DNA of 64,000 nt from Leptolyngbya sp. FACHB-60 (GTDB taxonomy: Bacteria; Cyanobacteriota; Cyanobacteriia; Phormidesmidales; Phormidesmidaceae), in assembly GCF_014695775.1 (NCBI RefSeq), contig NZ_JACJOX010000008.1:62001-126000 (forward strand). The letters run 5' to 3'. The notes under the pieces were generated by a model, which saw only the letters and a program-made list of their open reading frames with translations, ran no database searches and was not told the origin of the DNA. A program made the translations under genes and the position numbers. Shown in pieces: positions 1 through 64,000 of this stretch. Numbering within the stretch: position 1 is the stretch's first letter; every line of letters starts with the position of its first letter.

Positions 1-1
1 A

Positions 2-619
2 CATGCCTACGTGAATGTAATGGAACTGCTCGTTTCTGAAGAGGTAGAAAAGCAGGTCAAAACCATGCAACCTCGCATGCTGAAGTATCTTAAGCGGGTA
101 GAAGTTGAGACCTACGCCCTCAACCGCCTGCCGTCGCTCTACGCTTCTAGCGAGAAGGGTCGGCAGCTTCAGTATGAAAAAGCCAAGCGAGAACTCCATA
201 ACCAAATTAAAAGCGCGGTTCGCCAGGCCTTTGCCGCTGTGCAGGTCGACCCAATTCGGGCGTCTGAGCCGCTGCGCAACGAGCAAGACGACGCGGCCAG
301 CATTGCCCTCACTACCCTACGAGATCTGCTTAAGCAGCCTGACCTCAATTGGGACGGAGTAATCAATCGCCTGCGATCCATGCTTGGCCGTCGTGGCGAT
401 CAACCGCCTACGGCCGCCCCGGCTCAAGAGCCTTCGCACCGCACCCGCTACCGCAACGATGCCCCTGAGGCAACCGCCCCCGGCACTGATCCTGACCACG
501 GTCACCACTGGCGACCCGGCACCTATGGCTCTGAGGTTTCGTGGAAGAAAACCCACAATTCTGGCTCAGCCCCGTCAGGCTCTAATTTCGACTGGCATGA
601 CAATCGCTACTCTAAATAG
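2..619 (+). CDS. ComFB-domain protein, probable c-di-GMP receptor (5' end outside window)
   Basis: The first readable residues, HAYVNVMELLVSEEV, match the start of the ComFB (late competence) domain, which runs to about residue 90 and is followed by a low-complexity Pro/Gly/His-rich tail. The frame is open to the window edge and a GTG at 11 falls inside the conserved YVNVMELLV block, so the true start probably lies upstream. ComFB proteins of cyanobacteria have been described as c-di-GMP receptors (CdgR type) that influence cell size and motility or competence; that role is inherited from the family. Two GGEEF diguanylate cyclases occur elsewhere in the window, but nothing adjacent is c-di-GMP related. 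The tail looks poorly conserved and its role is unknown. Confidence 0.8.
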   Translation, partial: HAYVNVMELLVSEEVEKQVKTMQPRMLKYLKRVEVETYALNRLPSLYASSEKGRQLQYEKAKRELHNQIKSAVRQAFAAVQVDPIRASEPLRNEQDDAASIALTTLRDLLKQPDLNWDGVINRLRSMLGRRGDQPPTAAPAQEPSHRTRYRNDAPEATAPGTDPDHGHHWRPGTYGSEVSWKKTHNSGSAPSGSNFDWHDNRYSK

Positions 620-760
620 AGAGACTTAGAACAGGCGATCGCAGCTTAGACGTTCAAGATGATTTCTGGGTCAGAACCTACCCTCTGAATAGGGGGAGTT
701 CTTTCCTAGAAGTTTCTTCATCTCATACCCCAACGCAGAGCTTTTTGCGATGCTACGCAT

Positions 761-1996
761 CTACATAAAGCCTGCCTGAGCCAGCATTAGAGGTGAGATG
801 CCCAAAGCACTGACTCCTTTGCGCAGACCGGCAGCGGTAGCAGGGTCGGTGACCTCGTAAAGGGCGATCGATCGCTTAAAGGACTGCAACGCCTCGGGCA
901 GTTGCCCTAGCTTGAACAGAGCTACCCCCAGATTTTGATGCGCCTCGGCATAGCTGGGGTTGAGGGCGATTGCCTGGCGGTAGGCGGCGATCGCCTCATC
1001 CAAATACCCTCTAGCGCGGTGGGCGGTGCCCAAGTTGTAGTGGGCGATCGCCAGATTTGGGTCAACCTCAATCGCCTGCTGAAACAATTCAATGGCCCCT
1101 TCCAGATCACCTTGGGCTTTTTTTAGGCTGCCGTAGTTAATCCACGCGCCCAGCTTGAGCATAGGGGGCACAGCTTCGGCTAGGGCAGCTTCGTAGTCGC
1201 TAGCGGCCTGGGTCGGTCGGTCGGCCTGGGCCAGGCCGCGGTGGTAGTGCAGCTCGTAGCGGGTCAGCTCATCTAAGGTGCCGGCTTGGGCCAGGGCGCG
1301 ATCGAGCAGTGGTAGGGCCATCTCAGCCTGGTCAGACTCGACGTAAAGGGCCGCCAGTTTATTCAGTAGATAGCCGTCGTTAGGATGCTCTGCCAGGTAG
1401 CCTTCCATCGCTGTGCGGGCGCGATCGAACTTACCCCGCTGCACAACGACAGCCGGGTCATAGCCGGTGTGGTGCAGCGCCACCTCACCCAGGGTAACCA
1501 CCTGCCAACGGGCATCCTGCGCTTGCAGCGCCGCCACGCTGTCATCTACGGTTTCGTGGTAGGGGCGGTTAAAGGTGATCTCGGGCAAGCGGCGAAAGCA
1601 GCGGGTGATCAGGGTGTAGGGAGCCTGGGGAGCACCCAGCTCTAGGCGCAGCAGGTTCACGGCCAGCACGTCTTCGGCGGCAATATCCCCCAAGGGTTGT
1701 CCCTGGTCGAGTTGTTTCAGCACTTGGGCAGTTTCGCTCAGCAGCACCTCGTCGGCGTCGAGCACCAGCACCCAGTCTCCTGTGGCGTGGCGCAGTGATT
1801 CATTGCGGGCGGCAGCGAAATCGTTTCCCCAGTCAAAGCTGTGGACTTTGGCTCCGTGAGATTGAGCGATCGCCACAGTGTCATCCACCGACCCCGTATC
1901 GACAACCACAATTTCGCCCACCACTCCCTGCACAGACTCAAGCGTGCGGGCCAGGGTAGTGGCCTCGTCCTTCACAATCATGCAGAGGCTAATCAT
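761..1996 (-). CDS. Family 2 glycosyltransferase with C-terminal TPR repeats
   Basis: The N-terminal ~210 residues are a GT-A fold glycosyltransferase: the opening [19 protein letters not shown], the VVVDTGSVDDT strand and a metal-binding LDADE motif near residue 80. The C-terminal half holds about four to five TPR repeats (for example AIAHYNLGTAHRARGYLDEA and AEAHQNLGVALFKLGQL). Such GT2-TPR proteins transfer sugars to lipid, glycan or protein acceptors; the acceptor cannot be read from sequence. The start codon overlaps the argH stop (TGATG), so it is translationally coupled to argH, although no metabolic link is obvious. It is the last gene of the 108-aa protein-argH-GT2 transcription unit. 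Confidence 0.87.
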   Translation of the reverse strand: MISLCMIVKDEATTLARTLESVQGVVGEIVVVDTGSVDDTVAIAQSHGAKVHSFDWGNDFAAARNESLRHATGDWVLVLDADEVLLSETAQVLKQLDQGQPLGDIAAEDVLAVNLLRLELGAPQAPYTLITRCFRRLPEITFNRPYHETVDDSVAALQAQDARWQVVTLGEVALHHTGYDPAVVVQRGKFDRARTAMEGYLAEHPNDGYLLNKLAALYVESDQAEMALPLLDRALAQAGTLDELTRYELHYHRGLAQADRPTQAASDYEAALAEAVPPMLKLGAWINYGSLKKAQGDLEGAIELFQQAIEVDPNLAIAHYNLGTAHRARGYLDEAIAAYRQAIALNPSYAEAHQNLGVALFKLGQLPEALQSFKRSIALYEVTDPATAAGLRKGVSALGISPLMLAQAGFM

Positions 1997-3390
1997 CAGC
2001 CTTCTCCTAGGGCCTGGTTTGCCCGCGCGATCGCTTGGTGCACTTGGTCAAAGCCAGTGCCGCCGTAGCTGTTGCGAGCCGAGACCACTTGCTGGGGCGC
2101 GATCGCTGCGTAGATATCGTCTTCAAAGGCGGGGTGAATGGCCTGCCATTCTTCTAGGGTTAGCTCCCGCAGCAGCTTGTCTGCCGCCAGGGAAGTCTTC
2201 ACCACCTTGCCCACCAGGTTGTAGGCCTCGCGGAAGGGCACACCCTTGGTGGCTAGGTAGTCAGCGACATCGGTGGCGTTGGAATAGTCTTCGTTCACCG
2301 CCTGGCGCAGGCGCAGCACTTGGAAATTGACTCCTTCAGCCAGCAGAATGGTCATGGCTTCCACGCAGCCGCGTACGGTGTTGACCGTGTCGAAGATCGC
2401 CTCTTTGTCCTCTTGCAGGTCTTTGTTGTAAGCCAGAGGCAGGCCTTTCATCATCACGAGCAAGCCTTGCAGATGGCCAAAGACGCGCCCGGTTTTGCCC
2501 CGCACCAGCTCGGGCACATCGGGGTTTTTCTTCTGGGGCATAATGCTGGAGCCGGTGGAGCAGCTGTCGTTGAGGGTGACAAAGCTAAACTCCTCCGACG
2601 CCCAAAGAATCATCTCTTCAGACAGGCGCGACAGGTGCACCATGATCAGGCTGGCGGCGCAGGCAAACTCGATCGCAAAGTCGCGATCGCTCACCCCATC
2701 CAGACTGTTGCCGTAGACCTTCTCAAACCCCAATAGCTCAGCCGAATACTGGCGATCGATGGGAAAGGTCGTCCCCGCCAAGGCACCGCAGCCCAGGGGC
2801 GAAATATTCACCCGCTTTTGCAGGTCGTGGAGCCGCTCCCAATCACGCTGGGCCATGTCGAAGTAGGCCAGCAGGTGGTGGGCTAAGCTCAGGGGCTGGG
2901 CGCGTTGAAGGTGGGTATAGCCTGGAACTAAGGTTTCCACATGTTCTTCGGCGAGGCTCAGCAGGGTTTGCTGGTACTGCCGTAGTTGGCCTTGGATGGC
3001 ATCGATCTGGGCGCGCAGGTAGAGGCGCAGATCGGTGCCCACCTGGTCGTTGCGGCTGCGCGCCGTGTGCAGCTTTTTGCCCACATCGCCAATCATCTCC
3101 GTCAGCCGCCGCTCCACGGCAAAGTGTACGTCCTCTGCCTCGACACCGGGATTAAACTCGCCTCGACGGTACTCTTGGCGAATAGTCTCTAGGCCGGTGA
3201 CGATCTGATCGCCCTCCTCGGGGCTAATAATCTCTGTTTTGACCAGCATTTTGGCGTGGGCCTCCGAGCCGGTGAGGTCGTACTCAATCAGCTGAATGTC
3301 GAAGCCAATGCTGGCGTTAAAGAGCGCGATCGCAGGATGCAGCGCTGTTTCAAAGCGCTGGCTCCAGGTTTGGGGAGAGGGCGTTTGCAT
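1996..3390 (-). CDS. argH: Argininosuccinate lyase
   Basis: Last step of arginine synthesis: argininosuccinate to arginine plus fumarate, in the cytoplasm as a homotetramer. The 464 residues match the usual family length. The fumarase/aspartase superfamily signature [12 protein letters not shown] is present near residue 280 and carries the catalytic Ser of the flexible loop; the substrate-binding region TARSRNDQV lies near residue 110. It sits 16 bp downstream of a small membrane-anchored protein and overlaps the following glycosyltransferase by one base, so the three are probably cotranscribed. The identification is secure. Confidence 0.97.
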
Positions 3391-3406
3391 TATTGTGCGG
3401 TCTGGT

Positions 3407-3733
3407 TTAGAAAGCGGTCAGGTTGCGAATGAAATATCCCAGCACAATACCGAAGAGCAGCGCCCACAACTGTCCTGACTCAACAAAATTGCTCCAAATT
3501 TCGACTATATCCCCCAAAATGTCTTGGTCAAACTGCTGGGCCAGCACTGGGGATAGCGCCTCTGTATCTACCGTAAATCCGGCCACTCCGGCCACGGCAG
3601 GTAGCTCAACTCCGGTAAAATAGCCGCTGAAACTGTCGCCATCGCCTAGGGTAATGGGGCGCAGCAGCTGGTCAATAGAGGGCAGAGAAGCATCTTGCGA
3701 AAGAAAACCGTGGGTCTGGAGCATGACATCCAT
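3407..3733 (-). CDS. Small protein with C-terminal membrane helix
   Basis: A 108-residue protein that I do not recognise. The last ~20 residues ([21 protein letters not shown]) form one hydrophobic helix; the rest is acidic and probably globular. A second in-frame ATG lies at 3724. It precedes argH by 16 bp on the same strand, and its start is only about 20 bp from the divergent double permease start at 3754. The two promoters must therefore overlap, or one start is placed too far upstream. Function unknown. Confidence 0.6.
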
Positions 3734-3753
3734 AGCGGGGTGACGACCTGAGC

Positions 3754-5487
3754 ATGGTTAACACCCAACAGACTATCACCATACCGCTGCGACCGAGCCT
3801 CTGGAACCCAAAAACCGCCAGCGCTTTCGGGGTTTTGGCGGCCCTGGCTTTGGCTGCCTACCAGGCAGGACTAGGGCGACCAGGGATAGACCTGATAAAT
3901 CTAGGCGGGTGGCCCCAACTGCGAGAGTTTTTGGCCGCCAGCCTGCGCCCTGATCTAAGCCCTGAGTTTGTTGCTCTAATGGGCCGCGCCGCTTTAGTCA
4001 CCCTGGCCTATGCGGTGCTGGGCACAGCCCTCAGCGTGGGACTAGGGATAGTGGGCGGGCTGCTTTCGTCAGCCGTGTGGTGGCAGACGGTATTCCCTGG
4101 CGAGGCTGGAGGTTTACGCCGAGGTATATGGCTAGGAGTGCGAGGGCTGCTGGCCTTTCCCCGCGCGATCCACGAGCTGATCTGGGGGCTGGTGCTGCTG
4201 CAAGTGCTGGGGCTGAACCCATTGGTAGGGGTGTTAGCGATCGCAATTCCCTTTGGGGCGATCGTCGCCAAAGTCTTCTCAGAAATTCTAGACGAGACGC
4301 CTCCTGAACCGCTCCACGCCCTGCTCAATGCTGGCGCACCGCCGCTCACTGCCTTTGTCTACGGACTGCTGCCCCAGGCGCTGCCCAACCTGCTCTCCTA
4401 TACCTTTTACCGCTTTGAATGCTCCCTCAGAGCCTCCGCCGTTTTAGGGATAATCGGTGCTGGGGGGCTGGGTTACGAGATTTTCTTAAGCCTGCAATCG
4501 CTGCGCTATGAGCAGCTGTGGACGGGGTTCTACGCGTTGATTGTGCTTAACGGCGCGGTGGATGCCTGGAGTGCCGTAGTGCGTCGCCGCATGGGCTTCA
4601 CTAGCCGCCTCGACATTAACCGCAAACCAGGCAATACCTCGTCTCGACCCGCCCTCAAAGCGCTTAGCCAAGACTGGTTTCTGCGGCTGTCGTGGATGGG
4701 GGCTATCCTGGCCGTGCCCCTGAGCTGGTGGTGGCTGCGGCTGGATATAGGAGTGCTGTGGTCGACCCGCACCCAGCGCCTCTTAGGTGAATTGTTGAGC
4801 ACCGGCTGGCCACCCCTGCCGACCTGGGCCGAGGTGGTGAATTTAGCCCGGCTCTCCTGGCTGACGGTGGCGATGTCGATGGTTGCGATCGCCCTAGCAG
4901 GTCTTTTTGGCATACTCTTCTCGCTGCCCGCCGCCCAAAACTTTCTACTGCCGGGGGGGCTGCTGCGTCCCGTTGGCCAGCGGGGAAGATCTGCTTGGGT
5001 ATCCTATACGCTGCTGGGCCTAAGTCGGCTCGTGCTATTGATCAGCCGCGCCATTCCTGCCCCTATCTGGGCGCTGGTGCTGCTCTACATGCTGTTCCCC
5101 GGCGTGCTGCCGGGGGCGCTGGCCCTCGCCCTGCACAACTTCGGCATCCTGGGTCGGCTAATGGCGGAGGTGAACGAAAATTTGGACGATCGCCCCGTGC
5201 GCGCCCTCAGCACCCTAGGGGCCAACCCCAGCGCGATCGTGGCCTACGGCATCTTGCCCCAAAACCTAGGCCGCTTTCTGGCCTACATTCTCTACCGCTG
5301 GGAAGTCTGCCTGCGCGAAACTGTGATCGTCGGCCTGGTTGGAGCCGGCGGTCTAGGCCGTTTGCTCACCGAGCAGATCAGCAGCTTCGACTACAGCGGC
5401 GTGATGATAACGCTAGGCGTTTTTGTAGTGCTGACTTTTGGGGTAGATGCAGTGAGTCAGCGGCTGCGGGGGATTTTAAGGGAGTGA
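3754..5487 (+). CDS. Double PhnE-like phosphonate-type ABC permease (two permease domains fused)
   Basis: A 577-residue inner-membrane protein made of two copies of the phosphonate/phosphite ABC permease domain in tandem (about residues 70-280 and 360-570). Each half has its own cytoplasmic EAA-like loop: NAGAPPLTAFVYGLLPQALP in the first, TLGANPSAIVAYGILPQNLG in the second. Both are followed by the typical GAGGLG turn (IIGAGGLGYEI and LVGAGGLGRLL). PhnE normally works as a dimer with ATPase PhnC and binding protein PhnD; here the dimer seems covalently fused. No PhnC or PhnD is adjacent, so substrate and partner proteins are unknown. Downstream is a G-rich inverted repeat. Confidence 0.87.
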   Translation: MVNTQQTITIPLRPSLWNPKTASAFGVLAALALAAYQAGLGRPGIDLINLGGWPQLREFLAASLRPDLSPEFVALMGRAALVTLAYAVLGTALSVGLGIVGGLLSSAVWWQTVFPGEAGGLRRGIWLGVRGLLAFPRAIHELIWGLVLLQVLGLNPLVGVLAIAIPFGAIVAKVFSEILDETPPEPLHALLNAGAPPLTAFVYGLLPQALPNLLSYTFYRFECSLRASAVLGIIGAGGLGYEIFLSLQSLRYEQLWTGFYALIVLNGAVDAWSAVVRRRMGFTSRLDINRKPGNTSSRPALKALSQDWFLRLSWMGAILAVPLSWWWLRLDIGVLWSTRTQRLLGELLSTGWPPLPTWAEVVNLARLSWLTVAMSMVAIALAGLFGILFSLPAAQNFLLPGGLLRPVGQRGRSAWVSYTLLGLSRLVLLISRAIPAPIWALVLLYMLFPGVLPGALALALHNFGILGRLMAEVNENLDDRPVRALSTLGANPSAIVAYGILPQNLGRFLAYILYRWEVCLRETVIVGLVGAGGLGRLLTEQISSFDYSGVMITLGVFVVLTFGVDAVSQRLRGILRE

Positions 5488-5587
5488 GAGGGTGGAGAGT
5501 GAGGGGTAGGGGGTAGGGTGATGGCGCTAATCAATTCTCTGTCACCCATTTACTCCCCACTCCCTACCCCCCACCCTCACTCACTCC
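5481..5587. repeat. Imperfect inverted repeat of G-rich low-complexity sequence
   Basis: Between the convergent permease and the 92-aa protein, a purine-rich arm beginning GGAGTGAG and made of GAGGGGTAGGGGGTAGGG-like words is followed, after about 35 bp, by its imperfect complement ending CTCACTCACTCC. The left arm begins inside the permease stop region. The same lettering recurs at about 8572-8640, 28023-28072 and 28891-28975. It may act as a bidirectional transcription stop or be a mobile palindromic repeat. Confidence 0.55.
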
Positions 5588-5855
5588 GCCAATCGGGACA
5601 CCCCCCACCCCCCTGCCACCCCTGGGGATGGATTGCGCACACCAGCGTACAGCGCTTGGCTTGGCTAGTTCCGTAGGCGATGCCGTGGTAGTTGGTGCAG
5701 CCCTGGCAGGGTTGGGGACGAGCCGGCGGTAGAGATTGAAAGCCGACCTGCGATCGCAAAATTTGCTGCTTGCTCTGCCGCCGATGCCACTGCTCGTAGG
5801 CGCGGCGGCGGCATAAATCGTTGGCCCGGTGAAAGAGTTCGTCGGTTACGCTCAC
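5577..5855 (-). CDS. Small cysteine-rich cyanobacterial protein
   Basis: I choose the GTG at 5855, preceded by a good Shine-Dalgarno GGGAG about 7 bases upstream; the longer frame to 5966 is Pro-rich and looks noncoding. The 92-residue product has a helical, Arg/Gln-rich N-terminus and a C-terminal cluster CQGCTNYHG...C...CAIHPQG...CPDW, with five cysteines and two histidines suggestive of a small metal site. It resembles short cyanobacterial families of unknown function with a CxxC...CAVHP...CxDF pattern (possibly DUF6464); I cannot confirm which. Function unknown. Confidence 0.6.
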   Translation of the reverse strand: MSVTDELFHRANDLCRRRAYEQWHRRQSKQQILRSQVGFQSLPPARPQPCQGCTNYHGIAYGTSQAKRCTLVCAIHPQGWQGGGGCPDWRSE

Positions 5856-5966
5856 GACCGATTCTCCCGGTAGAGGGTGGATGGCGCAGGTTGGCACCGG
5901 CGGCGACTTGGGTGGAGGCCAAGGGAGCGGGCCAGCCGCTAACCTAGGCAATGCCAGTGTCGGCAC

Positions 5967-6340
5967 TAGATCTAGACTACCTAACCGAGCCGGACGATTC
6001 CGAAAAAATTAAAGGGTCGCAATGTCGCGCCGCTGGTGCTGTGATCCAAGCCAGGGCTAAGGGAAGGCTTAAGGAGATAGTCTAGCGCCTTGCTATGCGG
6101 TATTCGCATAGACTTTGACAAAAACTGCATGTAACAGCATTGTCACACTTGTAGAGTGTGCTAATGGGAAAATTACAGCATTTGTTAATGGCACCGCTGA
6201 AGGATTAAGGCGAGAATAAGCAAGAGCTGCTAGCCAAATCCTTAAAACTATCAGTAAACTAGGATACGGAATCTAAAGATTCTTGTCTGGCTTACTTGAC
6301 TTTTACCTTTGCAGCTCCTCCGTCGTTACTGGGTTTAGCT
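5967..6340. promoter_or_regulatory. Upstream region of the DUF4327 gene with two dyads around a -35-like box
   Basis: A 374-bp space without a convincing gene. It contains a perfect 7-bp inverted repeat CTATGCG-N5-CGCATAG (6093-6111), then TTGACA at 6115-6120, then a second perfect dyad CACACT-N5-AGTGTG (6144-6160). A smaller palindrome GAATCT-AA-AGATTC lies near 6269-6282. This looks like a regulated promoter for the gene starting at 6341, but no transcription start can be assigned. Confidence 0.35.
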
Positions 6341-6562
6341 ATGCTTCAGTCCCTCCACTACTCCATCGATCTCATCCGTGACGAGGCTCGACAGCTGGTT
6401 CAAAAGGGTGTGGTTAGCCGTCAGCAACCGATTTATACGCTTTGCCGCCACATCCCCGCTCGTGAATGGGCGCTGGTGGAAACCGAGCTCGAGTCTTCAG
6501 GGTTTTTGCTGCGCGATCGCGTTGGCGATCTCATGGGCCGCGAAGATTGGGAAAATGACTAG
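6341..6562 (+). CDS. DUF4327 family protein
   Basis: A 73-residue cyanobacteria-specific protein. The core YSIDLIRDEARQLVQKG, then VVSRQQPIYTLC, REW and LLRDRVGDLMGREDW is typical of DUF4327. A longer TTG-initiated frame from 6296 exists, but the family begins a few residues before YSID, so the ATG at 6341 is preferred. No function is established. It stands alone between a long upstream region and a convergent DUF72 gene. Confidence 0.82.
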   Translation: MLQSLHYSIDLIRDEARQLVQKGVVSRQQPIYTLCRHIPAREWALVETELESSGFLLRDRVGDLMGREDWEND

Positions 6563-6598
6563 CTATAGCTGAGCTGTCGCCTAATTAGAGTTATTTAT

Positions 6599-7495
6599 TC
6601 ATCCAAACAAACTGAGCTGGGCCGAGGAGTTGTCTTCCTCGGCTTTTTGTTGTTCGGCTACATCCCATAGCAGAGGGGGCAGAGCAACCCCAGCCTGCTG
6701 AAGCTGGTGGTAGACCTCGCGGGCCACCATTGGCGATCTGGCCTCTTGAGGACAGTGGGCAAAGAAATATACGTCGGTACCAACCTTCAGCCACTGACAC
6801 AGCCGGGGCACCCATTCATCGAAATAGGTTTGGTTGTAGGCCAAGTCGGGATGACTGATGTAACGAACGATTGTGAACGGAGCCGTCACCTCGGGCTGGA
6901 GCGGCACTCTGGGTTTCTTGCGCTCGGAGCCAATTTGAGGGTCGTCGTCGGGGGTGTCGATGCAGTCGTAGACGGGACGGGTATCCAGCAGCACCCGACC
7001 TACGCCCAGGCTGCTCAGCATTTGGTTTAGGCGAGTGCTGTGGGGTTCGGAGAACCAGTCGCGGTGGCGCACTTCTACGGCAATTGGATGAGTTTGCCGA
7101 GGCCAGCGGGTGAGAAATTCTCGCAGATCGACCAGCTGCTCGGGGCTGTAGGTCGGCGGCAGCTGAATGAACAGCGGCCCCAGCCGGTTTCCTAGAGGCA
7201 TGAGGGTTTGCAGAAAGCGGTGAGACTCTTCTACAAAGGGCACCAGCTTGCCCTGGTGAGAGAAGGCGCGGGGCAGTTTGGGGCAAAACCGGAAGCTGGG
7301 GGGCATGGTGGCGGCCCAGCGATCGATAGTTTTGGCGTCGGGCATCGAGTAAAAGGTGGTGTTGCCCTCGACGGCGGTCATGCGATCGCCGTACAGCCGC
7401 AAAAAATCCCCTGACTTGCTGCCCTTGGGATAAAAGCTACCCACCCAGTCTTTAAACGCCCAAACCGCGCACCCCGTAAAATAAGCCCCCGCCAT
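6599..7495 (-). CDS. DUF72 (YecE) family protein
   Basis: A 298-residue soluble protein of the DUF72/YecE family, a TIM-barrel fold of unknown activity. It shows the family features: N-terminal GCAVWAFKDWVGSFYP, the VEGNTTFYSMP segment, RFCPKLPRAFSH, then FIQLPP and VEVRHRDWF. Length is normal. It is convergent with the DUF4327 gene and monocistronic. YecE proteins have no settled biochemical role. Confidence 0.9.
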   Translation of the reverse strand: MAGAYFTGCAVWAFKDWVGSFYPKGSKSGDFLRLYGDRMTAVEGNTTFYSMPDAKTIDRWAATMPPSFRFCPKLPRAFSHQGKLVPFVEESHRFLQTLMPLGNRLGPLFIQLPPTYSPEQLVDLREFLTRWPRQTHPIAVEVRHRDWFSEPHSTRLNQMLSSLGVGRVLLDTRPVYDCIDTPDDDPQIGSERKKPRVPLQPEVTAPFTIVRYISHPDLAYNQTYFDEWVPRLCQWLKVGTDVYFFAHCPQEARSPMVAREVYHQLQQAGVALPPLLWDVAEQQKAEEDNSSAQLSLFG

Positions 7496-7621
7496 TGCTG
7501 CCGCCCCCGATTATCGGTTGTCTCCCAATTCTGACCTAACACAGCTATCTCTGGGGAGCGATAGGGGATGCCAGGGGTGGGGCACGAGTCGATAGGTTAA
7601 GGGTTGAGACACATAGAGGGC

Positions 7622-7646
7622 GGGCTCAGCCCAGGTTAGCTATGCT
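7622..7646 (+). promoter_or_regulatory. GGGCTCAGCCC palindrome block upstream of the PPK2 gene
   Basis: A perfect 5-bp-arm palindrome GGGCT-C-AGCCC followed by A-GGTTAGCTATGC, 36 bp before the PPK2 start. Nearly the same block (GGGCTCAGCCC, then AAAGGTAGGCTATGCC) lies immediately before and into the start of the RsbQ-like gene at 32366. It may be a shared operator or a dispersed repeat; no known regulator is assigned. Confidence 0.3.
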
Positions 7647-7681
7647 TTAGACCACATCTCTGGGGAAGATCACCACTAAGC

Positions 7682-8578
7682 ATGTCCATGGACTCTAACT
7701 CGTTTCTCGCTGCCCTCAACCCAGACTCGATGGTGGTTAAGCCTAGCCGCCGAGTCAAGCTCAAAGACTTTGACTCCAGCTTTACTGGCGGCTTTAACAA
7801 AAAAACGGCCAAAGAGCTTTTGCAGCAGAGCGTTGAAGAACTGTCCAGCTACCAAAATGTGCTCTATGCCCAAAACACCTATGCACTGCTGCTGATATTT
7901 CAGGCTATGGATGCGGCGGGTAAAGACAGCACCATCAAACATGTGATGTCGGGGGTCAACCCCCAGGGCTGTCAGGTATTTAGCTTTAAGCAGCCCTCTA
8001 GCGAAGAGCTAGATCACGACTACCTATGGCGATCGTTTAAAGCCCTGCCCGAGCGCGGCAACATCGGCATTTTCAACCGTTCCTACTACGAAGAGGTGCT
8101 GATAGTGCGGGTGCACCCTGCGTTGCTAGACCAGCAGCAGCTACCCCAGAGCACTTTGGGCAAAGATATTTGGCAGCAGCGCTTTGAGGAGATCAACAAC
8201 TTTGAAAAGTATCTGGTTAACAACGGCATCGTGGTGATGAAGTTCTTCCTCAACGTCTCTAAGGAAGAACAGAAGAAACGGTTTCTAGAACGCATCGATC
8301 GCCCCGAGAAAAACTGGAAATTTTCCATCGCTGATGTGCAAGAACGGGGCCATTGGAAGGACTACATGGCCGCCTACGAAGGCACGTTTACCCACACCAG
8401 CACCGACTGGGCTCCCTGGCACATTATCCCGGCCGACAACAAGTGGTTTACCCGACTGGCGGTGGCCAGCCTGGTGTGTCAAAAGCTGAAGTCCCTCAAC
8501 CTGGCCTTTCCTGTGCTAGAGGACAACCACATGGAGCGGCTGCATGAGGCGAGAGTGATGTTGGAGAGTGAGGAGTAG
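7682..8578 (+). CDS. Polyphosphate kinase 2 (PPK2) family, polyphosphate:nucleotide phosphotransferase
   Basis: PPK2 enzymes move phosphate between polyphosphate and nucleoside mono- or diphosphates. The 298 residues carry a Walker A-like loop FQAMDAAGKDST near residue 75, the Walker B region IFNRSYYEEVLIVRVHP near residue 135, and lid arginines in RIDRPEKNWKFS near residue 200. It is a single-domain protein. Whether it acts on AMP or ADP, and in which direction, cannot be settled by reading. A second ATG two codons in is equally usable. Upstream is the GGGCTCAGCCC palindrome; downstream G-rich low-complexity DNA separates it from the convergent amidase. Confidence 0.92.
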   Translation: MSMDSNSFLAALNPDSMVVKPSRRVKLKDFDSSFTGGFNKKTAKELLQQSVEELSSYQNVLYAQNTYALLLIFQAMDAAGKDSTIKHVMSGVNPQGCQVFSFKQPSSEELDHDYLWRSFKALPERGNIGIFNRSYYEEVLIVRVHPALLDQQQLPQSTLGKDIWQQRFEEINNFEKYLVNNGIVVMKFFLNVSKEEQKKRFLERIDRPEKNWKFSIADVQERGHWKDYMAAYEGTFTHTSTDWAPWHIIPADNKWFTRLAVASLVCQKLKSLNLAFPVLEDNHMERLHEARVMLESEE

Positions 8579-8632
8579 CAGGATGAGGGGATGGGAAGGG
8601 TGGGGAGATGGGGAAGGTGGGGGAGGAGAAAT

Positions 8633-10006
8633 TCATCCTCTCACCATTCCCTTGCCCACCAACCACGCAGCTACCCGAAATAACTTCGCTTCCTGATAGG
8701 GGGCGGCAATCAGTTGAATGCCGACGGGAAGTTGCCCCGGACGGTGAATGGGTACTGACAATACAGGCAGCCTAATAAAGGAAAGGGGCTGGGTGTAAAA
8801 GCCTAGGTGAGGACGCAAGGGGTAGGTTTCGCCGTCAATGTCTAGGGTAGTTTGGTCGAGGGGCGGGGCCACGCAGGGGGTGGTGGGGGTGATTAGGACA
8901 TCGTAATTCTGGAAGACCTCGCGGACGCGATCGCGGTACCACCGCCGCAGCCTTTGAGCCTGCAAATACCAGGCGGCAGGGAGCATGGCCCCGGCGAGGA
9001 AGCGATCGCGCGTCGCCGGGTCAAACTCCATCGGACTCTGCCGCAGGCGATCGAGGTGGAGTTGGCTGCCCTCGCAGGCGGTGATGATATAAGCAGCAGC
9101 CCTGGCTCGGTGGGTTTCGGGAAATTCCACCACCTCAGAAATCCCCAATGACTGGATCACCTCAGCCAGCACGTCCCGTACAAGAGGTTCCATCCCGCGA
9201 GCAAAGTGTCCTCCCAATTGAGCGATTCGCAGGCCCTCAATGCCTTGGGTGAGGGATGGGGTGACGAGTTCTGGGGGCCGTTGGGTACAGACGGGGTCAG
9301 CAGGGTCTGGCCCCTGCATCACGTCGTAGAGGGTGGCGAGGTCGGGGAGCGATCGCGCCAACGGCCCCACATGATCCAAACTGTTCGAAAACAAAAATGC
9401 TCCGGCCCGCGACAGCCGCCCGTAAGTAGGCTTCAGCCCATACACTCCGCACAGCGAGGCGGGCACCCGAATCGAGCCATTGGTGTCAGACCCCAGGGTG
9501 AAGGGGACTAGGCCTGCTGCCACTGCCGCCGCCGATCCACCAGAAGACCCGCCCGCCATGCGGGTGGGATCGTGGGGGTTGGGGGTAGTGCCAAAGTGGG
9601 CGTTGATGGTGACAAAGCCGTAGGCATACTCATCCATATTCAGCGCGCCAACCAGCACTGCTCCGGCCTGCTCTAACCGCGCCACAACGGTGGCATCCTG
9701 CATCGCTGGGGGATTCCCCTGATTAAGCTTGGCCCCTGCGACGGTGGTGATGCCCTCAATGTCGAACAGATTTTTGACCGCAAAGGGAACCCCGGCCAGG
9801 GGGCCAAGGTCTTCGCCTGCGGCGATCGCATCGTCAATGTCCTGGGCCTGCGATCGCGCCCTGGCCGCCGTCACCGCCGTAAAACAATTCAAGGTTGGAT
9901 TGCGCACGGCAATATCCGCCAGCGTTGCCTCCAACACAGTCACAGCAGATAGGCTTCCGGCTTTAATAGCAGCGACCAAGGCCAAAGCATCGGGCGGTTG
10001 GGTCAT
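8633..10006 (-). CDS. AtzE-type amidohydrolase (amidase signature family)
   Basis: A 457-residue amidase-signature hydrolase with the Ser-cisSer-Lys triad visible: Lys in [10 protein letters not shown] (about residue 77), the Gly/Ser-rich [16 protein letters not shown] (about 150) and the nucleophilic Ser in [10 protein letters not shown]. It overlaps, by ATGA, a 65-residue AtzG-like protein. AtzE with AtzG forms 1-carboxybiuret hydrolase in s-triazine/cyanurate degradation, in a GatA/GatC-like arrangement, so the pair points to AtzE rather than GatA. No cyanuric acid hydrolase (AtzD) or allophanate hydrolase (AtzF) gene is in the window, so the natural substrate here is unknown. Confidence 0.85.
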
Positions 10007-10200
10007 GGCTCAAAGGTGGCGGCGCTTTCTACGGTGTCGGGTAGGGGAAACGTGAGGACAGGTTGGGCGATCGCAAAAATATGCTCCACATTCGCCACTA
10101 CCCCCGCCTTAATCTCGTCGGGAAGGCTCAGCCCTAGCGTTGCCGCCATCAGATCTACATAAGTAGCGGTGTCAAAAGAGTTCGAGGGCTCAGGCGTCAT
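10003..10200 (-). CDS. AtzG-like small subunit (DUF4089), GatC-like
   Basis: A 65-residue protein with the pattern of DUF4089/AtzG: YVDLMAATLGLSLPDE, then VVANVEHIFAIAQPVLTFPL. These small proteins wrap around AtzE as GatC does around GatA and are needed for its assembly. It overlaps its neighbours by 4 bp (ATGA) at both ends, the dynamin-like gene upstream and the AtzE-type amidase downstream. This is strong evidence for translational coupling and fixed stoichiometry with AtzE. Confidence 0.82.
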   Translation of the reverse strand: MTPEPSNSFDTATYVDLMAATLGLSLPDEIKAGVVANVEHIFAIAQPVLTFPLPDTVESAATFEP

Positions 10201-11948
10201 GACCGCTTCTCTGCCCCGGCTTCACCCAACACCTTAGAGCTAAACAACGCCGTTGCCTCCTGCTTAATCGCAGTGTATTGGTCAACCACCGGCTGTACCG
10301 CCTCTTCTTCGCGCTCCACGTAGTCATAGAACTGGGTAAAGATGCGCTCCACTTCTTCGTAGATCAGCCCCAGCTTTTCGTTTAGGCGGCTGGCCACCTC
10401 CTGCTGAAAGCGATCTTTTTCACTGTCTAGCGCCTGCTCAAACTTGGCAATAATTCGGTTGCGCTGCCAGAGAATGCCGATCGCCAGCACCACCACCCCC
10501 ACCCCGGCAAAGGCAATGCCAATGGCGCTAAGAATGGCCTCGGCAATCGTAAACTCAAGGATGTGCAGAATAGTGCCCGCCACCGCCATAATTGCGCCGC
10601 CGACAATTTCGTTGGCCATGTCGCCTGCCTGGGTAGACAGCACATCGCCAAAGCCCTGGTCGGCCATCAGATTCTTAACCTTCGCCATCACGCTTTCGAT
10701 CACCTCTTGGCGACGCTCTAGCACCTTGAGCGAAATGTGGCTGCTTTCAATGCGCTGGGTTTTAACGCTCTCCAGGTCTTGGTTGAGCCCATCAAACAGC
10801 TGGCGAATGCCGTCGACAAAGTGCTGCGCGCCCTCATTTGAGGCTTCTTCTAACGACTCGCGTAGGTCGCGGGCGCAGCGCTCCTGAAACTCGTCTATCC
10901 AGGCCTGCATCGACTCATTATGGTTGAAGATGCCGACGAAGGAGCGCCGCATCACCATCAGCACCGACAGACTCTCGCGAAAGTCGCGCTTAATGCGAGC
11001 CGAAATAATTTCGTAGCGGGCTGCCAAGCGGTCGGCCAGAGTGTTGATTTCGTAGCGCGATCGCCCCCGACCCGCATCGATCTTAGAGCGAATGCTCTGG
11101 GATGTGGCGCGATCGGCAACTAGCTGCCGACTCAGCGCCTCCACATCACTATTCAGCAGGTCAATAATCTGCTGGGTGGTCTGGCTCACCGATCGCAGCT
11201 TAATCTTGTAGCTCTCCCCCGACGACACCATCGCTTGAATGTATTGGCGCACCGGCTCAAAACCGCTGTTGGCTGTGTCGCCCTCCTGCTCTAGCGCCGC
11301 CGAGGTGGGAAAGATGATCGGCGCTTTGATCTGCTTCTGGTAGGCGTATTCTTTCACCCGATCGATGTTGGTTTGCAGATCGGCGGGGCGCAGCAGATCG
11401 GCCTGCTGAAGAATGAACACCACCTTTTTGCGCCATTCAGCGCTGACAAAATCGAGAAAATCCCAGGCGCTTTTTTGGTAGGGGTTTTTGGCAAACAGCA
11501 CGAAAAACGTCAGGTCGCTATTGGGAATGTAGCGCTCGGTGATGATCTGATGCTCGGCCACCACCGTGTTGGTGCCCGGCGTATCCACAATCGAAATGTC
11601 TTGCAGAATGGGGATCGGTCGCCCGATCTTGCGCAGGTTAGGCTCGACCTGTTCGACGAATTCTTGCTCAGCGTAAATAATCTGCTGAATCGAGTCGGTG
11701 CACGGCTCAATATCGGTGGCACACACCTCAGCGTCGAGCAGGGCGTTGACAAAACTGCTCTTGCCCGCCTTGACCTCGCCTACCACCACAAATAAAAATG
11801 GCTCGTTGATGTTGCGGCGCAGGCTGTGGGTGGTGCGCTGCAAGTCAGGGTTGTTAATGGTGGTAGCCAGGGCCTGCACACGTTCCAGCAGATGATCCAA
11901 ATCGGCCCGGTAAACCTGAAGCGCTTGGTTAACAATTTTGCTGGCCAC
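10197..11948 (-). CDS. Bacterial dynamin-like GTPase
   Basis: A 583-residue membrane-remodelling GTPase. The GTPase domain is N-terminal: P-loop GEVKAGKSSFVNALLD (about residue 57), switch Thr region, DTPGTN (about 123) and a G4-like LQQADLL. A long helical bundle follows, then a strongly hydrophobic segment at about residues 455-500 (GGAIMAVAGTILHILEF through VGVVVLAIGILW) that would be the membrane paddle, and a final coiled coil. Bacterial dynamins tubulate or fuse membranes; in cyanobacteria thylakoid maintenance is one suggestion. Its stop overlaps the AtzG-like start, so it heads a three-gene operon with an amidase, which is unexpected. Confidence 0.87.
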   Translation of the reverse strand: MASKIVNQALQVYRADLDHLLERVQALATTINNPDLQRTTHSLRRNINEPFLFVVVGEVKAGKSSFVNALLDAEVCATDIEPCTDSIQQIIYAEQEFVEQVEPNLRKIGRPIPILQDISIVDTPGTNTVVAEHQIITERYIPNSDLTFFVLFAKNPYQKSAWDFLDFVSAEWRKKVVFILQQADLLRPADLQTNIDRVKEYAYQKQIKAPIIFPTSAALEQEGDTANSGFEPVRQYIQAMVSSGESYKIKLRSVSQTTQQIIDLLNSDVEALSRQLVADRATSQSIRSKIDAGRGRSRYEINTLADRLAARYEIISARIKRDFRESLSVLMVMRRSFVGIFNHNESMQAWIDEFQERCARDLRESLEEASNEGAQHFVDGIRQLFDGLNQDLESVKTQRIESSHISLKVLERRQEVIESVMAKVKNLMADQGFGDVLSTQAGDMANEIVGGAIMAVAGTILHILEFTIAEAILSAIGIAFAGVGVVVLAIGILWQRNRIIAKFEQALDSEKDRFQQEVASRLNEKLGLIYEEVERIFTQFYDYVEREEEAVQPVVDQYTAIKQEATALFSSKVLGEAGAEKRS

Positions 11949-12073
11949 GGCAGTTTTTCCCCAACGTCTCTATTCACGCCCCAGTGGGCACAGCATAAAA
12001 CACCCGCCTACCCTCAAAGTACCGCATGGTCAGAGGTTTGGGCCTATTTTAAGCCGATAGAAATAGGCCATTC

Positions 12074-13345
12074 TTAATCGTCGTCTTCAAACACGCCCTT
12101 GAAAAAGTCGATGGTGTCTTTGAGCGCAGCGATAAAGCTGTCGATTTCGGCTTTGGTGTTGTAGAAATAGAGACTCGCCCGAGCAGTGGAGTCTACGTCT
12201 AAAACACGGTGCAGCGGCTGGGTGCAGTGGTGGCCTGAGCGAATGGCAATGCCCGACTGATCCAGTAGGGTAGATAAGTCTTGCGCGTGGACGCCCTCAA
12301 CAGTGAAGGTAGCCAGGGCAGCCCGTCCGCTGCCGTCAGCCTGGGGAAGCGGGCCATAGAGGGTGACTTCAGGAATGGTCTGTATTTGCTGATACAGGTA
12401 GGCCGTCAGCTCGTGCTCGTAGGCAGCGATGTTGTCCATGCCCAGGGTCGAGAGATAGTCTACGGCTGCCCCTAAGGCGATCGCCTCTGCGATCGCCGGT
12501 GTGCCTGCCTCAAACTTATGGGGCAGCGCTGCGTAGGTGGAGTGGTCCAAAAACACGTCGGCGATCATTTCGCCACCACCCATAAAGGGGGGCATGGCCT
12601 CCAGTACCTCCAGCTTGCCGTAGAGGAACCCGATGCCGGTAGGGGCACACATCTTGTGGCCCGAGGCAACGAACCAGTCGCAGCCTAGGGCAGGCAAGTT
12701 AAGCGGCAGGTGGGGCGCGCTTTGGCAGCCGTCGATTAGCACCTTAGCCCCGTGGTGGTGGGCAAGGTCGATAATCTCTTCTACTGGGTTAATGCAGCCC
12801 AAGGTGTTGGAAACATGGTTGACCGTCACCAGACGAGTCTTGTCATTGACCATCTCACGGTATTGGTCTAGGTCAAAGGATTGATCAGCGGTTAGCCCCA
12901 CAAACTTGAGCACCGCTCCGGTACGCTGGGCCACAAACTGCCAGGGCACCAGGTTGCTGTGGTGCTCCATCACCGAGAGAATGATTTCATCCCCTGCTTG
13001 CAGTGTGCTCATGCCCCAGGCGTAAGCCACTAGGTTGATGGCTTCGCTGGCGTTGCGGGTAAACACAATCTCGTCGCGGCTGGTGGCCTTGACAAAGGCC
13101 GCAACTTTATCCCTCGCGCCCTCGTAGGACTCGGTGGCCCGAGCGCTGAGGTTGTGCACCCCCCGATGCACGTTGGCATTGTCGTTTTGGTAGTAGTGCT
13201 GTAGCGCGTCTAGCACCGCCTTGGGCTTTTGCGAGGTAGCGGCGTTGTCGAGGTACACCAGCGGCTGACCATTCACCTCCTGATGCAGAATCGGGAAGTC
13301 GGCACGAACCTTAGCGGCGAGGGTGAGTTCCTGGGCGACGGTCAT
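12074..13345 (-). CDS. sufS: SufS cysteine desulfurase
   Basis: PLP enzyme that takes sulfur from cysteine and passes it to the SUF scaffold. The 423 residues show the PLP lysine in [12 protein letters not shown] (about residue 230) and the active-site cysteine in [12 protein letters not shown] (about residue 370), in the group II (SufS) arrangement. It is the last gene of the sufBCDS operon, 28 bp after sufD. Secure. Confidence 0.96.
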
Positions 13346-13373
13346 AGGAGTGAGGGGGTGGATGGGTAGAGGG

Positions 13374-14699
13374 TCAGGACCACTGAGTGATGGTGGCAGC
13401 TAAGCGCGATCGCAGCGTTTCAACCGGTATCCTGTCTAAAATCTCCATAGCAAAAGCATAGATCAGCAATCGCTGGGCTTGGGGAGCATTAATGCCGCGA
13501 CTTTGCAGGTAAAAAATCTCGTCCGACTGAAGCTGGCTCACCGTCGCTCCGTGGGCGCACTTGACGTTGTCGGCCACGATTTCGAGCTGGGGTTTAGTAT
13601 CTACGCGAGCGGTATCAGACAGCAGCAGGTTGCGGTTGAGCTGGCTAGCATTGGTGAGCTGGGCTTTTTGAGCTACAGCCATGCGTCCGTTAAAAACGCT
13701 GTGGGCTTTGCCATCCACAATGGCCTTGTGCTCTTGTTCCACGGTCCCATGAGGGTGGCTTAGGGCCACCAAACTGTGGGTATCGGTGTGCTGGGTGCCA
13801 GTAATCGCCCCCAATCCGTAGATCCTGGTGGTGGTTTGCTCGCCGGTTTGGTAGACCTCCCAGTTGTGGCGGGCCAGTTTGGCCCCAAACCCGGCAGCGG
13901 TGCCGATGTACTGGCTATCGCGGGCCTGGGTTACCACAGTCTTGCCGATGTGGAAGGTGCCCGCCCCTTCTCGCTCGATGCGGCTATGGGTAATTTGGGC
14001 GTTGGCGTCGAGCCACAACTCGGTGACGGCATTGGTGAAGTGGGTTGCCGTTGAATTGCCCCAGTAGTCTTCCACTAAGGTAAGGACGCTACCCGACTCA
14101 GCCACCACTAAACAACGGGGCTGAACGAGCAGAGCATCGCCTTGGGTCTGGGACAGGTAAATAATTTGAATCGGGGTTTCAACCACCTGGTTGCGAGGCA
14201 GCCAAACCACCACGACATCGGCAAAGCCCACGGTGTTTAGGGCTGTAAACACTTCGTGATTGCCGCTGGTCTGGGCGAGGCGATCGGCCAATTGGCTTTG
14301 AAGTTCGGGGCGATCGCCCAGCGAACCAACAATCGCCCCCTCTGGCAACCCATTGAGTTGAGACAGCTCACGGCTGACTCGTCCGTTAACGACCACCACC
14401 TGAGCGCCAGCGGTTTCTGGCAGGCGCAGCTCAGCGATATCAGCCTCAGTGACAGAAGGCTCCCCAGCGGTGGCAAAGTCGATGCCTAACATTGCCGACA
14501 GGTCAGTGAAGCGCCAGTCTTCCTGCCGGGTTGAGGGAAAGGTTTGCTCGTTGAGGAAGGAGGCGGCGCGCAATCGCACCTCCGCCAGGGCCAGGTTCTC
14601 GGGCAACGCTGCCTGGGCGGTCTGCACCAGCCCCTTCAGGTAAGCATCGCGCTGGTCAGCCGTTTTTAGCACGCTCACGTCAGACACAGAACTCGCCAT
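13374..14699 (-). CDS. sufD: SufD, Fe-S assembly scaffold subunit
   Basis: About 441 residues. SufD pairs with SufB and the SufC ATPase to build Fe-S clusters. The C-terminal right-handed beta-helix is recognisable ([12 protein letters not shown], then [11 protein letters not shown] near the end). A frame extending to 14738 is open, but I choose the ATG at 14699 because it overlaps the sufC stop as TAATG and gives a normal N-terminus ([12 protein letters not shown]). Translation is thus coupled to sufC. Confidence 0.93.
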
Positions 14700-15487
14700 T
14701 ACGCCGTCATCCCCGTGCGAAATTCCTCCAGCACCCATTCGTAGCCGCGCGACTCTAGCTGCTTAGCCAGGTCTTTGCCACCCGTGGTGATAATGCGGCC
14801 ATCGGCCATCACATGCACAAAATCAGGCACGATGTAGTCGAGCAGCCGCTGGTAGTGAGTAATCAGCACCACGGCGTTGTCGGCGTTGGCCAGCTGGTTT
14901 ACCCCACCTGCCACGGTTTTGAGTGCGTCAATATCGAGCCCCGAATCGGTTTCGTCCAGAATAGATAGGGCCGGTTCTAGCAGCGCCATTTGCAGAATTT
15001 CGTTGCGCTTTTTCTCGCCGCCCGAGAAGCCTTCGTTGACGCTGCGATCGAGAAACGACACATCCATCTTCACCAAGTCCAGCTTCTCTTCGATCAGGTC
15101 ATCGAAGTCAAACACGTCAATTTCTTCTTCGCCCCGAGCTTTGCGGTGGGCGTTAAAGGCCACCCGCAAAAAATCACGGTTACTCACCCCAGGAATTTCG
15201 AGCGGGTACTGAAAGGCAAGGAAGATGCCGGTGGTGGCGCGATCGTGGGGATCTAGCTCAAGAACGTCCTGTCCTTTAAAGTGGATTTCTCCAGCGGTAA
15301 CCTCATAGTCGGGATGGCCCGCCAGCACCTTAGAGAACGTGCTCTTACCCGAGCCGTTGAGACCCATGATGGCGTGAATTTCACCGGCCCGCACCTCTAG
15401 GTTGAGGCCTTTGAGAATTTCGGTGTCATCTACAGTGGCGCGGAGGTCGCGCACCGAGAGAATGATTTCGCTGTTGTCGTTAATCAT
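14699..15487 (-). CDS. sufC: SufC, ATPase of the SufBCD complex
   Basis: ABC-type ATPase that drives Fe-S cluster assembly on SufB/SufD. Walker [10 protein letters not shown] near residue 40, signature SGGEKKRNE near 150 and Walker [13 protein letters not shown] near 170 are intact. The ATG at 15487 is preceded by AAAGGAA, a good ribosome site, and gives the usual [12 protein letters not shown] start; the longer frame to 15532 runs through a dispersed palindrome and is rejected. The 243-bp spacer to sufB is unusual for this operon (see the repeats there). Confidence 0.95.
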
Positions 15488-15499
15488 GGTTCCTTTCCC

Positions 15500-15520
15500 G
15501 TAGGGTGGGTACCGCCCACC
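15500..15520 (+). repeat. Dispersed 21-bp palindromic repeat, copy A (sufC-sufB spacer)
   Basis: Copy of a family with core GGGTGGGCANTGCCCACC preceded by GTA. Here the centre reads GGGTACCGCCC. Copy C (15641-15661) is its near-exact inverse, so A and C could pair into a long hairpin in the suf transcript. Confidence 0.7.
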
Positions 15521-15557
15521 ATGCTCCTGCACGTTGAAATTTTAGATTTTCGTCTTC

Positions 15558-15578
15558 GTGGGGTAGGCAATACCCACC
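15558..15578 (+). repeat. Dispersed 21-bp palindromic repeat, copy B, diverged
   Basis: Reads GTGGGGTAGGCAATACCCACC piecewise: GTGGGGTAGG, then CAATACCCACC. It shares the core with copies A, C, D and E but has two or three substitutions. It lies between copies A and C. Confidence 0.55.
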
Positions 15579-15640
15579 ATCCACTGTCGACTTTAGAGAT
15601 TCTCTGTTGGTGAATTTCCCACTTTTGGAGAGTCTCAAGT

Positions 15641-15661
15641 GGTGGGCGGTGCCCACCCTAC
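15641..15661 (-). repeat. Dispersed 21-bp palindromic repeat, copy C (inverted)
   Basis: GGTGGGC-GGT-GCCCACC followed by CTAC: inverse of copy A with one mismatch in 21. The A-B-C arrangement makes a potential ~160-nt folded element between sufB and sufC. Confidence 0.7.
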
Positions 15662-15730
15662 TGGGAACTCTGGCTCCCCTCTCCCACGAGGAAAGGGGTT
15701 GGGGGTGAGGGAGGCAACCCATCCACTCAT

Positions 15731-17170
15731 CTATCCCACCGAGTTCTCTAGCTTCAGCGCCAGCAGCTTGTCCGCCTCGGCGGCGAACTCCATGGGCAGC
15801 TTGTTAAACACATCACGGCAAAAGCCGCTGATGATCATCGACACCGCATCTTCCGGCGAAATGCCCCGCTGGGCAAAGTAGAAGAGCTGGTCTTCCCCAA
15901 TCTTGGAGGTCGAGGCTTCGTGCTCAACCTGGGCAGTGCTGTTCTGCACCTGAATATAGGGAAATGTATTGGCGCTGGAAGTATCGCCGATCAGCATCGA
16001 GTCGCACTGAGAGTAGTTGCGCGCCCCAGTGGCCTTTGGCCCAATTTTCACCAGGCCTCGATAGCTGTTCTTTGAGTTCGCCGCCGAAATGCCCTTGGAG
16101 ATAATGGTGCTGCGGGTATTTTTGCCCACATGCACCATTTTGGTACCGGTGTCGGCCTGCTGCATGTTGTTGGTCAGCGCCACCGAGTAGAACTCACCCA
16201 CGGAGTTGTCGCCCACGAGCACGCAACTGGGGTACTTCCAGGTGATGGCCGAGCCGGTTTCAACCTGGGTCCAAGAGATCTTAGAGTTTTTCCCGGCGCA
16301 GAGGCCGCGCTTGGTGACGAAGTTGTAAATGCCGCCCTTGCCGTTTTCGTCGCCCGCATACCAGTTCTGCACGGTGGAGTAGTTGATGCTGGCATTATCC
16401 ATGGCCACTAGTTCGACGATCGCAGCGTGGAGCTGGTTGCTGTCATACATGGGGGCGGTGCAGCCCTCCAGGTAGGTCACCGAGCTACCCGCTTCGGCCA
16501 CAATCAGGGTTCGCTCAAACTGGCCCGAGTCGCCGTTGTTGATGCGGAAGTAAGTCGACAAATCCATCGGACACTGGGTGTCTTTAGGAATGTAGACAAA
16601 GGAGCCGTCGCTAAACACCGCCGAGTTTAACGCCGCAAAGTAGTTGTCGCCAACGGGAATGACGGTGCCCAGATACTTCTCCACTAGGTCGGCGTGCTCT
16701 TGCAGCGCCTCGGAGATCGAGCAGAAGATGACGCCCGACTCTGCCAGCTTTTCTTTGAAGGTGGTGGCCACCGACACACTGTCAAAAATGGCATCGACTG
16801 CCACGTTAGCCAGGCGTTTTTGCTCCGACAGAGGAATGCCCAGCTTCTCGAAGGTGTCGAGTAGGGTGGGGTCTACTTCGTCCAGACTGCCGAGCTTTTT
16901 GGGCTGAGTCTTAGGGGCCGAGTAGTAGACGATGTTTTGGTAGTCGATGGGCGGATACTTAACATTGGGCCAGGCAGGCTCTTTCATCGTCAGCCACTTG
17001 CGGTAGGCCTTCAGCCGAAACTCCAGCATGAAGGCTGGCTCGTTCTTTTTGGCTGAGATCATGCGCACCACGTCTTCGCTGAGGCCGCGAGGAATGGCGT
17101 CGGACTCAATGTCGGTGGTGAAGCCGTACTTATAGGGCTGGCTAACAAGGGTTTGAACGGAAGCACTCAT
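15731..17170 (-). CDS. sufB: SufB, Fe-S assembly scaffold
   Basis: The 479-residue scaffold on which the SUF system assembles nascent Fe-S clusters, acting with SufC and SufD. Recognisable features are the N-terminal [20 protein letters not shown], the central [11 protein letters not shown] and the C-terminal ISKGISA and [13 protein letters not shown]. Length is normal for cyanobacteria. It follows ftrC by 65 bp on the same strand and is separated from sufC by a repeat-filled spacer. Control by SufR is indicated by the boxes upstream of ftrC. Confidence 0.96.
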
Positions 17171-17235
17171 GACGCGACTCTTTGAACGGGCTGCACAATC
17201 GGAGTAGACAGAAATTTGGCGGAACGGGCGATCGC

Positions 17236-17595
17236 CTAGAACTTATTGGTTTCGGTGCGGATGGTTTCGAAGGTGATGTCTTGCTGCTCGCCCGCGAAGG
17301 GGTTGTCGGGGGTGAGAAAGAGCATGCAGTGGCACTCTTTGCGTTCCTGCATAGGGATGCAGGGACAATTCCAGTAGATGGCTTTAACCTCAGCCCCTTT
17401 ATCTTCGTAGTGGCGACAGGGACACAGGGGTGCGCCGAGGTCATCCTTGTGTTTGGCTAGACCTTCGAGCACCACCGCCGTTACACCAGCGTCGGAGCAG
17501 AAGTAGGTGCCAGTGCGCTTGGCGTAGCTCTGGGCAAAGTTGCGCATGAGCTCTAGATTCTTATCGGTGGCTTGGTTGGGGTTAGGGTCAGTCAT
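17236..17595 (-). CDS. ftrC: Ferredoxin-thioredoxin reductase catalytic (beta) chain
   Basis: The 119-residue 4Fe-4S protein that passes electrons from ferredoxin to thioredoxin in light regulation of carbon metabolism. The conserved cysteines are all visible: [37 protein letters not shown]; they supply the cluster ligands and the redox disulfide. It lies 65 bp upstream of sufB on the same strand and its start faces sufR, so it is the first gene of the suf transcription unit or a separate unit reading into it. The two SufR boxes would then also govern FtrC synthesis. Confidence 0.95.
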
Positions 17596-17642
17596 TGCAG
17601 GATTGGTACGCTACACAGCCCAATAATTTTATACAATTAAAG

Positions 17643-17656
17643 CAACTTTTAAGTTG
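17643..17656. promoter_or_regulatory. SufR operator box 1
   Basis: CAACTTTTAAGTTG is a perfect CAAC-N6-GTTG, the published SufR recognition pattern in Synechocystis. It lies 48 bp upstream of the ftrC start and 141 bp upstream of sufR, in the shared divergent promoter. Confidence 0.85.
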
Positions 17657-17682
17657 TCTAACTAAATCTTAGACTAGTTTAA

Positions 17683-17696
17683 CAACATAAAGGTTG
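17683..17696. promoter_or_regulatory. SufR operator box 2
   Basis: CAACATAAAGGTTG, a second perfect CAAC-N6-GTTG, 40 bp from box 1 centre to centre. Two boxes in the sufR/suf intergenic region match the known arrangement in which SufR represses both sufBCDS and itself. Confidence 0.85.
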
Positions 17697-17797
17697 TCAA
17701 AGTAGATTATCGTCCGATGGACTGGGATAGCCCTGGTCTGAGTAGGTATAGTCTGCTGTGGCTATGTCCTCTATAAGTCTTACTGTGGGCCAACGCC

Positions 17798-18460
17798 ATG
17801 ACCTCTGTGCAGCAACCCTCTACCTCTACAAAAGACGATATTTTGATGTACCTGCTCAGGCAGGGCGAAGCGACAGCTCATGATTTGGCAGAGCACTTTG
17901 AGGTGAGTGCCCAGGCTATTCGTCGCCACCTAAAAGACTTAGAAGCAGAAGCACTGATTGAGCATCGAGCGGTGCAGGAGGGCATGGGGCGACCCAACCA
18001 CCTGTATCAGATCAGCGCTAAGGGGCGCGATCGCTACCCCGCTAAGTACGATGAGTTTGCGATTTCTCTGCTTGATACCCTGTCCGCCACCATGGGCCAA
18101 GAGCAGGTGGGCACCATGCTGCGTAAACAGTGGGAGCGCAAGGCGCTGGAGTATCGCGATCGCATCGGCACTGGCAGCTTAGGCGAACGGGTGGCTCGGC
18201 TGGTGCAGATTCGCCAGGCCGAGGGTTATATGTCTGAGTGGCACGAGGTTAGCGACGGCGATGTGCGCCAGACCGGCCCTGGCTACATCATCACCGAATA
18301 TAACTGTGCTATTTCCCACATTGCGGAGTCGTTCCCCAGCGTTTGCGGCCACGAGCTAGAGATGTTTCAGGTGGCGTTAACCGACTGCACAGTGCAGCGC
18401 ACCCATTGGCTGGTGAAGGGTGAGCATCGCTGCGGCTACCTGGTGCAGGGGCGCGACTAG
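17798..18460 (+). CDS. sufR: SufR, Fe-S cluster-sensing transcriptional repressor
   Basis: A 220-residue winged-helix repressor of the suf genes. The N-terminal HTH is at about residues 12-65 (LRQGEATAHDLAEHFEVS, then QAIRRHLKDLEAE). The C-terminus carries four cysteines (CAISHIAESFPSVCGHE, LTDC, HRCGYL) of the kind that bind a 4Fe-4S cluster; the holo form binds DNA and cluster loss relieves repression. It is divergent from ftrC-sufBCDS across a 202-bp space holding two SufR boxes, so self-repression is expected. Confidence 0.95.
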   Translation: MTSVQQPSTSTKDDILMYLLRQGEATAHDLAEHFEVSAQAIRRHLKDLEAEALIEHRAVQEGMGRPNHLYQISAKGRDRYPAKYDEFAISLLDTLSATMGQEQVGTMLRKQWERKALEYRDRIGTGSLGERVARLVQIRQAEGYMSEWHEVSDGDVRQTGPGYIITEYNCAISHIAESFPSVCGHELEMFQVALTDCTVQRTHWLVKGEHRCGYLVQGRD

Positions 18461-18836
18461 AAGACACGACCAGGAAATAGGAGATGGCGTCGTCCCAGCT
18501 TGAGGGCGGAGCTTTGCTTCCCATAGCTGTAATCTTTTACTCTCAGCAAAAATTCAGTCAGCCCTGATAGGGTAGCGCTCAACCAATTCTTAGCAGCGAT
18601 CGCGGCAGTGTCACGGCCTCAAGCATTGCAGGCGGCTTTGCTGACCGGGGGGTGGACGACCTGTGCCGAGTGAACGGGTGGTCAGATCGTGCTTGCCTGT
18701 GACGCTAACCCGATAATTTCATCCTCAGCCTGGGGCCGTTCGTAATCTAGGACAGAGTTCTAGACGACTTAGACGTTGCCGCCTAGAGTTTTGATTAGCC
18801 CAATTCTCATGTCACGCTATTTTAGGGACGCTACCT
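18461..18836. other. Intergenic region between sufR and the symporter
   Basis: 376 bp with no convincing gene on either strand. GC-rich near 18640-18690 (with GGGGGGTGGACG) and ending in a leader before the symporter ATG. I looked for a riboswitch-like fold in the leader and found no motif that I recognise. Confidence 0.4.
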
Positions 18837-20276
18837 ATGGTTGAAAACACCCTCACCTGGGCTCTACTCGCCGGATACTGCGGATTTTTGCTCTATCTGG
18901 TGCGCCAGACTACCCCCGATCGGGTGAGCCCGCCGGAGTTTTTTGAGGGCCAATCGAGCACCGGGCAGGCTCCGGGAATGTGGCTGCTGGTGGCCAGCGC
19001 CGCCATCTCCTGGATTTTTGCCAAATCGATCGACAACGCGGCCAGCCTGGGCCAGTCTTTTGGGGTGCTGGGCGGCATTGGCTACTCTATCTATTACTTA
19101 AGCTTTGTGACGGCGGCGATCGCCCTCTATTTTCTCCGCACCCGGGGTGGCTATCGCTCGATTCCAGAGTTTTTGGTTAGCAAGTACGGCAAGGTCTGTT
19201 CGCGGCTGTTTTTGCTGGCGATCGCCATTCGCCTGCTCAACGAGGTGTGGTCAAATACCAAGGTCTTCTCGCTATATTTTGGCCCCGAGGGCAGCGCTGG
19301 ATATTGGCTAGCGGCGGCTGTCGTCACCCTGTTTACCGTTTACTACACCCTACTGGGAGGCCTGCGCAGCAGCCTGCTCACCGATGGCGCGCAGATGGTC
19401 TTGGCCGCCGTGCTGCTAGTGGTGATTTTGGCCACTATTGGCCCTGGCTTAGCCCGTGAAGGTCTACCCGTGGTGGATGCCGACACCCGCAGTGCTGCCC
19501 TCACCTTCTGCGGTCTAGCCTTTGTACAAATTTTTAGCTACCCCTTCCACGACCCGGTGATGACCGATCGCGCGTTTATCACCGGTCCCCGCACCATGTT
19601 TAAAGCCTTTATCTGGGCGGGCATCGTCAGCGGCGGCTTTATCGTTTTGTTTAGCAGTGTGGGGCTATACGCGCGCGCCGTAGGAGCTGAGGGGTCGCCA
19701 AGCCTAACGGTGCCAGCACTGTTTGGTCTGCCCATGCTGCTGGTGTTTAACGCCATTATGCTCACCAGCGCTGGGTCTACCCTCGACTCGACCTTTTCGA
19801 GTGTGGCTAAGGTCGGGGCGCGCGACTGGTTTCACCGCAAGGGTGCCCCCACCGAAGGCCAGGCCCGCATTGGCCGCTGGTGGATTGTTGCGATCGCCCT
19901 GCTGGGCAACGTGCCTCTGCTGAGTATTTACATGGGCGATCGCATTGGCCCGGCGATCATTTTGGCCACCACCATCAGCGGCACCATGGTCATGGGGTTG
20001 GCCCCCATCTTTCTGCTGGCCTTTTTGCCCAGAGCCGGTGCCTTAAGCTTCCACCTTGCTTTCTGGCCAGGGATGATCTTTGGTGTGCTACGGGTAACCG
20101 AAAACGTCATCGGTGCCCCCATCTTTCCAGCCTGGGTGAGCCTGGGCAGCGGCAAGTACGCCGTCGATCTGGGGATCAATATTTACGGCCTGCTGCTCTG
20201 TACAGCGGGCTATCTACTGGGGGCCTGGCTCGGCAGTTCGAGCCCTAAAGCATCCAAAGTTCTGCCTGAGACGTAG
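18837..20276 (+). CDS. Sodium:solute symporter (SSS) family transporter
   Basis: A 479-residue integral membrane protein with about 13 hydrophobic segments, typical of the SSS family (proline, pantothenate, urea, sugar or acetate importers driven by sodium). Family features include the N-terminal discontinuous helix region WIFAKSIDNAASLG, the GGLRSSLLTDGAQM loop after helix 6 and LTSAGSTLDSTFSSV. The substrate cannot be deduced and there is no metabolic neighbour. A clear intrinsic terminator follows within 30 bp, so it is monocistronic. Confidence 0.86.
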   Translation: MVENTLTWALLAGYCGFLLYLVRQTTPDRVSPPEFFEGQSSTGQAPGMWLLVASAAISWIFAKSIDNAASLGQSFGVLGGIGYSIYYLSFVTAAIALYFLRTRGGYRSIPEFLVSKYGKVCSRLFLLAIAIRLLNEVWSNTKVFSLYFGPEGSAGYWLAAAVVTLFTVYYTLLGGLRSSLLTDGAQMVLAAVLLVVILATIGPGLAREGLPVVDADTRSAALTFCGLAFVQIFSYPFHDPVMTDRAFITGPRTMFKAFIWAGIVSGGFIVLFSSVGLYARAVGAEGSPSLTVPALFGLPMLLVFNAIMLTSAGSTLDSTFSSVAKVGARDWFHRKGAPTEGQARIGRWWIVAIALLGNVPLLSIYMGDRIGPAIILATTISGTMVMGLAPIFLLAFLPRAGALSFHLAFWPGMIFGVLRVTENVIGAPIFPAWVSLGSGKYAVDLGINIYGLLLCTAGYLLGAWLGSSSPKASKVLPET

Positions 20277-20303
20277 ATCTAAAGCAACCCTCTCCAAATA
20301 AAG

Positions 20304-20345
20304 GCGGCTTCCAGGGATACCCCAGAAGCCGCTTTTCTCTTTTTT
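20304..20345 (+). terminator. Intrinsic terminator of the symporter gene
   Basis: Stem GCGGCTTC / GAAGCCGC (8 bp, 13-nt loop) followed by TTTTCTCTTTTTT, 27 bp after the symporter stop. Confidence 0.85.
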
Positions 20346-20545
20346 CTAAAGCTTTTGCTAACCTCAATTGAGTCTGACAGTATGGATATATAGCGACCAC
20401 CGCACTTAGGATCAGAGCCCTTACCCCTCAGCAAAAACCGAGGCGGCGCCATGGCTACAGCCATCGCAACCCAGGGTGATCCAGGCTGTCCTAACCGATC
20501 CGGCGATCGCTATCGTTGTCCTTTGACGTTTCCCCGCCTTGAACC

Positions 20546-20815
20546 ATGCTTGACCAATCGCTCCAATTTCTCACCCCAGAAGAATCGGCGGAAGTTGATA
20601 AAGCACTGCTGTCGTCCCCCGAGAAATTTTTGGCCCGGCTCACTATCTCCACCAGCAAGCTGCTGCGAGTCATTGCCGCCGATACCAATACCCCGATCGA
20701 AGCCCTAACCGCCGTGCAGATTGTCCAGTGGTTTGAAAAAGACGCCAAACTCAAGCGCGAGCAAGGGGTGAATGCGTCTGTGTTGAAGTGGGATGCGGAG
20801 AATTTGGAAGGATAA
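20546..20815 (+). CDS. Small conserved-looking protein of unknown function
   Basis: An 89-residue soluble, helical protein (LTPEESAEVDKALLSSPEKF, then RLTISTSKLLRVIAAD, then VQIVQWFEKDAK). Codon use and charge pattern look like a real gene, and it ends just before a palindromic repeat. I do not recognise the family. It precedes vipp1 by 149 bp on the same strand. Confidence 0.65.
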   Translation: MLDQSLQFLTPEESAEVDKALLSSPEKFLARLTISTSKLLRVIAADTNTPIEALTAVQIVQWFEKDAKLKREQGVNASVLKWDAENLEG

Positions 20816-20828
20816 GGGTTTAGGGTTC

Positions 20829-20868
20829 AAGGTTTAGGGTTCAAGGATGGCCCTAGACCCTAAACCTT
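20829..20868. repeat. TTTAGGG-type intergenic hairpin
   Basis: AAGGTTTAGGGT (20829-20840) and its exact complement ACCCTAAACCTT (20857-20868): a perfect 12-bp stem. It is flanked by further copies of GGGTTCAAGG. The same lettering recurs after vipp1 at 21754. Confidence 0.7.
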
Positions 20869-20964
20869 AAACCTCGATCCCCCACCTTGAACCCGATCCT
20901 CCCTCACTTTCTGTAAACTAAGTAGAGACCATCGCAACACCATAGATTAAGGAAGCAGCACGTC

Positions 20965-21738
20965 ATGGGGTTATTTGATCGCGTTAGCCGAGTGGTTCGC
21001 TCTAACCTGAATGCGGCGGTGAGTTCGGCGGAGAATCCAGAGAAGATTCTGGAACAGGCCATCATTGACATGCAGGAAGACTTGGTGCAGATGCGCCAGG
21101 CGGTAGCGGGGGCGATCGCCAGCCAGAAGCGAGTGCAGCAGCAGTACGAAAAGGCTAGCAGCGAGGCCAACACCTGGCAGCAGCGGGCTCAGCTCGCCCT
21201 ACAAAAAGGCGATGACGAACTGGCCAAACAGGCGCTGCTGCGCAAGAAAACCCAGGCTGAAACCGCCGTTGCCCTCAAGACTCAGCTGGATGGCCAAAGC
21301 GCCACCGTTGATCAGCTCAAGCGCAACCTGATTGGCCTAGAGAGCAAGCTATCTGAGGCCAAGACCAAAAAAGACATGCTCAAGGCTCGGGCCAGTGCCG
21401 CCAAGGCCAACGAGCAGCTGCAAAACACTACCAGCAGCCTCAACACCGGCAGTGCCATGGCGGCCTTTGAACGCATGGAAGAAAAGGTGCTGCAAATGGA
21501 GGCTAAATCCCAGGCGGCGGTGGAGCTAGCCGGAGCCGACCTGGAGAGTCAGTTTGCGTCCCTCGAAGCTGGTGGCGATGTAGATGATGAACTGGCGGCG
21601 ATGAAGGCTCAGCTATCGGGGGGCACGGTCGACCAGGCGCAGCTGCCCGCCGCTGGGACAGCCATCCCCGCTACCGAGTCGACCGAGGTGGATGCCGAGC
21701 TAGAGCAACTGCGATCGCAGATTGACAAGCTTGATTAG
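20965..21738 (+). CDS. vipp1: Vipp1/IM30, PspA-family thylakoid membrane protein
   Basis: A 257-residue member of the PspA/IM30 family, an ESCRT-III-like membrane-remodelling protein needed for thylakoid biogenesis and membrane protection. The amphipathic N-terminal helix (MGLFDRVSRVVRSNLNAAVS), the PEKILEQAIIDMQEDL segment and long coiled coils to about residue 190 are typical. A Vipp1-style C-terminal tail is present after a linker (DAELEQLRSQIDKLD), which distinguishes it from bacterial PspA. It stands alone; a hairpin closes the unit. Confidence 0.92.
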   Translation: MGLFDRVSRVVRSNLNAAVSSAENPEKILEQAIIDMQEDLVQMRQAVAGAIASQKRVQQQYEKASSEANTWQQRAQLALQKGDDELAKQALLRKKTQAETAVALKTQLDGQSATVDQLKRNLIGLESKLSEAKTKKDMLKARASAAKANEQLQNTTSSLNTGSAMAAFERMEEKVLQMEAKSQAAVELAGADLESQFASLEAGGDVDDELAAMKAQLSGGTVDQAQLPAAGTAIPATESTEVDAELEQLRSQIDKLD

Positions 21739-21753
21739 ACCTTTAGACGGGTA

Positions 21754-21796
21754 CAAGGTTTAGGGTCACAGGCAGCCCCTTGAATCCTAAACCTTG
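21754..21796. terminator. Hairpin between convergent vipp1 and the diguanylate cyclase gene
   Basis: CAAGGTTTAGG (21754-21764) pairs perfectly with CCTAAACCTTG (21786-21796), loop 21 nt. There is no T-run, so its role as a terminator is inferred from its position between convergent genes. It belongs to the same word family as 20829-20868. Confidence 0.5.
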
Positions 21797-21833
21797 CACC
21801 TGCTAATCTCCAATGTCACCCAGGGCCAAGGGT

Positions 21834-23384
21834 TTAAGAGCACTCAGCACTAGAGAGCATGTGGTCAACGCTGATGGCGCGATCGCGCCCGTGGTTTTTG
21901 GCCCAGTACAGCGCCTTATCAGCTAGGGGCACCAGGGTGTATGGGGTTTCGCTGTGGTCGGGAAAGCTGGCCACGCCTAAAGAGATCGTGATTGGTGGCA
22001 GCGTCTGACCGTTGAATGAATTGGTAACGTACTTCACGGCTCGACGGATTTTTTCAGCTCGCTTTAGCGCGACTTCAGGGGTGGTATCGAGTAGCACCAT
22101 GCAAAATTCTTCACCGCCGTAGCGACAGACAATGTCCTGAGCGCGCACGTGGCCCCGCAGCAGCATGCCGATATTCTTGAGCACGGCATCGCCCGCCGGG
22201 TGTCCGTAAGTATCGTTGATAGATTTGAAATGGTCGATGTCGATCAGAATAATACTGATATTTTGCTGTTTGCTGGCTTGACACAGGCTGTTGAGCACGG
22301 CCTCGGCATGGCGGCGGTTGAGCAACCCCGTCAACGGATCTTTTAGGGCCTGGTCTTGCAGATCTTCGAGCAGCAGCAGCCGCTGCATCACAAACAAAAT
22401 TTGCTCCGACAGCTTTTTCAGCAGCGCCGTCTGCACCGAAGTAAAAGGGTTTGCCTCGGTTTGCACCAGCTGCACAATACAAGTGGTGTCATTGATCAAG
22501 CCGAGCACAATGCACTTAGTCATCTGCTGAGGGCAATGGGTTACCTGGCACTGTTTGCACTCTTGGCCAATGCTAGACGGCGGGTCCAAAAGCTGCCCTT
22601 GAGAATAGCAACACTGCTGCTCTACCACAGCTAGGGGTTTAGCATCGCCCCACTCAGTGAGTACTGTAAAACTGTCAGGGGGGGTCGAAAACAGCACCAG
22701 CCGCCCCGACTGATGCGGGAAAAAATAGGGTAAAAAGGTGCCTAACAGCTGGCCTAACTGTTTGTAAGACAGGCACGACTGGAGCTGAGCCACCAGATCG
22801 GCCAAGCGGGGATGGCCGTGCTGAACGCGATCGTAGACAGCGCCACCGGGGTTGAGCGCCACCACCCGCGACAAAAAATCGACGCCGTCGGGGGGCGCAC
22901 TCGTGGCCAGTTGGGGCGTCACCTTAGGCAGCGCCACTGGGATAGAGGGTTGGGCTAAAGTCAGGCACAAAAGCAGCTGCTGGGTGAGGTACTGGAGGGT
23001 TTTGACCTGTACCTCGCTCAGCCGGTCTACAGCCAACCCAGGCACATAAATCGTAAAGTGATACCGATAGTCAGCGCTGTGCAGACGGCCCACCAGCACC
23101 GGTACTGGGCTGACCTCAGGGTGTAGGCCCGATTGGCTATGGGTGCTGAGGGAAAGTTGATCGCATTCTAGGCATGTTGCCTCCATCGGCTGGCTCGACA
23201 GCACCTCCCGCAGAGTGACAGCAGGCATTTGGCCGTAGTTCATCACCCCGCCATGGCGCCAGTCGTCGCCTACCTGAACCGTTAGCGCTAGCTGAGGGGC
23301 AGACAAGGTCAATGAGGCGAGCCGCAAGAAGTTGCACAGGGCTGGGTAAGCATCTCCTAACGACGTGGGTTGAACTTGGTGCAT
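21834..23384 (-). CDS. Diguanylate cyclase (GGDEF) with N-terminal sensory region
   Basis: Makes c-di-GMP from two GTP. The C-terminal GGDEF domain (last ~170 residues) has the active motif RYGGEEF and an inhibitory I-site RAQD five residues before it, so it should be active and product-inhibited. The ~300-residue N-terminal part is not a domain I can name; it has a Cys cluster (QECKQCQVTHCPQQ) and GAF-like spacing. I prefer the ATG at 23384; a GTG frame extends to 23498 with unlikely composition. It faces vipp1. The signal sensed is unknown. Confidence 0.85.
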   Translation of the reverse strand: MHQVQPTSLGDAYPALCNFLRLASLTLSAPQLALTVQVGDDWRHGGVMNYGQMPAVTLREVLSSQPMEATCLECDQLSLSTHSQSGLHPEVSPVPVLVGRLHSADYRYHFTIYVPGLAVDRLSEVQVKTLQYLTQQLLLCLTLAQPSIPVALPKVTPQLATSAPPDGVDFLSRVVALNPGGAVYDRVQHGHPRLADLVAQLQSCLSYKQLGQLLGTFLPYFFPHQSGRLVLFSTPPDSFTVLTEWGDAKPLAVVEQQCCYSQGQLLDPPSSIGQECKQCQVTHCPQQMTKCIVLGLINDTTCIVQLVQTEANPFTSVQTALLKKLSEQILFVMQRLLLLEDLQDQALKDPLTGLLNRRHAEAVLNSLCQASKQQNISIILIDIDHFKSINDTYGHPAGDAVLKNIGMLLRGHVRAQDIVCRYGGEEFCMVLLDTTPEVALKRAEKIRRAVKYVTNSFNGQTLPPITISLGVASFPDHSETPYTLVPLADKALYWAKNHGRDRAISVDHMLSSAECS

Positions 23385-23630
23385 GTAGAGAAACCACCAG
23401 GATAAAAGAGCATTAAAGCTGTAGAGGGCCCGATCGCTGATGACTGTATTATGCCGATGGTTATCAGTCGCTGACCTCAGCGTAAGGGGAGGTAACACGT
23501 GACTGAGGCTGATTCAGTCATCCCTAGAGACCGGGGCAAAACAAAGGTTTTATAATGAGTGTTCCCTGATCAACTAGCTCCGATCAACTCTGTTTCACGA
23601 GCGGCAAACTGACCTAACTTTCCCAGCACC

Positions 23631-24818
23631 ATGCAAATTGCCCAACGGATGAGGCCTCTACAGGCCAACGTGTTTGCCGATATGGATCGGGCTAAGGCAG
23701 CGGCCCGCGCGACGGGCCAATCGATTGTTGATCTGTCGTTGGGGTCGTCAGATTTGCCGACATCGCCCCATGTGCTAGAGGCGATCGCCGCTGCCCTGAA
23801 TGATCCCAGCACTCACGGCTACTGCCTGTTTTCAGGTACCCAAGCGTTTCGTGAAGCCGCCGCGCGCTGGTATACCGATAAGTTTGATGTAGCCGTCGAT
23901 CCTGAAACCGAGGTGCTGCTGCTGATTGGCTCCCAGGAGGGCACGGCCCACCTCCCCCTAGCGGTACTTAACCCCGGCGACTTTGCCCTGCTGATGGACC
24001 CCGGCTACCCCTCCCACGCCGGGGGGGTGTACCTGGCCAACGGGCAGATTTATCCTATGCCCCTGCACGCTGAGGATGGGTTCTTACCCCGCTTTGCCGA
24101 CATTCCGCTGGCGGTGCTGGAGCAGTCGCGGCTGATGGTGCTGAGCTATCCCCACAACCCCACCACCGCCACGGCTTCGCTGGAATTTTGGCAAGAGGCC
24201 GTGGCCTTTTGCCAGCAGCACAACCTGGTGCTGGCTCACGACTTTCCCTACGTTGACCTGACCTTTACGGGAAAGCCAGCGGTATCGGCCCTCCAGGCCG
24301 ACCCCGACAAGACCTGTACCATCGAATTCTTTACCATGTCGAAGTCTTACAATATGGGGGGCTTTCGGGTGGGGTATGCGATCGGCAACGCAGCGATCAT
24401 TACCGCTCTGCGCCAGATCAAGGCCAACGTAGATTTCAATCAGTATCTCGGCATTCAGCGGGGGGCGATCGCCGCCCTCACTGGCCCCCGAGACACCGTG
24501 CACAACATGGTCGCCACCTTTCGTCAGCGGCGCGACACGGCGGTAGCCGCCTTAAACCGCATCGGCTGGGCAGTGCCTAAACCTGAGGCCACCATGTATC
24601 TCTGGGCCAAGCTGCCCGCCCCCTGGGGTGAGCGCTCTAAGGAGTTTTGCTTGCGCCTGGTCGAGCAGACCGGGGTGGCCCTGGCCCCCGGCGTGGGCTT
24701 TGGCAAGGCGGGCGAGGGCTATGTACGCATTGCCCTAGTGCATCCGCCAGATGTGCTAGAAGCGGCGATCGCCCGCATTGCTGAGTTCTTGCCCGATAGC
24801 GCTACCAACGTTCCTTAG
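23631..24818 (+). CDS. Class I/II PLP aminotransferase
   Basis: A 395-residue fold-type I aminotransferase. The PLP lysine is in FTMSKSYNMGGFRVGYAIG (about residue 235); substrate-side motifs include SLGSSDLPTSP, SYPHNPTTA and a late RIALVHPP with the carboxylate-binding Arg. The MRPLQANVFADMDRAK start and overall pattern resemble LL-diaminopimelate or aspartate/alanine-type aminotransferases of cyanobacteria. I cannot assign the amino acid substrate with certainty. It is monocistronic. Confidence 0.87.
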   Translation: MQIAQRMRPLQANVFADMDRAKAAARATGQSIVDLSLGSSDLPTSPHVLEAIAAALNDPSTHGYCLFSGTQAFREAAARWYTDKFDVAVDPETEVLLLIGSQEGTAHLPLAVLNPGDFALLMDPGYPSHAGGVYLANGQIYPMPLHAEDGFLPRFADIPLAVLEQSRLMVLSYPHNPTTATASLEFWQEAVAFCQQHNLVLAHDFPYVDLTFTGKPAVSALQADPDKTCTIEFFTMSKSYNMGGFRVGYAIGNAAIITALRQIKANVDFNQYLGIQRGAIAALTGPRDTVHNMVATFRQRRDTAVAALNRIGWAVPKPEATMYLWAKLPAPWGERSKEFCLRLVEQTGVALAPGVGFGKAGEGYVRIALVHPPDVLEAAIARIAEFLPDSATNVP

Positions 24819-25078
24819 GACAAGAGAATGGGCCGCAATTGGTGCTTAATGCCAAAGTAGTGCTGTAAATAAATCCGTAGAAGTCGTTACAGCAATCAAA
24901 GCCGCAATAAAGCACCGATTAAGATTGTAGTAATCCAGATAAGGATTGCATTAAGTTGCCCAGCTTTGACCTCATGCTGGGCTACGCCATTAATTAGTAT
25001 CCAGGGTGCAACGCATTGGGTAATCAGAACGACTCGCGGTTCTGGTGGTGCCAGTTCTCAGAGTAGGATCTAAGGGTA

Positions 25079-25489
25079 ATGGTGACATCTCCATCCAGCA
25101 CTGCTGATGGTCAGCTTCGCATCGTTGTGGTAGAAGACGACAGGGGCAACCGTTTATTTTTTGCCGATTACCTTACCTACTCTGGGTTTAGCGTGCTGGC
25201 GCTGCCCCATGGGCTAGACCTACAACAGCATCTAAAAGAGTTTCAGCCCCATCTGCTACTGCTCGATCTGGGGCTGCCCGAAATTGATGGCTATACCCTG
25301 CTCCAACAGCTGCGCTCGTCTGCTCTATGGCAACATTTGCCCGTCATCGTTGTGTCGGGCTATGCCTTTGCCGAAGACCAGCAGCGCGCCCTGGCATTGG
25401 GGGCACAGCAATATCTAGTTAAGCCCATTGCCCTTCAACGGCTCACCCAGGCGATTCACACTGTTCTGCGATCGCCTCAGTCAGAGTGA
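25079..25489 (+). CDS. Single-domain response regulator
   Basis: A 136-residue receiver domain with no output domain. The phospho-acceptor Asp is in LLLLDLGLPEIDGY (about residue 60), acidic pair VVVEDD near the start, Ser in VVSGYA and the conserved Lys in YLVKPI. It would relay phosphate to or from an unlinked histidine kinase; no kinase is adjacent. It ends against a strong inverted repeat. Confidence 0.92.
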   Translation: MVTSPSSTADGQLRIVVVEDDRGNRLFFADYLTYSGFSVLALPHGLDLQQHLKEFQPHLLLLDLGLPEIDGYTLLQQLRSSALWQHLPVIVVSGYAFAEDQQRALALGAQQYLVKPIALQRLTQAIHTVLRSPQSE

Positions 25490-25532
25490 GCAACCGAGTT
25501 TAAGCTTAGATTTGACCTACTAGTCGAAAGGC

Positions 25533-25574
25533 TGGCGGGTTGAAACGGTAATTTTTCAACGTTTCGACCCGCCA
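25533..25574. terminator. Inverted repeat between convergent genes
   Basis: GGCGGGTTGAAACG and CGTTTCGACCCGCC pair over 14 bp with one G-T wobble, extended by one outer T-A pair. It has no T-run beyond the loop. It probably serves both the response regulator and the 66-aa protein as a bidirectional stop. Confidence 0.6.
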
Positions 25575-25611
25575 ACGTTTCCTTGAATTCTTGCTTAAAC
25601 GCGAACCGACG

Positions 25612-25812
25612 CTACGACAGACTACCGCCCCCCGACCCCGACTGTTGCTCGGCCAGATAGCGCTCTACATCTCGGCTCAACAGCTGAACGGCTGCGCCAA
25701 TATCCGTAATGGTGTGCTCAAGCTGGGACGAAGTCGCCATCGCCGATTGGAGCTGGTTGAGAATGTCTCTAATTTGCTCGCGATAGCGAGTTTCAAATTC
25801 TTGGGGAGTCAT
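25612..25812 (-). CDS. Small helical protein of unknown function
   Basis: A 66-residue protein: MTPQEFETRYREQIRDILNQ, then LEHTITDIGAAVQLLSRDVERYLAEQ, with a short Gly/Ser tail. It is predicted almost wholly helical with heptad-like spacing. Convergent with the response regulator. I do not recognise a family. Confidence 0.6.
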   Translation of the reverse strand: MTPQEFETRYREQIRDILNQLQSAMATSSQLEHTITDIGAAVQLLSRDVERYLAEQQSGSGGGSLS

Positions 25813-26123
25813 ATGGGCAGGGTCTAGTGACAGTGACGATCAGGAACAGGATGTAATACTAACTACATCAAGGGCGAGAGGTTTCCAGAAAGAATGGCTT
25901 ACAAAATCAATCTTTACAGTTCTAGCCGGGATCGAAAGCGCCTATGAAGCAGGTATATAAACAACCTGCTTAACTCTGCATAAATACTGAGGTCGGTAGC
26001 GGGCCGACCTGTCATCCAAACATATCACTCCTTTTTGTGACGGGAAACCGTTTGCCCAGGAAAATTTTGCGGCATGAAATTGCCGCTATCCTGGTTAGTA
26101 CAAAGGTTTAACCCCTAGCGCCT
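25813..26123. other. Intergenic region upstream of uvrC
   Basis: 311 bp without a gene. It contains a perfect 7-bp-arm hairpin AGGTCGG-N7-CCGACCT at 25990-26010, within what would be the divergent promoter region of the 66-aa protein and uvrC. No recognisable operator. Confidence 0.4.
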
Positions 26124-28022
26124 GTGACTTCGGTTCAACCCACTACCCTAGTTAACGACCCCGAGCGCCTCGAAGCGCGGCTCAAAGAGATCCCCAGAGA
26201 GCCGGGGGTCTACTTTATGAAAGACGGCCGCGACCAGACGCTCTACATCGGCAAGTCGAAGTGTCTGCGCACGCGGGTGCGGTCATACTTTCGCGACTTT
26301 CACGGCCACATGCCGCGCATTACCGTGATGGTGATGCAAATCGTCGATATCGAATTTATCGTTACCGATACCGAGGCCGAGGCTCTGGCGCTAGAAGCCA
26401 ACCTAATCAAGCAGAATCAGCCCCACTTCAACGTGCTGCTGAAGGATGACAAGAAATATCCCTACCTCTGCGTCACCTGGTCGGAAGACTACCCCCGCAT
26501 TTTTATCACCCGCAAGCGGCGCAAGAGCCTGAAGGATCGCTACTACGGCCCCTACGTCGATGTGGGCCTGCTACGCAGCACTCTGCATTTGGTTAAGCGC
26601 ATCTTTCCGCTACGGCAGCGGCCCCAGCCGGTGCACCGCGATCGCCCCTGCCTCAACTACGACATTGGCCGCTGCCCCGGTGTTTGCCAACAGCTCATTT
26701 CGCCGGAAGACTACCACAAGACCCTCCAGCGCGTCGTCATGGTCTTCCAAGGCCGCACTACCGAACTGGTGGATATTCTCACCGCTCAAATGGAGAAGGC
26801 GGCAGAAGACCTCAAGTTTGAGCTGGCGGCCCGACTGCGCGATCAAATTCGGGGCTTAGAGCGGCTCTGTGCCGATCAGAAGGTGGCCCTACCCGACGAT
26901 ACAGTGTCGAGGGATGCGATCGCCCTGGCGGCCGACGACAAACACGCCTGCGTGCAAATCTTTCAGGTGCGAGCCGGCCGTCTGGTGGGCCGCCTAGGCT
27001 TCACGGCCGATGCTGAGTCAGGCACGCCGGGCGAAATTCTCCAGCGGGTGCTGGAGGATCACTACCAAACCGTGGAAGCGGTCGAAATTCCAGCCCTGAT
27101 TCTGGCTCAGCACGAGTTGCCCGAGGGCGACATGCTGACCCAATATCTCACCCAGCGGCGGGGCCGCAAAGTTTCCGTCGAGGTGCCCCAGCGCCAGACC
27201 AAAGCCGACCTGATTGAGATGGTCGAGCGCAATGCTCAGTACGAGCTAGCCCGTACCCAGGCCGCCGCCGATCGCAACATTCAGGCTTTGCAAGATCTGG
27301 CGATCGCGATCGACCTGCCCGACCTGCCCAAGCGCATCGAAGGCTACGATATCTCCCACATCCAGGGGTCCGATGCCGTCGCCTCCCAGGTGGTGTTTGT
27401 CGATGGTATGCCCGCTAAGCAGCACTACCGCCACTACAAAATCAAAAACCCCGAGGTCAAACCGGGCCACTCCGACGACTTTGCCAGCATGGCCGAAGTC
27501 ATTCGCCGCCGCTTTCGCCGCTACGCCACCGACCCCACCAAGCAACGCCTGGGCAACCCCGACTGGCCCGACCTAGTGATGATTGACGGCGGCAAAGGCC
27601 AGCTCTCGGCGGTGGTAGAGGTGTTGAAAGAACTCAACCTGCTGCAAGACATCAACGTCGTTAGCCTAGCCAAAAAGCGCGAAGAAATCTTCCTGCCCGG
27701 CGAATCCATTCCGCTGCCCACCGAAGCCGAGCAGCCCGGCGTGCAGCTGTTGCGCCGCCTGCGTGACGAGGCCCACCGCTTTGCCATTAGCTTTCACAGG
27801 AAAAAGAGGACAGATCGAATGCGGCGATCGCGCCTCTCCGAAATCCCCGGTCTGGGCCAGCACCGCCAAAAAGAGCTGCTCGCTGCCTTCCGCTCCATCG
27901 ACTACATTCGCGAAGCCAGCCCCCAGCAGTTGGCCACCGTCCCTGGCATTGGCCCCCAGCTGGCCCAGCAAATCTACGAGTACTTTCATCCCCAGGCTGA
28001 AGAGATTGAGGAGATGGTGTAA
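26124..28022 (+). CDS. uvrC: UvrC, excinuclease ABC subunit C
   Basis: Makes the two incisions of nucleotide excision repair. The 632 residues contain the GIY-YIG nuclease (GVYFMKDG and LYIGKS, residues 15-100), the UvrB-binding UVR motif ([17 protein letters not shown], about 215), the RNase H-like second nuclease ([10 protein letters not shown], about 410) and two C-terminal helix-hairpin-helix motifs ([16 protein letters not shown] and [15 protein letters not shown]). It starts with GTG at 26124. G-rich low-complexity DNA follows. Confidence 0.96.
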
Positions 28023-28419
28023 GGGAGTAGGTGAGGAGATGGGGAAGATGAGAGAGATGGGGAAGAGAGAAGAGTCAAGCTGAGGGCTGTAACCGCAGAG
28101 TTGAATGTTACTTGCAGACCCATTTGCAAGACAAGGGTTTAAACCGATGATCGATTCCTCCTTTCCGTTGGGACCAGGGCGGCGGTACGGCCCTGGTCGA
28201 GTGGGGTCTGGGAAGATTTCGATTGTCCCCAGCGGTCAATCTGGCTTTGTCCCGAGGTCTACGGCCCTCAGCTTGGTGGGCAGTGCCCACCCTACCGTAG
28301 CTAGGTTCCCCAGTTTTTTGGTATGGGACTTGTAGCTCGAGTAGATAGCGTATTGCTGCACCAATGCACTCTACAGGAACTGCTTACACTGAAAGACAGT
28401 TCTATACACCTCTCTTCCT
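28023..28419. other. Intergenic region after uvrC
   Basis: 397 bp with no gene. It begins with purine-rich low-complexity sequence (GGAGTAGGTGAGGAGATGGG type), then a perfect hairpin GACCAGGGC-N9-GCCCTGGTC at 28172-28198, then copy D of the 21-bp palindrome at 28275-28295. The last ~90 bp should hold the promoter of the ABA4-like gene. Confidence 0.5.
28275..28295 (-). repeat. Dispersed 21-bp palindromic repeat, copy D
   Basis: GGTGGGCAGTGCCCACC followed by CTAC. The core is a perfect 8-bp-arm palindrome with one central base. Same family as copies A-C near 15.5 kb and E at 47332. Confidence 0.7.
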
Positions 28420-28899
28420 ATGACCGTCGATGCCAACCTGCTAGAGCTGCTATTTAGCGGTGCCAACCTTTTCGTGCTGCCCTTTTGGACCCTGATGGTG
28501 CTAGTGCCCAACACCAAACTCACCCGCACCGTCATGGGTTCCTTGCTCCCCTTTGCCGCCCTAGCCGGGTTATACCTCTTTCTCTTCATTACCAGCTTTA
28601 CCAACGTCGAAGGCATCGAAGCCCTTTCTAACCCCAACCTCAGCCTGGGTGACTTAGCAGCCATCTTTGCCCAGCCCCACGTCACCGCCACCGGCTGGGT
28701 CCACTTTCTTGCCTTCGACCTATTTGTCGGCCGCTGGATCTACTGGCAAGGCCAGGAAAGCGGCGTATTCACTCGCCATTCCCTCGCCCTGTGCTTGTTC
28801 GCAGGTCCCCTAGGTCTGCTGTCACACCTGGTCACAGACGCAGTGTGGCAGCGGTTTGCAACTGGAAAAGTCAGTGAGGCCGTAGGTAGTGAGGGGTAA
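28420..28899 (+). CDS. ABA4-like (DUF4281) membrane protein
   Basis: A 159-residue protein with about four transmembrane helices: LLFSGANLFVLPFWTLMVLV, LLPFAALAGLYLFLFI, GWVHFLAFDLFVGRWIYWQG and ALCLFAGPLGLLSHLV. The FDLFVGRWIYW motif and length match the ABA4-like family, whose plant member is needed for neoxanthin formation. In cyanobacteria the role is not settled; a carotenoid-related membrane function is only a family-based guess. Low-complexity palindromic DNA follows. Confidence 0.85.
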   Translation: MTVDANLLELLFSGANLFVLPFWTLMVLVPNTKLTRTVMGSLLPFAALAGLYLFLFITSFTNVEGIEALSNPNLSLGDLAAIFAQPHVTATGWVHFLAFDLFVGRWIYWQGQESGVFTRHSLALCLFAGPLGLLSHLVTDAVWQRFATGKVSEAVGSEG

Positions 28900-29016
28900 A
28901 GGATAAGAAGGATAACCTACCCATCCACCCCCTACCCATCCACTCCCCCACTCCCCCTAGTCCCCAAAGGGTGATACAACTATCCCAGTGTTGGCCAGTT
29001 AGTTAGATAAAACCTG

Positions 29017-30684
29017 ATGAGTTCTTTGGTGTCGTGGATGGGTAAAGGCAAGGGAATTTGGGCACGGCAGCCTTGGCGGCGGGTGGTGCAGTTTGTAGGG
29101 CTGTTTGGGCTAGTATTTGCGATCGCCCTGGGCTGCGCCGGCAACGACCAACCCGCTGCCGATGCCCCCGCTGGCAGCGGTGATGGCCGCATTACCATTG
29201 GTACCACCCTGACCGCCCGCACCCTCGACCCAGCCGACGCCTACGAGACCTTTCCCGGCATTTTGCTCTACAACCTGGGCGATCGCCTCTACACCTACGA
29301 TCCCGGCACCACCGACCTAGTACCCCAGCTGGCCACTGAGCTACCCACCGTCAGCGAAGACGGCCTCACCTACACCATTCCCCTGCGAGATGATGTCACC
29401 TTCCACGATGGCACCCCCTTCAATGCCGAGGTGATGGCCTTTTCCGTCCAGCGGTTTATGGAAAATGGCGGTCGCCCTGCCTATCTGCTGTCCGACAAAA
29501 TTGCCACCGTCGAGGCTACCAGTGACTCCGAACTCACCCTTACCCTCAAAACCCCCTTTGCGGCGTTTCCAGCATTGCTGAGCTTTTCGGGCGTCACCCC
29601 GGTCTCACCTGAGAGCTACGAGATTGGCACGGGCAGCTTTAAGCCCGACAGCTTTGTGGGCACCGGCCCCTACAAGCTATCGGGCTTCACCAGCGACTCG
29701 ATTAAACTCGACGTCAACCCCGACTACTGGGGCGATGCCCCAGCCAACCAGGGCATCGATATTCAAATCTTTACCAGCCCCGCCAACCTCTACAACACCT
29801 TTAGAACTGGCGGCCTTGACATTGCCTATCAAACCCTCGACCCCGAGCAGGTGGCGGCCCTAGAGCGGGAAGAAAGCTCCGGCGGTTGGCAGGTGATCGA
29901 GGCAGGCACCAATGTGATTAACTACATGGCGCTCAATCAAAAGATTGCGCCGCTAGACGATGTTAAGGTGCGTCAGGCGATCGCCGCCATGGTCGATCGC
30001 CCCCTGCTCAACGAGCGCGTCTTCCAGGGTCAGGCTGAGCCCCTCTACAGCCTGATTCCCGCCAGCTTTGACATTGCTAAACCGGTGTTTAAAGACGCCT
30101 ACGGCGACGGCGACTTTGACAAAGCCAAAACTCTGCTTACCGAAGCTGGGTTCTCAGAGGCCAATCCGCTCACGCTAGAGATCTGGTATCCCTCGGCTTC
30201 TACCACCCGCAGCATTGTCGCCAACACCCTCAAAGAATCGATCGAGGCAGGCCTGCCGGGGTTGGTGACGGTAAACGTGCAAAATACTGAAGGGGCTACC
30301 CTCTGGGAAAACGTGGGCAAAGGCATTTATCCCATCATTTTGTCCAACTGGTACCCCGACTACTACGACCCCGACACCTTCATCCAACCCTTTATGAGCT
30401 GCGAAACAGGCAGCAACAATCTCTGTGAAGAGGGGCCTTCCCAGGCCAACGGCTCGTTTTACTACAGCCCCGAAGCCAATCAGCTAGTGGCTAAACAGCA
30501 GGCCGAGCAAGACCCCGCCGCCCGCCAGCAGGTGATCGCCGATCTCCAGCAGATGATGGTCGATGATGTGCCCTACGTGCCCCTGTGGCAAAACAAAGAC
30601 TACGTCTTTGCCCAAGACGGCATAGAAGGTGTGGCCGTGGAGCCAACGCAGCAGTTTTTGCTGTGGAAAATTTCGAGGGGATGA
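29017..30684 (+). CDS. ABC transporter substrate-binding lipoprotein, peptide/nickel type (SBP_bac_5)
   Basis: A 555-residue periplasmic binding protein of the oligopeptide/dipeptide family. A long N-terminus ends in a lipobox (FAIALGC, Cys at about residue 41), so it is anchored to the membrane. The mature part shows the family markers TARTLDPADAYE, YTIPLRDDVTFHDGTPF and VRQAIAAMVDRPLLNERVF. A DppB-type permease follows after 124 bp. The ligand could be peptides, nickel-chelates or other solutes; sequence reading does not decide. Confidence 0.88.
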   Translation: MSSLVSWMGKGKGIWARQPWRRVVQFVGLFGLVFAIALGCAGNDQPAADAPAGSGDGRITIGTTLTARTLDPADAYETFPGILLYNLGDRLYTYDPGTTDLVPQLATELPTVSEDGLTYTIPLRDDVTFHDGTPFNAEVMAFSVQRFMENGGRPAYLLSDKIATVEATSDSELTLTLKTPFAAFPALLSFSGVTPVSPESYEIGTGSFKPDSFVGTGPYKLSGFTSDSIKLDVNPDYWGDAPANQGIDIQIFTSPANLYNTFRTGGLDIAYQTLDPEQVAALEREESSGGWQVIEAGTNVINYMALNQKIAPLDDVKVRQAIAAMVDRPLLNERVFQGQAEPLYSLIPASFDIAKPVFKDAYGDGDFDKAKTLLTEAGFSEANPLTLEIWYPSASTTRSIVANTLKESIEAGLPGLVTVNVQNTEGATLWENVGKGIYPIILSNWYPDYYDPDTFIQPFMSCETGSNNLCEEGPSQANGSFYYSPEANQLVAKQQAEQDPAARQQVIADLQQMMVDDVPYVPLWQNKDYVFAQDGIEGVAVEPTQQFLLWKISRG

Positions 30685-30714
30685 GCTGGAGAAGACCGTG
30701 AGTTCTAAATTTTG

Positions 30715-30765
30715 AGTTTTGAGTTTTGAGTTCGGGCCTCAGCCAAAAATTTAAAACTCAAAACT
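30715..30765. repeat. TTGAGTTTTGAG-type intergenic hairpin
   Basis: AGTTTTGAGTTTT (30715-30727) pairs perfectly with AAAACTCAAAACT (30753-30765). It lies between the binding protein and its permease and is a third lettering of intergenic palindrome. Within one operon it could tune the ratio of the two products. Confidence 0.6.
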
Positions 30766-30808
30766 AAACCCTCAAAACTTTCTCTTTCCCACTTTCCCCT
30801 ACTCCCCC

Positions 30809-31837
30809 ATGGCCTCTCGCTCTGCCGCTCTGCGCTACTACATCTTCACTCGGCTGCTGCTGGCCCCGTTGATGATTTTGACCATCACTACGGTGGTGTT
30901 TTTGCTGCTGCGGGCGACGCCGGGCGACCCAGTAGATGCGCTGTTAGGGGCGCGGGCTCCGGCGGCGGCGAAGGATGCGCTGCGGGTACAGCTTGGGCTA
31001 GATCAGCCCTTGTTCATTCAATACCTAAGCTACCTGGGGGATCTGCTGCGGCTGGATCTCGGGTCTTCTCTGGCAACCCAGGGACAGACCGTGTGGCAAA
31101 TTATTCGGGCACACTTTCCCGCCACAGTCGAGTTGACGGTGTGCGGTATGATTGTCGCCACGGTGGTGGGGGTTGGCGTCGGTGCCCTGGCAGCCTCACG
31201 CCCTAACTCGCCGCTGGATGCGGGGGGACGGCTGTTTGGCATTGTTACCTACGCCATTCCCATGTACTGGTTTGGCATGATTTTGCAGCTCATTTTTGCG
31301 GTGCAGCTGCGCTGGTTCCCCATTGGTACCCGCTACCCGCTGCGGGCCACGCCTCCGACCGGGCCGACTGGACTCTACCTGCTCGATAGCCTGCTGACAC
31401 TCGATTTTGGCGCATTTTTCACCACCCTGTATTACCTGGCTTTGCCCAGTCTCACCCTCGGGATTCTAATCAGTGGGGTATTTGAGCGCATGGTGCGGGT
31501 CAACCTCAAGCAGACTCTGGCAGCAGACTACGTGGAGGCGGCCAGAGCACGAGGCATTCCAGAGCGGCGCATTGTGCTGGTGCACGCGCTGAAGAATGCG
31601 ATGATTCCGGTGATTACGATCTTGGGGTTGACCTTTGCCTCCATGCTGGGGGGGGCTGTGCTCACGGAGGTGACGTTTTCGTGGCCGGGGCTGGCCAACC
31701 GCCTCTATGAAGCGATCTCTCAGCGCGATTACCCGGTGGTGCAGGGGCTGATGGTGTTTTTTGCCATGATTGTGGCGGTGATCAGCATTGCGATCGATAT
31801 TTTGAATGCCTATATTGACCCTCGAATTCGCTATTAA
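30809..31837 (+). CDS. DppB/NikB-type ABC transporter permease
   Basis: A 342-residue inner-membrane permease with about six helices. The family opening is present (LLAPLMILTITTVVFLLLRATPGDP), as is the EAA loop YVEAARARGIPERRIVLVHALKNAMIPV near residue 240 in short form (AARARG...HALKNA). It pairs with the binding protein upstream. The second permease (DppC) and ATPases (DppD/F) are not in the window, so the importer is completed elsewhere or is degenerate. Confidence 0.9.
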   Translation: MASRSAALRYYIFTRLLLAPLMILTITTVVFLLLRATPGDPVDALLGARAPAAAKDALRVQLGLDQPLFIQYLSYLGDLLRLDLGSSLATQGQTVWQIIRAHFPATVELTVCGMIVATVVGVGVGALAASRPNSPLDAGGRLFGIVTYAIPMYWFGMILQLIFAVQLRWFPIGTRYPLRATPPTGPTGLYLLDSLLTLDFGAFFTTLYYLALPSLTLGILISGVFERMVRVNLKQTLAADYVEAARARGIPERRIVLVHALKNAMIPVITILGLTFASMLGGAVLTEVTFSWPGLANRLYEAISQRDYPVVQGLMVFFAMIVAVISIAIDILNAYIDPRIRY

Positions 31838-32387
31838 ACCGGCTGGCTTCAGTTGAGTTGCCTAGATGCCTGAATGGCTGCGATCGCAACCCACCAAAAG
31901 CGTAAAACGTTAAGAACCATAAAGTGTGAGGCTCTGCCCCCGAGAAGACTAGAATGCCTCCGACTGACTTATGGCTTTCCCCAATTCTTCTAGCCAGTCG
32001 TTTAGCTGCACTACCATTCGACTTGGTCTAAACATTCAGCCAATCGGGTGAAATTTAGGGTAAGACAGCTCAAGATGGTAGGATTCGAGCCGATCGGGCA
32101 TTGGTTAATTTTTCGCTCTTCTACCTACGTTCTTTTGCTATCTCCGCCATTTTGAGCGTTTTGCCCCGTTTGGCAAATCCGAGGTGTAGCCTGGGAGTGG
32201 AGGAGCAGAGCGGTGAGGTGAGGACTATTTTTTAATACCCTTGGTTGCGAAATCGACAACTAATTGTTGAGAAAATCAACAGTAATTTAAGTCTTCTAAA
32301 GACAGGTTTAGAAATTCACGTGTCTTCTTTCGCCTTTGGGCAACTGGGCACGCTAAATAGATGTGGGGCTCAGCCCAAAGGTAGGCT
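31838..32387. other. Intergenic region between the permease and RsbQ-like genes
   Basis: 550 bp with no convincing gene on either strand and a lower GC content near 32230-32330 than its neighbours. It ends in the GGGCTCAGCCC palindrome. A TTCGA near 32083 is not part of a tRNA. The promoter of the RsbQ-like/cyclase pair should lie here. Confidence 0.45.
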
Positions 32388-32390
32388 ATG
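32366..32390 (+). promoter_or_regulatory. GGGCTCAGCCC palindrome block at the RsbQ-like gene start
   Basis: GGGCTCAGCCC, then AAAGGTAGGCTATGCC, with the ATG being the gene's start codon at 32388. It closely resembles 7622-7646 upstream of the PPK2 gene. The AAAGGTAGG piece also contains the ribosome-binding site. Confidence 0.3.
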
Positions 32391-33212
32391 CCAGTAAATG
32401 TTTTAAGCCGCAACAATGTCAAGGTAATGGGCCAAGGGCAGCAGCCCTTAGTGATGGCCCACGGCTTTGGCTGCGATCAAAAAATGTGGCGGTTTGTGGC
32501 CCCTGCCTTTGCCGCCGACTATCGACTGGTTTTGTTTGACTATGTGGGGTTTGGGCAATCAGATTTGGCTACCTACGATCCGCAGCGGTACAGCCATCTG
32601 CAGGGCTATGCCCAAGATGTTTTGGACATCTGTGCGGCGTTAGATTTAGAGCAGGCGATCTTTGTGGGCCATTCGGTGAGCAGCATGATTGGCCTGTTGG
32701 CGGCGATCGCAGCCCCCGAGCGCTTTGAGCGGCTGGTGATGATTGGCCCGTCGCCCTGCTACATCAACGATGAATCCTACTTCGGCGGTTTTAACCGCGA
32801 AGACATCGATCAGTTGCTCGACATCATGGAGAAAAACTACATTGGCTGGGCGCACTTTTTGGCCCCAGTGGTGATGCAAAACGCCGATCGCCCCCAGCTC
32901 ACCCAAGAGCTTGAGGAGAGCTTTTGCTCCACCGACCCCGCCATTGCCACGCGCTTTGCCAAAGCCACTTTCTATGGCGACAACCGCCGCGATTTGGCCA
33001 GAGTACCGGTGCCGTCCCTGATTTTGCAGTGTAAAGACGATTCGATCGCCCCCGATGAAGTGGGGCAGTACCTGCATCAGCATTTGCCCCACAGCACCCT
33101 GACGCGCATGAAAGCCACAGGCCACTGTCCCCACATGAGCCATCCCGACGAAACCATTCAGCTGATAAAAACTTATTTGGAGGCGGCCAGTCTGAGTTCA
33201 GCCTATGGTTAA
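32388..33212 (+). CDS. RsbQ-like alpha/beta hydrolase
   Basis: A 274-residue alpha/beta hydrolase of the RsbQ/KAI2/D14 group. The catalytic triad is readable: nucleophile Ser in [11 protein letters not shown] (about residue 97), Asp in [10 protein letters not shown] (about 218) and His in [13 protein letters not shown] (about 247); the oxyanion loop is [11 protein letters not shown]. In Bacillus, RsbQ binds a small hydrophobic ligand and activates the PAS domain of RsbP. Here the gene overlaps by 8 bp a PAS-GAF-GGDEF gene, so it is probably the ligand-sensing half of a two-protein sensor. Confidence 0.92.
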
Positions 33213-34809
33213 CCGCAGTTCTACCCCAATGTCTGCACCCCAGGGCATAGACCCATTGCTCGACCAAGCTCCCTGCGGATTTTTGTCAGTGCGCGACGAC
33301 GGCGTGATTGAGTACGCCAACGCCACGCTGCTGACGCTGCTCGGCTGGGAGCGGGCGGCGTTACAGGGTAAAAACATTGTGGCTATTTTGCCCGTGGCCA
33401 GCCGCATTTTTTATCAGACCCACGTGTTTCCCATGCTGCGAGTGCAGGGGGCAGTGACAGAAATTTACTTTTCGCTGCGATCGCGATCGGGGCAAGATAT
33501 TCCCATTTTGGCCAACGGGGTGCGGCGGCAGCGCCAGGGAGACGCCATCAACGACTGTGTGGTGATTCCCATTCGCCAGCGCATGCAGTACGAAGACGAA
33601 ATTTTGCGAGCCAAAAAGCAGGCCGAGGCGGCGATTAGCGCCCAAAAGCAGGCCGAGGCGACCCTTAAGCATCAGTACGAGCGGGCCGTAGCGCTAGGGC
33701 AAATTACCCAGCACATTCGAGAATCGCTCGATCTGACGCAAATTTTTGCCGTCGCAGCCCAGGAAATTCGCCAGTGTTTGGCCGCTGACCGGGTAGGCAT
33801 TTACCGCTTCACCACCGCCGATGAGGCGGCAGGCGGTAGTTTTGTGTCGGAGGCGGTGGCCCCAGGGGTAGACGCGGTCATGGTGGCCCAGGTGCCGCAC
33901 CACGGATTTGGCGAACACTACCAAGGCATTCGCCACAACGCTGGCACCCTGGCCATTCGAGATATTCACGAAATGAGGCTGCTGGACGAGCACAGCCAGC
34001 TGTTTAGCCAGTTTCAGGTGCAGGCCAGTCTGGTAGTGCCCCTGAAAAAGGAGGCCGACCTGTGGGGGCTAATTGTAATTCACCACTGCTCGGGACCGCG
34101 CTACTGGCAAGGGGTTGAGGTCGAGCTGGTAGAATCCATTGCAGCGCAGCTGGCGATCGCTATTCACCAGGCCGATCTGGTTCAACGGTTGCAGAGTGAA
34201 CTGCAAGAGCGCCAGCGTACCGAGGTGCGAATGACCCAGATCAACGCTGAACTACGCCGCGCCACGGATCTGCTGGAGCAGATGGCCCACATCGATCCAC
34301 TGACTCAAATTGCCAACCGTCGCCGCTTTAGCGATCGCCTCGGGCAGGAGTGGGCTCGCCTCAGCCGCGATCGCCTGCCCCTCTCACTGCTACTGTTTGA
34401 TGTTGACTACTTCAAGTACTACAACGACACCTACGGCCATCAGTCGGGCGATGACTGCCTTTATGCCATTGCCCAGGCCGCCCAAAAGGTGTTAGGTCGC
34501 CCCACCGATCTGCTGGCTCGCTACGGTGGCGAAGAGTTTGCGATCATTTTGCCCAACACGATTCAGAAAGGGGCGATCGCGGTGGCTCGCCACATCCATC
34601 AGGCGATCGCGGCCTTGGCCATCTCTCACCATGCCTCAGCAGTAGGTTCCCAGATTACAATTAGTTTAGGCATCAGTACCCTCATCCCCTCTCAGAAACT
34701 CACCTCTACGGTGCTCATTCAGCAGGCCGACCAGGCCCTCTACCGAGCCAAGCAGCAGGGACGCAACCGCTCGGTGGTGTTTGACCCGATCATGTCTGAC
34801 TCTAGATAA
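33205..34809 (+). CDS. PAS-GAF-GGDEF diguanylate cyclase, partner of the RsbQ-like hydrolase
   Basis: A 534-residue cytoplasmic cyclase. PAS domain at about residues 15-130 ([20 protein letters not shown], then [11 protein letters not shown]), a short coiled coil ([19 protein letters not shown]), a phytochrome-type GAF at 160-330 ([11 protein letters not shown], then [20 protein letters not shown]) and GGDEF at 360-525 with active RYGGEEF and I-site RPTD. The GAF lacks an obvious bilin cysteine in the canonical place, so light sensing is not supported. The start overlaps the hydrolase gene by 8 bp, implying coupled translation and a joint sensory role. Confidence 0.92.
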
Positions 34810-35029
34810 AGTCTGCCCTACCACCCCTGAGTTAACCTCCAGAACTCCATGAGTTGTCCTAGGAGGTTTGGCAGGCAGAGGGCCACGAGCAGTGGGCTGA
34901 ACAGTTTGGGTGGGCAATCACTCTATGCTGGCCCCAGAGGGCCGCACAGCTAGCCCAGCGCCCAACTGATATACTGAACGTCCAACCGTTACAAAAAGCA
35001 AAGCGCAAGCCTGCCCGCCCACGGAGATT

Positions 35030-37714
35030 ATGCAGCCAACCGATCCGGATAAGTTTACCGCCAAAGCTTGGGACGCCATCGTTGAGGCCCAGGACGTGGC
35101 CCGCCGCTGCAAACATCAATATATGGAGGTCGAGCACGTACTGATTGCGCTGCTCGATCAGGAAGAAGACGGACTGGCTCACAAGATTCTCGCTAAGGCC
35201 AACCTCGACAGTGACCAGATTCTTGACGAGCTAGAGACCTTTGCCCAGCGCCAGGCCCGCGTGCGCCCCGGCGTCGACAGCAACCTCTACCTGGGCCAGA
35301 GCCTCGATCGCATGCTCGATGGGGCCGAAGCGGCGCGACAGACCCTCAAAGACAAATTTATCTCGGTTGAGCACCTGCTGCTGGGTTTTCAGGAAGACGA
35401 GCGCATCGGCCGGCGACTGCTGCGGGGCTTCAACGTCGAAGGCCCCGAGCTGATGGCGGCGGTGCAAGCGGTGCGCGGCAGCCAGAAGGTCACCGACCAA
35501 AATCCTGAGCAGCAGTACGACGCCTTAGAGAAATTTGGCATTGACCTCACCCAGCTAGCCCGCGACGGCAAGCTCGACCCCGTAATCGGTCGCGATGACG
35601 AAATCCGCCGCGTGATTCAGGTGCTGTCGCGGCGCACGAAAAATAACCCGGTGGTGATTGGCGAACCAGGGGTAGGCAAGACCGCGATTGCCGAAGCCCT
35701 AGCCCAGCGCATCATCAACGGCGAGGTGCCCGAATCGCTCAAGGGTCGCACGCTAATTTCTCTCGACATCGGCGGGCTGATTGCCGGGGCCAAGTTTCGC
35801 GGCGAGTTTGAAGAACGGCTGCGGCTGGTGCTCAAGGAAGTCACCGACTCTGCGGGGCAGGTGGTGCTGTTTATCGACGAGCTGCACACGGTAGTCGGAG
35901 CCGGGGCGGGCCAGGGCACCATGGATGCCAGCAACCTGCTCAAGCCCATGCTGGCGCGGGGTGAGCTGCGCTGCATTGGGGCCACCACCCTAGACGAATA
36001 CCGCAAGCACATTGAAAAAGACGCCGCCCTAGAGCGTCGCTTTCAGCAGGTGTATGTGGGCCAACCCAGCGCTGAAGACACCATCTCCATTTTGCGGGGC
36101 CTAAAAAAACGCTACGAGTCTTACCACGGTGTCGATATTGCCGACAGTGCCCTGGTAGCGGCGGCGGTGCTCTCTGATCGATACATTGCCGATCGCTTTT
36201 TGCCCGACAAAGCGATTGACCTGGTGGACGAAGCCGCCGCCAAGCTCAAAATGGAAATCACCTCCAAACCCGAGGAGCTAGAGAGCATCGAGCGCCGCCT
36301 CATGCAGATCGAAATGGAAAAGCTCTCGCTGGAAGCCGAAAACGGCTCCATGACCAAGGCCTCGCGCCAGCGCCTCAGCCGCATTGAGCAAGAGATTACC
36401 GAACTCCAGGCCAAGCAGCAGTCCTTCAGCGGTCAGTGGCAGAGCGAAAAGCAGGCCCTCGACGCCATTCACACCCTCAAAGACGAAGAAGACCAAATTC
36501 GCCTACAAATTGAGCAGGCCGAGCGCGCCTACGACCTCAACAAGGCTGCCAAACTCAAGTACGACAGTCTGGAGAAGATTCAGCGCGATCGCGAAACCCT
36601 AGAGGCCCAGCTAGTCGAAGTGCAGGCCAAGGGCAACACCCTGCTGCGTGAGCAGGTCACTGAGGCCGACATTGCCGAAATCGTCGCCAAGTGGACGGGC
36701 ATCCCCGTCAACCGGCTGATGGAGTCGGAGCGGCAAAAGCTGCTCCAGCTCGAAGGCCACCTGCACGAGCGGGTGATCGGCCAAGATGAAGCCGTAGAAG
36801 CTGTGGCGGCCGCCATTCGCCGCGCCCGCGCTGGCATGAACGACCAGGGCCGTCCCCTAGGGTCCTTCCTCTTTATGGGGCCGACCGGGGTAGGCAAGAC
36901 CGAACTGGCCCGCGCCCTGGCCGAGTTTCTCTTCGACACCGAAGATGCGCTGATTCGCATCGACATGTCGGAGTACATGGAGAAAAACGCCGTATCGCGG
37001 CTGGTAGGAGCCCCTCCCGGCTACGTGGGCTACGAAGACGGCGGTCAGCTCTCCGAGGCGGTGCGTCGCCACCCTTATTCAGTGGTGCTGCTCGACGAGG
37101 TGGAGAAAGCCCACCCCGACGTGTTCAACATTCTCTTGCAGGTGCTCGACGACGGTCGCATCACCGACTCCCAGGGCCACCGAGTCGACTTTCGCAACAC
37201 CGTGGTGATCATGACCAGCAACCTGGGCAGCGACCACATTTTGGAGCTGGCGGGCGACGACGATCGCTACGACGAAATGCGCGTCCAGGTGCTCAAGGCG
37301 CTGCAAAAGCAGTTTCGCCCCGAGTTCCTCAACCGGGTGGATGACCTCATTCTCTTCCACTCGCTGCGCAAGAGCGAGCTACGCAAGATTGTAGCTCTGC
37401 AAATTCGGCGGGTGCAGCGCCGCCTAGCCGACCAGACCATTGGATTGGAAATTACCAAACCGGCGATCGACTTTATCGCCGAGAGCGGCTATGACCCGGT
37501 CTATGGCGCCCGTCCCCTAAAGCGGGCCATTCAGCGGCTGCTGGAGAACCCAATTGCCACCAAAATTCTAGAGACCACCTTTACCCAGGGCGCGACCATC
37601 ACCGTGGACTTGCAGGATGGGAAACTGGCATTTGACCATCGCGAACCCGCCGCTTCCGAAATTCCAGCGGCGGCAGAGGATGAAGCCACTAAGGTAGAGT
37701 CGGTGGTGGGTTAG
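35030..37714 (+). CDS. clpB: ClpB disaggregase
   Basis: An 894-residue AAA+ chaperone that with DnaK rescues aggregated proteins. The N domain occupies residues 1-150; NBD1 has Walker [15 protein letters not shown] and Walker [11 protein letters not shown]; the coiled-coil M domain lies at about 410-530, distinguishing it from ClpC; NBD2 has [14 protein letters not shown] and [14 protein letters not shown]. It starts at the ATG in [15 protein letters not shown]. The upstream 220 bp hold no CIRCE-type element that I can see. An inverted repeat follows the gene. Confidence 0.95.
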
Positions 37715-37776
37715 CCCATCAATCTGCACCTAAGCCCAGGCGCAACCTAGCCTCCCTGGGTCGGGTATACCTACGG

Positions 37777-37817
37777 CTCCGCTCAAGGTGCGATTCGGTT
37801 GAAATGGCTGAGCGGAG
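37777..37817 (+). terminator. Inverted repeat downstream of clpB
   Basis: CTCCGCTCA (37777-37785) and TGAGCGGAG (37809-37817) form a perfect 9-bp stem with a 23-nt loop between convergent clpB and the methyltransferase gene. No T-run; terminator role inferred from position. Confidence 0.4.
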
Positions 37818-37860
37818 TTGTTCACCTGGGTCTCTGAAGGAGAAAGCCACCATAGGTCCA

Positions 37861-38517
37861 CTACTGCTTACGCAGTAGAATTACGTCCTGCCCCAGAATC
37901 GTTAATTTTGCCCGCCAGCGGGCAGCCAGCCAATTAAAGGTCTGCACGGAGAAAAAACAGATGTGGGTGCGATCGCTCTTATAGTGCCACCGAGCAAAGG
38001 CGGCATCGTCACGGGAAAGTTTGGTCATGAGTCCTAAAGTGCCACCGGATTTGAGGCAGCTCCAGAGGCGATCGAGTTCCATCCGAGGCTGGCGCAGGTG
38101 CTCGATGACTTCAGTGGCGGTAATAAAATCGTACTGGCGAGCAAAAACCGTGCGATCGTCAGCGTAGAAAGGATCGTAGAGAGCGACGCTGTGACCGGCC
38201 GCTTCAAGCATGACCGAGAGAGTTGGCCCTGGGCCAGAGCCAAAGTCGAGTCCCTGGCTACTGGGGGCTAAACAATCTAGCAGGGGATCCCCCAAGCGAC
38301 TCAGAAACCGACGGTAGCCCAGGTCTTGAGCGTGGTTCTGGTGCAGGTCGTACTCGGCTTTTTCGGCCTGGAACGGAAGAAAGCTGTCGGGTCGCACAAA
38401 GATTAGGTTGCAGCGATCGCAGCGGTAGTAGGCGCGATGATGGCGCAGTTCTGGGCGATCGCGGTGGATTTCCTGCCCTTGCCCACCGTGGCAGAGCGGG
38501 CACCGCTGTCCGGTCAT
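37861..38517 (-). CDS. Class I SAM methyltransferase with N-terminal zinc-ribbon-like cysteines
   Basis: A 218-residue protein. Near the N-terminus are CPLCHGG and YYRCDRCNL, a four-cysteine metal-binding pair. Then comes a Methyltransf_23-type domain: SAM motif LDFGSGPGPTLSVML at about residue 90, acidic YDPFY, ITATEVIEHL and GGTLGLMT. Such proteins methylate small molecules or sugars; the substrate is not evident. The rRNA methylase RlmA also starts with a zinc ribbon, but the rest does not match it. Convergent with clpB. Confidence 0.8.
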   Translation of the reverse strand: MTGQRCPLCHGGQGQEIHRDRPELRHHRAYYRCDRCNLIFVRPDSFLPFQAEKAEYDLHQNHAQDLGYRRFLSRLGDPLLDCLAPSSQGLDFGSGPGPTLSVMLEAAGHSVALYDPFYADDRTVFARQYDFITATEVIEHLRQPRMELDRLWSCLKSGGTLGLMTKLSRDDAAFARWHYKSDRTHICFFSVQTFNWLAARWRAKLTILGQDVILLRKQ

Positions 38518-39012
38518 GACCTATTCCTAGGCTCAGTCTTACTGACCATGGCCATCTTCTCAAACCTTCTGTAGGTGCATGCAGCCTAACACCTCAGCCC
38601 GCCTCAGTAGCCAAAGAATTAGCTACGCTAACCCAGCATGCCAGTATCTTTCTCCACTCTTCAGGCTTTTCTCTTCAAGCCTCGCTTGTGTTTAATGCGG
38701 GTAGTGTTTTATAGCCATCGCCAGCTCAGCTAAGACATTTTGCATAACTCCTTAGAGTGATGGCTATACGCCAGTGCGCCGCCCTTGTTTTTGTCAGTGG
38801 CAGTAATTCGCGTCCTAAGCGCAGTGGCCATCGCTATATTTAGAGGCTCAGAAATTTCTTTCAGAAAAGATGAAAAAACTTCTGTAACAAATTTGTCAAT
38901 TTAATTTTTATATCAGGACCTCTTAACGTAGCAAGGCCATAATTCTTCTCAGCCCTGTAGTGCATTGGTCACGTCTTCGCTTAGATTCACCCATTAACAA
39001 CAGGATTCTCCT
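38518..39012. other. Intergenic region upstream of the DUF4278 gene
   Basis: 495 bp without a gene, A/T-rich in its last 150 bp. A perfect 10-bp inverted repeat TATAGCCATC (38710-38719) / GATGGCTATA (38759-38768), 39 nt apart, could be a small-RNA stem or an operator. GCAGTGGCCATCG occurs at about 38820 and again just after the gene near 39219. Confidence 0.4.
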
Positions 39013-39198
39013 ATGCAGCTACGTTTTCTTGGTGCCGAATACAATTGCCAGTGGCCCAGTGTTGAAACCCGCGACGGTGAAGTAACCGGCAAATACCGGG
39101 GCGTCGCCTGGAGCAGCAAACACCACAGCGCCACCGTGGCGGCTACTACACCAGTTACGCTTCGCTTTATGGGTCGCTCTTACCAGGCTCAGGTGTAA
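39013..39198 (+). CDS. DUF4278 small protein
   Basis: A 61-residue protein of the cyanobacterial DUF4278 family: the opening MQLRFLGAEYNCQWPSVET and the repeat-like ending VTLRFMGRSYQAQV are characteristic. Members are small, often in multiple copies, and without a known role. A ribosome site AACAGGATTC is weak. The gene is closed by the strong bidirectional terminator shared with chlH. Confidence 0.78.
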   Translation: MQLRFLGAEYNCQWPSVETRDGEVTGKYRGVAWSSKHHSATVAATTPVTLRFMGRSYQAQV

Positions 39199-39264
39199 GC
39201 TCCTATAGCTACAAGCAGTGGCCATCGGCTCATACCGCACAAGAACTAAAAAACGGTTCTCAAA

Positions 39265-39295
39265 AAAGCCAGGACCCTTTAAGGGTCCTGGCTTT
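39265..39295. terminator. Bidirectional terminator between DUF4278 gene and chlH
   Basis: A perfect 15-bp stem around one central base: AAAGCCAGGACCCTT, T, then its complement. A-runs on the left and T-runs on the right make it an intrinsic terminator in both directions. Confidence 0.9.
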
Positions 39296-39324
39296 GCAAA
39301 AGGATATCAGCTAAACGATAGGGT

Positions 39325-42300
39325 CTATTCCACCCCTTCGATGCGGTCTTCCACTTCCTGGTAGAGCTCTTGCAGCTTCTCCAGGTTTTCGTCACTGGTT
39401 TCCCAATAGCCGCGCCCGTTCACTTCCAGCAGGGTCGACACCATGCGGCGGAAGGAGTTGGGGTTGAGATCCATCAGGCGCTTGCACATCTCCGGGTCTT
39501 GAATGAAGGTGGTGTTGACATCTTCGTAGACCCAGTTATCGACGGCCCCGGCAGTCGCCGACCAGCCCATAGTATTAACCAAGCGCTTCGACAGCTCGCG
39601 CACCCCCTCGTAGCCGTGGGAGAGCATGCCCTCGTACCACTTGGGGTTGAGCATCTTGGTGCGGGCATCCAGGCGTACCGTCTCTGAGAGAGTGCGCACC
39701 TGGGCATTGGCGGTGGTGGTGTCGGCAATGTAGGCAGCCGGAGCCTTGCCGTCTTCGCGCAGAGACGCCACCAGCTTGGTGGGGTCAGAGTCGAAGTAGT
39801 GCGACACGTCGGTGAGAGAAATCTCCGACGAATCGAGGTTTTGGAAGGTAGCATCTGCCGTCTTCAGAGCCGACTCAAACAAGCCTCGGTTGCTATCCAT
39901 AACACCGGGGTTGTCGGAGTTGAAGGCAAAGGACTTGCGCTTCAGGTACATCTCCTGGAGTTCGGCTTCGTTTTCCCAGGTGCTGTTTTCCACCGCCAGG
40001 TTGATGTTGGAGGAATAAGAACCCGAAGCATTGGAGAAGATGCGAGTGGCCGCTTCACGCAGGCCAATCCCCATTTCTGCCGCCTGTTCCAGGGCGTGCT
40101 TGCGAACGAAGTTCATCTCTAAGGGCTCGTCGGCTTCGGCGGCCATTTTCACGGCGCGATCGAGCAGGGCCATCTGGTTGATGAACAGGTCGCGGAACAC
40201 CCCAGAGCAGTTAACCACGATGTCGATGCGGGGGCGACCCAACTCTTCGAGGGAGAGCAGTTCCAGTTTATTCACCCGACCCAGGGAGTCGGGCACGGGC
40301 TTGACGCCGACAAACCACATCATCTGGGCGAGGGATTCGCCGTAGGTCTTGATATTGTCGGTGCCCCAGAGCACAGTGGCGATGGTTTCGGGGTAGGCTC
40401 CGCCGTTTTCCTGCCGCTGGCGCTCCAGCAGCCTGTCCACCACGATTTTGGCCGACTGCACGGCGGCGGTGGTAGGGATGGACTGGGGATCGAGGGCGTG
40501 GATGTTTTTGCCGGTGGGTAGCACATCGGGGTTGCGAATCGGGTCGCCGCCGGGGCCAGGGAGCAGGTATTCGCCTTCTAAGGCTTGCAACAAGGCGCCC
40601 AGTTCGTTGTCGGCACAGACCTGCTCCAAGCAGAACTCCAGGTACTCCATCAAGGGTTTGATGGCATCGGTGTCGACGTTCTTGTAGCCCGCCTCATGGA
40701 GAGACTTGATCCAGGGTTCTTTGCGGCCAATGTTAAAGAAATTCAGCCGCGACACCATGGAGACGCGCCCTTCGGCGTCAATCTGCTCGTGGACGAGGGC
40801 GGCAACAGCGGCACGAACGCCCTGATTGATGTCGTACAGGAGTTGGACATCGGCGAGGTGGCCGCGATCGCTATTCCCGTAGATATCATCAATATCACGG
40901 CCAATGCTCTCAGCGATGATCCGCTGCAGGCTCTTGATGCCCTCTTCTTCGCGATCGAGGCTACCGATGTTGACTAGCGTTGCGATCGCCTCCTCGGCCG
41001 TGGGCGGCTTGCCCACTATGTGCAGACCGCAGGGCAGCAGGCGCGATTCGATCTCCATCAGTTTGATGTAAATCTTGCCCACCAAGTTGTCGCGTTCCTC
41101 ATTAGAAAGCTCCCCGGTATCGCCCTCGGGCAGCGCCACGTCCCGATCGAGGTTACAGATCCGCGCCGTCTCGATGATGGCATTAACGATCTGCACCGCT
41201 CGACCGCTCTCTTTGTTGCCCTGGTAGGAGCCGATCAGCTCACTCAGCTCCTTAAGTCCTTTATAGAGACCCGCATTTTCAGCGGGAGGAGTGAGGTAAC
41301 TAATGGTTTCGGCGTAACCCCGACGCTTGGCGATCGTGGCCTCAGAGGGATTATTGGCGGCGTAGTAGTAAAGGTTAGGGATGCTGCCGATCAGGTTGTC
41401 GGGGTAGCAGGTGCCGGACATGCCCATCTGCTTGCCAGGCATAAACTCCAGCGACCCGTGGGTGCCAAAGTGCAGCACCGCATCTGCGCCCCAAATTTTG
41501 TTCAGGTAGGTGTAGTAGGCGGCAAACCCATGGTGGGGGCTGGCGGAGCGGGAAAACAGCAGCCGCATCGGGTCGCCCTCATAGCCAAAGGTGGGCTGCA
41601 CACCGATGAACACATTGCCGAAGGCCTTGCCATAGACCAGCATGTTCTCGCCATCGGTGTTGAGGTTGCCCGGCGGTGGCCCCCAGTTTTCTTCTAGGCG
41701 TTCAGCATACGGGGTGAGAGCTTGGTACTCACGCACCGGCATGCGGTAGGCGATGTTCAGCTCGGGGCTGTTGTACTGGGCCTGGGCATCGTGAATCACC
41801 TCTTGCAGCAGGGCTTGAGGCGACTCAGGCAAATCCTGCACGTCGTAACCGTTCTGCTTCATCGCCTCCAGCACTTTGTAGATGGAGCCGAATACATCCA
41901 AGTAGGCGGCGGTACCCACATTGCCCTTGTCGGGGGGGAAGCTGAACACGGTGATGGCTAGCTTTTTGTCGAGCTTGGGCTTGCGGCGCAGGTTGGCCCA
42001 TTTCATCGCCCGCTGGGTGATAGATTCAATCCGATCCTGGAGCGAAATTGCCCGTCCGGTCAGACCGTCGCGGCCCGAGAGCACAATCGGTTCGATCGCC
42101 CCATCCAGCTCAGGAATCGCCATTTGCAGCGCCACCTGAATCGGGTGCAGGCCTAGGTCACTGTCTTCCCACTCCTCGGTGGTTTGAAAGACTAGGGGCA
42201 ATGCCACCATGTAGGGGCGGTTGAGGCGCTTGAGGGTTTCGATCGCCTTGGGGTGATCCTGCCGGGCGGGGCCGCCCACCAACGCAAAGCCGGTAAGGGA

Positions 42301-43323
42301 AACCACCGCATCGACAATAGTTTTGGTGTTGTCTACCGGGTCAAAGAAGTAGGCATTCACGGGCTTAGAAAAATCTAGACCGCCCGCAAATACGGGAATC
42401 ACCTTCGCGCCCAGGTACTCAAACTCCTGCACCATGGCCACATAGTGGGCCTCGTCTCCGGTAACTAGGTGGGTGCGCTGGAGCACCAGACCGATGGTGG
42501 GCGCGAGGGGATCCTTGAGATCCTCAGAAATATCGCGGCGGGAGGCGTGCCAGTTGAGGTATTCCTTAATATCCTCAAACATGTGCGGTGCCATGGGGTG
42601 CCAGATGCCCATGTCCGGGTAGGTGACGGGCTCTTGGTAGTCGAGGCTTTCGGTCTGAGGGGCACCCTCAATTTGGCTGTCGGTGATCACGTAGCGATCG
42701 GCCAGCATGAGAAAGAAGTTTTCCAGGTTCTCGGGGGAACCACCCAGCCAATACTGAAAACTGAGCATGAAGTTGCGGGCATCCTGGGCCTTTTCGACCG
42801 GCAGGTACTTGAGCACCGTGGGCAGGGTGCGCAGCAGTTTCAGCATGGCATCCTGGAAGCCTGCCCCCGACTTCTCCTTCCGCTTCTTCATGAAGGAGGC
42901 GATCATGCTCTTCGACTGGCCGAGCTGAGCCATGGAGAAGCTGCCCATCTTGTTGAGGCGCATCACCTGGGGCATGGAGGGGAAGCACACCGCCACATCG
43001 AGGCCGTCGCGTAGAGGGGCAACCGCTTCAACGACCTTGTCGGCTAGGTCTTCGATAAAGATCAGCGAGGCGATAAATACGTTAGCCTCGGCGACATCCT
43101 GCTTGAACGCCGCGTAGTTGTTGGCGTCGCGCAGTTCTTCAATCAGGTAGCCGTTGACTTCGAAGGCCACTTGAGAGTTGTTGGCGTTGATCGACCGGAT
43201 GGCCGAGGACAAAGAGCTCTGGTATTGAGGCTCTAGAACCACATAGACCACCTTGACCAGACGCCGCCCGTTGAGATCATCGGGAGCAATGTGGCGAACA
43301 GTGGGCTTGACGTGGGTGAACAT
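39325..43323 (-). CDS. chlH: Magnesium chelatase subunit H
   Basis: The 1332-residue porphyrin-binding subunit of Mg-chelatase, which with ChlI and ChlD inserts Mg into protoporphyrin IX at the start of chlorophyll synthesis. It matches cobaltochelatase CobN/BchH architecture over its full length; recognisable stretches include the conserved [20 protein letters not shown] and the C-terminal [18 protein letters not shown]. Length is normal for ChlH. A good ribosome site (AGGAG) precedes the ATG at 43323. chlI, chlD and gun4 are not in the window. The 390-bp A/T-rich upstream region suggests a regulated promoter. Confidence 0.97.
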
Positions 43324-43714
43324 GCAGTAAAACTCCTTTCGTGGCTTTGGCTAAGGCTGGGGGCTGCTACGGCTGCCGAATCGAGTCACAGCGATTGAGG
43401 CGGGCCGCAGAAAGGCTTCATCAAACTCTACAGGAAATATTTCGTAACGAAAGCAAAATCAAAGGTGCCTTTCATGTTTGTATCAGAAAACCTTGCTAGA
43501 TAAGGCTTATGGCGTTTAGGTGACACAATTTGAAATAAATCAGCCTTGGCTTTGTTAACAAAATTTACAGCACAGCGAGATCAGTCCTCTCATTTTCGTA
43601 ACAAAGTGTTAATTAAACACTGAAGAAGGAAATATAGCTTGCTCTCTCAGCCCTTGACTCTACAGGGGGCTGGAATGTGTAGGCTTAAACCATCAGGCAT
43701 TTAGGAGATGAATT
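43324..43714. promoter_or_regulatory. Divergent promoter region of chlH and the DUF305 gene
   Basis: 391 bp, A/T-rich, no gene. An inverted repeat AGTGTT-AATTA-AACACT lies at 43605-43621, and TTTCGTAAC occurs twice in one orientation (near 43441 and 43594). No known cyanobacterial operator (NtcA, RpaB HLR1, Fur) stands out clearly. Confidence 0.4.
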
Positions 43715-44368
43715 ATGCGATTGAGACAGCCTTTAGCGACGATGCTAGCCCTAGCTACCCTAGTACCGCTAGCCTCCTGCGGCACTAGCAACATGGAAGC
43801 CATGCACGAAGGCCATGTCACTGGAGACAGGGCTGAGGAGCAGATGATGCACAGCGGTCACGGGATGGATCTGGGCCCCGCTGACGCCACCTACGACCTG
43901 CGCTTTATCGACGGCATGATTCCCCACCATGAGGGGGCAGTGGTGATGGCCGAAGCCGCCCTAGAGAATTCTCAGCGACCCGAAATTCGGCAACTGGCGG
44001 AAGACATCATTGCGGCCCAGCGGGTAGAGATTGCCCAAATGAAGGATTGGCGAGCCGAGTGGTACCCCGATGCCCCCGCCGAGCCGATGATGTACCACGC
44101 TGAAATGCAGCACGACATGGCCATGAGCGAGGAAATGATCAGCTCTATGCGCATGGATATGGATTTGGGCGGGGCCGACGAGGAGTTTGATCTACGCTTC
44201 ATCAACGCGATGATTCCGCACCACGAGGGCGCGGTGGCGATGGCGGAAGATTTGAAGGAAAAAAGCGATCGCCCTGAACTGCAGGCCCTAGCCGACGAGA
44301 TCATTGCCTCTCAGCAGGCGGAGATCGATCAGATGGAGCAGTGGCGACAGGACTGGTACGGGCAATAA
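43715..44368 (+). CDS. Lipoprotein with two DUF305 domains
   Basis: A 217-residue exported lipoprotein: signal peptide ending in PLASC (lipobox Cys at residue 22), then two DUF305 repeats, about residues 60-125 and 145-217. Each repeat has the family motif DLRFI..MIPHHEGAV.MAE. DUF305 proteins are ferritin-like four-helix bundles whose Met/His-rich surfaces suggest metal (copper) handling; the linker here is also rich in Met and His (MMYHAEMQHDMAMSEEM). Metal binding is inferred. It is followed by a strong terminator. Confidence 0.88.
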   Translation: MRLRQPLATMLALATLVPLASCGTSNMEAMHEGHVTGDRAEEQMMHSGHGMDLGPADATYDLRFIDGMIPHHEGAVVMAEAALENSQRPEIRQLAEDIIAAQRVEIAQMKDWRAEWYPDAPAEPMMYHAEMQHDMAMSEEMISSMRMDMDLGGADEEFDLRFINAMIPHHEGAVAMAEDLKEKSDRPELQALADEIIASQQAEIDQMEQWRQDWYGQ

Positions 44369-44372
44369 GTCA

Positions 44373-44406
44373 AAAGCGCTCCCCCGATCGATCGGGGGAG
44401 CGCTTT
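44373..44406. terminator. Bidirectional terminator after the DUF305 gene
   Basis: A perfect 34-bp palindrome: AAAGCGCTCCCCCGATC and its complement, followed by CTT. Placed between convergent DUF305 and TPR genes. Confidence 0.9.
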
Positions 44407-44447
44407 CTTAAAAGTTAGGGAGCAAGACCTAACCCCTATTGATCTAA

Positions 44448-44864
44448 CTACTCAAGCCACTGCTTGACGCGCGACAGGCTCTTCCAGTCGGGCTTGCGAA
44501 CCAGGCCGTCATTGATGCTGTCCATCACTTCCTGTTTCAGGTCGTCGGCGACGGTCATCACTTGACTAGCGATTTCGACATGCTCGCGCACGCCGGGCTT
44601 GCCTGCGTCAAGCATAGCCACCGCCAGGTTTACCCGTCCTTGAGGGTCTTGGGGGTTGAGCTTGACGGCCTTTTGGGCAGCTTTGAGGCCAGCATTGGGC
44701 TTGTCGGTCAACAGGTAGAGCCAGGCCAGGCAGGCCCAGGCAGCAGCACTCTTGGGGGCGCGATCGCACACCTCTTTAAATACGGGAATCAGCTCAGCGG
44801 GATCTTCGCCCTTTTTGTAGCGCTCGATGCCTTCATCGAACAGGGTTTCTACGGTTTGAGTCAT
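44448..44864 (-). CDS. TPR-repeat protein
   Basis: A 138-residue all-helical protein with two to three TPR motifs (AAAWACLAWLYLLTDKPNAG and LKAAQKAVKLNPQDPQGRVN) and a C-terminal helical extension ending WKSLSRVKQWLE. It is probably an adaptor; partners unknown. It lies 62 bp downstream of the A-type Fe-S carrier on the same strand and may be cotranscribed with it. Confidence 0.82.
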   Translation of the reverse strand: MTQTVETLFDEGIERYKKGEDPAELIPVFKEVCDRAPKSAAAWACLAWLYLLTDKPNAGLKAAQKAVKLNPQDPQGRVNLAVAMLDAGKPGVREHVEIASQVMTVADDLKQEVMDSINDGLVRKPDWKSLSRVKQWLE

Positions 44865-44926
44865 AGTCTATGAACTATCTAAAGCGATATCCAGCAAAGC
44901 ACAGAATGTAGCCCCGTGGGATGTCC

Positions 44927-45283
44927 CTACGCCCCGAAGGATTTGCCGCAGCCGCAGGTCTGTACGGCATTGGGGTTGGTGAACTGAAAACCGCCGCCGA
45001 TCAGCGCGTCACTGTAGTCGAGCATGAGACCGTAGAGGTACAGCAGACTCTTTTTGTCGCAGATCACGCGAAAGCCTTCGTAGTCGTAGACTTCGTCGTG
45101 CTCATTGATATTGGCGGGATCTTCAAAATCCATGGTGTAGGACATGCCCGAGCAGCCGCCCTGGCGCACCCCTACCCGCAAACAGAGTTCTTTGTTGCCC
45201 TGGGACTGTTGGAGGGCCTTAACGTGCCGCAGGGCCGTTTCCGACATCAAAATGCCTTGGGTTTGTTCGGTGGCTTGAGCCAT
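44927..45283 (-). CDS. A-type Fe-S carrier (IscA/SufA/HesB family)
   Basis: A 118-residue carrier that receives Fe-S clusters from the SUF scaffold and hands them to apo-proteins. The three conserved cysteines are in [14 protein letters not shown] and in the C-terminal QTCGCGKSF. It is not adjacent to the suf operon in this window. The start at 45283 gives a normal length. A SufA or IscA label is not distinguishable by reading. Confidence 0.94.
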
Positions 45284-45624
45284 TGCAACCTTTCGATGTA
45301 AGTACAGCTTCTACCATCATAGACAGAGTCACCCCAACCGCAGCCAGGGCAACCTAAATTGTTTTGAAATCTAACACTTTCGTCGCCTAGGCTTAGCTGA
45401 TACCGTCAAGAATTTCTATAGTTTATAGCAGCCGCTCTGGGCTTCCCCTGCCCTGGGAGGGATGCTAGCTGAGGTGCAGTATCTCAACTTAGGGGACTGC
45501 ACTGAAGGGCTCGCGGTTGAGTTGCTGTGGGCAGTTGATGATTAAACTTGGCTATGCTGACCAAAGCTGTGCTCAAGCCAGCGGTCGCCTAACCATCTGT
45601 TCCATCTGTCGTTATCGTTAGCCC
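45284..45624. other. Intergenic region upstream of the 558-aa protein gene
   Basis: 341 bp; no gene, no repeat and no terminator seen. It presumably carries the divergent promoters of the A-type carrier and the 558-aa protein. Confidence 0.4.
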
Positions 45625-47301
45625 ATGACTCGATTGAACCGCATTACCATCGATCGTCTGAAGCGGCTGCCCCGTGTAGCCAGCGTATGGGAGGGCGATC
45701 GCCGTTCGGTGGGTGGTTTGATGGATGACGACGCCGGCCTGCGCCAGCGCCATACCGAAACCAGCGACTGCATTCTCTGGGTTGACAGCAGCCATGGCGC
45801 GGTGCGAGGGCTGACCATTGTGCCCACTACCTGCGGCTATGAGCCAGTGGTGCGCACGCTGTTGCAGGCCATTGAGTCACCCCAGGGCAACCTGGCCCCG
45901 GCGCGGCCGCACAAGATTGTGGTTAGCGATCGCGAGATTCAGTTTTACCTGCGGGGGGCGCTCCAGGGGCTCGATATTGCTATTGACTACGCCCCCGAGC
46001 TGCCCCTGATCGACGAGCTATTCAATGCCCTCCAGCAGTCGGCCGAGATGACCGAGGCCGAGTTGCCCCCCCGCTATGCCGAGGCCATGATCGACAAAGC
46101 CATGGAGATCTGGGAACTCGCCCCCTGGAACACCCTCAACGAGCAGCAGGTGCTAGCCGTGGAGCTAAACACCTGGGATCTCGACACCCTCTACGTGTCA
46201 ATGCTGGGCATGGGCGGCGTAGAGTATGGCCTGCTGATGTATCGCTCCCTCGACTCACTCAAGCAGTTTCGCCAGCGGGTGCTGATGGGGCAGCAGTCGC
46301 CCAAGCAGATGCAGGAGGCCTTTTTAGAGCAAGACTGCCTGTTTCTCAACTTTGAGCTGTTTGACGACGAACCGTTTCCCAACATGCCCCAGCCTGTGAG
46401 CTGGCTGGCCTCAGCCCCTGAGGCAGTGCAGCCCGACTTTGGCAGCATTCACCCCCTAGAGGGCATGCGCAGCCAGCTGGCTGACGAAGAAGGAGCCACG
46501 TTTTTGGTGGTGCTGGAGGCTCTGCAGCGCTTCATCACTCGTTACCGGGCCCAGCTCGAAAAGCCTCCCCTCAAAGCGCTTCAGAGTAGCTATAAAATCC
46601 CTAACCCCGAGAAAAATGGTGGCGCATCGCCGCTGAAGGTAACGGTTAAAACCCTGCCCGAAGTGACCGCAGAACTGGCCGCCGACGCCGATGATGTCCT
46701 CGGCGACGACCCCGAAGGCCTGGTTAATTTTCCGGTACTGCGCGACGACTATGTGCCCGAGGGGGCCATCATTATCCTCACCCAGTTTCAGCAGCAGGTG
46801 CTCAACGATCTGCGCCATGACTCAGCGATTGCCTTTCAGGGTCTCGAGGGCAAATGGACCCACAATGGCACCGCCGACTCCCCCGATCTGCCAGTGGTGC
46901 TGATTCAGACCTCGCGTCCTAAGGCCAAGACCTTAATTCAGCAGCTGCAACAGGCCCAGGGTGTGCAGGCTGTGTGCTTTAACCCCGGCAGCGACCCCTT
47001 TAGCGGCGAGGCCTTTGAGCTGGGCATGCTGCAAACCGGCGATGGTGAACTGCACCTGTTCGCCGAATATGAAACCAACGGCAGCACCGATCGCCACCTG
47101 CTAGAGCGCTGGAATACCTGGCAGAAGGAGTGTAAGGGGGCCTGTGCGGTCATTATCGCCAGCGGCATTACCGGCAGCAGCAAGGGCAAACCCAGCGTGA
47201 AGGATATTTTGGGTGTGTTTGAAGCCCGCTGTAAAACACCGAAGGACTTGCACCTGCCGCCGCTGATGTTGCAGTATGCAGCAGAGTGGGAGCGGGACTA
47301 G
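45625..47301 (+). CDS. Cyanobacterial protein of unknown function (DUF6930-like)
   Basis: A 558-residue soluble protein. The N-terminal LKRLPRVASVWEGDRRSVGG and CILWVDSSHGAVRGLTIVP, then a middle segment with MGGVEYGLLMYRSLDSLKQF, resemble the DUF6930 group of cyanobacteria; I hold the label loosely. No catalytic motif is evident. It is one of the longer unassigned genes here and lies 18 bp before the VOC gene region, so the two may be cotranscribed. Confidence 0.65.
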   Translation: MTRLNRITIDRLKRLPRVASVWEGDRRSVGGLMDDDAGLRQRHTETSDCILWVDSSHGAVRGLTIVPTTCGYEPVVRTLLQAIESPQGNLAPARPHKIVVSDREIQFYLRGALQGLDIAIDYAPELPLIDELFNALQQSAEMTEAELPPRYAEAMIDKAMEIWELAPWNTLNEQQVLAVELNTWDLDTLYVSMLGMGGVEYGLLMYRSLDSLKQFRQRVLMGQQSPKQMQEAFLEQDCLFLNFELFDDEPFPNMPQPVSWLASAPEAVQPDFGSIHPLEGMRSQLADEEGATFLVVLEALQRFITRYRAQLEKPPLKALQSSYKIPNPEKNGGASPLKVTVKTLPEVTAELAADADDVLGDDPEGLVNFPVLRDDYVPEGAIIILTQFQQQVLNDLRHDSAIAFQGLEGKWTHNGTADSPDLPVVLIQTSRPKAKTLIQQLQQAQGVQAVCFNPGSDPFSGEAFELGMLQTGDGELHLFAEYETNGSTDRHLLERWNTWQKECKGACAVIIASGITGSSKGKPSVKDILGVFEARCKTPKDLHLPPLMLQYAAEWERD

Positions 47302-47331
47302 GGAGCGGTGAAGGGCTAGATGGATCAAGGA

Positions 47332-47352
47332 GTAGGGTGGGCAATGCCCACC
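47332..47352 (+). repeat. Dispersed 21-bp palindromic repeat, copy E, containing a start codon
   Basis: GTA then GGGTGGGCAATGCCCACC; the core is a perfect 8-bp-arm palindrome. The ATG inside it (47344) is a plausible start of the following VOC gene, so the repeat may have supplied the translation start. Confidence 0.7.
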
Positions 47353-47784
47353 GCTGACTCACGGAGCATCGAGAAAATCTTAGTGGAGAAGGCTTTGGCT
47401 GAGGCATCTGTAGGCTGCACCAGTGCTTTTGTAGCCCTAGCCAGCGTAAATTTTGAGCAGTTGGTAGGCTTTTATGGCGAACTGCTCAATCAGTCGGCCC
47501 GGCCCTACCAGCGCGATCGCTACGCCGAGTTTCAGCTGCCGGGGCTGAGGCTAGCGATTTTTAAGCCTAAAGCTGACCAAGTAGCTCAGTTTGTCGCCAG
47601 CAGTGGCGCGATGAGCCTATGTTTGGAGGTGACAGATTTGGCGGGGGCGATCGCCCGTCTCACCGACTTGGGCTACGCGCCCCCCGCCCCGGTGCTGACG
47701 GCCTCCCACGGCCGCGAGGTCTATGCCTATGACCCCGATGGCAATCGGCTAATTTTGCACCAGGGTCTGGCCGAGCCGGGTTGA
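47344..47784 (+). CDS. VOC (glyoxalase/bleomycin-resistance) family protein
   Basis: A single VOC-fold protein of about 146 residues (154 if the ATG at 47320 is used). Paired beta-alpha-beta-beta-beta modules are visible: FVALASVNFEQLVGFYGELL, then FQLPGLRLAIF, then SLCLEVTDLAGAIARL and VYAYDPDGNRLILHQ. It would form a dimer with a metal or ligand site between halves; the function (lyase, dioxygenase or binding protein) is open. The preferred start lies inside palindrome copy E. Downstream is another palindrome-rich stretch (ATACGCC...GGCGTAT at about 47845-47865). Confidence 0.82.
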   Translation: MPTADSRSIEKILVEKALAEASVGCTSAFVALASVNFEQLVGFYGELLNQSARPYQRDRYAEFQLPGLRLAIFKPKADQVAQFVASSGAMSLCLEVTDLAGAIARLTDLGYAPPAPVLTASHGREVYAYDPDGNRLILHQGLAEPG

Positions 47785-47906
47785 ATGCTTGGCCCACAGA
47801 TTTCTGCCCTAAGATTCCTGGGAAACGTGGCAGTATTGAAAGGGATACGCCCTTTGGGGCGTATCCCGCAGCGTATGCCGGTAATCGTGGCCAGGTGGGC
47901 TAACCC

Positions 47907-49088
47907 ATGAGACCCCAAGACCCCAACTTTCCCTCAGAAATTCCGCCCATTCCGCCCCCGCGCCACACCGATCAATCGGGGCAAGGGGATGCTGACCCAT
48001 CCCTATCCACCAGCTTCAACCCCAGCGCCGAGGCTGAGGGGGAAGCTGTCCTCCCTCAGGCGATCGAGGGTGAGGTTGTCAGGTTGAATAGTCAAAATTT
48101 AGTTGGGGAGGATGATCCAGCAGAGCCGGTAGTGGGGGATCGTGAAACGTATCCGAAGGACAATCGCGCCTCTGGTCAGGCTGACGACACTGCCCCCTAC
48201 AGCACCGCCGCAAACAACGGTCGCTCTGCCTCGCTAGACGCAGCCCCCTGGACCGACAGCGACTTAGAAAATTTAGAAGACCCGCTGCCCGTGACGGCTC
48301 CAGAGCCCCAGCCCATCGACATTGATCGGCGTCAGATGCCTAACAGAGCCGTTGCCGCCAAAAGAGCGCGGCCAATGTCCCCGGCAGAGGATGTCTGGGC
48401 CGATACCGGCATTCCCTACCAACCAAAGGAGCTAGGCGTGGTTGACCAACTGCTGCTGCTGCTGGCCGAGGGGGCAACCCTGTGGAAAAAAGGACTGCGG
48501 TGGGTGCGATCGCAGCTGCCCCCCGATCTCCAGCGGAAGCTCTCAGACGGCGTGCTCACCGCCATTGCCCTAGGTCTGCTGATGCTGCTGTTGGCCCTTT
48601 GGAACCCTCTGGGCGCGAGGCGAGGCGAACCGGTTGTGGCCTCAGAACCCCTGCCTCAGACAACGGCGGCGGAACCTGATGTAGAGGACCCATTTGCGGC
48701 CCCCGTCCCTACTGCGGAGCGAGCCGCCGTTCCCGCACCCGCCCCCGTGGTTGAACCCACGCCTGAGCAGAGCCTCATTACCGACATTCAAAACCGAGTT
48801 AGCAGCATCAGCCGTTCCTACGGGGCGGGGTTGATTCAGTCGGTGGAAGTGAACCTGCCAGAAAATACCCTAGGCGTGAATGTGGCCGAAGCTTGGTACG
48901 GCCTGCTCGGTGACCAGCAAAATGAAATTGCCCAAGACATCTATGCCCAGGCCCAGGGGCTCAAATTTGGCACCCTGCAACTGCGCGACCCCGAGGGCGT
49001 AGTAGTGGCCCGCAACCCGGTGGTGGGGCCAAACATAGTGATTTTGCGGCGGCTGCGGTCGACGGATGCGGATTGGCGCACGCAGTAG
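47907..49088 (+). CDS. Single-pass membrane protein with disordered N-terminus
   Basis: A 393-residue protein I do not recognise as a named family. Residues 1-150 are Pro/Ser/Asp-rich and probably disordered; a single membrane helix lies near residues 219-240 (GVLTAIALGLLMLLLALW); the C-terminal ~130 residues form a compact domain (LITDIQNRVSSISRSYGAGL, then GLKFGTLQLRDPEGVVVARN) presumably outside the cytoplasm. It is a cyanobacterial-type protein of unknown role, monocistronic. Confidence 0.7.
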   Translation: MRPQDPNFPSEIPPIPPPRHTDQSGQGDADPSLSTSFNPSAEAEGEAVLPQAIEGEVVRLNSQNLVGEDDPAEPVVGDRETYPKDNRASGQADDTAPYSTAANNGRSASLDAAPWTDSDLENLEDPLPVTAPEPQPIDIDRRQMPNRAVAAKRARPMSPAEDVWADTGIPYQPKELGVVDQLLLLLAEGATLWKKGLRWVRSQLPPDLQRKLSDGVLTAIALGLLMLLLALWNPLGARRGEPVVASEPLPQTTAAEPDVEDPFAAPVPTAERAAVPAPAPVVEPTPEQSLITDIQNRVSSISRSYGAGLIQSVEVNLPENTLGVNVAEAWYGLLGDQQNEIAQDIYAQAQGLKFGTLQLRDPEGVVVARNPVVGPNIVILRRLRSTDADWRTQ

Positions 49089-49210
49089 TGGGTCAAATGG
49101 ATGCATGGGGTCAGCCCCTTCAACTCTGCTCAGGGGCAGAGTTAAAGCGACAGAATCTTGAGTGAAAATTGAGCTGGAGCGGCTCTTAGTAACGTTTTTG
49201 GAGTGACGGC

Positions 49211-50902
49211 ATGACCTGGCAACCTGTCGGGAGATGGCTGCGACCTCGAACCTTGGCTCTAGGAGGGCTAAGTCTGGGCTTGACTGTGCTGAGCGGGCTG
49301 CCCGTGCAGGCGGCGGAAGCAATTTTCTTTAGCTACGGCCCGGTAGAGCGATCGGTGAGCACCAGCTCCCTCGAAACCCTTATTGAGTCAGGAGAACTCA
49401 CCGATGACCTGGCCTTCTACGTCAATTTGGTTGGGCTGAGCGAGGCCGAAGTTGCGCAACTGCGTCAAAACCTCGATCGCCCACTAGAGGTGGATGGGGT
49501 GCTGCTGTCTCGTTTTCTCTACACCAGCCTGGGTGAAGAGCTGCTGAACCAGGTGGGGGTAATTCTCAAAACCCGAGCTGGCGGCAACGGCAAGCTGTCG
49601 TTGCGGGCGGCGCTGATTCAGGCAGCGACTTCGCCGGAGGGGCTGTCGGCTATCAACGTGGTGCGATCGCTACCCACCGACATGCAGATCAGTATCAACG
49701 ATGCCCGGGCGGTGGCCAGCGCCGTCGAGCGCATCGTCAACGCCACCACTGATTCTATTGTTCAACTGGAGCAGAGCACGGTTAGCCAAGCCGCCCAGCA
49801 GCCTACCCTTGACTATGCCAATCTGGCCGATTTGACCGTTCCTGGCCCAGCGAGGGTGCAAATTCAGCGGTTTGAGTTGACCGATACCCAGCGCGATCGT
49901 CAGCTCTATATGGATGTGGTGCGCCCCCGCCAGTGGCGCGGTCAGGCTCCGGTGATGGTGTTTTCCCACGGGTTGACCTCTAGGCCTGAGTCGCGGCACC
50001 AGTGGGCCTCCCACCTGGCCTCCCACGGCATTGTGGTGGTGCTGCCCCAGCACCCCGACAGCGATGCCCAGCAGGTGGCTGACTTTCGGGCGGGTCTTAG
50101 CAACGATGTGTTTGAGGTGCAGGAGTTTATCGATCGGCCCCTCGACATCACCTTTGTGCTCAACGAGCTAGAGCGGCTCAACCCCACAGAGTTTGAGGGG
50201 CGGCTCAAGCTTGATCAAGTAGGGGTAGGAGGGCACTCATTAGGAGGCTATACAGCTCTGGCAGTGGCCGGGGCAGAGCTTAACTTTGACCATCTCCAAG
50301 AGGTGTGCGATGGCGACTTCATTTACCTAAATATGTCGCTGCTGTTGCAGTGTCAGGCGCTAGAGCTGCCTCGCGAAACCTACCGCTTTCGCGACCCGCG
50401 GGTTAACTCGGTGCTGCTAGTCAACCCGGTCAACAGCAGCGTCTTTGGCCCCGATGGGCTAGCGACGGTAAACGTGCCCGTGATGGTGATTGCGGGCAGC
50501 CACGACCCCGCCACCCCCGCCGTTTTTGAGCAATTTCGCACTTTTTCGTGGTACACCACCGAGAACCGTTCCCTGGCGCTGATCGAAGGGCAGGCCCACA
50601 TTGACGTCTCGGCATTAGACGCGGGTCTATCGCGACTGTTGTCTAACCTGCCGGGGCTCACCCTGGCCGAGCCGGAGGTGATCGATCGCTACATGAATGC
50701 CCTAGGTCTAGCCTTTGTCGGTCGCTACGTGGCTCGCCGACCTGAGTATGGCCTTTACCTGCGATCGGGCTACGACAGCTACCTCAGCCAGGGCGAACCC
50801 TTTCGCCTATTTATGGTGAATGCTGGGGTTGAGGTCGATCAGCAGTTGAATACTCCCCTCAACGACAGACTCAACCCGCTGGAACGACCTAAGGGGGAAT
50901 AG
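49211..50902 (+). CDS. Exported DUF1400 / alpha-beta hydrolase
   Basis: A 563-residue secreted protein. The signal peptide ends near residue 34 (GLPVQAAEA). Residues 35-165 are the cyanobacterial DUF1400 domain (IFFSYGPVERSVSTSSLETL). The rest is a dienelactone hydrolase/PAF-acetylhydrolase-like fold: FSHGLTSRPESRHQWA, then nucleophile elbow GGHSLGGYTALAVAG, a later Asp in AGSHDPATP and His in GQAHID. It probably hydrolyses an ester or lipid in the periplasm; the substrate is unknown. Confidence 0.88.
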   Translation: MTWQPVGRWLRPRTLALGGLSLGLTVLSGLPVQAAEAIFFSYGPVERSVSTSSLETLIESGELTDDLAFYVNLVGLSEAEVAQLRQNLDRPLEVDGVLLSRFLYTSLGEELLNQVGVILKTRAGGNGKLSLRAALIQAATSPEGLSAINVVRSLPTDMQISINDARAVASAVERIVNATTDSIVQLEQSTVSQAAQQPTLDYANLADLTVPGPARVQIQRFELTDTQRDRQLYMDVVRPRQWRGQAPVMVFSHGLTSRPESRHQWASHLASHGIVVVLPQHPDSDAQQVADFRAGLSNDVFEVQEFIDRPLDITFVLNELERLNPTEFEGRLKLDQVGVGGHSLGGYTALAVAGAELNFDHLQEVCDGDFIYLNMSLLLQCQALELPRETYRFRDPRVNSVLLVNPVNSSVFGPDGLATVNVPVMVIAGSHDPATPAVFEQFRTFSWYTTENRSLALIEGQAHIDVSALDAGLSRLLSNLPGLTLAEPEVIDRYMNALGLAFVGRYVARRPEYGLYLRSGYDSYLSQGEPFRLFMVNAGVEVDQQLNTPLNDRLNPLERPKGE

Positions 50903-50915
50903 GCGATCGCAATAC

Positions 50916-51467
50916 TTAACTCGATGCAGAAGCTTTGACTGCATTTGCCCAGTGCTGAAATGTTTCATCTCCAATGCGATCGCTGCTTTCTTGATAGATC
51001 TGCCTCAAACACTCGTAAAAAGCTTGGGCTTCATCCTCTAATCCAAACCCCATCAAACACTTCAAGATGCGAGTAATACGAAGATAGTTGTGATTGAATG
51101 GGTTCGCCCATTCCCATTGCCGGTTTGGGTAGTCTTGCGACTGGGTGATAACGATGTTTCCTTCGTTACTTTCCTGACGTTGCAAACCATAAAACCGAAG
51201 CATCACCGCGAGCGATCGCCGTAGATTTTGACGTAGTATCGAGTCACCTTGAAAAGCCTGGATTACCTGGTCATTGACAATAGGTGCATCAGAGTTGAAT
51301 GCGCTTCTTTCTGGCAAAGGAAATAGCCACTGAATAAAATCATGAGTGCACTCTAATTCCTCAAAATTCCAAGCCCACATCTCTTGAATCATGCGACCTT
51401 GAGAATCTTGCTGCTCCCCTAAGTAAAACGGTACGATTTTCTCGGTGAGTTGTTTTTCCTGACTCAT
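50916..51467 (-). CDS. OGFr-domain protein (opioid growth factor receptor conserved region)
   Basis: A protein of about 183 residues (start MSQEKQL at 51467; an ATG five codons upstream is also open). The first two thirds match the OGFr conserved region: IVPFYLGEQQDSQG, WNFEELECTHDFIQWLFPLP and NPFNHNYLRITRILKCL. The domain is named after a vertebrate receptor but is widespread in bacteria, where its role is unknown. The codon use looks somewhat less GC-rich than neighbours, consistent with later acquisition. It is convergent with the DUF1400 hydrolase. Confidence 0.82.
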   Translation of the reverse strand: MSQEKQLTEKIVPFYLGEQQDSQGRMIQEMWAWNFEELECTHDFIQWLFPLPERSAFNSDAPIVNDQVIQAFQGDSILRQNLRRSLAVMLRFYGLQRQESNEGNIVITQSQDYPNRQWEWANPFNHNYLRITRILKCLMGFGLEDEAQAFYECLRQIYQESSDRIGDETFQHWANAVKASASS

Positions 51468-51641
51468 TGCTAACCCCTTCACAACTAGATGTACTGTTCT
51501 GGGCTGCGACTATTCCAATAGAGCCCTCAAATGAACTTAAACTTGAGTATTTACAGATAGTGTTCATCTACATCGTTACCAATTACTCCGCAGCATGACA
51601 ATAGTGTTCTCCGTGCAGGGCGTGGAGCTACCTGTAGCCGC

Positions 51642-51674
51642 AAAAAAAGCCCGACTGAGAGAATTCAGCCGGGC
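51642..51674 (-). terminator. Intrinsic terminator of the 51.7-54.2 kb gene cluster
   Basis: On the minus strand, GCCCGGCTGA and TCAGTCGGGC pair over 10 bp (one G-T) around a 6-nt loop and are followed by seven T. It lies 22 bp after the frameshifted small gene. Confidence 0.9.
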
Positions 51675-51696
51675 GTCAGGAGCAAGACTTTTGAGC

Positions 51697-51839
51697 TTAA
51701 TTGGCCGGTGAGGAGGCTTTGAGTGTCTTGCCACTCATATCAAAGGCTGTGTTGAGCAAGGTGATATAGTCGCTCACGCTGCCCAGCAGGTTGGCCAGGT
51801 TGTCACCTAGTTCTCAAGGCTTAGGTCTCTGCCAAGCAT
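51697..51839 (-). pseudogene. Frameshifted small gene related to the C-terminus of its upstream neighbour
   Basis: An ATG at 51839, 15 bp after the stop of the 294-aa gene, opens MLGRDLSLEN and then meets TAG. One base later in frame the sequence reads on as LGDNLANLLGSVSDYITLLN, then TAFDMSGKTLKASSPAN and a stop at 51697. Restoring a single base near 51810 would yield a ~47-residue protein. DNL(x)18DMSxK in it lines up without gaps with DNLGGFIEG...LDMSVK at the end of the 294-aa protein. Either a recently broken paralogous fragment or a sequencing error. A terminator follows. Confidence 0.6.
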
Positions 51840-51854
51840 GGTTACGCTAGGGAG

Positions 51855-52739
51855 TTAGATCTCCGCCACGGCGCGCTCGATCAGGCGGCGGGCCAGGGTT
51901 TGGGTGCCGGTGTGCTCGTAATACTTCACCGACATGTCGAGAAACGCGCCCAGGTAGTCGAGCTTGCCCTTAGAGCCCTCAATAAAGCCGCCCAGGTTGT
52001 CGACCAGACCGCTCTGGGTGATATTGTGGTCGGTCACAAAGCGATCCATCCAGCCCTTGGTCGATTCAAAACTCTCGGTCATGAACGACAGCTTAGCTTT
52101 GTCGTTACCGCCAGGAATTTCGTTTTTGATGCCCTTGAAGGTTTGGTTGCTGTCAAGATCGCTGGCCCCCATGCCTTTGATGGCGTTGAGCGCCTTGCTC
52201 GAAAAGTCAGCCCCTAGGGGAATGATGCCGTCAAAGCTGACTAGGGCGGCCATGCGCACCAGTGACTCGCTGCTGTAGTCGCCCAGAGCGGCTAGAAAAT
52301 CGCCCAGGCTGTCGCCGGGGATGCCGCTAATTTTGCAGAAAGCCACCACCTCGGCCACCAGTTTCACCACCAGGTCGATGGTTTGGGCTTTTTCGGGCTT
52401 GGGGGAGAGGTTTTTGAGAAAGCCCAGGAAGGTGTCTTGGCCAATGCGGTTGGCTAGCGCCGCTGCTCCCAGCAGGCCCGAGGCCGAGTCTACGGTTTCG
52501 TAGAGCCAGAGGGCGCTCTGGTAGCCCTGCTTTTTGTCGTTGAAAAGGGCGATCGCCCGTTCGCCAATCGCCTGCACCATGGCTTCGTCGGTTTCACCCG
52601 TGACGGTTTTGATGGTGTTGTCAAAGCCCACCAGGTTATTCCATTGGCCTGGCACAAAGGTGTCGAGGGTCTTGAGAGCCCGCACGGTCAGGCCCCCAGT
52701 GGGAAGCTTATCGACAATTTCGTAGATTTTTTTGCTCAC
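51855..52739 (-). CDS. Helical cytoplasmic protein of unknown function
   Basis: A 294-residue soluble protein, mostly helical, with no motif I can name: MSKKIYEIVDKLPTGGLTV, several Gly-rich turns (SLGDFLAALGDYSS) and the C-terminal segment LDYLGAFLDMSVKYYE. No signal peptide. It lies 65 bp after a lipoprotein gene and 15 bp before a frameshifted small relative, all on the same strand. Composition (many small residues, no Cys cluster) suggests an assembly or structural protein, but that is a guess. Confidence 0.65.
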   Translation of the reverse strand: MSKKIYEIVDKLPTGGLTVRALKTLDTFVPGQWNNLVGFDNTIKTVTGETDEAMVQAIGERAIALFNDKKQGYQSALWLYETVDSASGLLGAAALANRIGQDTFLGFLKNLSPKPEKAQTIDLVVKLVAEVVAFCKISGIPGDSLGDFLAALGDYSSESLVRMAALVSFDGIIPLGADFSSKALNAIKGMGASDLDSNQTFKGIKNEIPGGNDKAKLSFMTESFESTKGWMDRFVTDHNITQSGLVDNLGGFIEGSKGKLDYLGAFLDMSVKYYEHTGTQTLARRLIERAVAEI

Positions 52740-52804
52740 AACTTACTCCTTAGGTCTGCCCTGGTTTTTGGATTGCCGTCATCACCGTTTGCATTGCTGA
52801 CTTC

Positions 52805-53446
52805 CTAGGAGGCAGGCTGAAGACTGGGAGACAGACTCGGCAGCTTCACCCTGGGCAACTTAAAGCCGTCCTTGGGTCGAGCGGCGGTGGGGGCCTGGGG
52901 CAGCGCCGCAGCGGGTTTGGCGACTGGGTTAATCGCTCCCTTGAGCTGGGCTAGGCCCTTGAGGTCAAATTTTTGTAGCCAAGCCGCCCGATCCTCTTTG
53001 GTAAAGGAAGGATCGCGCGAGAGCACTTTGACTTGGTAGCGATCGTTCACCAGTACCCCAGTGGCGGTGCTGCCCTGCTCTACGGTCGGAAAGCCGCTGA
53101 TCGACTGGGTGGCGGTGCTATATTTCTCCGCTGAGCCAGGCACGCTGGTGGTATCGCTGATGGTGAGCATGGCCACGGTCTTGCCATCCTGCTCAAGCTT
53201 ATACTCAGCAAAACCCTTTTTCTCTTGATAGGGAGTAACGTTGTAGCCGCTCTGATTGTCTGGGAAAAAGGCGTTGAAGGTGCCGCCCTTTTCGGCTTTC
53301 TTATCGACCGCTGCAGGAGAGCCAAAACCAGTGGTGTCTTCTTGCACCTGGTCGTATTTAGATGGGGCCGAAGAACAGGCACTCACCAGCAGCACTAGGC
53401 ACACCATCAGGGGCGCTAGCCGCCGCAACCAGCGGGTAAAACTCAT
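52805..53446 (-). CDS. Lipoprotein of unknown function
   Basis: About 213 residues from the ATG at 53446, which has a strong ribosome site (AAGGAGAAAG); a longer frame to 53551 is rejected. Signal peptide with lipobox LLVSAC (Cys at about residue 24). The mature part has GGTFNAFFPDNQSGYNVTPY, then AMLTISDTTSVPGSAEKY, a beta-rich pattern resembling small photosystem-associated or PsbP-like lipoproteins, though I cannot support that family. The tail is Pro/Ala/Lys-rich. A small hairpin (GCCCTAGA/TCTAGGGC, 53478-53497) lies in the leader. Confidence 0.7.
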   Translation of the reverse strand: MSFTRWLRRLAPLMVCLVLLVSACSSAPSKYDQVQEDTTGFGSPAAVDKKAEKGGTFNAFFPDNQSGYNVTPYQEKKGFAEYKLEQDGKTVAMLTISDTTSVPGSAEKYSTATQSISGFPTVEQGSTATGVLVNDRYQVKVLSRDPSFTKEDRAAWLQKFDLKGLAQLKGAINPVAKPAAALPQAPTAARPKDGFKLPRVKLPSLSPSLQPAS

Positions 53447-53746
53447 AACTTTCTCCTTAAACAGGCAAAGGGTTAAGGCCCTAGAACGCTCTAGGGCTAC
53501 TTGGGGATTATCGTTGACCCTGGCACAAAAACATAAAGCTGGCGTAAGCAAAAATTATCTTTTAACAAAAAAATTGAGGCGTTTGGTCTAGCTGGCATAA
53601 TTAATCCCGTATTCGACCATGGCCCCTAGTGCTAATCAGGCACCCTGGCTCCAATGCGATTCTAGCCAGATATTCACTTCGAGGCAGTTCCCGGTTCTGG
53701 GCTGCCGCAAACTAGACACTTCACTCACCGCACCCATCCCCTCATG
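53447..53746. other. Intergenic region with a leader hairpin
   Basis: 300 bp. Near the lipoprotein start, GCCCTAGA-N4-TCTAGGGC (53478-53497) forms a perfect 8-bp hairpin in the transcribed leader. The remainder shows no gene; a promoter for the lipoprotein unit probably lies here. Confidence 0.4.
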
Positions 53747-54226
53747 TTAAAGGCCCAGAGGTGCTTTAAACTTGGCCAAAGCGGCGGCTTCAGCGGGGCT
53801 AACCTTGTTGCTGCCAGTGCCAAACAGCCCTTCACCAGCCGCTGCGGCGACGGCGGCCCCACAGTCGTAGATAAACTGCTTGTACTCAGCGACTTCCTCA
53901 GCAGAGGCTTTGCCTTCAACGAGGGTAAGGGCGGCGCTAATGTCGGCGATCGCGCTGTCGATCATGGCCCCCGATTTGACATCCTCGGGCTTGATATCAG
54001 GCTTGTCGAGCTTGATCTGACCACTCTTCATGGTTTCTTCTGAGAAGGCCGCCTGAATGATGGAGTTGGCGGGATATTTTTGGGCAGCTTCAGCAATCTG
54101 CTTTGACATCGCCGCCGCTTCAATGGCTGTAGAGACAATGCCCATATCAACCATGGCCACTGAAAGCCCAGTCATCATTGGGGCCTTGATCAGAGTTTGC
54201 AGCTCTGTGGTTGTGTAATTGCTCAT
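53747..54226 (-). CDS. Small helical protein of unknown function
   Basis: A 159-residue Ala/Ser-rich soluble protein, all helical: MSNYTTTELQTLIKAPMMTG, then SVAMVDMGIVSTAIEAAAMS, then YKQFIYDCGAAVAAAAGEG. No named domain. The composition, with long Ala-rich helices and a TerB-like length, is suggestive but not diagnostic. It heads the minus-strand cluster ending at the 51642 terminator, though a 300-bp gap separates it from the lipoprotein. The start overlaps no other gene. Confidence 0.65.
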   Translation of the reverse strand: MSNYTTTELQTLIKAPMMTGLSVAMVDMGIVSTAIEAAAMSKQIAEAAQKYPANSIIQAAFSEETMKSGQIKLDKPDIKPEDVKSGAMIDSAIADISAALTLVEGKASAEEVAEYKQFIYDCGAAVAAAAGEGLFGTGSNKVSPAEAAALAKFKAPLGL

Positions 54227-54566
54227 GGTTTACCTCGTTGAGGACGGTCTTGGCATAGATACTAAACTACTCAGTCCCTTTCGAGGGTTAAGCAAAAACG
54301 ATAAGGAAGCCATAAGAGTTGCCCTTATAGGATCAGTCTGGGCGGCCAGGCCCACCCCAACCGCCAGGCTTGTAATGCGCAAGGCTGAAAATCCAGCCTT
54401 AGCCAAGGCAGTCTTAAATTGGCAGCGTTAAGATTAAAGCGCTACAGCCTGTTTACCCGGTTTTTGTGGCTATTGATACCGCAATGGTTCCATAGGGGCA
54501 GTCTTACGCCTGCGCTTGCTGAAGAAGCTGCGCCACAACCATCGCACTGACGCTTGAGGAGGATTT
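54227..54566. other. Divergent intergenic region
   Basis: 340 bp between divergent genes. A perfect dyad AAGGCTG-N6-CAGCCTT occurs near 54380-54402. A strong ribosome site GGAGGA precedes the TerB/Mo-nitro_C gene. No gene seen. Confidence 0.4.
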
Positions 54567-55250
54567 ATGCCCACAGTCACTCAGTCTCCCTACACCCAGG
54601 AGCAGATCAAGGTCTGGCTCCGGGGGCTGCTCACCCTGGCCTGGGCCGACGGCAACTTTGACGACGACGAAAAGGCGCTGATTGCCACCATTACCGAAGA
54701 CGAACTGGCCCCAGAGCTTGATTTTGAGCACTTTGAACCCGTTACCCCGGCTGAAGTGGCCCGCGTGCTCGGCTCTGACCCCAAAATGGCCGAAAATTTT
54801 TTGCGCATGGCGGTGATGGTCGCCTTAGCTGATGGAGTGTATTCGGTAGAAGAAGACTTGCAGCTCCAGGCGCTGTGCCAGGCACTGAACCTGCAAGACA
54901 CCGTACTCAACTCGGTGCGATCGACCCTCTATAGCCTTAAGCCTGAGAATGACGAGGTTGCCGCTGGGCTACGCCCCCCAACGGTAGGCAAAATTGACCC
55001 CCTCAAGCCCGCCCGCGAATGGCTCGACCAGCTTGAGGTACACGACCCGCGCCTGGCCCGGTTTGTGTGCAAACTCATCCCCTCCCAGTGCCCCTTTGAG
55101 CGCGATGTGGTGCTGTTTAACAAAAAGCTGGTGCACATTCCGCCCATGTGCAAAATCAACCCGCTGTACGAGCAGCTGGTGGGGCTGCGCTTTCGCGCCT
55201 TGTCTTACCTAGCTGACGACTGCGGCGAAGACGTGACGCCGCTGCTGTAG
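54567..55250 (+). CDS. TerB-like / Mo-nitro_C domain protein
   Basis: A 227-residue protein of two parts. Residues 10-110 are TerB-like helices (LLTLAWADGNFDDDEKALIA and MVALADGVYSVEED, the acidic pair repeats). Residues 140-227 are the 'Mo-dependent nitrogenase C-terminal' domain: DPRLARFVCKLIPSQCPFER, then HIPPMCKINPLYEQLVGLR and RALSYLADDCGED. Despite the domain name it occurs in many non-fixing cyanobacteria and does not imply nitrogenase. Three conserved cysteines might bind metal. Strong GGAGGA ribosome site. Function unknown. Confidence 0.85.
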   Translation: MPTVTQSPYTQEQIKVWLRGLLTLAWADGNFDDDEKALIATITEDELAPELDFEHFEPVTPAEVARVLGSDPKMAENFLRMAVMVALADGVYSVEEDLQLQALCQALNLQDTVLNSVRSTLYSLKPENDEVAAGLRPPTVGKIDPLKPAREWLDQLEVHDPRLARFVCKLIPSQCPFERDVVLFNKKLVHIPPMCKINPLYEQLVGLRFRALSYLADDCGEDVTPLL

Positions 55251-55256
55251 ACAGTT

Positions 55257-55301
55257 GCCCCCTCGACTGGTCTGCTGGCCCCTGAGCCCAGTCGAAGGGG
55301 C
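55257..55301. terminator. Hairpin between convergent TerB/Mo-nitro_C gene and prfC
   Basis: GCCCC-C-TCGACTGG pairs with CCAGTCGA-A-GGGGC (13 pairs, one mismatch). No T-run; terminator role inferred from the convergent setting. Confidence 0.5.
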
Positions 55302-55323
55302 AGCAGACGGTTGGTACTGAAAT

Positions 55324-56970
55324 CTAGAGACTTTCGGGTTCTTTGCCGGAGACTACGGGGGCGATCGCACTGAGGTTGAGTTCGGGGTGGTCAGACTGAA
55401 TCTGCTGACAATTCCACTCGTTGCGGAACAGGAGAACCGGGCGATCCCAGCTGTCTTTGACGGTGACGGTGTTAAACAGCCGTCCGACTTTTTCCAAAGC
55501 CTCCCAACCGCCGTCAACCCAGCGGGCCACGGCGTAGGGCAACGGCTCAATGCGGGTTTCAACGTTGTACTCGTTTTGCATGCGGTACTGCACTACCTCT
55601 AGCTGAAGCTGACCCACCGCCGCCAGAATCGGGTCGCGCTTCGACTCGTCGGCGGAGAACATGATCTGCACCGCCCCTTCTTCGCGCAGCTCAGACACGC
55701 CCTTTTGGAATTGCTTGTACTTAGAGGGGTTGGGGTTCTTGAGATAGGCAAAGATCTCTGGCGAAAAGCAGGGGATGCCATCGTACTCAAGGCGCTTGCC
55801 CTGGTAAATGGTGTCGCCGATCGCAAAGACACCGGGGTTATTCAAACCAATCACGTCGCCGGGGTAGGCTTCTTCGAGAGATTCTCTACCCTGACCAAAC
55901 AGCTTTTGGGGGTGCGACAGCCGCACTGACTTACCCGATCGCGCATGGCTCACCACCATATCTTTCTCAAATTTGCCGGAGCACACCCGCACAAAGGCGA
56001 TGCGGTCGCGGTGTTTGGGGTCCATGTTGGCCTGGAGCTTAAACACAAACCCTGAAAAGTCTTCATTGGTAGGGGAAATTTCGCCCAGGGTGCTGCTGTG
56101 GGCCGAGGGCTTGAGGGCGTAGTCGAGAAAGGCGTCAAGAAACAGCTGCACGCCAAAGTTAGTCATGGCGCTGCCGAAGAATACTGGGGTCTGCTGCCCA
56201 GCATGGACGGCATCGAGATCCAGCTCTGGCCCGACTTCTTCGATCACCTCCAGTTCTTCTTTGAACTGGTAGTAGAGGTCTTGGTCAAGCAAATCTTCAA
56301 TGCGCGGATCGCCAATATCTAGCACCGTATTTTTGGCCGCTTTTTTGCCGTGGATGCTGCGTTCAAACAGGTGAATCTGCTGGTGGCGACGGTCAAACAC
56401 GCCCTTGAAGCGATCGCCCATGCCGATGGGCCAGTTGACCGCGTAGGTTTGCAGACCCAGCCGCTGCTCAATTTCATCCAGCAGCTCTAGGGGTTCACGG
56501 GCGGGGCGATCCATCTTGTTGAAGAAGGTGAAGATGGGCAGCGATCGCATCCGGCACACTTCAAACAGCTTCAGGGTTTGCGGCTCTAGACCCTTGGCAG
56601 CGTCTTCGAGCATCACCGCATTGTCGGCGGCAGCCAGCGTGCGGTAGGTGTCTTCGCTAAAGTCTTGGTGACCAGGGGTATCCAGCAGGTTGATGGTGTA
56701 GCCGCCGTAGGCGAACTGAAGCACCGTGGAGGTGATCGAAATCCCCCGCTGCTGCTCCAGCTCCATCCAGTCGGAAGTGGCGCTGCGCTGGGCGCGCTTG
56801 GCCTTCACCGCCCCAGCCTCTTGAATGGCGCCTCCGTAAAGCAGCAGCTTTTCGGTGAGCGTCGTTTTACCGGCGTCGGGGTGAGAAATGATGGCAAAAT
56901 TGCGCCGTTGCTCTACCGCTGCGGCAATATCGGCGGAGGTGGCGGCAGTAGAAACGGCGGCGTCAGTCAT
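55324..56970 (-). CDS. prfC: Peptide chain release factor 3
   Basis: A 548-residue translational GTPase that removes RF1/RF2 from the ribosome. P-loop [15 protein letters not shown] (about residue 33), switch [20 protein letters not shown], and G4 FFNKMDR are intact; the middle and C-terminal EF-G-like domains follow ([15 protein letters not shown], then [19 protein letters not shown]). Length is typical. It is divergent from a region holding a degenerate gene. Confidence 0.95.
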
Positions 56971-57376
56971 GAACTAGCGGTACTCGTGCGAGTGAATGGA
57001 TACGTCTTTTAATTGTACGGGCTGACCTGGGTTTTGATGGGCGGGTAAGCTAGAGGCCCGAAACTAGGTTCCTTAAATCCATAGCGAACGCTCGGCATCG
57101 CACAGCGAAACACTGGCCGGTGGTGTCCACCCTCCGCCTATTTTGCCTTGACCCCTAATGGAAAGATGGCGACATCAGTTCCACCAAAATTTATAGCGAT
57201 ATCGATCGCCCCCTTAGTGCTGAGCGGTGACCTGTTTGGCAGCGATCGGGGACTGGGTGAATATTGCCCAGGACGGCGATCGCCGCTTTGAACTTGAAGC
57301 CCTAGGGTAGATTGGTGCTGCGGCAGGCGAAAAATTCGCTACCCTAAACGGTCGTGTAGCGTAGGCAGCAACAAGA
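56971..57376. other. Intergenic region holding a degraded secreted-protein gene
   Basis: 406 bp between divergent genes. Apart from the promoter of prfC and that of the 183-aa gene, it contains the frameshifted reading frame annotated at 57166-57310. A partial resemblance to the 21-bp palindrome (GGTGGTGTCCACCC) occurs near 57120. Confidence 0.4.
57166..57310 (+). pseudogene. Remnant of a small exported protein gene (frameshift)
   Basis: ATG at 57166 opens MATSVPPKFIAISIAPLVLS, a good signal-peptide start, but soon becomes unlikely sequence and stops. From about 57225 the next frame reads AVTCLAAIGDWVNIAQDGDR, then RFELEALG and a TAG at 57310. Joined by a one-base shift, the two give a signal peptide with an Ala-x-Ala-like end and a beginning like many small cyanobacterial exported proteins (GDWV...DGDRRF). 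It is too short to be complete. Speculative. Confidence 0.35.
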
Positions 57377-57928
57377 ATGGCAGCAATGGAAGTTGTGGGC
57401 AAAATTGCGGTGGGTTTAGCCCTCGGGGCGACCCTGGTCAGCGGCGGGCTAGGGCCTGCTCTGGCAAAGACGCCAACGCCGACGGCGGCAGAATTCAGCT
57501 TAGACAGCCGCCTGAAACAGACGCGATCGCAGTCCTACCGCTACGCCATGCTGGCCGGCTACTCCGCCGCCGAGCGAGAAGACTACCACACAGCATTGAT
57601 CAACTTTCGCCGGGCTTTGACATTTCGACCGGGCGATCGCTACGCCACTGCCGGCATACGCAATATGCAGACCTACATCGCCCAAGAGCGGGCCGAGGCC
57701 GCCAAACAGGCCGAAATCGTGCAGCGCCAGGCAACCCTAGCCAGGGCCGTAGAAGCCAGCGACTGGGCCTGCGCCGCCGCCTCGGTCGATCGCCTGGTGG
57801 TGCTGATACCGCCAACCTCCGCCGATCGCGCTCGACTGATTGCCTACCGGGGCGAGCTTGCCGGGTTCATCCAGGCCAGGGCCAACTTAGACCAATGGTC
57901 TACGGTTTGTCCCGGAGGTCAGGTTTAG
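57377..57928 (+). CDS. Exported TPR-like protein
   Basis: A 183-residue protein with a signal peptide (VGLALGATLVSGGLGPALAK; cleavage after ALA). The mature part contains one TPR-like unit (YSAAEREDYHTALINFRRAL) followed by Ala/Arg-rich helices (ERAEAAKQAEIVQRQATLAR) and two C-terminal cysteines. Probably periplasmic. The family is not one I can name. Confidence 0.7.
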   Translation: MAAMEVVGKIAVGLALGATLVSGGLGPALAKTPTPTAAEFSLDSRLKQTRSQSYRYAMLAGYSAAEREDYHTALINFRRALTFRPGDRYATAGIRNMQTYIAQERAEAAKQAEIVQRQATLARAVEASDWACAAASVDRLVVLIPPTSADRARLIAYRGELAGFIQARANLDQWSTVCPGGQV

Positions 57929-58016
57929 TCGCTCACCCCCCAAGGTAGGAACGCCGACGCGGCATAATAACTATTGGGCCCACGCCCAATTGTCTTTGCC
58001 CCATTGTCTTTTGCAC

Positions 58017-58520
58017 ATGAACTACCTGGTCGCCGTTTTAGACAATCGCATCAAAGCCGAAGAAGCCTACAACGCCCTTGAAGAAGCCAGTCTGCCCAAA
58101 GACAACTTCGACATCTTGGGCAAAGGCTTCAAAACCGCCGACGAGTACGGGCTCGTCGACCCCGCTGACCAGGCCTGGAAGCAAATTCGCCTGATGATGG
58201 TATGGCTGGTGCCCTTTGGTTTTGCCGCCGGGTTCTTGTTCAACGTTGTTACCGGACTAGATACCTTTGCCTTTACCGGGCGGTTGGGCAACCAGATCAT
58301 TGGCGGTTTGCTCGGGGCATTCGGGGGCTCTATGGGAGCCTACTTTATTGGCGGCGGCATGGGCATTCTCGGCAGTGGCGATGCCCTCTCGTACCGCAAC
58401 CGACTCGACGACGGCAAATTTTTGGTAGTAGTGCGCGGTTCTGAGGCGGTAGTGCGCCAGGCTACCCCCATTCTGCGCAAGTTTCGTCCCGAGAATATCC
58501 AGGGCTACACAGGGGGCTAA
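58017..58520 (+). CDS. Small two-helix membrane protein with glycine-zipper region
   Basis: About 167 residues from the ATG at 58017 (MNYLVAVLDNRIKAEEAYNA), which matches a domain start better than the upstream alternative at 57990. The N-terminal ~55 residues are a ferredoxin-like fold; two membrane helices follow (LMMVWLVPFGFAAGFLFNVV, and IIGGLLGAFGGSMGAYFIGG with a glycine zipper); then a short cytoplasmic tail. It resembles general-stress/YflT-like membrane proteins, a loose likeness. The stop is 5 bp before the oxidoreductase gene, so the pair forms an operon. Confidence 0.72.
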   Translation: MNYLVAVLDNRIKAEEAYNALEEASLPKDNFDILGKGFKTADEYGLVDPADQAWKQIRLMMVWLVPFGFAAGFLFNVVTGLDTFAFTGRLGNQIIGGLLGAFGGSMGAYFIGGGMGILGSGDALSYRNRLDDGKFLVVVRGSEAVVRQATPILRKFRPENIQGYTGG

Positions 58521-58525
58521 GGGCT

Positions 58526-60073
58526 ATGCCGTCTCCCAACGCCGACGTTGTTGTCATCGGCAGCGGCATTGGTGGCCTGTGCTGCGGCGCGCTGCTAGCT
58601 CGCTACGGCTATAGTGTCACCGTCTGCGAAAGCCACACCATTGCGGGCGGCGCGGCCCACGGCTTTGAGCGTCAGGGGTTCATCTTCGACTCAGGGCCAT
58701 CCCTCTACTCAGGGATGTCGTACCGGGCTTCCACCAACCCGCTGCGCCACGCGCTCGATGCGGTGGGCGAAGGCGACAGCATCACCTGGGCCAACTACAA
58801 CACCTGGGGTGTGCGCCTGCCCGAAGGCGACTTTGATACCACAGTGGGCAACGATCAGTTCGCCGACGTGCTGCGCAATCTGCGAGGTGAAACTGCCGTC
58901 AAAGAATGGCATCGCTTGCAAAAAGCGATGGTTCCCCTGGGCAAAGCGGCCACCGCCCTACCCCCGGCCGCAATCAGGTTGGATCTGAGCGCAGTGCAAA
59001 CCGTTGCCCCCTACGCCTGGGAACTGCTGCGAAATGCTCCAGCGCTTACCCAATCCAGCAAACCCTTCAGCACCGTGCTCGATCGCACCACCCGCGATCC
59101 CTTCATTCGCAACTGGATGAATATGCTGTGCTTTTTGCTGTCGGGCCTACCTGCCGAGGGTACCAGCACCGCCGAAATGGCCTTTATGTTTGCCGAGTGG
59201 TATCGTCCGGGCGTGACGCTGGACTATCCTATGGGTGGCAGCGCCGCCCTGGTCAATGCCTTGGTGCGCGGTCTAGAGAAGTATGGCGGCACCCTGCGTC
59301 TAGGAACGCACGTGGAGGAAATCTTGGTAGACCAGGGGCGCGCGGCTGGAGTCACCCTGAAGTCGGGCGAAACCCTCAGGGCCAGTACCGTGATCTCCAA
59401 CGCCTCCATTTGGGGCACGCTGAAGCTGGTGCCCGATGGAGCCTTGCCCAAGGCTTTTGTAGAAGAGCGCCAGGCTACCCCCGAGTGCCCTAGCTTTCTA
59501 CACCTGCACCTGGGTATTGATGGTGAAGGCCTGCCGCCCGACCTAGCCTGCCACTACATCACCGTGGAGGATTGGGAACGAGGCATTGACGCACCGCAGA
59601 ATCTCATTGTGATGTCGATTCCCACGGTGCTCGACCCGTCGCTGGCTCCACCGGGCAAGCACACCATCCACGTCTACACCCCCGCCACTGAGCCCTATGA
59701 ACTGTGGCAGGGGTGCGATCGCCGCAGCGCTGAATATGCCCAGCTCAAGGCAGAACGGGCAAAACCCCTCTGGCAGGCCCTTGAGCGCATCATCCCCGAT
59801 GTGCGCCAGCGGGTAGACGTGGAATTGGTCGGCACTCCCCTCACCCACGAACGCTTTTTGCGCTGCCATCGGGGCAGCTACGGCCCCGCTATCTCGGTTG
59901 AGAATGGCCTTTTTCCAGGGCCAAAGACCCCGCTTGAGGGGCTGCTCTGTGTGGGCGGTTCTACCTTTCCCGGCATCGGCCTACCAGCGGTAGCCGCCTG
60001 TGGATTGATGACCGCCAACACGCTGGCCTCGGTCAGCCAGCACCGCCAGATGCTGCGGGATGTCTTGGGCTAA
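58526..60073 (+). CDS. FAD-dependent oxidoreductase of the CrtI/CrtISO (phytoene desaturase) family
   Basis: A 515-residue flavoprotein. The dinucleotide-binding motif VIGSGIGGLCCGALLARYGY followed by VCES is at residues 9-38, and the C-terminal FAD-binding block LLCVGGSTFPGIGLPAVAACG is typical of carotenoid isomerases and desaturases. GGSAALVNALVRGLEKYGG is the conserved substrate-domain segment. It is more likely a CrtISO paralogue than true CrtI or CrtH; the carotenoid or other substrate cannot be assigned. It shares an operon with the small membrane protein 5 bp upstream. Confidence 0.85.
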   Translation: MPSPNADVVVIGSGIGGLCCGALLARYGYSVTVCESHTIAGGAAHGFERQGFIFDSGPSLYSGMSYRASTNPLRHALDAVGEGDSITWANYNTWGVRLPEGDFDTTVGNDQFADVLRNLRGETAVKEWHRLQKAMVPLGKAATALPPAAIRLDLSAVQTVAPYAWELLRNAPALTQSSKPFSTVLDRTTRDPFIRNWMNMLCFLLSGLPAEGTSTAEMAFMFAEWYRPGVTLDYPMGGSAALVNALVRGLEKYGGTLRLGTHVEEILVDQGRAAGVTLKSGETLRASTVISNASIWGTLKLVPDGALPKAFVEERQATPECPSFLHLHLGIDGEGLPPDLACHYITVEDWERGIDAPQNLIVMSIPTVLDPSLAPPGKHTIHVYTPATEPYELWQGCDRRSAEYAQLKAERAKPLWQALERIIPDVRQRVDVELVGTPLTHERFLRCHRGSYGPAISVENGLFPGPKTPLEGLLCVGGSTFPGIGLPAVAACGLMTANTLASVSQHRQMLRDVLG

Positions 60074-60092
60074 GGGATGCCAGCTACTGTTT

Positions 60093-60431
60093 TCAAAACG
60101 GTAGCCTGCGGGTCGTCAACATTTGGTAGCCATAGCCCATGCATAGTAGCGATACTAGAAACTGCCACAGGCTGGTGGGGTTGAGAATGGCGCGGCTGCT
60201 GGCAAAGACACAGATAATGCCAAATGCGATCGCCACCCAGCCCACTGACTTCACCCCAGAGGGCAAACACACTAGCATAAATACCCCAACCGCTAGCGAC
60301 AGCACTGACAAATCAGCCGCAATACCGCGCCACCAGGGATAGGCTGACGTAGTAAAGAAAATATTCGTACCCAAAAAGTAAATCCCCAAAATCATTAGCG
60401 CGAACCCAAGTAAGGGCGTTAGCAGCCGCAT
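60093..60431 (-). CDS. Small membrane protein of unknown function
   Basis: A 112-residue protein with about four transmembrane helices: LLTPLLGFALMILGIYFLG, IAADLSVLSLAVGVFMLVCL, SVGWVAIAFGIICVFAS and LWQFLVSLLCMGYGYQML. No catalytic motif. It may be cotranscribed with the membrane protein 28 bp upstream. The function is not known. Confidence 0.65.
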   Translation of the reverse strand: MRLLTPLLGFALMILGIYFLGTNIFFTTSAYPWWRGIAADLSVLSLAVGVFMLVCLPSGVKSVGWVAIAFGIICVFASSRAILNPTSLWQFLVSLLCMGYGYQMLTTRRLPF

Positions 60432-60459
60432 GGTTAACCTCGTCAGTACAGTTAAAATG

Positions 60460-61062
60460 TCAAAATTCTCTAGTCTGCGATCGGTCTCCCGACTGCCCTA
60501 GGCTCCAGGCTATGACCAGTGGCACCCCAAGGCCAATCACCAGGTTGAGCAATAGCCATCCGTAGGACTCTGGCCCGCTAAACCCGTGGAGGTAGAACCC
60601 CCGGCGGGTGGAGGACAGCAGAGCATCCCAAATTAAATGGGCGCTGATGCCCACCGACAGCCCCATCGCCCCATCGCGTAGCAGATTGGCCACCGTTTTT
60701 TGCCAGGTCGCCAGGGTGAGCCGCGAGGCAAACCATAGCCACCCGCCCAGCCCGCCCACGGGTATCATCACCGAGTGAAACAGCCAGCTGCGGTGGATGA
60801 GAAATCGCAGCCCAGTGGCGTTGTAGATGGGAATATCCCAGTCGGGAAAGGCCATATAAAAGAAGGTACCGCTGAGCAGCGGCACCCCCAGCTTGCGAAA
60901 GAAAAACAAGCCACTGGCCCCCCAGACCACCATGACTAGAAAGCAGATGGGGTTGATCGTTGCTGCTGCATTCCGGTAGTTGCGCTCTAGCACCCACCAA
61001 AAAACAACGCCGGTAGCAATGCCCACGGCAAAATGAAGCAGCTTATCCAACAGTGCAGACAT
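60460..61062 (-). CDS. Membrane protein with metal-hydrolase-like motifs
   Basis: Start placed at the ATG in MSALLDKLLHFAVG (61062); the open frame to 61263 has noncoding composition. About 200 residues with five to six helices. FPDWDIPIYNATGLRF, LIHRSWLFHS and SVGISAHLIWDAL resemble the DWD, HR...HS and H..WD motifs of membrane-bound YdjM/DUF457-type metal-dependent hydrolases, but I hold that loosely. A role is not established. Confidence 0.65.
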   Translation of the reverse strand: MSALLDKLLHFAVGIATGVVFWWVLERNYRNAAATINPICFLVMVVWGASGLFFFRKLGVPLLSGTFFYMAFPDWDIPIYNATGLRFLIHRSWLFHSVMIPVGGLGGWLWFASRLTLATWQKTVANLLRDGAMGLSVGISAHLIWDALLSSTRRGFYLHGFSGPESYGWLLLNLVIGLGVPLVIAWSLGQSGDRSQTREF

Positions 61063-61269
61063 TTGGTAGCTTAGGAACCCGATTGTGACTACAAGGTCAA
61101 ACCCAGCATTCCCGAAACCTTCTAGACTGCAAGCAATCATCACCAATCCCCATCGGGATTCTTTTTCTCGCTCCTGGGAACGTGGGTTTGGGAATTGGTG
61201 GGTGGCAAGGTCTGAAGCTTTGGGACTGACCCACGCTACTTCAACCCCCATCCCATCACTCATTCCTAC

Positions 61270-62922
61270 TCAACTCGGCTCACGCCAAAAGGTCAGGTTT
61301 TCGCCGATTGGCTGCAACGTCGTACCGGGGTAATAGAACTGAAGAATGCGCGGATAGCTCCAGCCCAGATTACCCAGACGATAGGACCCCGCCTGGCTCA
61401 GTCCCACGGCGTGTCCCCAGCCACCGCCGACAAAGCGATAGCCGGTGAGTGGCCCCGTAGCGCCATCGGCTCCGGCGGTGTACATCGGTTCCAGGTAAAA
61501 GAGCAGGCTGCGGGGAGGCCTGAGCACCCGCACAATTTCGTCTTTTTTGAGCTGCACCACGCCCAGGTCGGTTTCGATGTCAATGGTCTGAACTCGGCCC
61601 GAGTTGGCTCGCTCGGAGACTCGCAGCGATCGCACCTGGGTAAACCCCGCCAGCGGATGCTGCCGCCGCCCCAAATATCCCTTGAGATCTGCCGTAATCT
61701 CGCTGAGAGTGCCCTCGTTGCGCCAGCGAAACAGTTGCCAGGTTTCTTCGTTAAAGCCTTTGTCGATGGCAATAAATCGCCGGATTGCCTCCTCGGAGTT
61801 AAGCGGGTACTGGTTGATATTCCACAGACCGTAGACCGAATCGACCACGGGACGCAGGTAGGGCCGGTCTGGCCCCTCCCACACGTCGCTAAAGGCGGCA
61901 GTCACTCCGCCCGAGGTAGAAGAATACAGAGCATCCACCAGCTCGTTTTGGTAGGTGAGCACCTGGCCCTGGGTGGCGGTGATGGCCTGGTCAGTCACCG
62001 GGGCGGTGCCCGTCAAACCCCGATACACCTGGCACTGGGTGTCGGCACAGAGTTCGTAGTCGTCGATCGCAAAGCGGCGCAGGTTGCGCAGGGCATAGGT
62101 GCGGGCCAGCACCGCCTGGGCCTGAATGGCTGGCACCGGGGCACCGGCCCCGATCTCGTGGGGCACTACCCCACGCAGGTAGGTTTCGATCGGCACGCTG
62201 TTAACCAGGGTATAGGTGCCGTAGGTGTTGGGCTGCACCCGCAATGTGCCGCCGTAGACACGGGTGACAGGCGGCTCGCCGGGCTGAGTGACCCGCACCC
62301 GCCCGCCGCTAGCGCGAATGTCGAGGGTGTCGCGGCCATAGCGATAGCCGTTGGCCTCAAAGTAGGTGCGGGGAATTTGGCCAACCACTTCGCTGTCGAG
62401 AAAGACTTCGGTAAACCCCTGGGCTTGCAGGTTTTTGACCAGCAGGCGGCGCACTAGGGGGCTGTCGTAGGTTTCGCGGTTGGCCCACACTTCCCAACTA
62501 TCGGGCTGAGCAATCTCGGGCTCAATGCCGCGATCGCGCCACTGCTGGGCACTGTATTCGGCGGTCTCAAAGCTGCGGTGGTTGCTGAGCACGACGCGCT
62601 CGCCCAGGGTGGCCTCGGGCAGTTGCTCGGGGGCAAGGCCGATCACAACCCGGCTGGTGGTGACGGTTTGGGGCTGGCCCTGGGTGTCAAAGCTGAGGGT
62701 GAGCTGCTCACCGGGCAGGGCTTCGAGGGTGATGCGGTCTTGCAGATTTTCGCCAAAGCGCTGCACAATGCCCACCTGAATTACCGGGTTTTGGGCAGCG
62801 GGGGCGGGTGCTGCGATGGAGGTGGTGAGGGCGATCGCAATGCCGCCCACAGCCCCCAACCATCGCGATCGCTGATGGCCTAGGGGTTGAAACTGAAATC
62901 GGGGCAGGGAGAGCGTAGCCAT
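61270..62922 (-). CDS. SpoIID/LytB-domain exported protein
   Basis: A 550-residue secreted protein. The N-terminal signal (GGIAIALTTSIAAPAPAAQ) is followed by a ~200-residue region and then the SpoIID domain: SVPIETYLRGVVPHEIGAGA, QAQAVLARTYALRNL and ALYSSTSGGVTAAFSDVWEG, ending in GGGWGHAVGLSQAGSYRLG. SpoIID-type enzymes are lytic transglycosylases acting on denuded peptidoglycan strands; many cyanobacteria encode one, so a cell-wall role is likely. Catalytic Glu in VVPHEIG is present. Confidence 0.9.
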   Translation of the reverse strand: MATLSLPRFQFQPLGHQRSRWLGAVGGIAIALTTSIAAPAPAAQNPVIQVGIVQRFGENLQDRITLEALPGEQLTLSFDTQGQPQTVTTSRVVIGLAPEQLPEATLGERVVLSNHRSFETAEYSAQQWRDRGIEPEIAQPDSWEVWANRETYDSPLVRRLLVKNLQAQGFTEVFLDSEVVGQIPRTYFEANGYRYGRDTLDIRASGGRVRVTQPGEPPVTRVYGGTLRVQPNTYGTYTLVNSVPIETYLRGVVPHEIGAGAPVPAIQAQAVLARTYALRNLRRFAIDDYELCADTQCQVYRGLTGTAPVTDQAITATQGQVLTYQNELVDALYSSTSGGVTAAFSDVWEGPDRPYLRPVVDSVYGLWNINQYPLNSEEAIRRFIAIDKGFNEETWQLFRWRNEGTLSEITADLKGYLGRRQHPLAGFTQVRSLRVSERANSGRVQTIDIETDLGVVQLKKDEIVRVLRPPRSLLFYLEPMYTAGADGATGPLTGYRFVGGGWGHAVGLSQAGSYRLGNLGWSYPRILQFYYPGTTLQPIGENLTFWREPS

Positions 62923-63022
62923 AGTGCTCTAACGAAGTAGTGTGCTACCCGCTGTTTATGCAGTCGGGTCAGAGAAATTCTAGCGGCTTCAGACCTTTGA
63001 GGGTGGGAATCTTTATTTGGGT

Positions 63023-63145
63023 TTATTCTCGATGGGCAATCGTTGCTTTCATGCCTACATCCCGAATGTGAAGCGAGTTTGGAAAAAGGTCGCTCAAGCG
63101 ATTTGGCAGTTGGGGCTATAGGTTTTCACCAAAAAGTAATTTCAT
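63023..63145 (-). pseudogene. Degenerate DUF5615 PIN-like toxin gene
   Basis: Begins ATG at 63145, overlapping the DUF433 stop by ATGA as toxin genes of this family do. It reads MKLLFGENL, then an in-frame TAG, then PQLPNRLSDLFPNSLHIRDV, GMKATIAHRE and a stop. Intact DUF5615 proteins start MKLLFDENLSPxL with LxDLFPxSxHVRDVGL, so the match is unmistakable. The catalytic Asp of DENL is Gly, codon 10 is a stop, and everything after about residue 33 is lost. The toxin is therefore almost certainly inactive. Confidence 0.8.
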
Positions 63146-63372
63146 GCCGATAGAGGAGCGGTCATGAACCGACGCTCGCGGTCGGCAGCGTAGGCGATAC
63201 AGGCTTTTAGATCTTCTCTCGTCAGGTCGGGAAAGTCATCGAGAATTTCGGCTTCGGTCATCTGGGAAGCTAGGTATTCAAGCACTTCATAGACGGTGAT
63301 GCGTAAGCCGCGTACGCAAGGTTTGCCGCCGCGCTTGTTGGGTTCGATGGTGATGTAGTTTCGGTAGTCCAT
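63142..63372 (-). CDS. DUF433 antitoxin-like protein
   Basis: A 76-residue DUF433 protein: ITIEPNKRGGKPCVRGLRIT, then VYEVLEYLASQMTEAEILDD and FPDLTREDLKACIAYAADRE. These are VapB-like DNA-binding antitoxins that usually precede a DUF5615 PIN-like toxin. Here the frame is intact, but the overlapping toxin gene is broken. It lies 114 bp downstream of the Argonaute gene on the same strand and could share its transcript. Confidence 0.9.
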   Translation of the reverse strand: MDYRNYITIEPNKRGGKPCVRGLRITVYEVLEYLASQMTEAEILDDFPDLTREDLKACIAYAADRERRFMTAPLSA

Positions 63373-63486
63373 AAATTACTCAATCAATTGTCTTGATTCG
63401 TTGATTGGAGGAAAAGGTTAGCCGACACAGATTGGGTGAAATGAAGTGGAATGTCCGGATGATGTGCCACCCAACCTATGGCACTC

Positions 63487-64000
63487 TTAGACAGCAATCA
63501 ACTTTTCTCGACCAATATTTTGAAGGATATTTATCTGACCAATACGCTGAAACTCCTTACTACTTTTGTCAGCTAGATGCAGTACCCAAGGCAGTCGGCA
63601 TGAACGAAAACCACTGGCAGGATGCAATTGAGTGAGATGATAAGTTTGCAAAGCTAATAATTCAAGAGGAGAATCCCCATACTCATGAACCACCCTTAGA
63701 GGCCTTACACTACCAATATTTCCAGCAGCTGCTTGGCTTGTTACCATAATAAAAGAACGTTCTTTTGGCATGAATACAGTGCTGCCAAGTTGAGCATCCC
63801 GATAAACTTTTCTTCCATCTTGCATGACTTCCTGCCCCACTCTTCCTGCCCCGCTTTTGCGTACCCCTACAAGATCTACAGAAATTCCCTGCTCCTTCAA
63901 TGCTGTTATTGTTTGGTCAAATTCTCCTGATTGAATCAATCCATCTCTCATTAACAGTATTTTTTTAGGATAGCGGTTGCAAATATTGTGAAATTTAACA
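63487..64000 (-). CDS. Prokaryotic Argonaute, C-terminal PIWI portion (gene continues beyond window)
   Basis: The minus-strand frame is open to the window edge (no stop before 63999), so only the last ~170 residues are visible. They read as the end of a PIWI domain and closely parallel T. thermophilus Ago: PKKILLMRDG (TtAgo-type RDG, third catalytic Asp), VDLVGVRKSGAGRV, LRVVHEYGDSPLELLALQTY, HLTQLHPASGF, RLPWVLHLADK (fourth catalytic Asp) and the terminal EKLIAV. The Asp-to-Asp and Asp-to-C-terminus spacings (125 and 26) agree with TtAgo (114 and 25). The terminal Val, which coordinates the guide 5' phosphate through Mg, is kept. It should be a catalytically competent DNA-guided nuclease, provided the first two catalytic residues outside the window are intact. 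Confidence 0.9.
   Translation of the reverse strand, partial: VKFHNICNRYPKKILLMRDGLIQSGEFDQTITALKEQGISVDLVGVRKSGAGRVGQEVMQDGRKVYRDAQLGSTVFMPKERSFIMVTSQAAAGNIGSVRPLRVVHEYGDSPLELLALQTYHLTQLHPASGFRSCRLPWVLHLADKSSKEFQRIGQINILQNIGREKLIAV

What the first reader, a model, noticed from the sequence alone, without database searches (positions are those of the whole stretch)
63487..64000. TtAgo-like prokaryotic Argonaute enters the window at its right edge
The last ~170 residues match a long-A Argonaute PIWI domain and keep the third and fourth catalytic aspartates (RDG and HLADK) and the C-terminal Val. It sits in an accessory patch with toxin-antitoxin debris, which fits a defence island. Cyanobacterial Agos are known, so the novelty lies in the context and in what lies upstream.
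Basis: partly seen in the sequence, partly recalled or inferred. Interest (0 to 1): 0.72.

Follow-up and report, generated by a model that had tools for sequence, protein, structure and literature searches.

The report
Cyanobacterial Argonaute at variable defence site
The gene running off the right edge of the window is a complete, probably active DNA-guided DNA-cutting Argonaute of a known cyanobacterial type. It was acquired horizontally, and it sits in a short stretch of chromosome where related species carry other anti-invader genes instead.

Summary
The open frame at 63487-63999 (-) is the last 170 residues of an intact 730-aa gene, window-equivalent 63487-65679, read from the same genome's contig. 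It matches Thermus TtAgo end to end (E 3e-65; Foldseek TM 0.78/0.84 with an AlphaFold model of pLDDT 87). It has a PAZ domain, the full catalytic tetrad D511-E545-D579-D704 aligned to TtAgo D478-E512-D546-D660, a basic MID pocket and a C-terminal Val. It is a SeAgo-clade long-A Argonaute, so a new member of a known kind. No neighbour recurs across 28 cyanobacterial Ago loci, so it probably acts alone.

The gene is foreign in composition (40% GC in a 57% GC window). Close orthologues occur in only 2 of 27 congeners. Downstream lies an orphan DUF433 antitoxin and a broken DUF5615 toxin. This genome has no multi-gene defence island here, but congeners carry other cargo between the same flanking genes, including a DRT reverse transcriptase and a HEC-01 pair: a small defence hotspot.

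The most novel by-product lies beside the gene, outside the window: a dispersed, strongly covarying structured RNA upstream of a small-protein gene in 35 of 36 copies tested, with no Rfam match.

The parts
63487..64000 (-). 3' part (last 170 codons) of a 730-aa long-A prokaryotic Argonaute; the complete gene is window-equivalent 63487-65679 (G000:C78:125487-127679)
63943..63945 (-). codon of D579, third catalytic residue (RDG), aligned to TtAgo D546
63568..63570 (-). codon of D704, fourth catalytic residue (HLADK), aligned to TtAgo D660
63142..63372 (-). DUF433 (COG2442-type) antitoxin-like gene directly downstream of Ago; kept beside Ago in the two closest relatives
63037..63145 (-). remnant of the DUF5615 (PIN-like) toxin gene: about 36 codons with an in-frame stop; start codon overlaps the DUF433 stop; the rest was lost in a deletion of about 360 bp relative to G022
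   Evidence: reading frame translated by eye
61270..62922 (-). SpoIID-domain gene: conserved left flank of the hypervariable interval (the right flank, a HEAT-repeat gene, lies outside the window at L001:8639-9307)

Best explanation
The feature is an intact, stand-alone, catalytically competent long-A Argonaute of the TtAgo/SeAgo clade. Most likely it loads short 5'-phosphorylated DNA guides that host nucleases release from replicating or broken DNA, preferentially from plasmids and other incoming DNA. It then cuts complementary DNA with its DEDD centre and so lowers plasmid maintenance and natural transformation. The gene was gained horizontally into a small variable interval between a SpoIID gene and a HEAT-repeat gene. 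In congeners that interval holds other defence or toxin-antitoxin genes. Shown here: gene integrity, domains, tetrad, fold, foreign composition, patchy distribution and swapping of cargo at the site. Inferred from characterised relatives: guide type, target type and defence role.
For: Full-length match to TtAgo, E 2.9e-65 over 7-728. PAZ_3 E 1.5e-24. PADLOC pAgo E 1e-289. Tetrad DEDD, identical in 22 of 23 cyanobacterial homologues in the tree (one DEDH), and a K-R-Q-K MID pocket. AlphaFold model pLDDT 87, pTM 0.83, best PDB matches all TtAgo, TM 0.78/0.84 to 4ncb. No recurring neighbour apart from the shared locus of the close relatives. GC 40.2% against 57.1% for the window and 56-63% for the flanking SpoIID and HEAT genes. 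Orthologues at 92-95% in only 2 of 27 congeners. In G025 Ago lies at a different place together with DUF433. Variable cargo at the same site in congeners, with a Drt6/Drt4-type RT (E 1.4e-142) and a HEC-01 pair (E 1.7e-200, 1.6e-65). Relatives: SeAgo reduces transformation and blocks RSF1010 plasmids (PMC10653904); SeAgo in E. coli binds 15-19-nt small DNAs enriched from plasmid (PMC10269773).
Against: No activity was measured. Identity to the characterised relative (taken to be G089) is about 61%, and to TtAgo about 28%. The MID pocket has K-R where TtAgo has R-K, and the loops around D511/E545 are the least confident part of the model. TtAgo has been linked to chromosome decatenation, and SeAgo and LrAgo help E. 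coli finish division under gyrase inhibition (PMC10269773), so defence need not be the main role.
Confidence: 0.85

Rival explanations
1. The Argonaute is mainly a replication and repair accessory: it completes chromosome decatenation or processes stalled forks, and any effect on plasmids is secondary.
For: TtAgo decatenates chromosomes; SeAgo and LrAgo aid division of E. coli under ciprofloxacin and are loaded from the termination region (PMC10269773).
Against: SeAgo does not protect its own host from ciprofloxacin (PMC10269773). The gene is absent from most congeners and compositionally foreign, unlike a core replication factor. It occupies a site shared with defence systems.
Confidence: 0.2
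2. The Argonaute works with a dedicated partner, the adjacent DUF433 gene, as a guide-triggered toxin-antitoxin or suicide system.
For: DUF433 lies directly downstream on the same strand in the three closest loci, including G025 where the pair sits elsewhere in the genome. G022 has a complete DUF433-DUF5615 pair there.
Against: The DUF5615 toxin is broken in this genome. The same DUF433 gene occurs at this site in congeners without Ago, so it belongs to the site rather than to Ago. Other cyanobacterial Ago loci lack it. The Ago has its own complete catalytic tetrad.
Confidence: 0.04
3. The gene is a decaying or misassembled fragment with no function.
For: The genome is a draft of 84 contigs with 5.5% estimated contamination. 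The adjacent toxin gene is a pseudogene.
Against: One open 730-codon frame without stops, all catalytic residues kept. The locus is collinear with G022 over about 16 kb at 84-92% DNA identity, and the protein is 95% identical.
Confidence: 0.02

Closest known systems
SeAgo (Synechococcus elongatus PCC 7942) and the cyanobacterial long-A clade
   Different: Host is a filamentous Nodosilinea-like lineage; PMC10653904 reported predicted active long-A pAgos in filamentous cyanobacteria only from two metagenomic sequences. Locus shared with other defence systems in the genus.
TtAgo (Thermus thermophilus)
   Same: Full-length homology, same domain order, same tetrad, same fold
   Different: About 28% identity; plasmid-borne in Thermus, chromosomal here; R418/K422 of TtAgo replaced by K449/R453
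CpAgo, CbAgo, KmAgo (Firmicute long-A Agos)
   Same: Same fold and tetrad region; weaker sequence match
   Different: E 3e-17 to 1e-7 and only over the MID/PIWI part; a different branch
DUF433-DUF5615 (COG2442-PIN) toxin-antitoxin pairs of cyanobacteria
   Same: Intact DUF433, toxin start codon overlapping the antitoxin stop. DUF433/COG2442-PIN pairs are listed as type II TA in Synechocystis (PMC4963859)
   Different: Toxin truncated to about 36 codons with an internal stop, so only the antitoxin half survives

Membership tests
long-A prokaryotic Argonaute (TtAgo/SeAgo clade) | N-PAZ-MID-PIWI architecture with a full PAZ | tested here: met
   PAZ_3 at 183-274, E 1.5e-24; full-length TtAgo sequence and fold match
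long-A prokaryotic Argonaute (TtAgo/SeAgo clade) | complete DEDX catalytic tetrad | tested here: met
   D511, E545, D579, D704 align with TtAgo D478, E512, D546, D660
long-A prokaryotic Argonaute (TtAgo/SeAgo clade) | basic MID pocket for the guide 5' phosphate, C-terminal carboxylate | tested here: met
   K449, R453, Q464, K487 at TtAgo R418, K422, Q433, K457, and C-terminal Val; K/R swapped relative to TtAgo, not the YK type
long-A prokaryotic Argonaute (TtAgo/SeAgo clade) | groups with cyanobacterial long-A Agos on a tree | tested here: met
   window + Tildeniella + Shackletoniella 100/100, with Cyanothece SIO2G6 next at 99/99; long-B and short pAgos were not in the tree
long-A prokaryotic Argonaute (TtAgo/SeAgo clade) | DNA-guided DNA cleavage | not testable with these tools
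   needs purified protein
long-B or short pAgo (SPARTA, SPARSA and similar) | inactive PIWI, lost PAZ, or an APAZ/TIR/SIR2/nuclease partner | tested here: not met
   tetrad and PAZ intact; no partner gene
CRISPR-associated MID-OH pAgo (MpAgo type) | Cas1/Cas2 neighbours | tested here: not met
   neighbours are SpoIID, DUF433, HEAT and a small-ORF element
multi-gene defence island | several defence systems clustered in this genome | tested here: not met
   PADLOC finds only Ago convincingly among the five proteins tested (the HEAT-repeat protein gives a partial repeat match)
defence hotspot (site with exchanged cargo) | conserved flanks with different defence genes in relatives | tested here: met
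   SpoIID and HEAT flanks conserved; Ago, DRT-type RT, HEC-01 pair, TA and PIN/HEPN genes in between; no matched set of other intervals was scored as a control
functional DUF433-DUF5615 TA pair | intact toxin gene | tested here: not met
   toxin truncated with an in-frame stop

The most novel reading that the evidence does not exclude
The SpoIID-HEAT interval is a genus-wide exchange site for single defence modules. Its constant right-hand element, a dispersed structured RNA with a small-protein gene that exists in up to about 60 copies per genome, is an undescribed mobile or recombination-anchoring element that helps move modules such as Ago, for example to the different location seen in G025.
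Probability: 0.1. Interest if true: 0.65.

Novelty: new member of a known kind. Interest (0 to 1): 0.35.

Why it matters
Predicted active long-A Argonautes were thought to be almost confined to unicellular cyanobacteria (PMC10653904). This one, with two 92-95% relatives in the same filamentous genus and one at 66% in a Nostoc spongiaeforme record, widens that range and gives a mesophilic DNA-guided nuclease candidate. The shared site, where congeners carry a DRT reverse transcriptase or a HEC-01 pair in place of Ago, supports Ago being used as one interchangeable defence module among several.

Tried and rejected
Dedicated partner: clustering of neighbours at 28 cyanobacterial Ago loci gave no recurring gene apart from the shared locus of close relatives. 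Phage origin: one weak hit (24% identity over a third of the protein) among 50,697 phage records. Cyanobacterial plasmid origin: the full-length plasmid hits listed are Thermus at 28-30% identity, and none of the organisms tallied by name is a cyanobacterium. PF02171 as the sole test: fails for the full-length protein and for the genome search. Direct repeats flanking Ago as insertion footprints: only chance-level pairs. Rfam assignment of the upstream element: none. The first AlphaFold run (9 sequences, pLDDT 74) was superseded by the second (22 sequences, pLDDT 87). Literature searches for a described hotspot or a described repeat of this kind found nothing relevant in the held library.

Full report
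Observation. The minus-strand frame at 63487-63999 is open to the window edge. Alone it passes the Pfam Piwi cut-off (30.6 bits). The window lies on contig C78 of genome G000 at 62001-126000, and the contig runs on for another 58 kb. Reading it gives one ATG-started frame of 730 codons, window-equivalent 63487-65679, without stops.

What it is. phmmer against the PDB matches Thermus thermophilus Argonaute over residues 7-728 at E 2.9e-65; Firmicute Agos match only the MID/PIWI part. Pfam reports PAZ_3 at 183-274, E 1.5e-24, and PADLOC a pAgo model at 960 bits. From the printed alignment the tetrad is D511, E545, D579, D704 against TtAgo D478, E512, D546, D660. The MID pocket is K449, R453, Q464, K487 against R418, K422, Q433, K457. 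A 25-sequence alignment gives DEDD in 22 of 23 cyanobacterial homologues and K-R-Q-K in most, with TtAgo R-K-Q-K. AlphaFold2 with 22 homologues reaches pLDDT 87 and pTM 0.83. Foldseek's best 33 PDB chains are all TtAgo, TM 0.78/0.84 for 4ncb_A. The Pfam Piwi model is weak here: it is not listed for the full-length protein and misses the genome, so it should not be used alone to refute.

Relatives and distribution. Among 98 genomes searched, orthologues exist in 2 of 27 congeners (95% and 92%) and in several other families at 45-71%. Named records are Tildeniella torsiva, Shackletoniella antarctica, Cyanothece SIO2G6, Nostoc spongiaeforme FACHB-130 and others; the genus corresponds to Nodosilinea-like filamentous cyanobacteria (genus placement from memory of these names). 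A tree puts the window sequence with Tildeniella and Shackletoniella (100/100) and next to Cyanothece SIO2G6. The gene has 40.2% GC against 57.1% for the window and 56-63% for the flanking SpoIID and HEAT genes; the G022 and G025 copies are about 40% too. Distribution and composition both point to horizontal gain. Two other congeners, G019 and G024, carry a different and distant pAgo that also keeps a DEDD tetrad. PMC10653904 found predicted active long-A pAgos mostly in unicellular cyanobacteria and only two metagenomic cases in filamentous ones, so these add members in filamentous hosts.

Context in this genome. Downstream on the same strand is DUF433 (63142-63372, E 6.7e-25). Its start-stop overlap leads into a DUF5615 remnant (63145-63037). 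By eye it reads MKLLFGENL*PQLPNRLSDLFPNSLHIRDVGMKATI, where G022 has the intact 110-aa MKLLFDENLSPKLPNRLSDLFPDSLHVRDVDMKATI.... A deletion of about 360 bp relative to G022 removed the rest. G022 also has a second DUF433-like gene between the pair and Ago. Other neighbours are a SpoIID protein, a HEAT-repeat protein, a 420-aa protein without a Pfam match, and HetR. No neighbour family recurs at other cyanobacterial Ago loci, so Ago is a stand-alone gene.

The site in congeners. A DNA search of the genus shows the SpoIID gene on one side and a small-ORF element plus the HEAT gene on the other kept in order, with unrelated DNA of about 1 to 7 kb in between. The next genes beyond HEAT are collinear in the congeners where the fetched stretch covers them, so the variation is local. 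Cargo by genome: G014 a reverse transcriptase, best Drt6 1.4e-142 and Drt4 7.5e-91, plus an intact DUF433-DUF5615 pair; G003 an AAA ATPase and DUF4276 protein, best HEC-01 models 1.7e-200 and 1.6e-65; G019 a ParA-like and a HEPN protein plus DUF433-DUF5615; G012 a PIN protein; G010 a transposase, an unassigned P-loop ATPase and DUF433-DUF5615; G027 nearly empty; G000 and G022 Ago. In G025 Ago and DUF433 lie elsewhere, between genes that are far apart in other congeners; that genome is a MAG, so misjoining is possible. I did not score random intervals as a control, so 'hotspot' is supported but not statistically established.

How it most likely works. By homology to SeAgo and TtAgo it should take 5'-phosphorylated small DNA guides and cut complementary DNA. 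SeAgo lowers natural transformation and stops RSF1010 plasmids being kept (PMC10653904), and in E. coli it carries 15-19-nt small DNAs enriched from plasmid (PMC10269773). Defence against incoming DNA is therefore the preferred role; a role in finishing replication is the main rival. Guide and target type are inferred, not shown.

By-product. Just upstream of Ago on the opposite strand (L001:7775-8400, outside the window) is a dispersed element. It has about 235 conserved bases followed by a small ORF (MFEYLEPDASG...). The conserved part folds well (z -4.3). A covariance model finds it in 49 of 98 genomes, up to 50 copies in one. On 36 copies from diverse genera 91.2% of cells pair, against 32-43% when slid; 34 of 50 pairs show changes on both sides, and no shuffle reaches the observed values. 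This alignment was fitted to the structure, but an independent MAFFT alignment still gives 14 of 23 predicted pairs with double changes. The small ORF follows in 35 of 36 copies and precedes in none. Its protein family is in 63 of 98 genomes, up to 61 copies. No Rfam family matches, and no Pfam family matches the ORF. This may be an undescribed RNA and small-protein element and deserves its own study.

Verdict. Its added interest is the variable defence site and the neighbouring RNA element.

Noticed in passing
L001:7775-8400 (G000:C78:127774-128399, about 1.8-2.4 kb right of the window end): Dispersed structured RNA (158-nt core, 50 pairs, strong covariation) directly upstream of a small-protein gene (MFEYLEPDASG...RVRHMLYGSLAAIDRTIKILHALGY...). 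RNA found in 49 of 98 cyanobacterial genomes with up to 50 copies, the ORF follows in 35 of 36 copies tested, no Rfam or Pfam match.
   Followed up: partly
L061:3412-5025, L064:6416-8163: At the same chromosomal site as Ago, congeners carry a Drt6/Drt4-type defence reverse transcriptase and a HEC-01-type ATPase plus DUF4276 pair.
   Followed up: partly
L066:5536-7035: 499-aa P-loop ATPase at the same site in G010 without a confident family (weak AAA_22 and DpdH matches only); possible unassigned defence gene.
   Followed up: no
L080 and L081 (NZ_DVEH01000047.1): A Thermosynechococcus MAG holds two identical Argonaute proteins about 14 kb apart on one contig.
   Followed up: no
L015 and L017 (G019, G024): Two other congeners carry a different, distant pAgo (about 28% identity in MID/PIWI) that also keeps a DEDD tetrad.
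   Followed up: partly
L088:6100-9572, L094:7980-10125: Ago is split between two ORFs in the Gloeomargaritales VI4D9 and Hyella patelloides records, possibly pseudogenes or sequencing errors.
   Followed up: no
L019:7153-7476: G022 has a second DUF433-like gene between the DUF433-DUF5615 pair and Ago; it is missing in the window genome.
   Followed up: no
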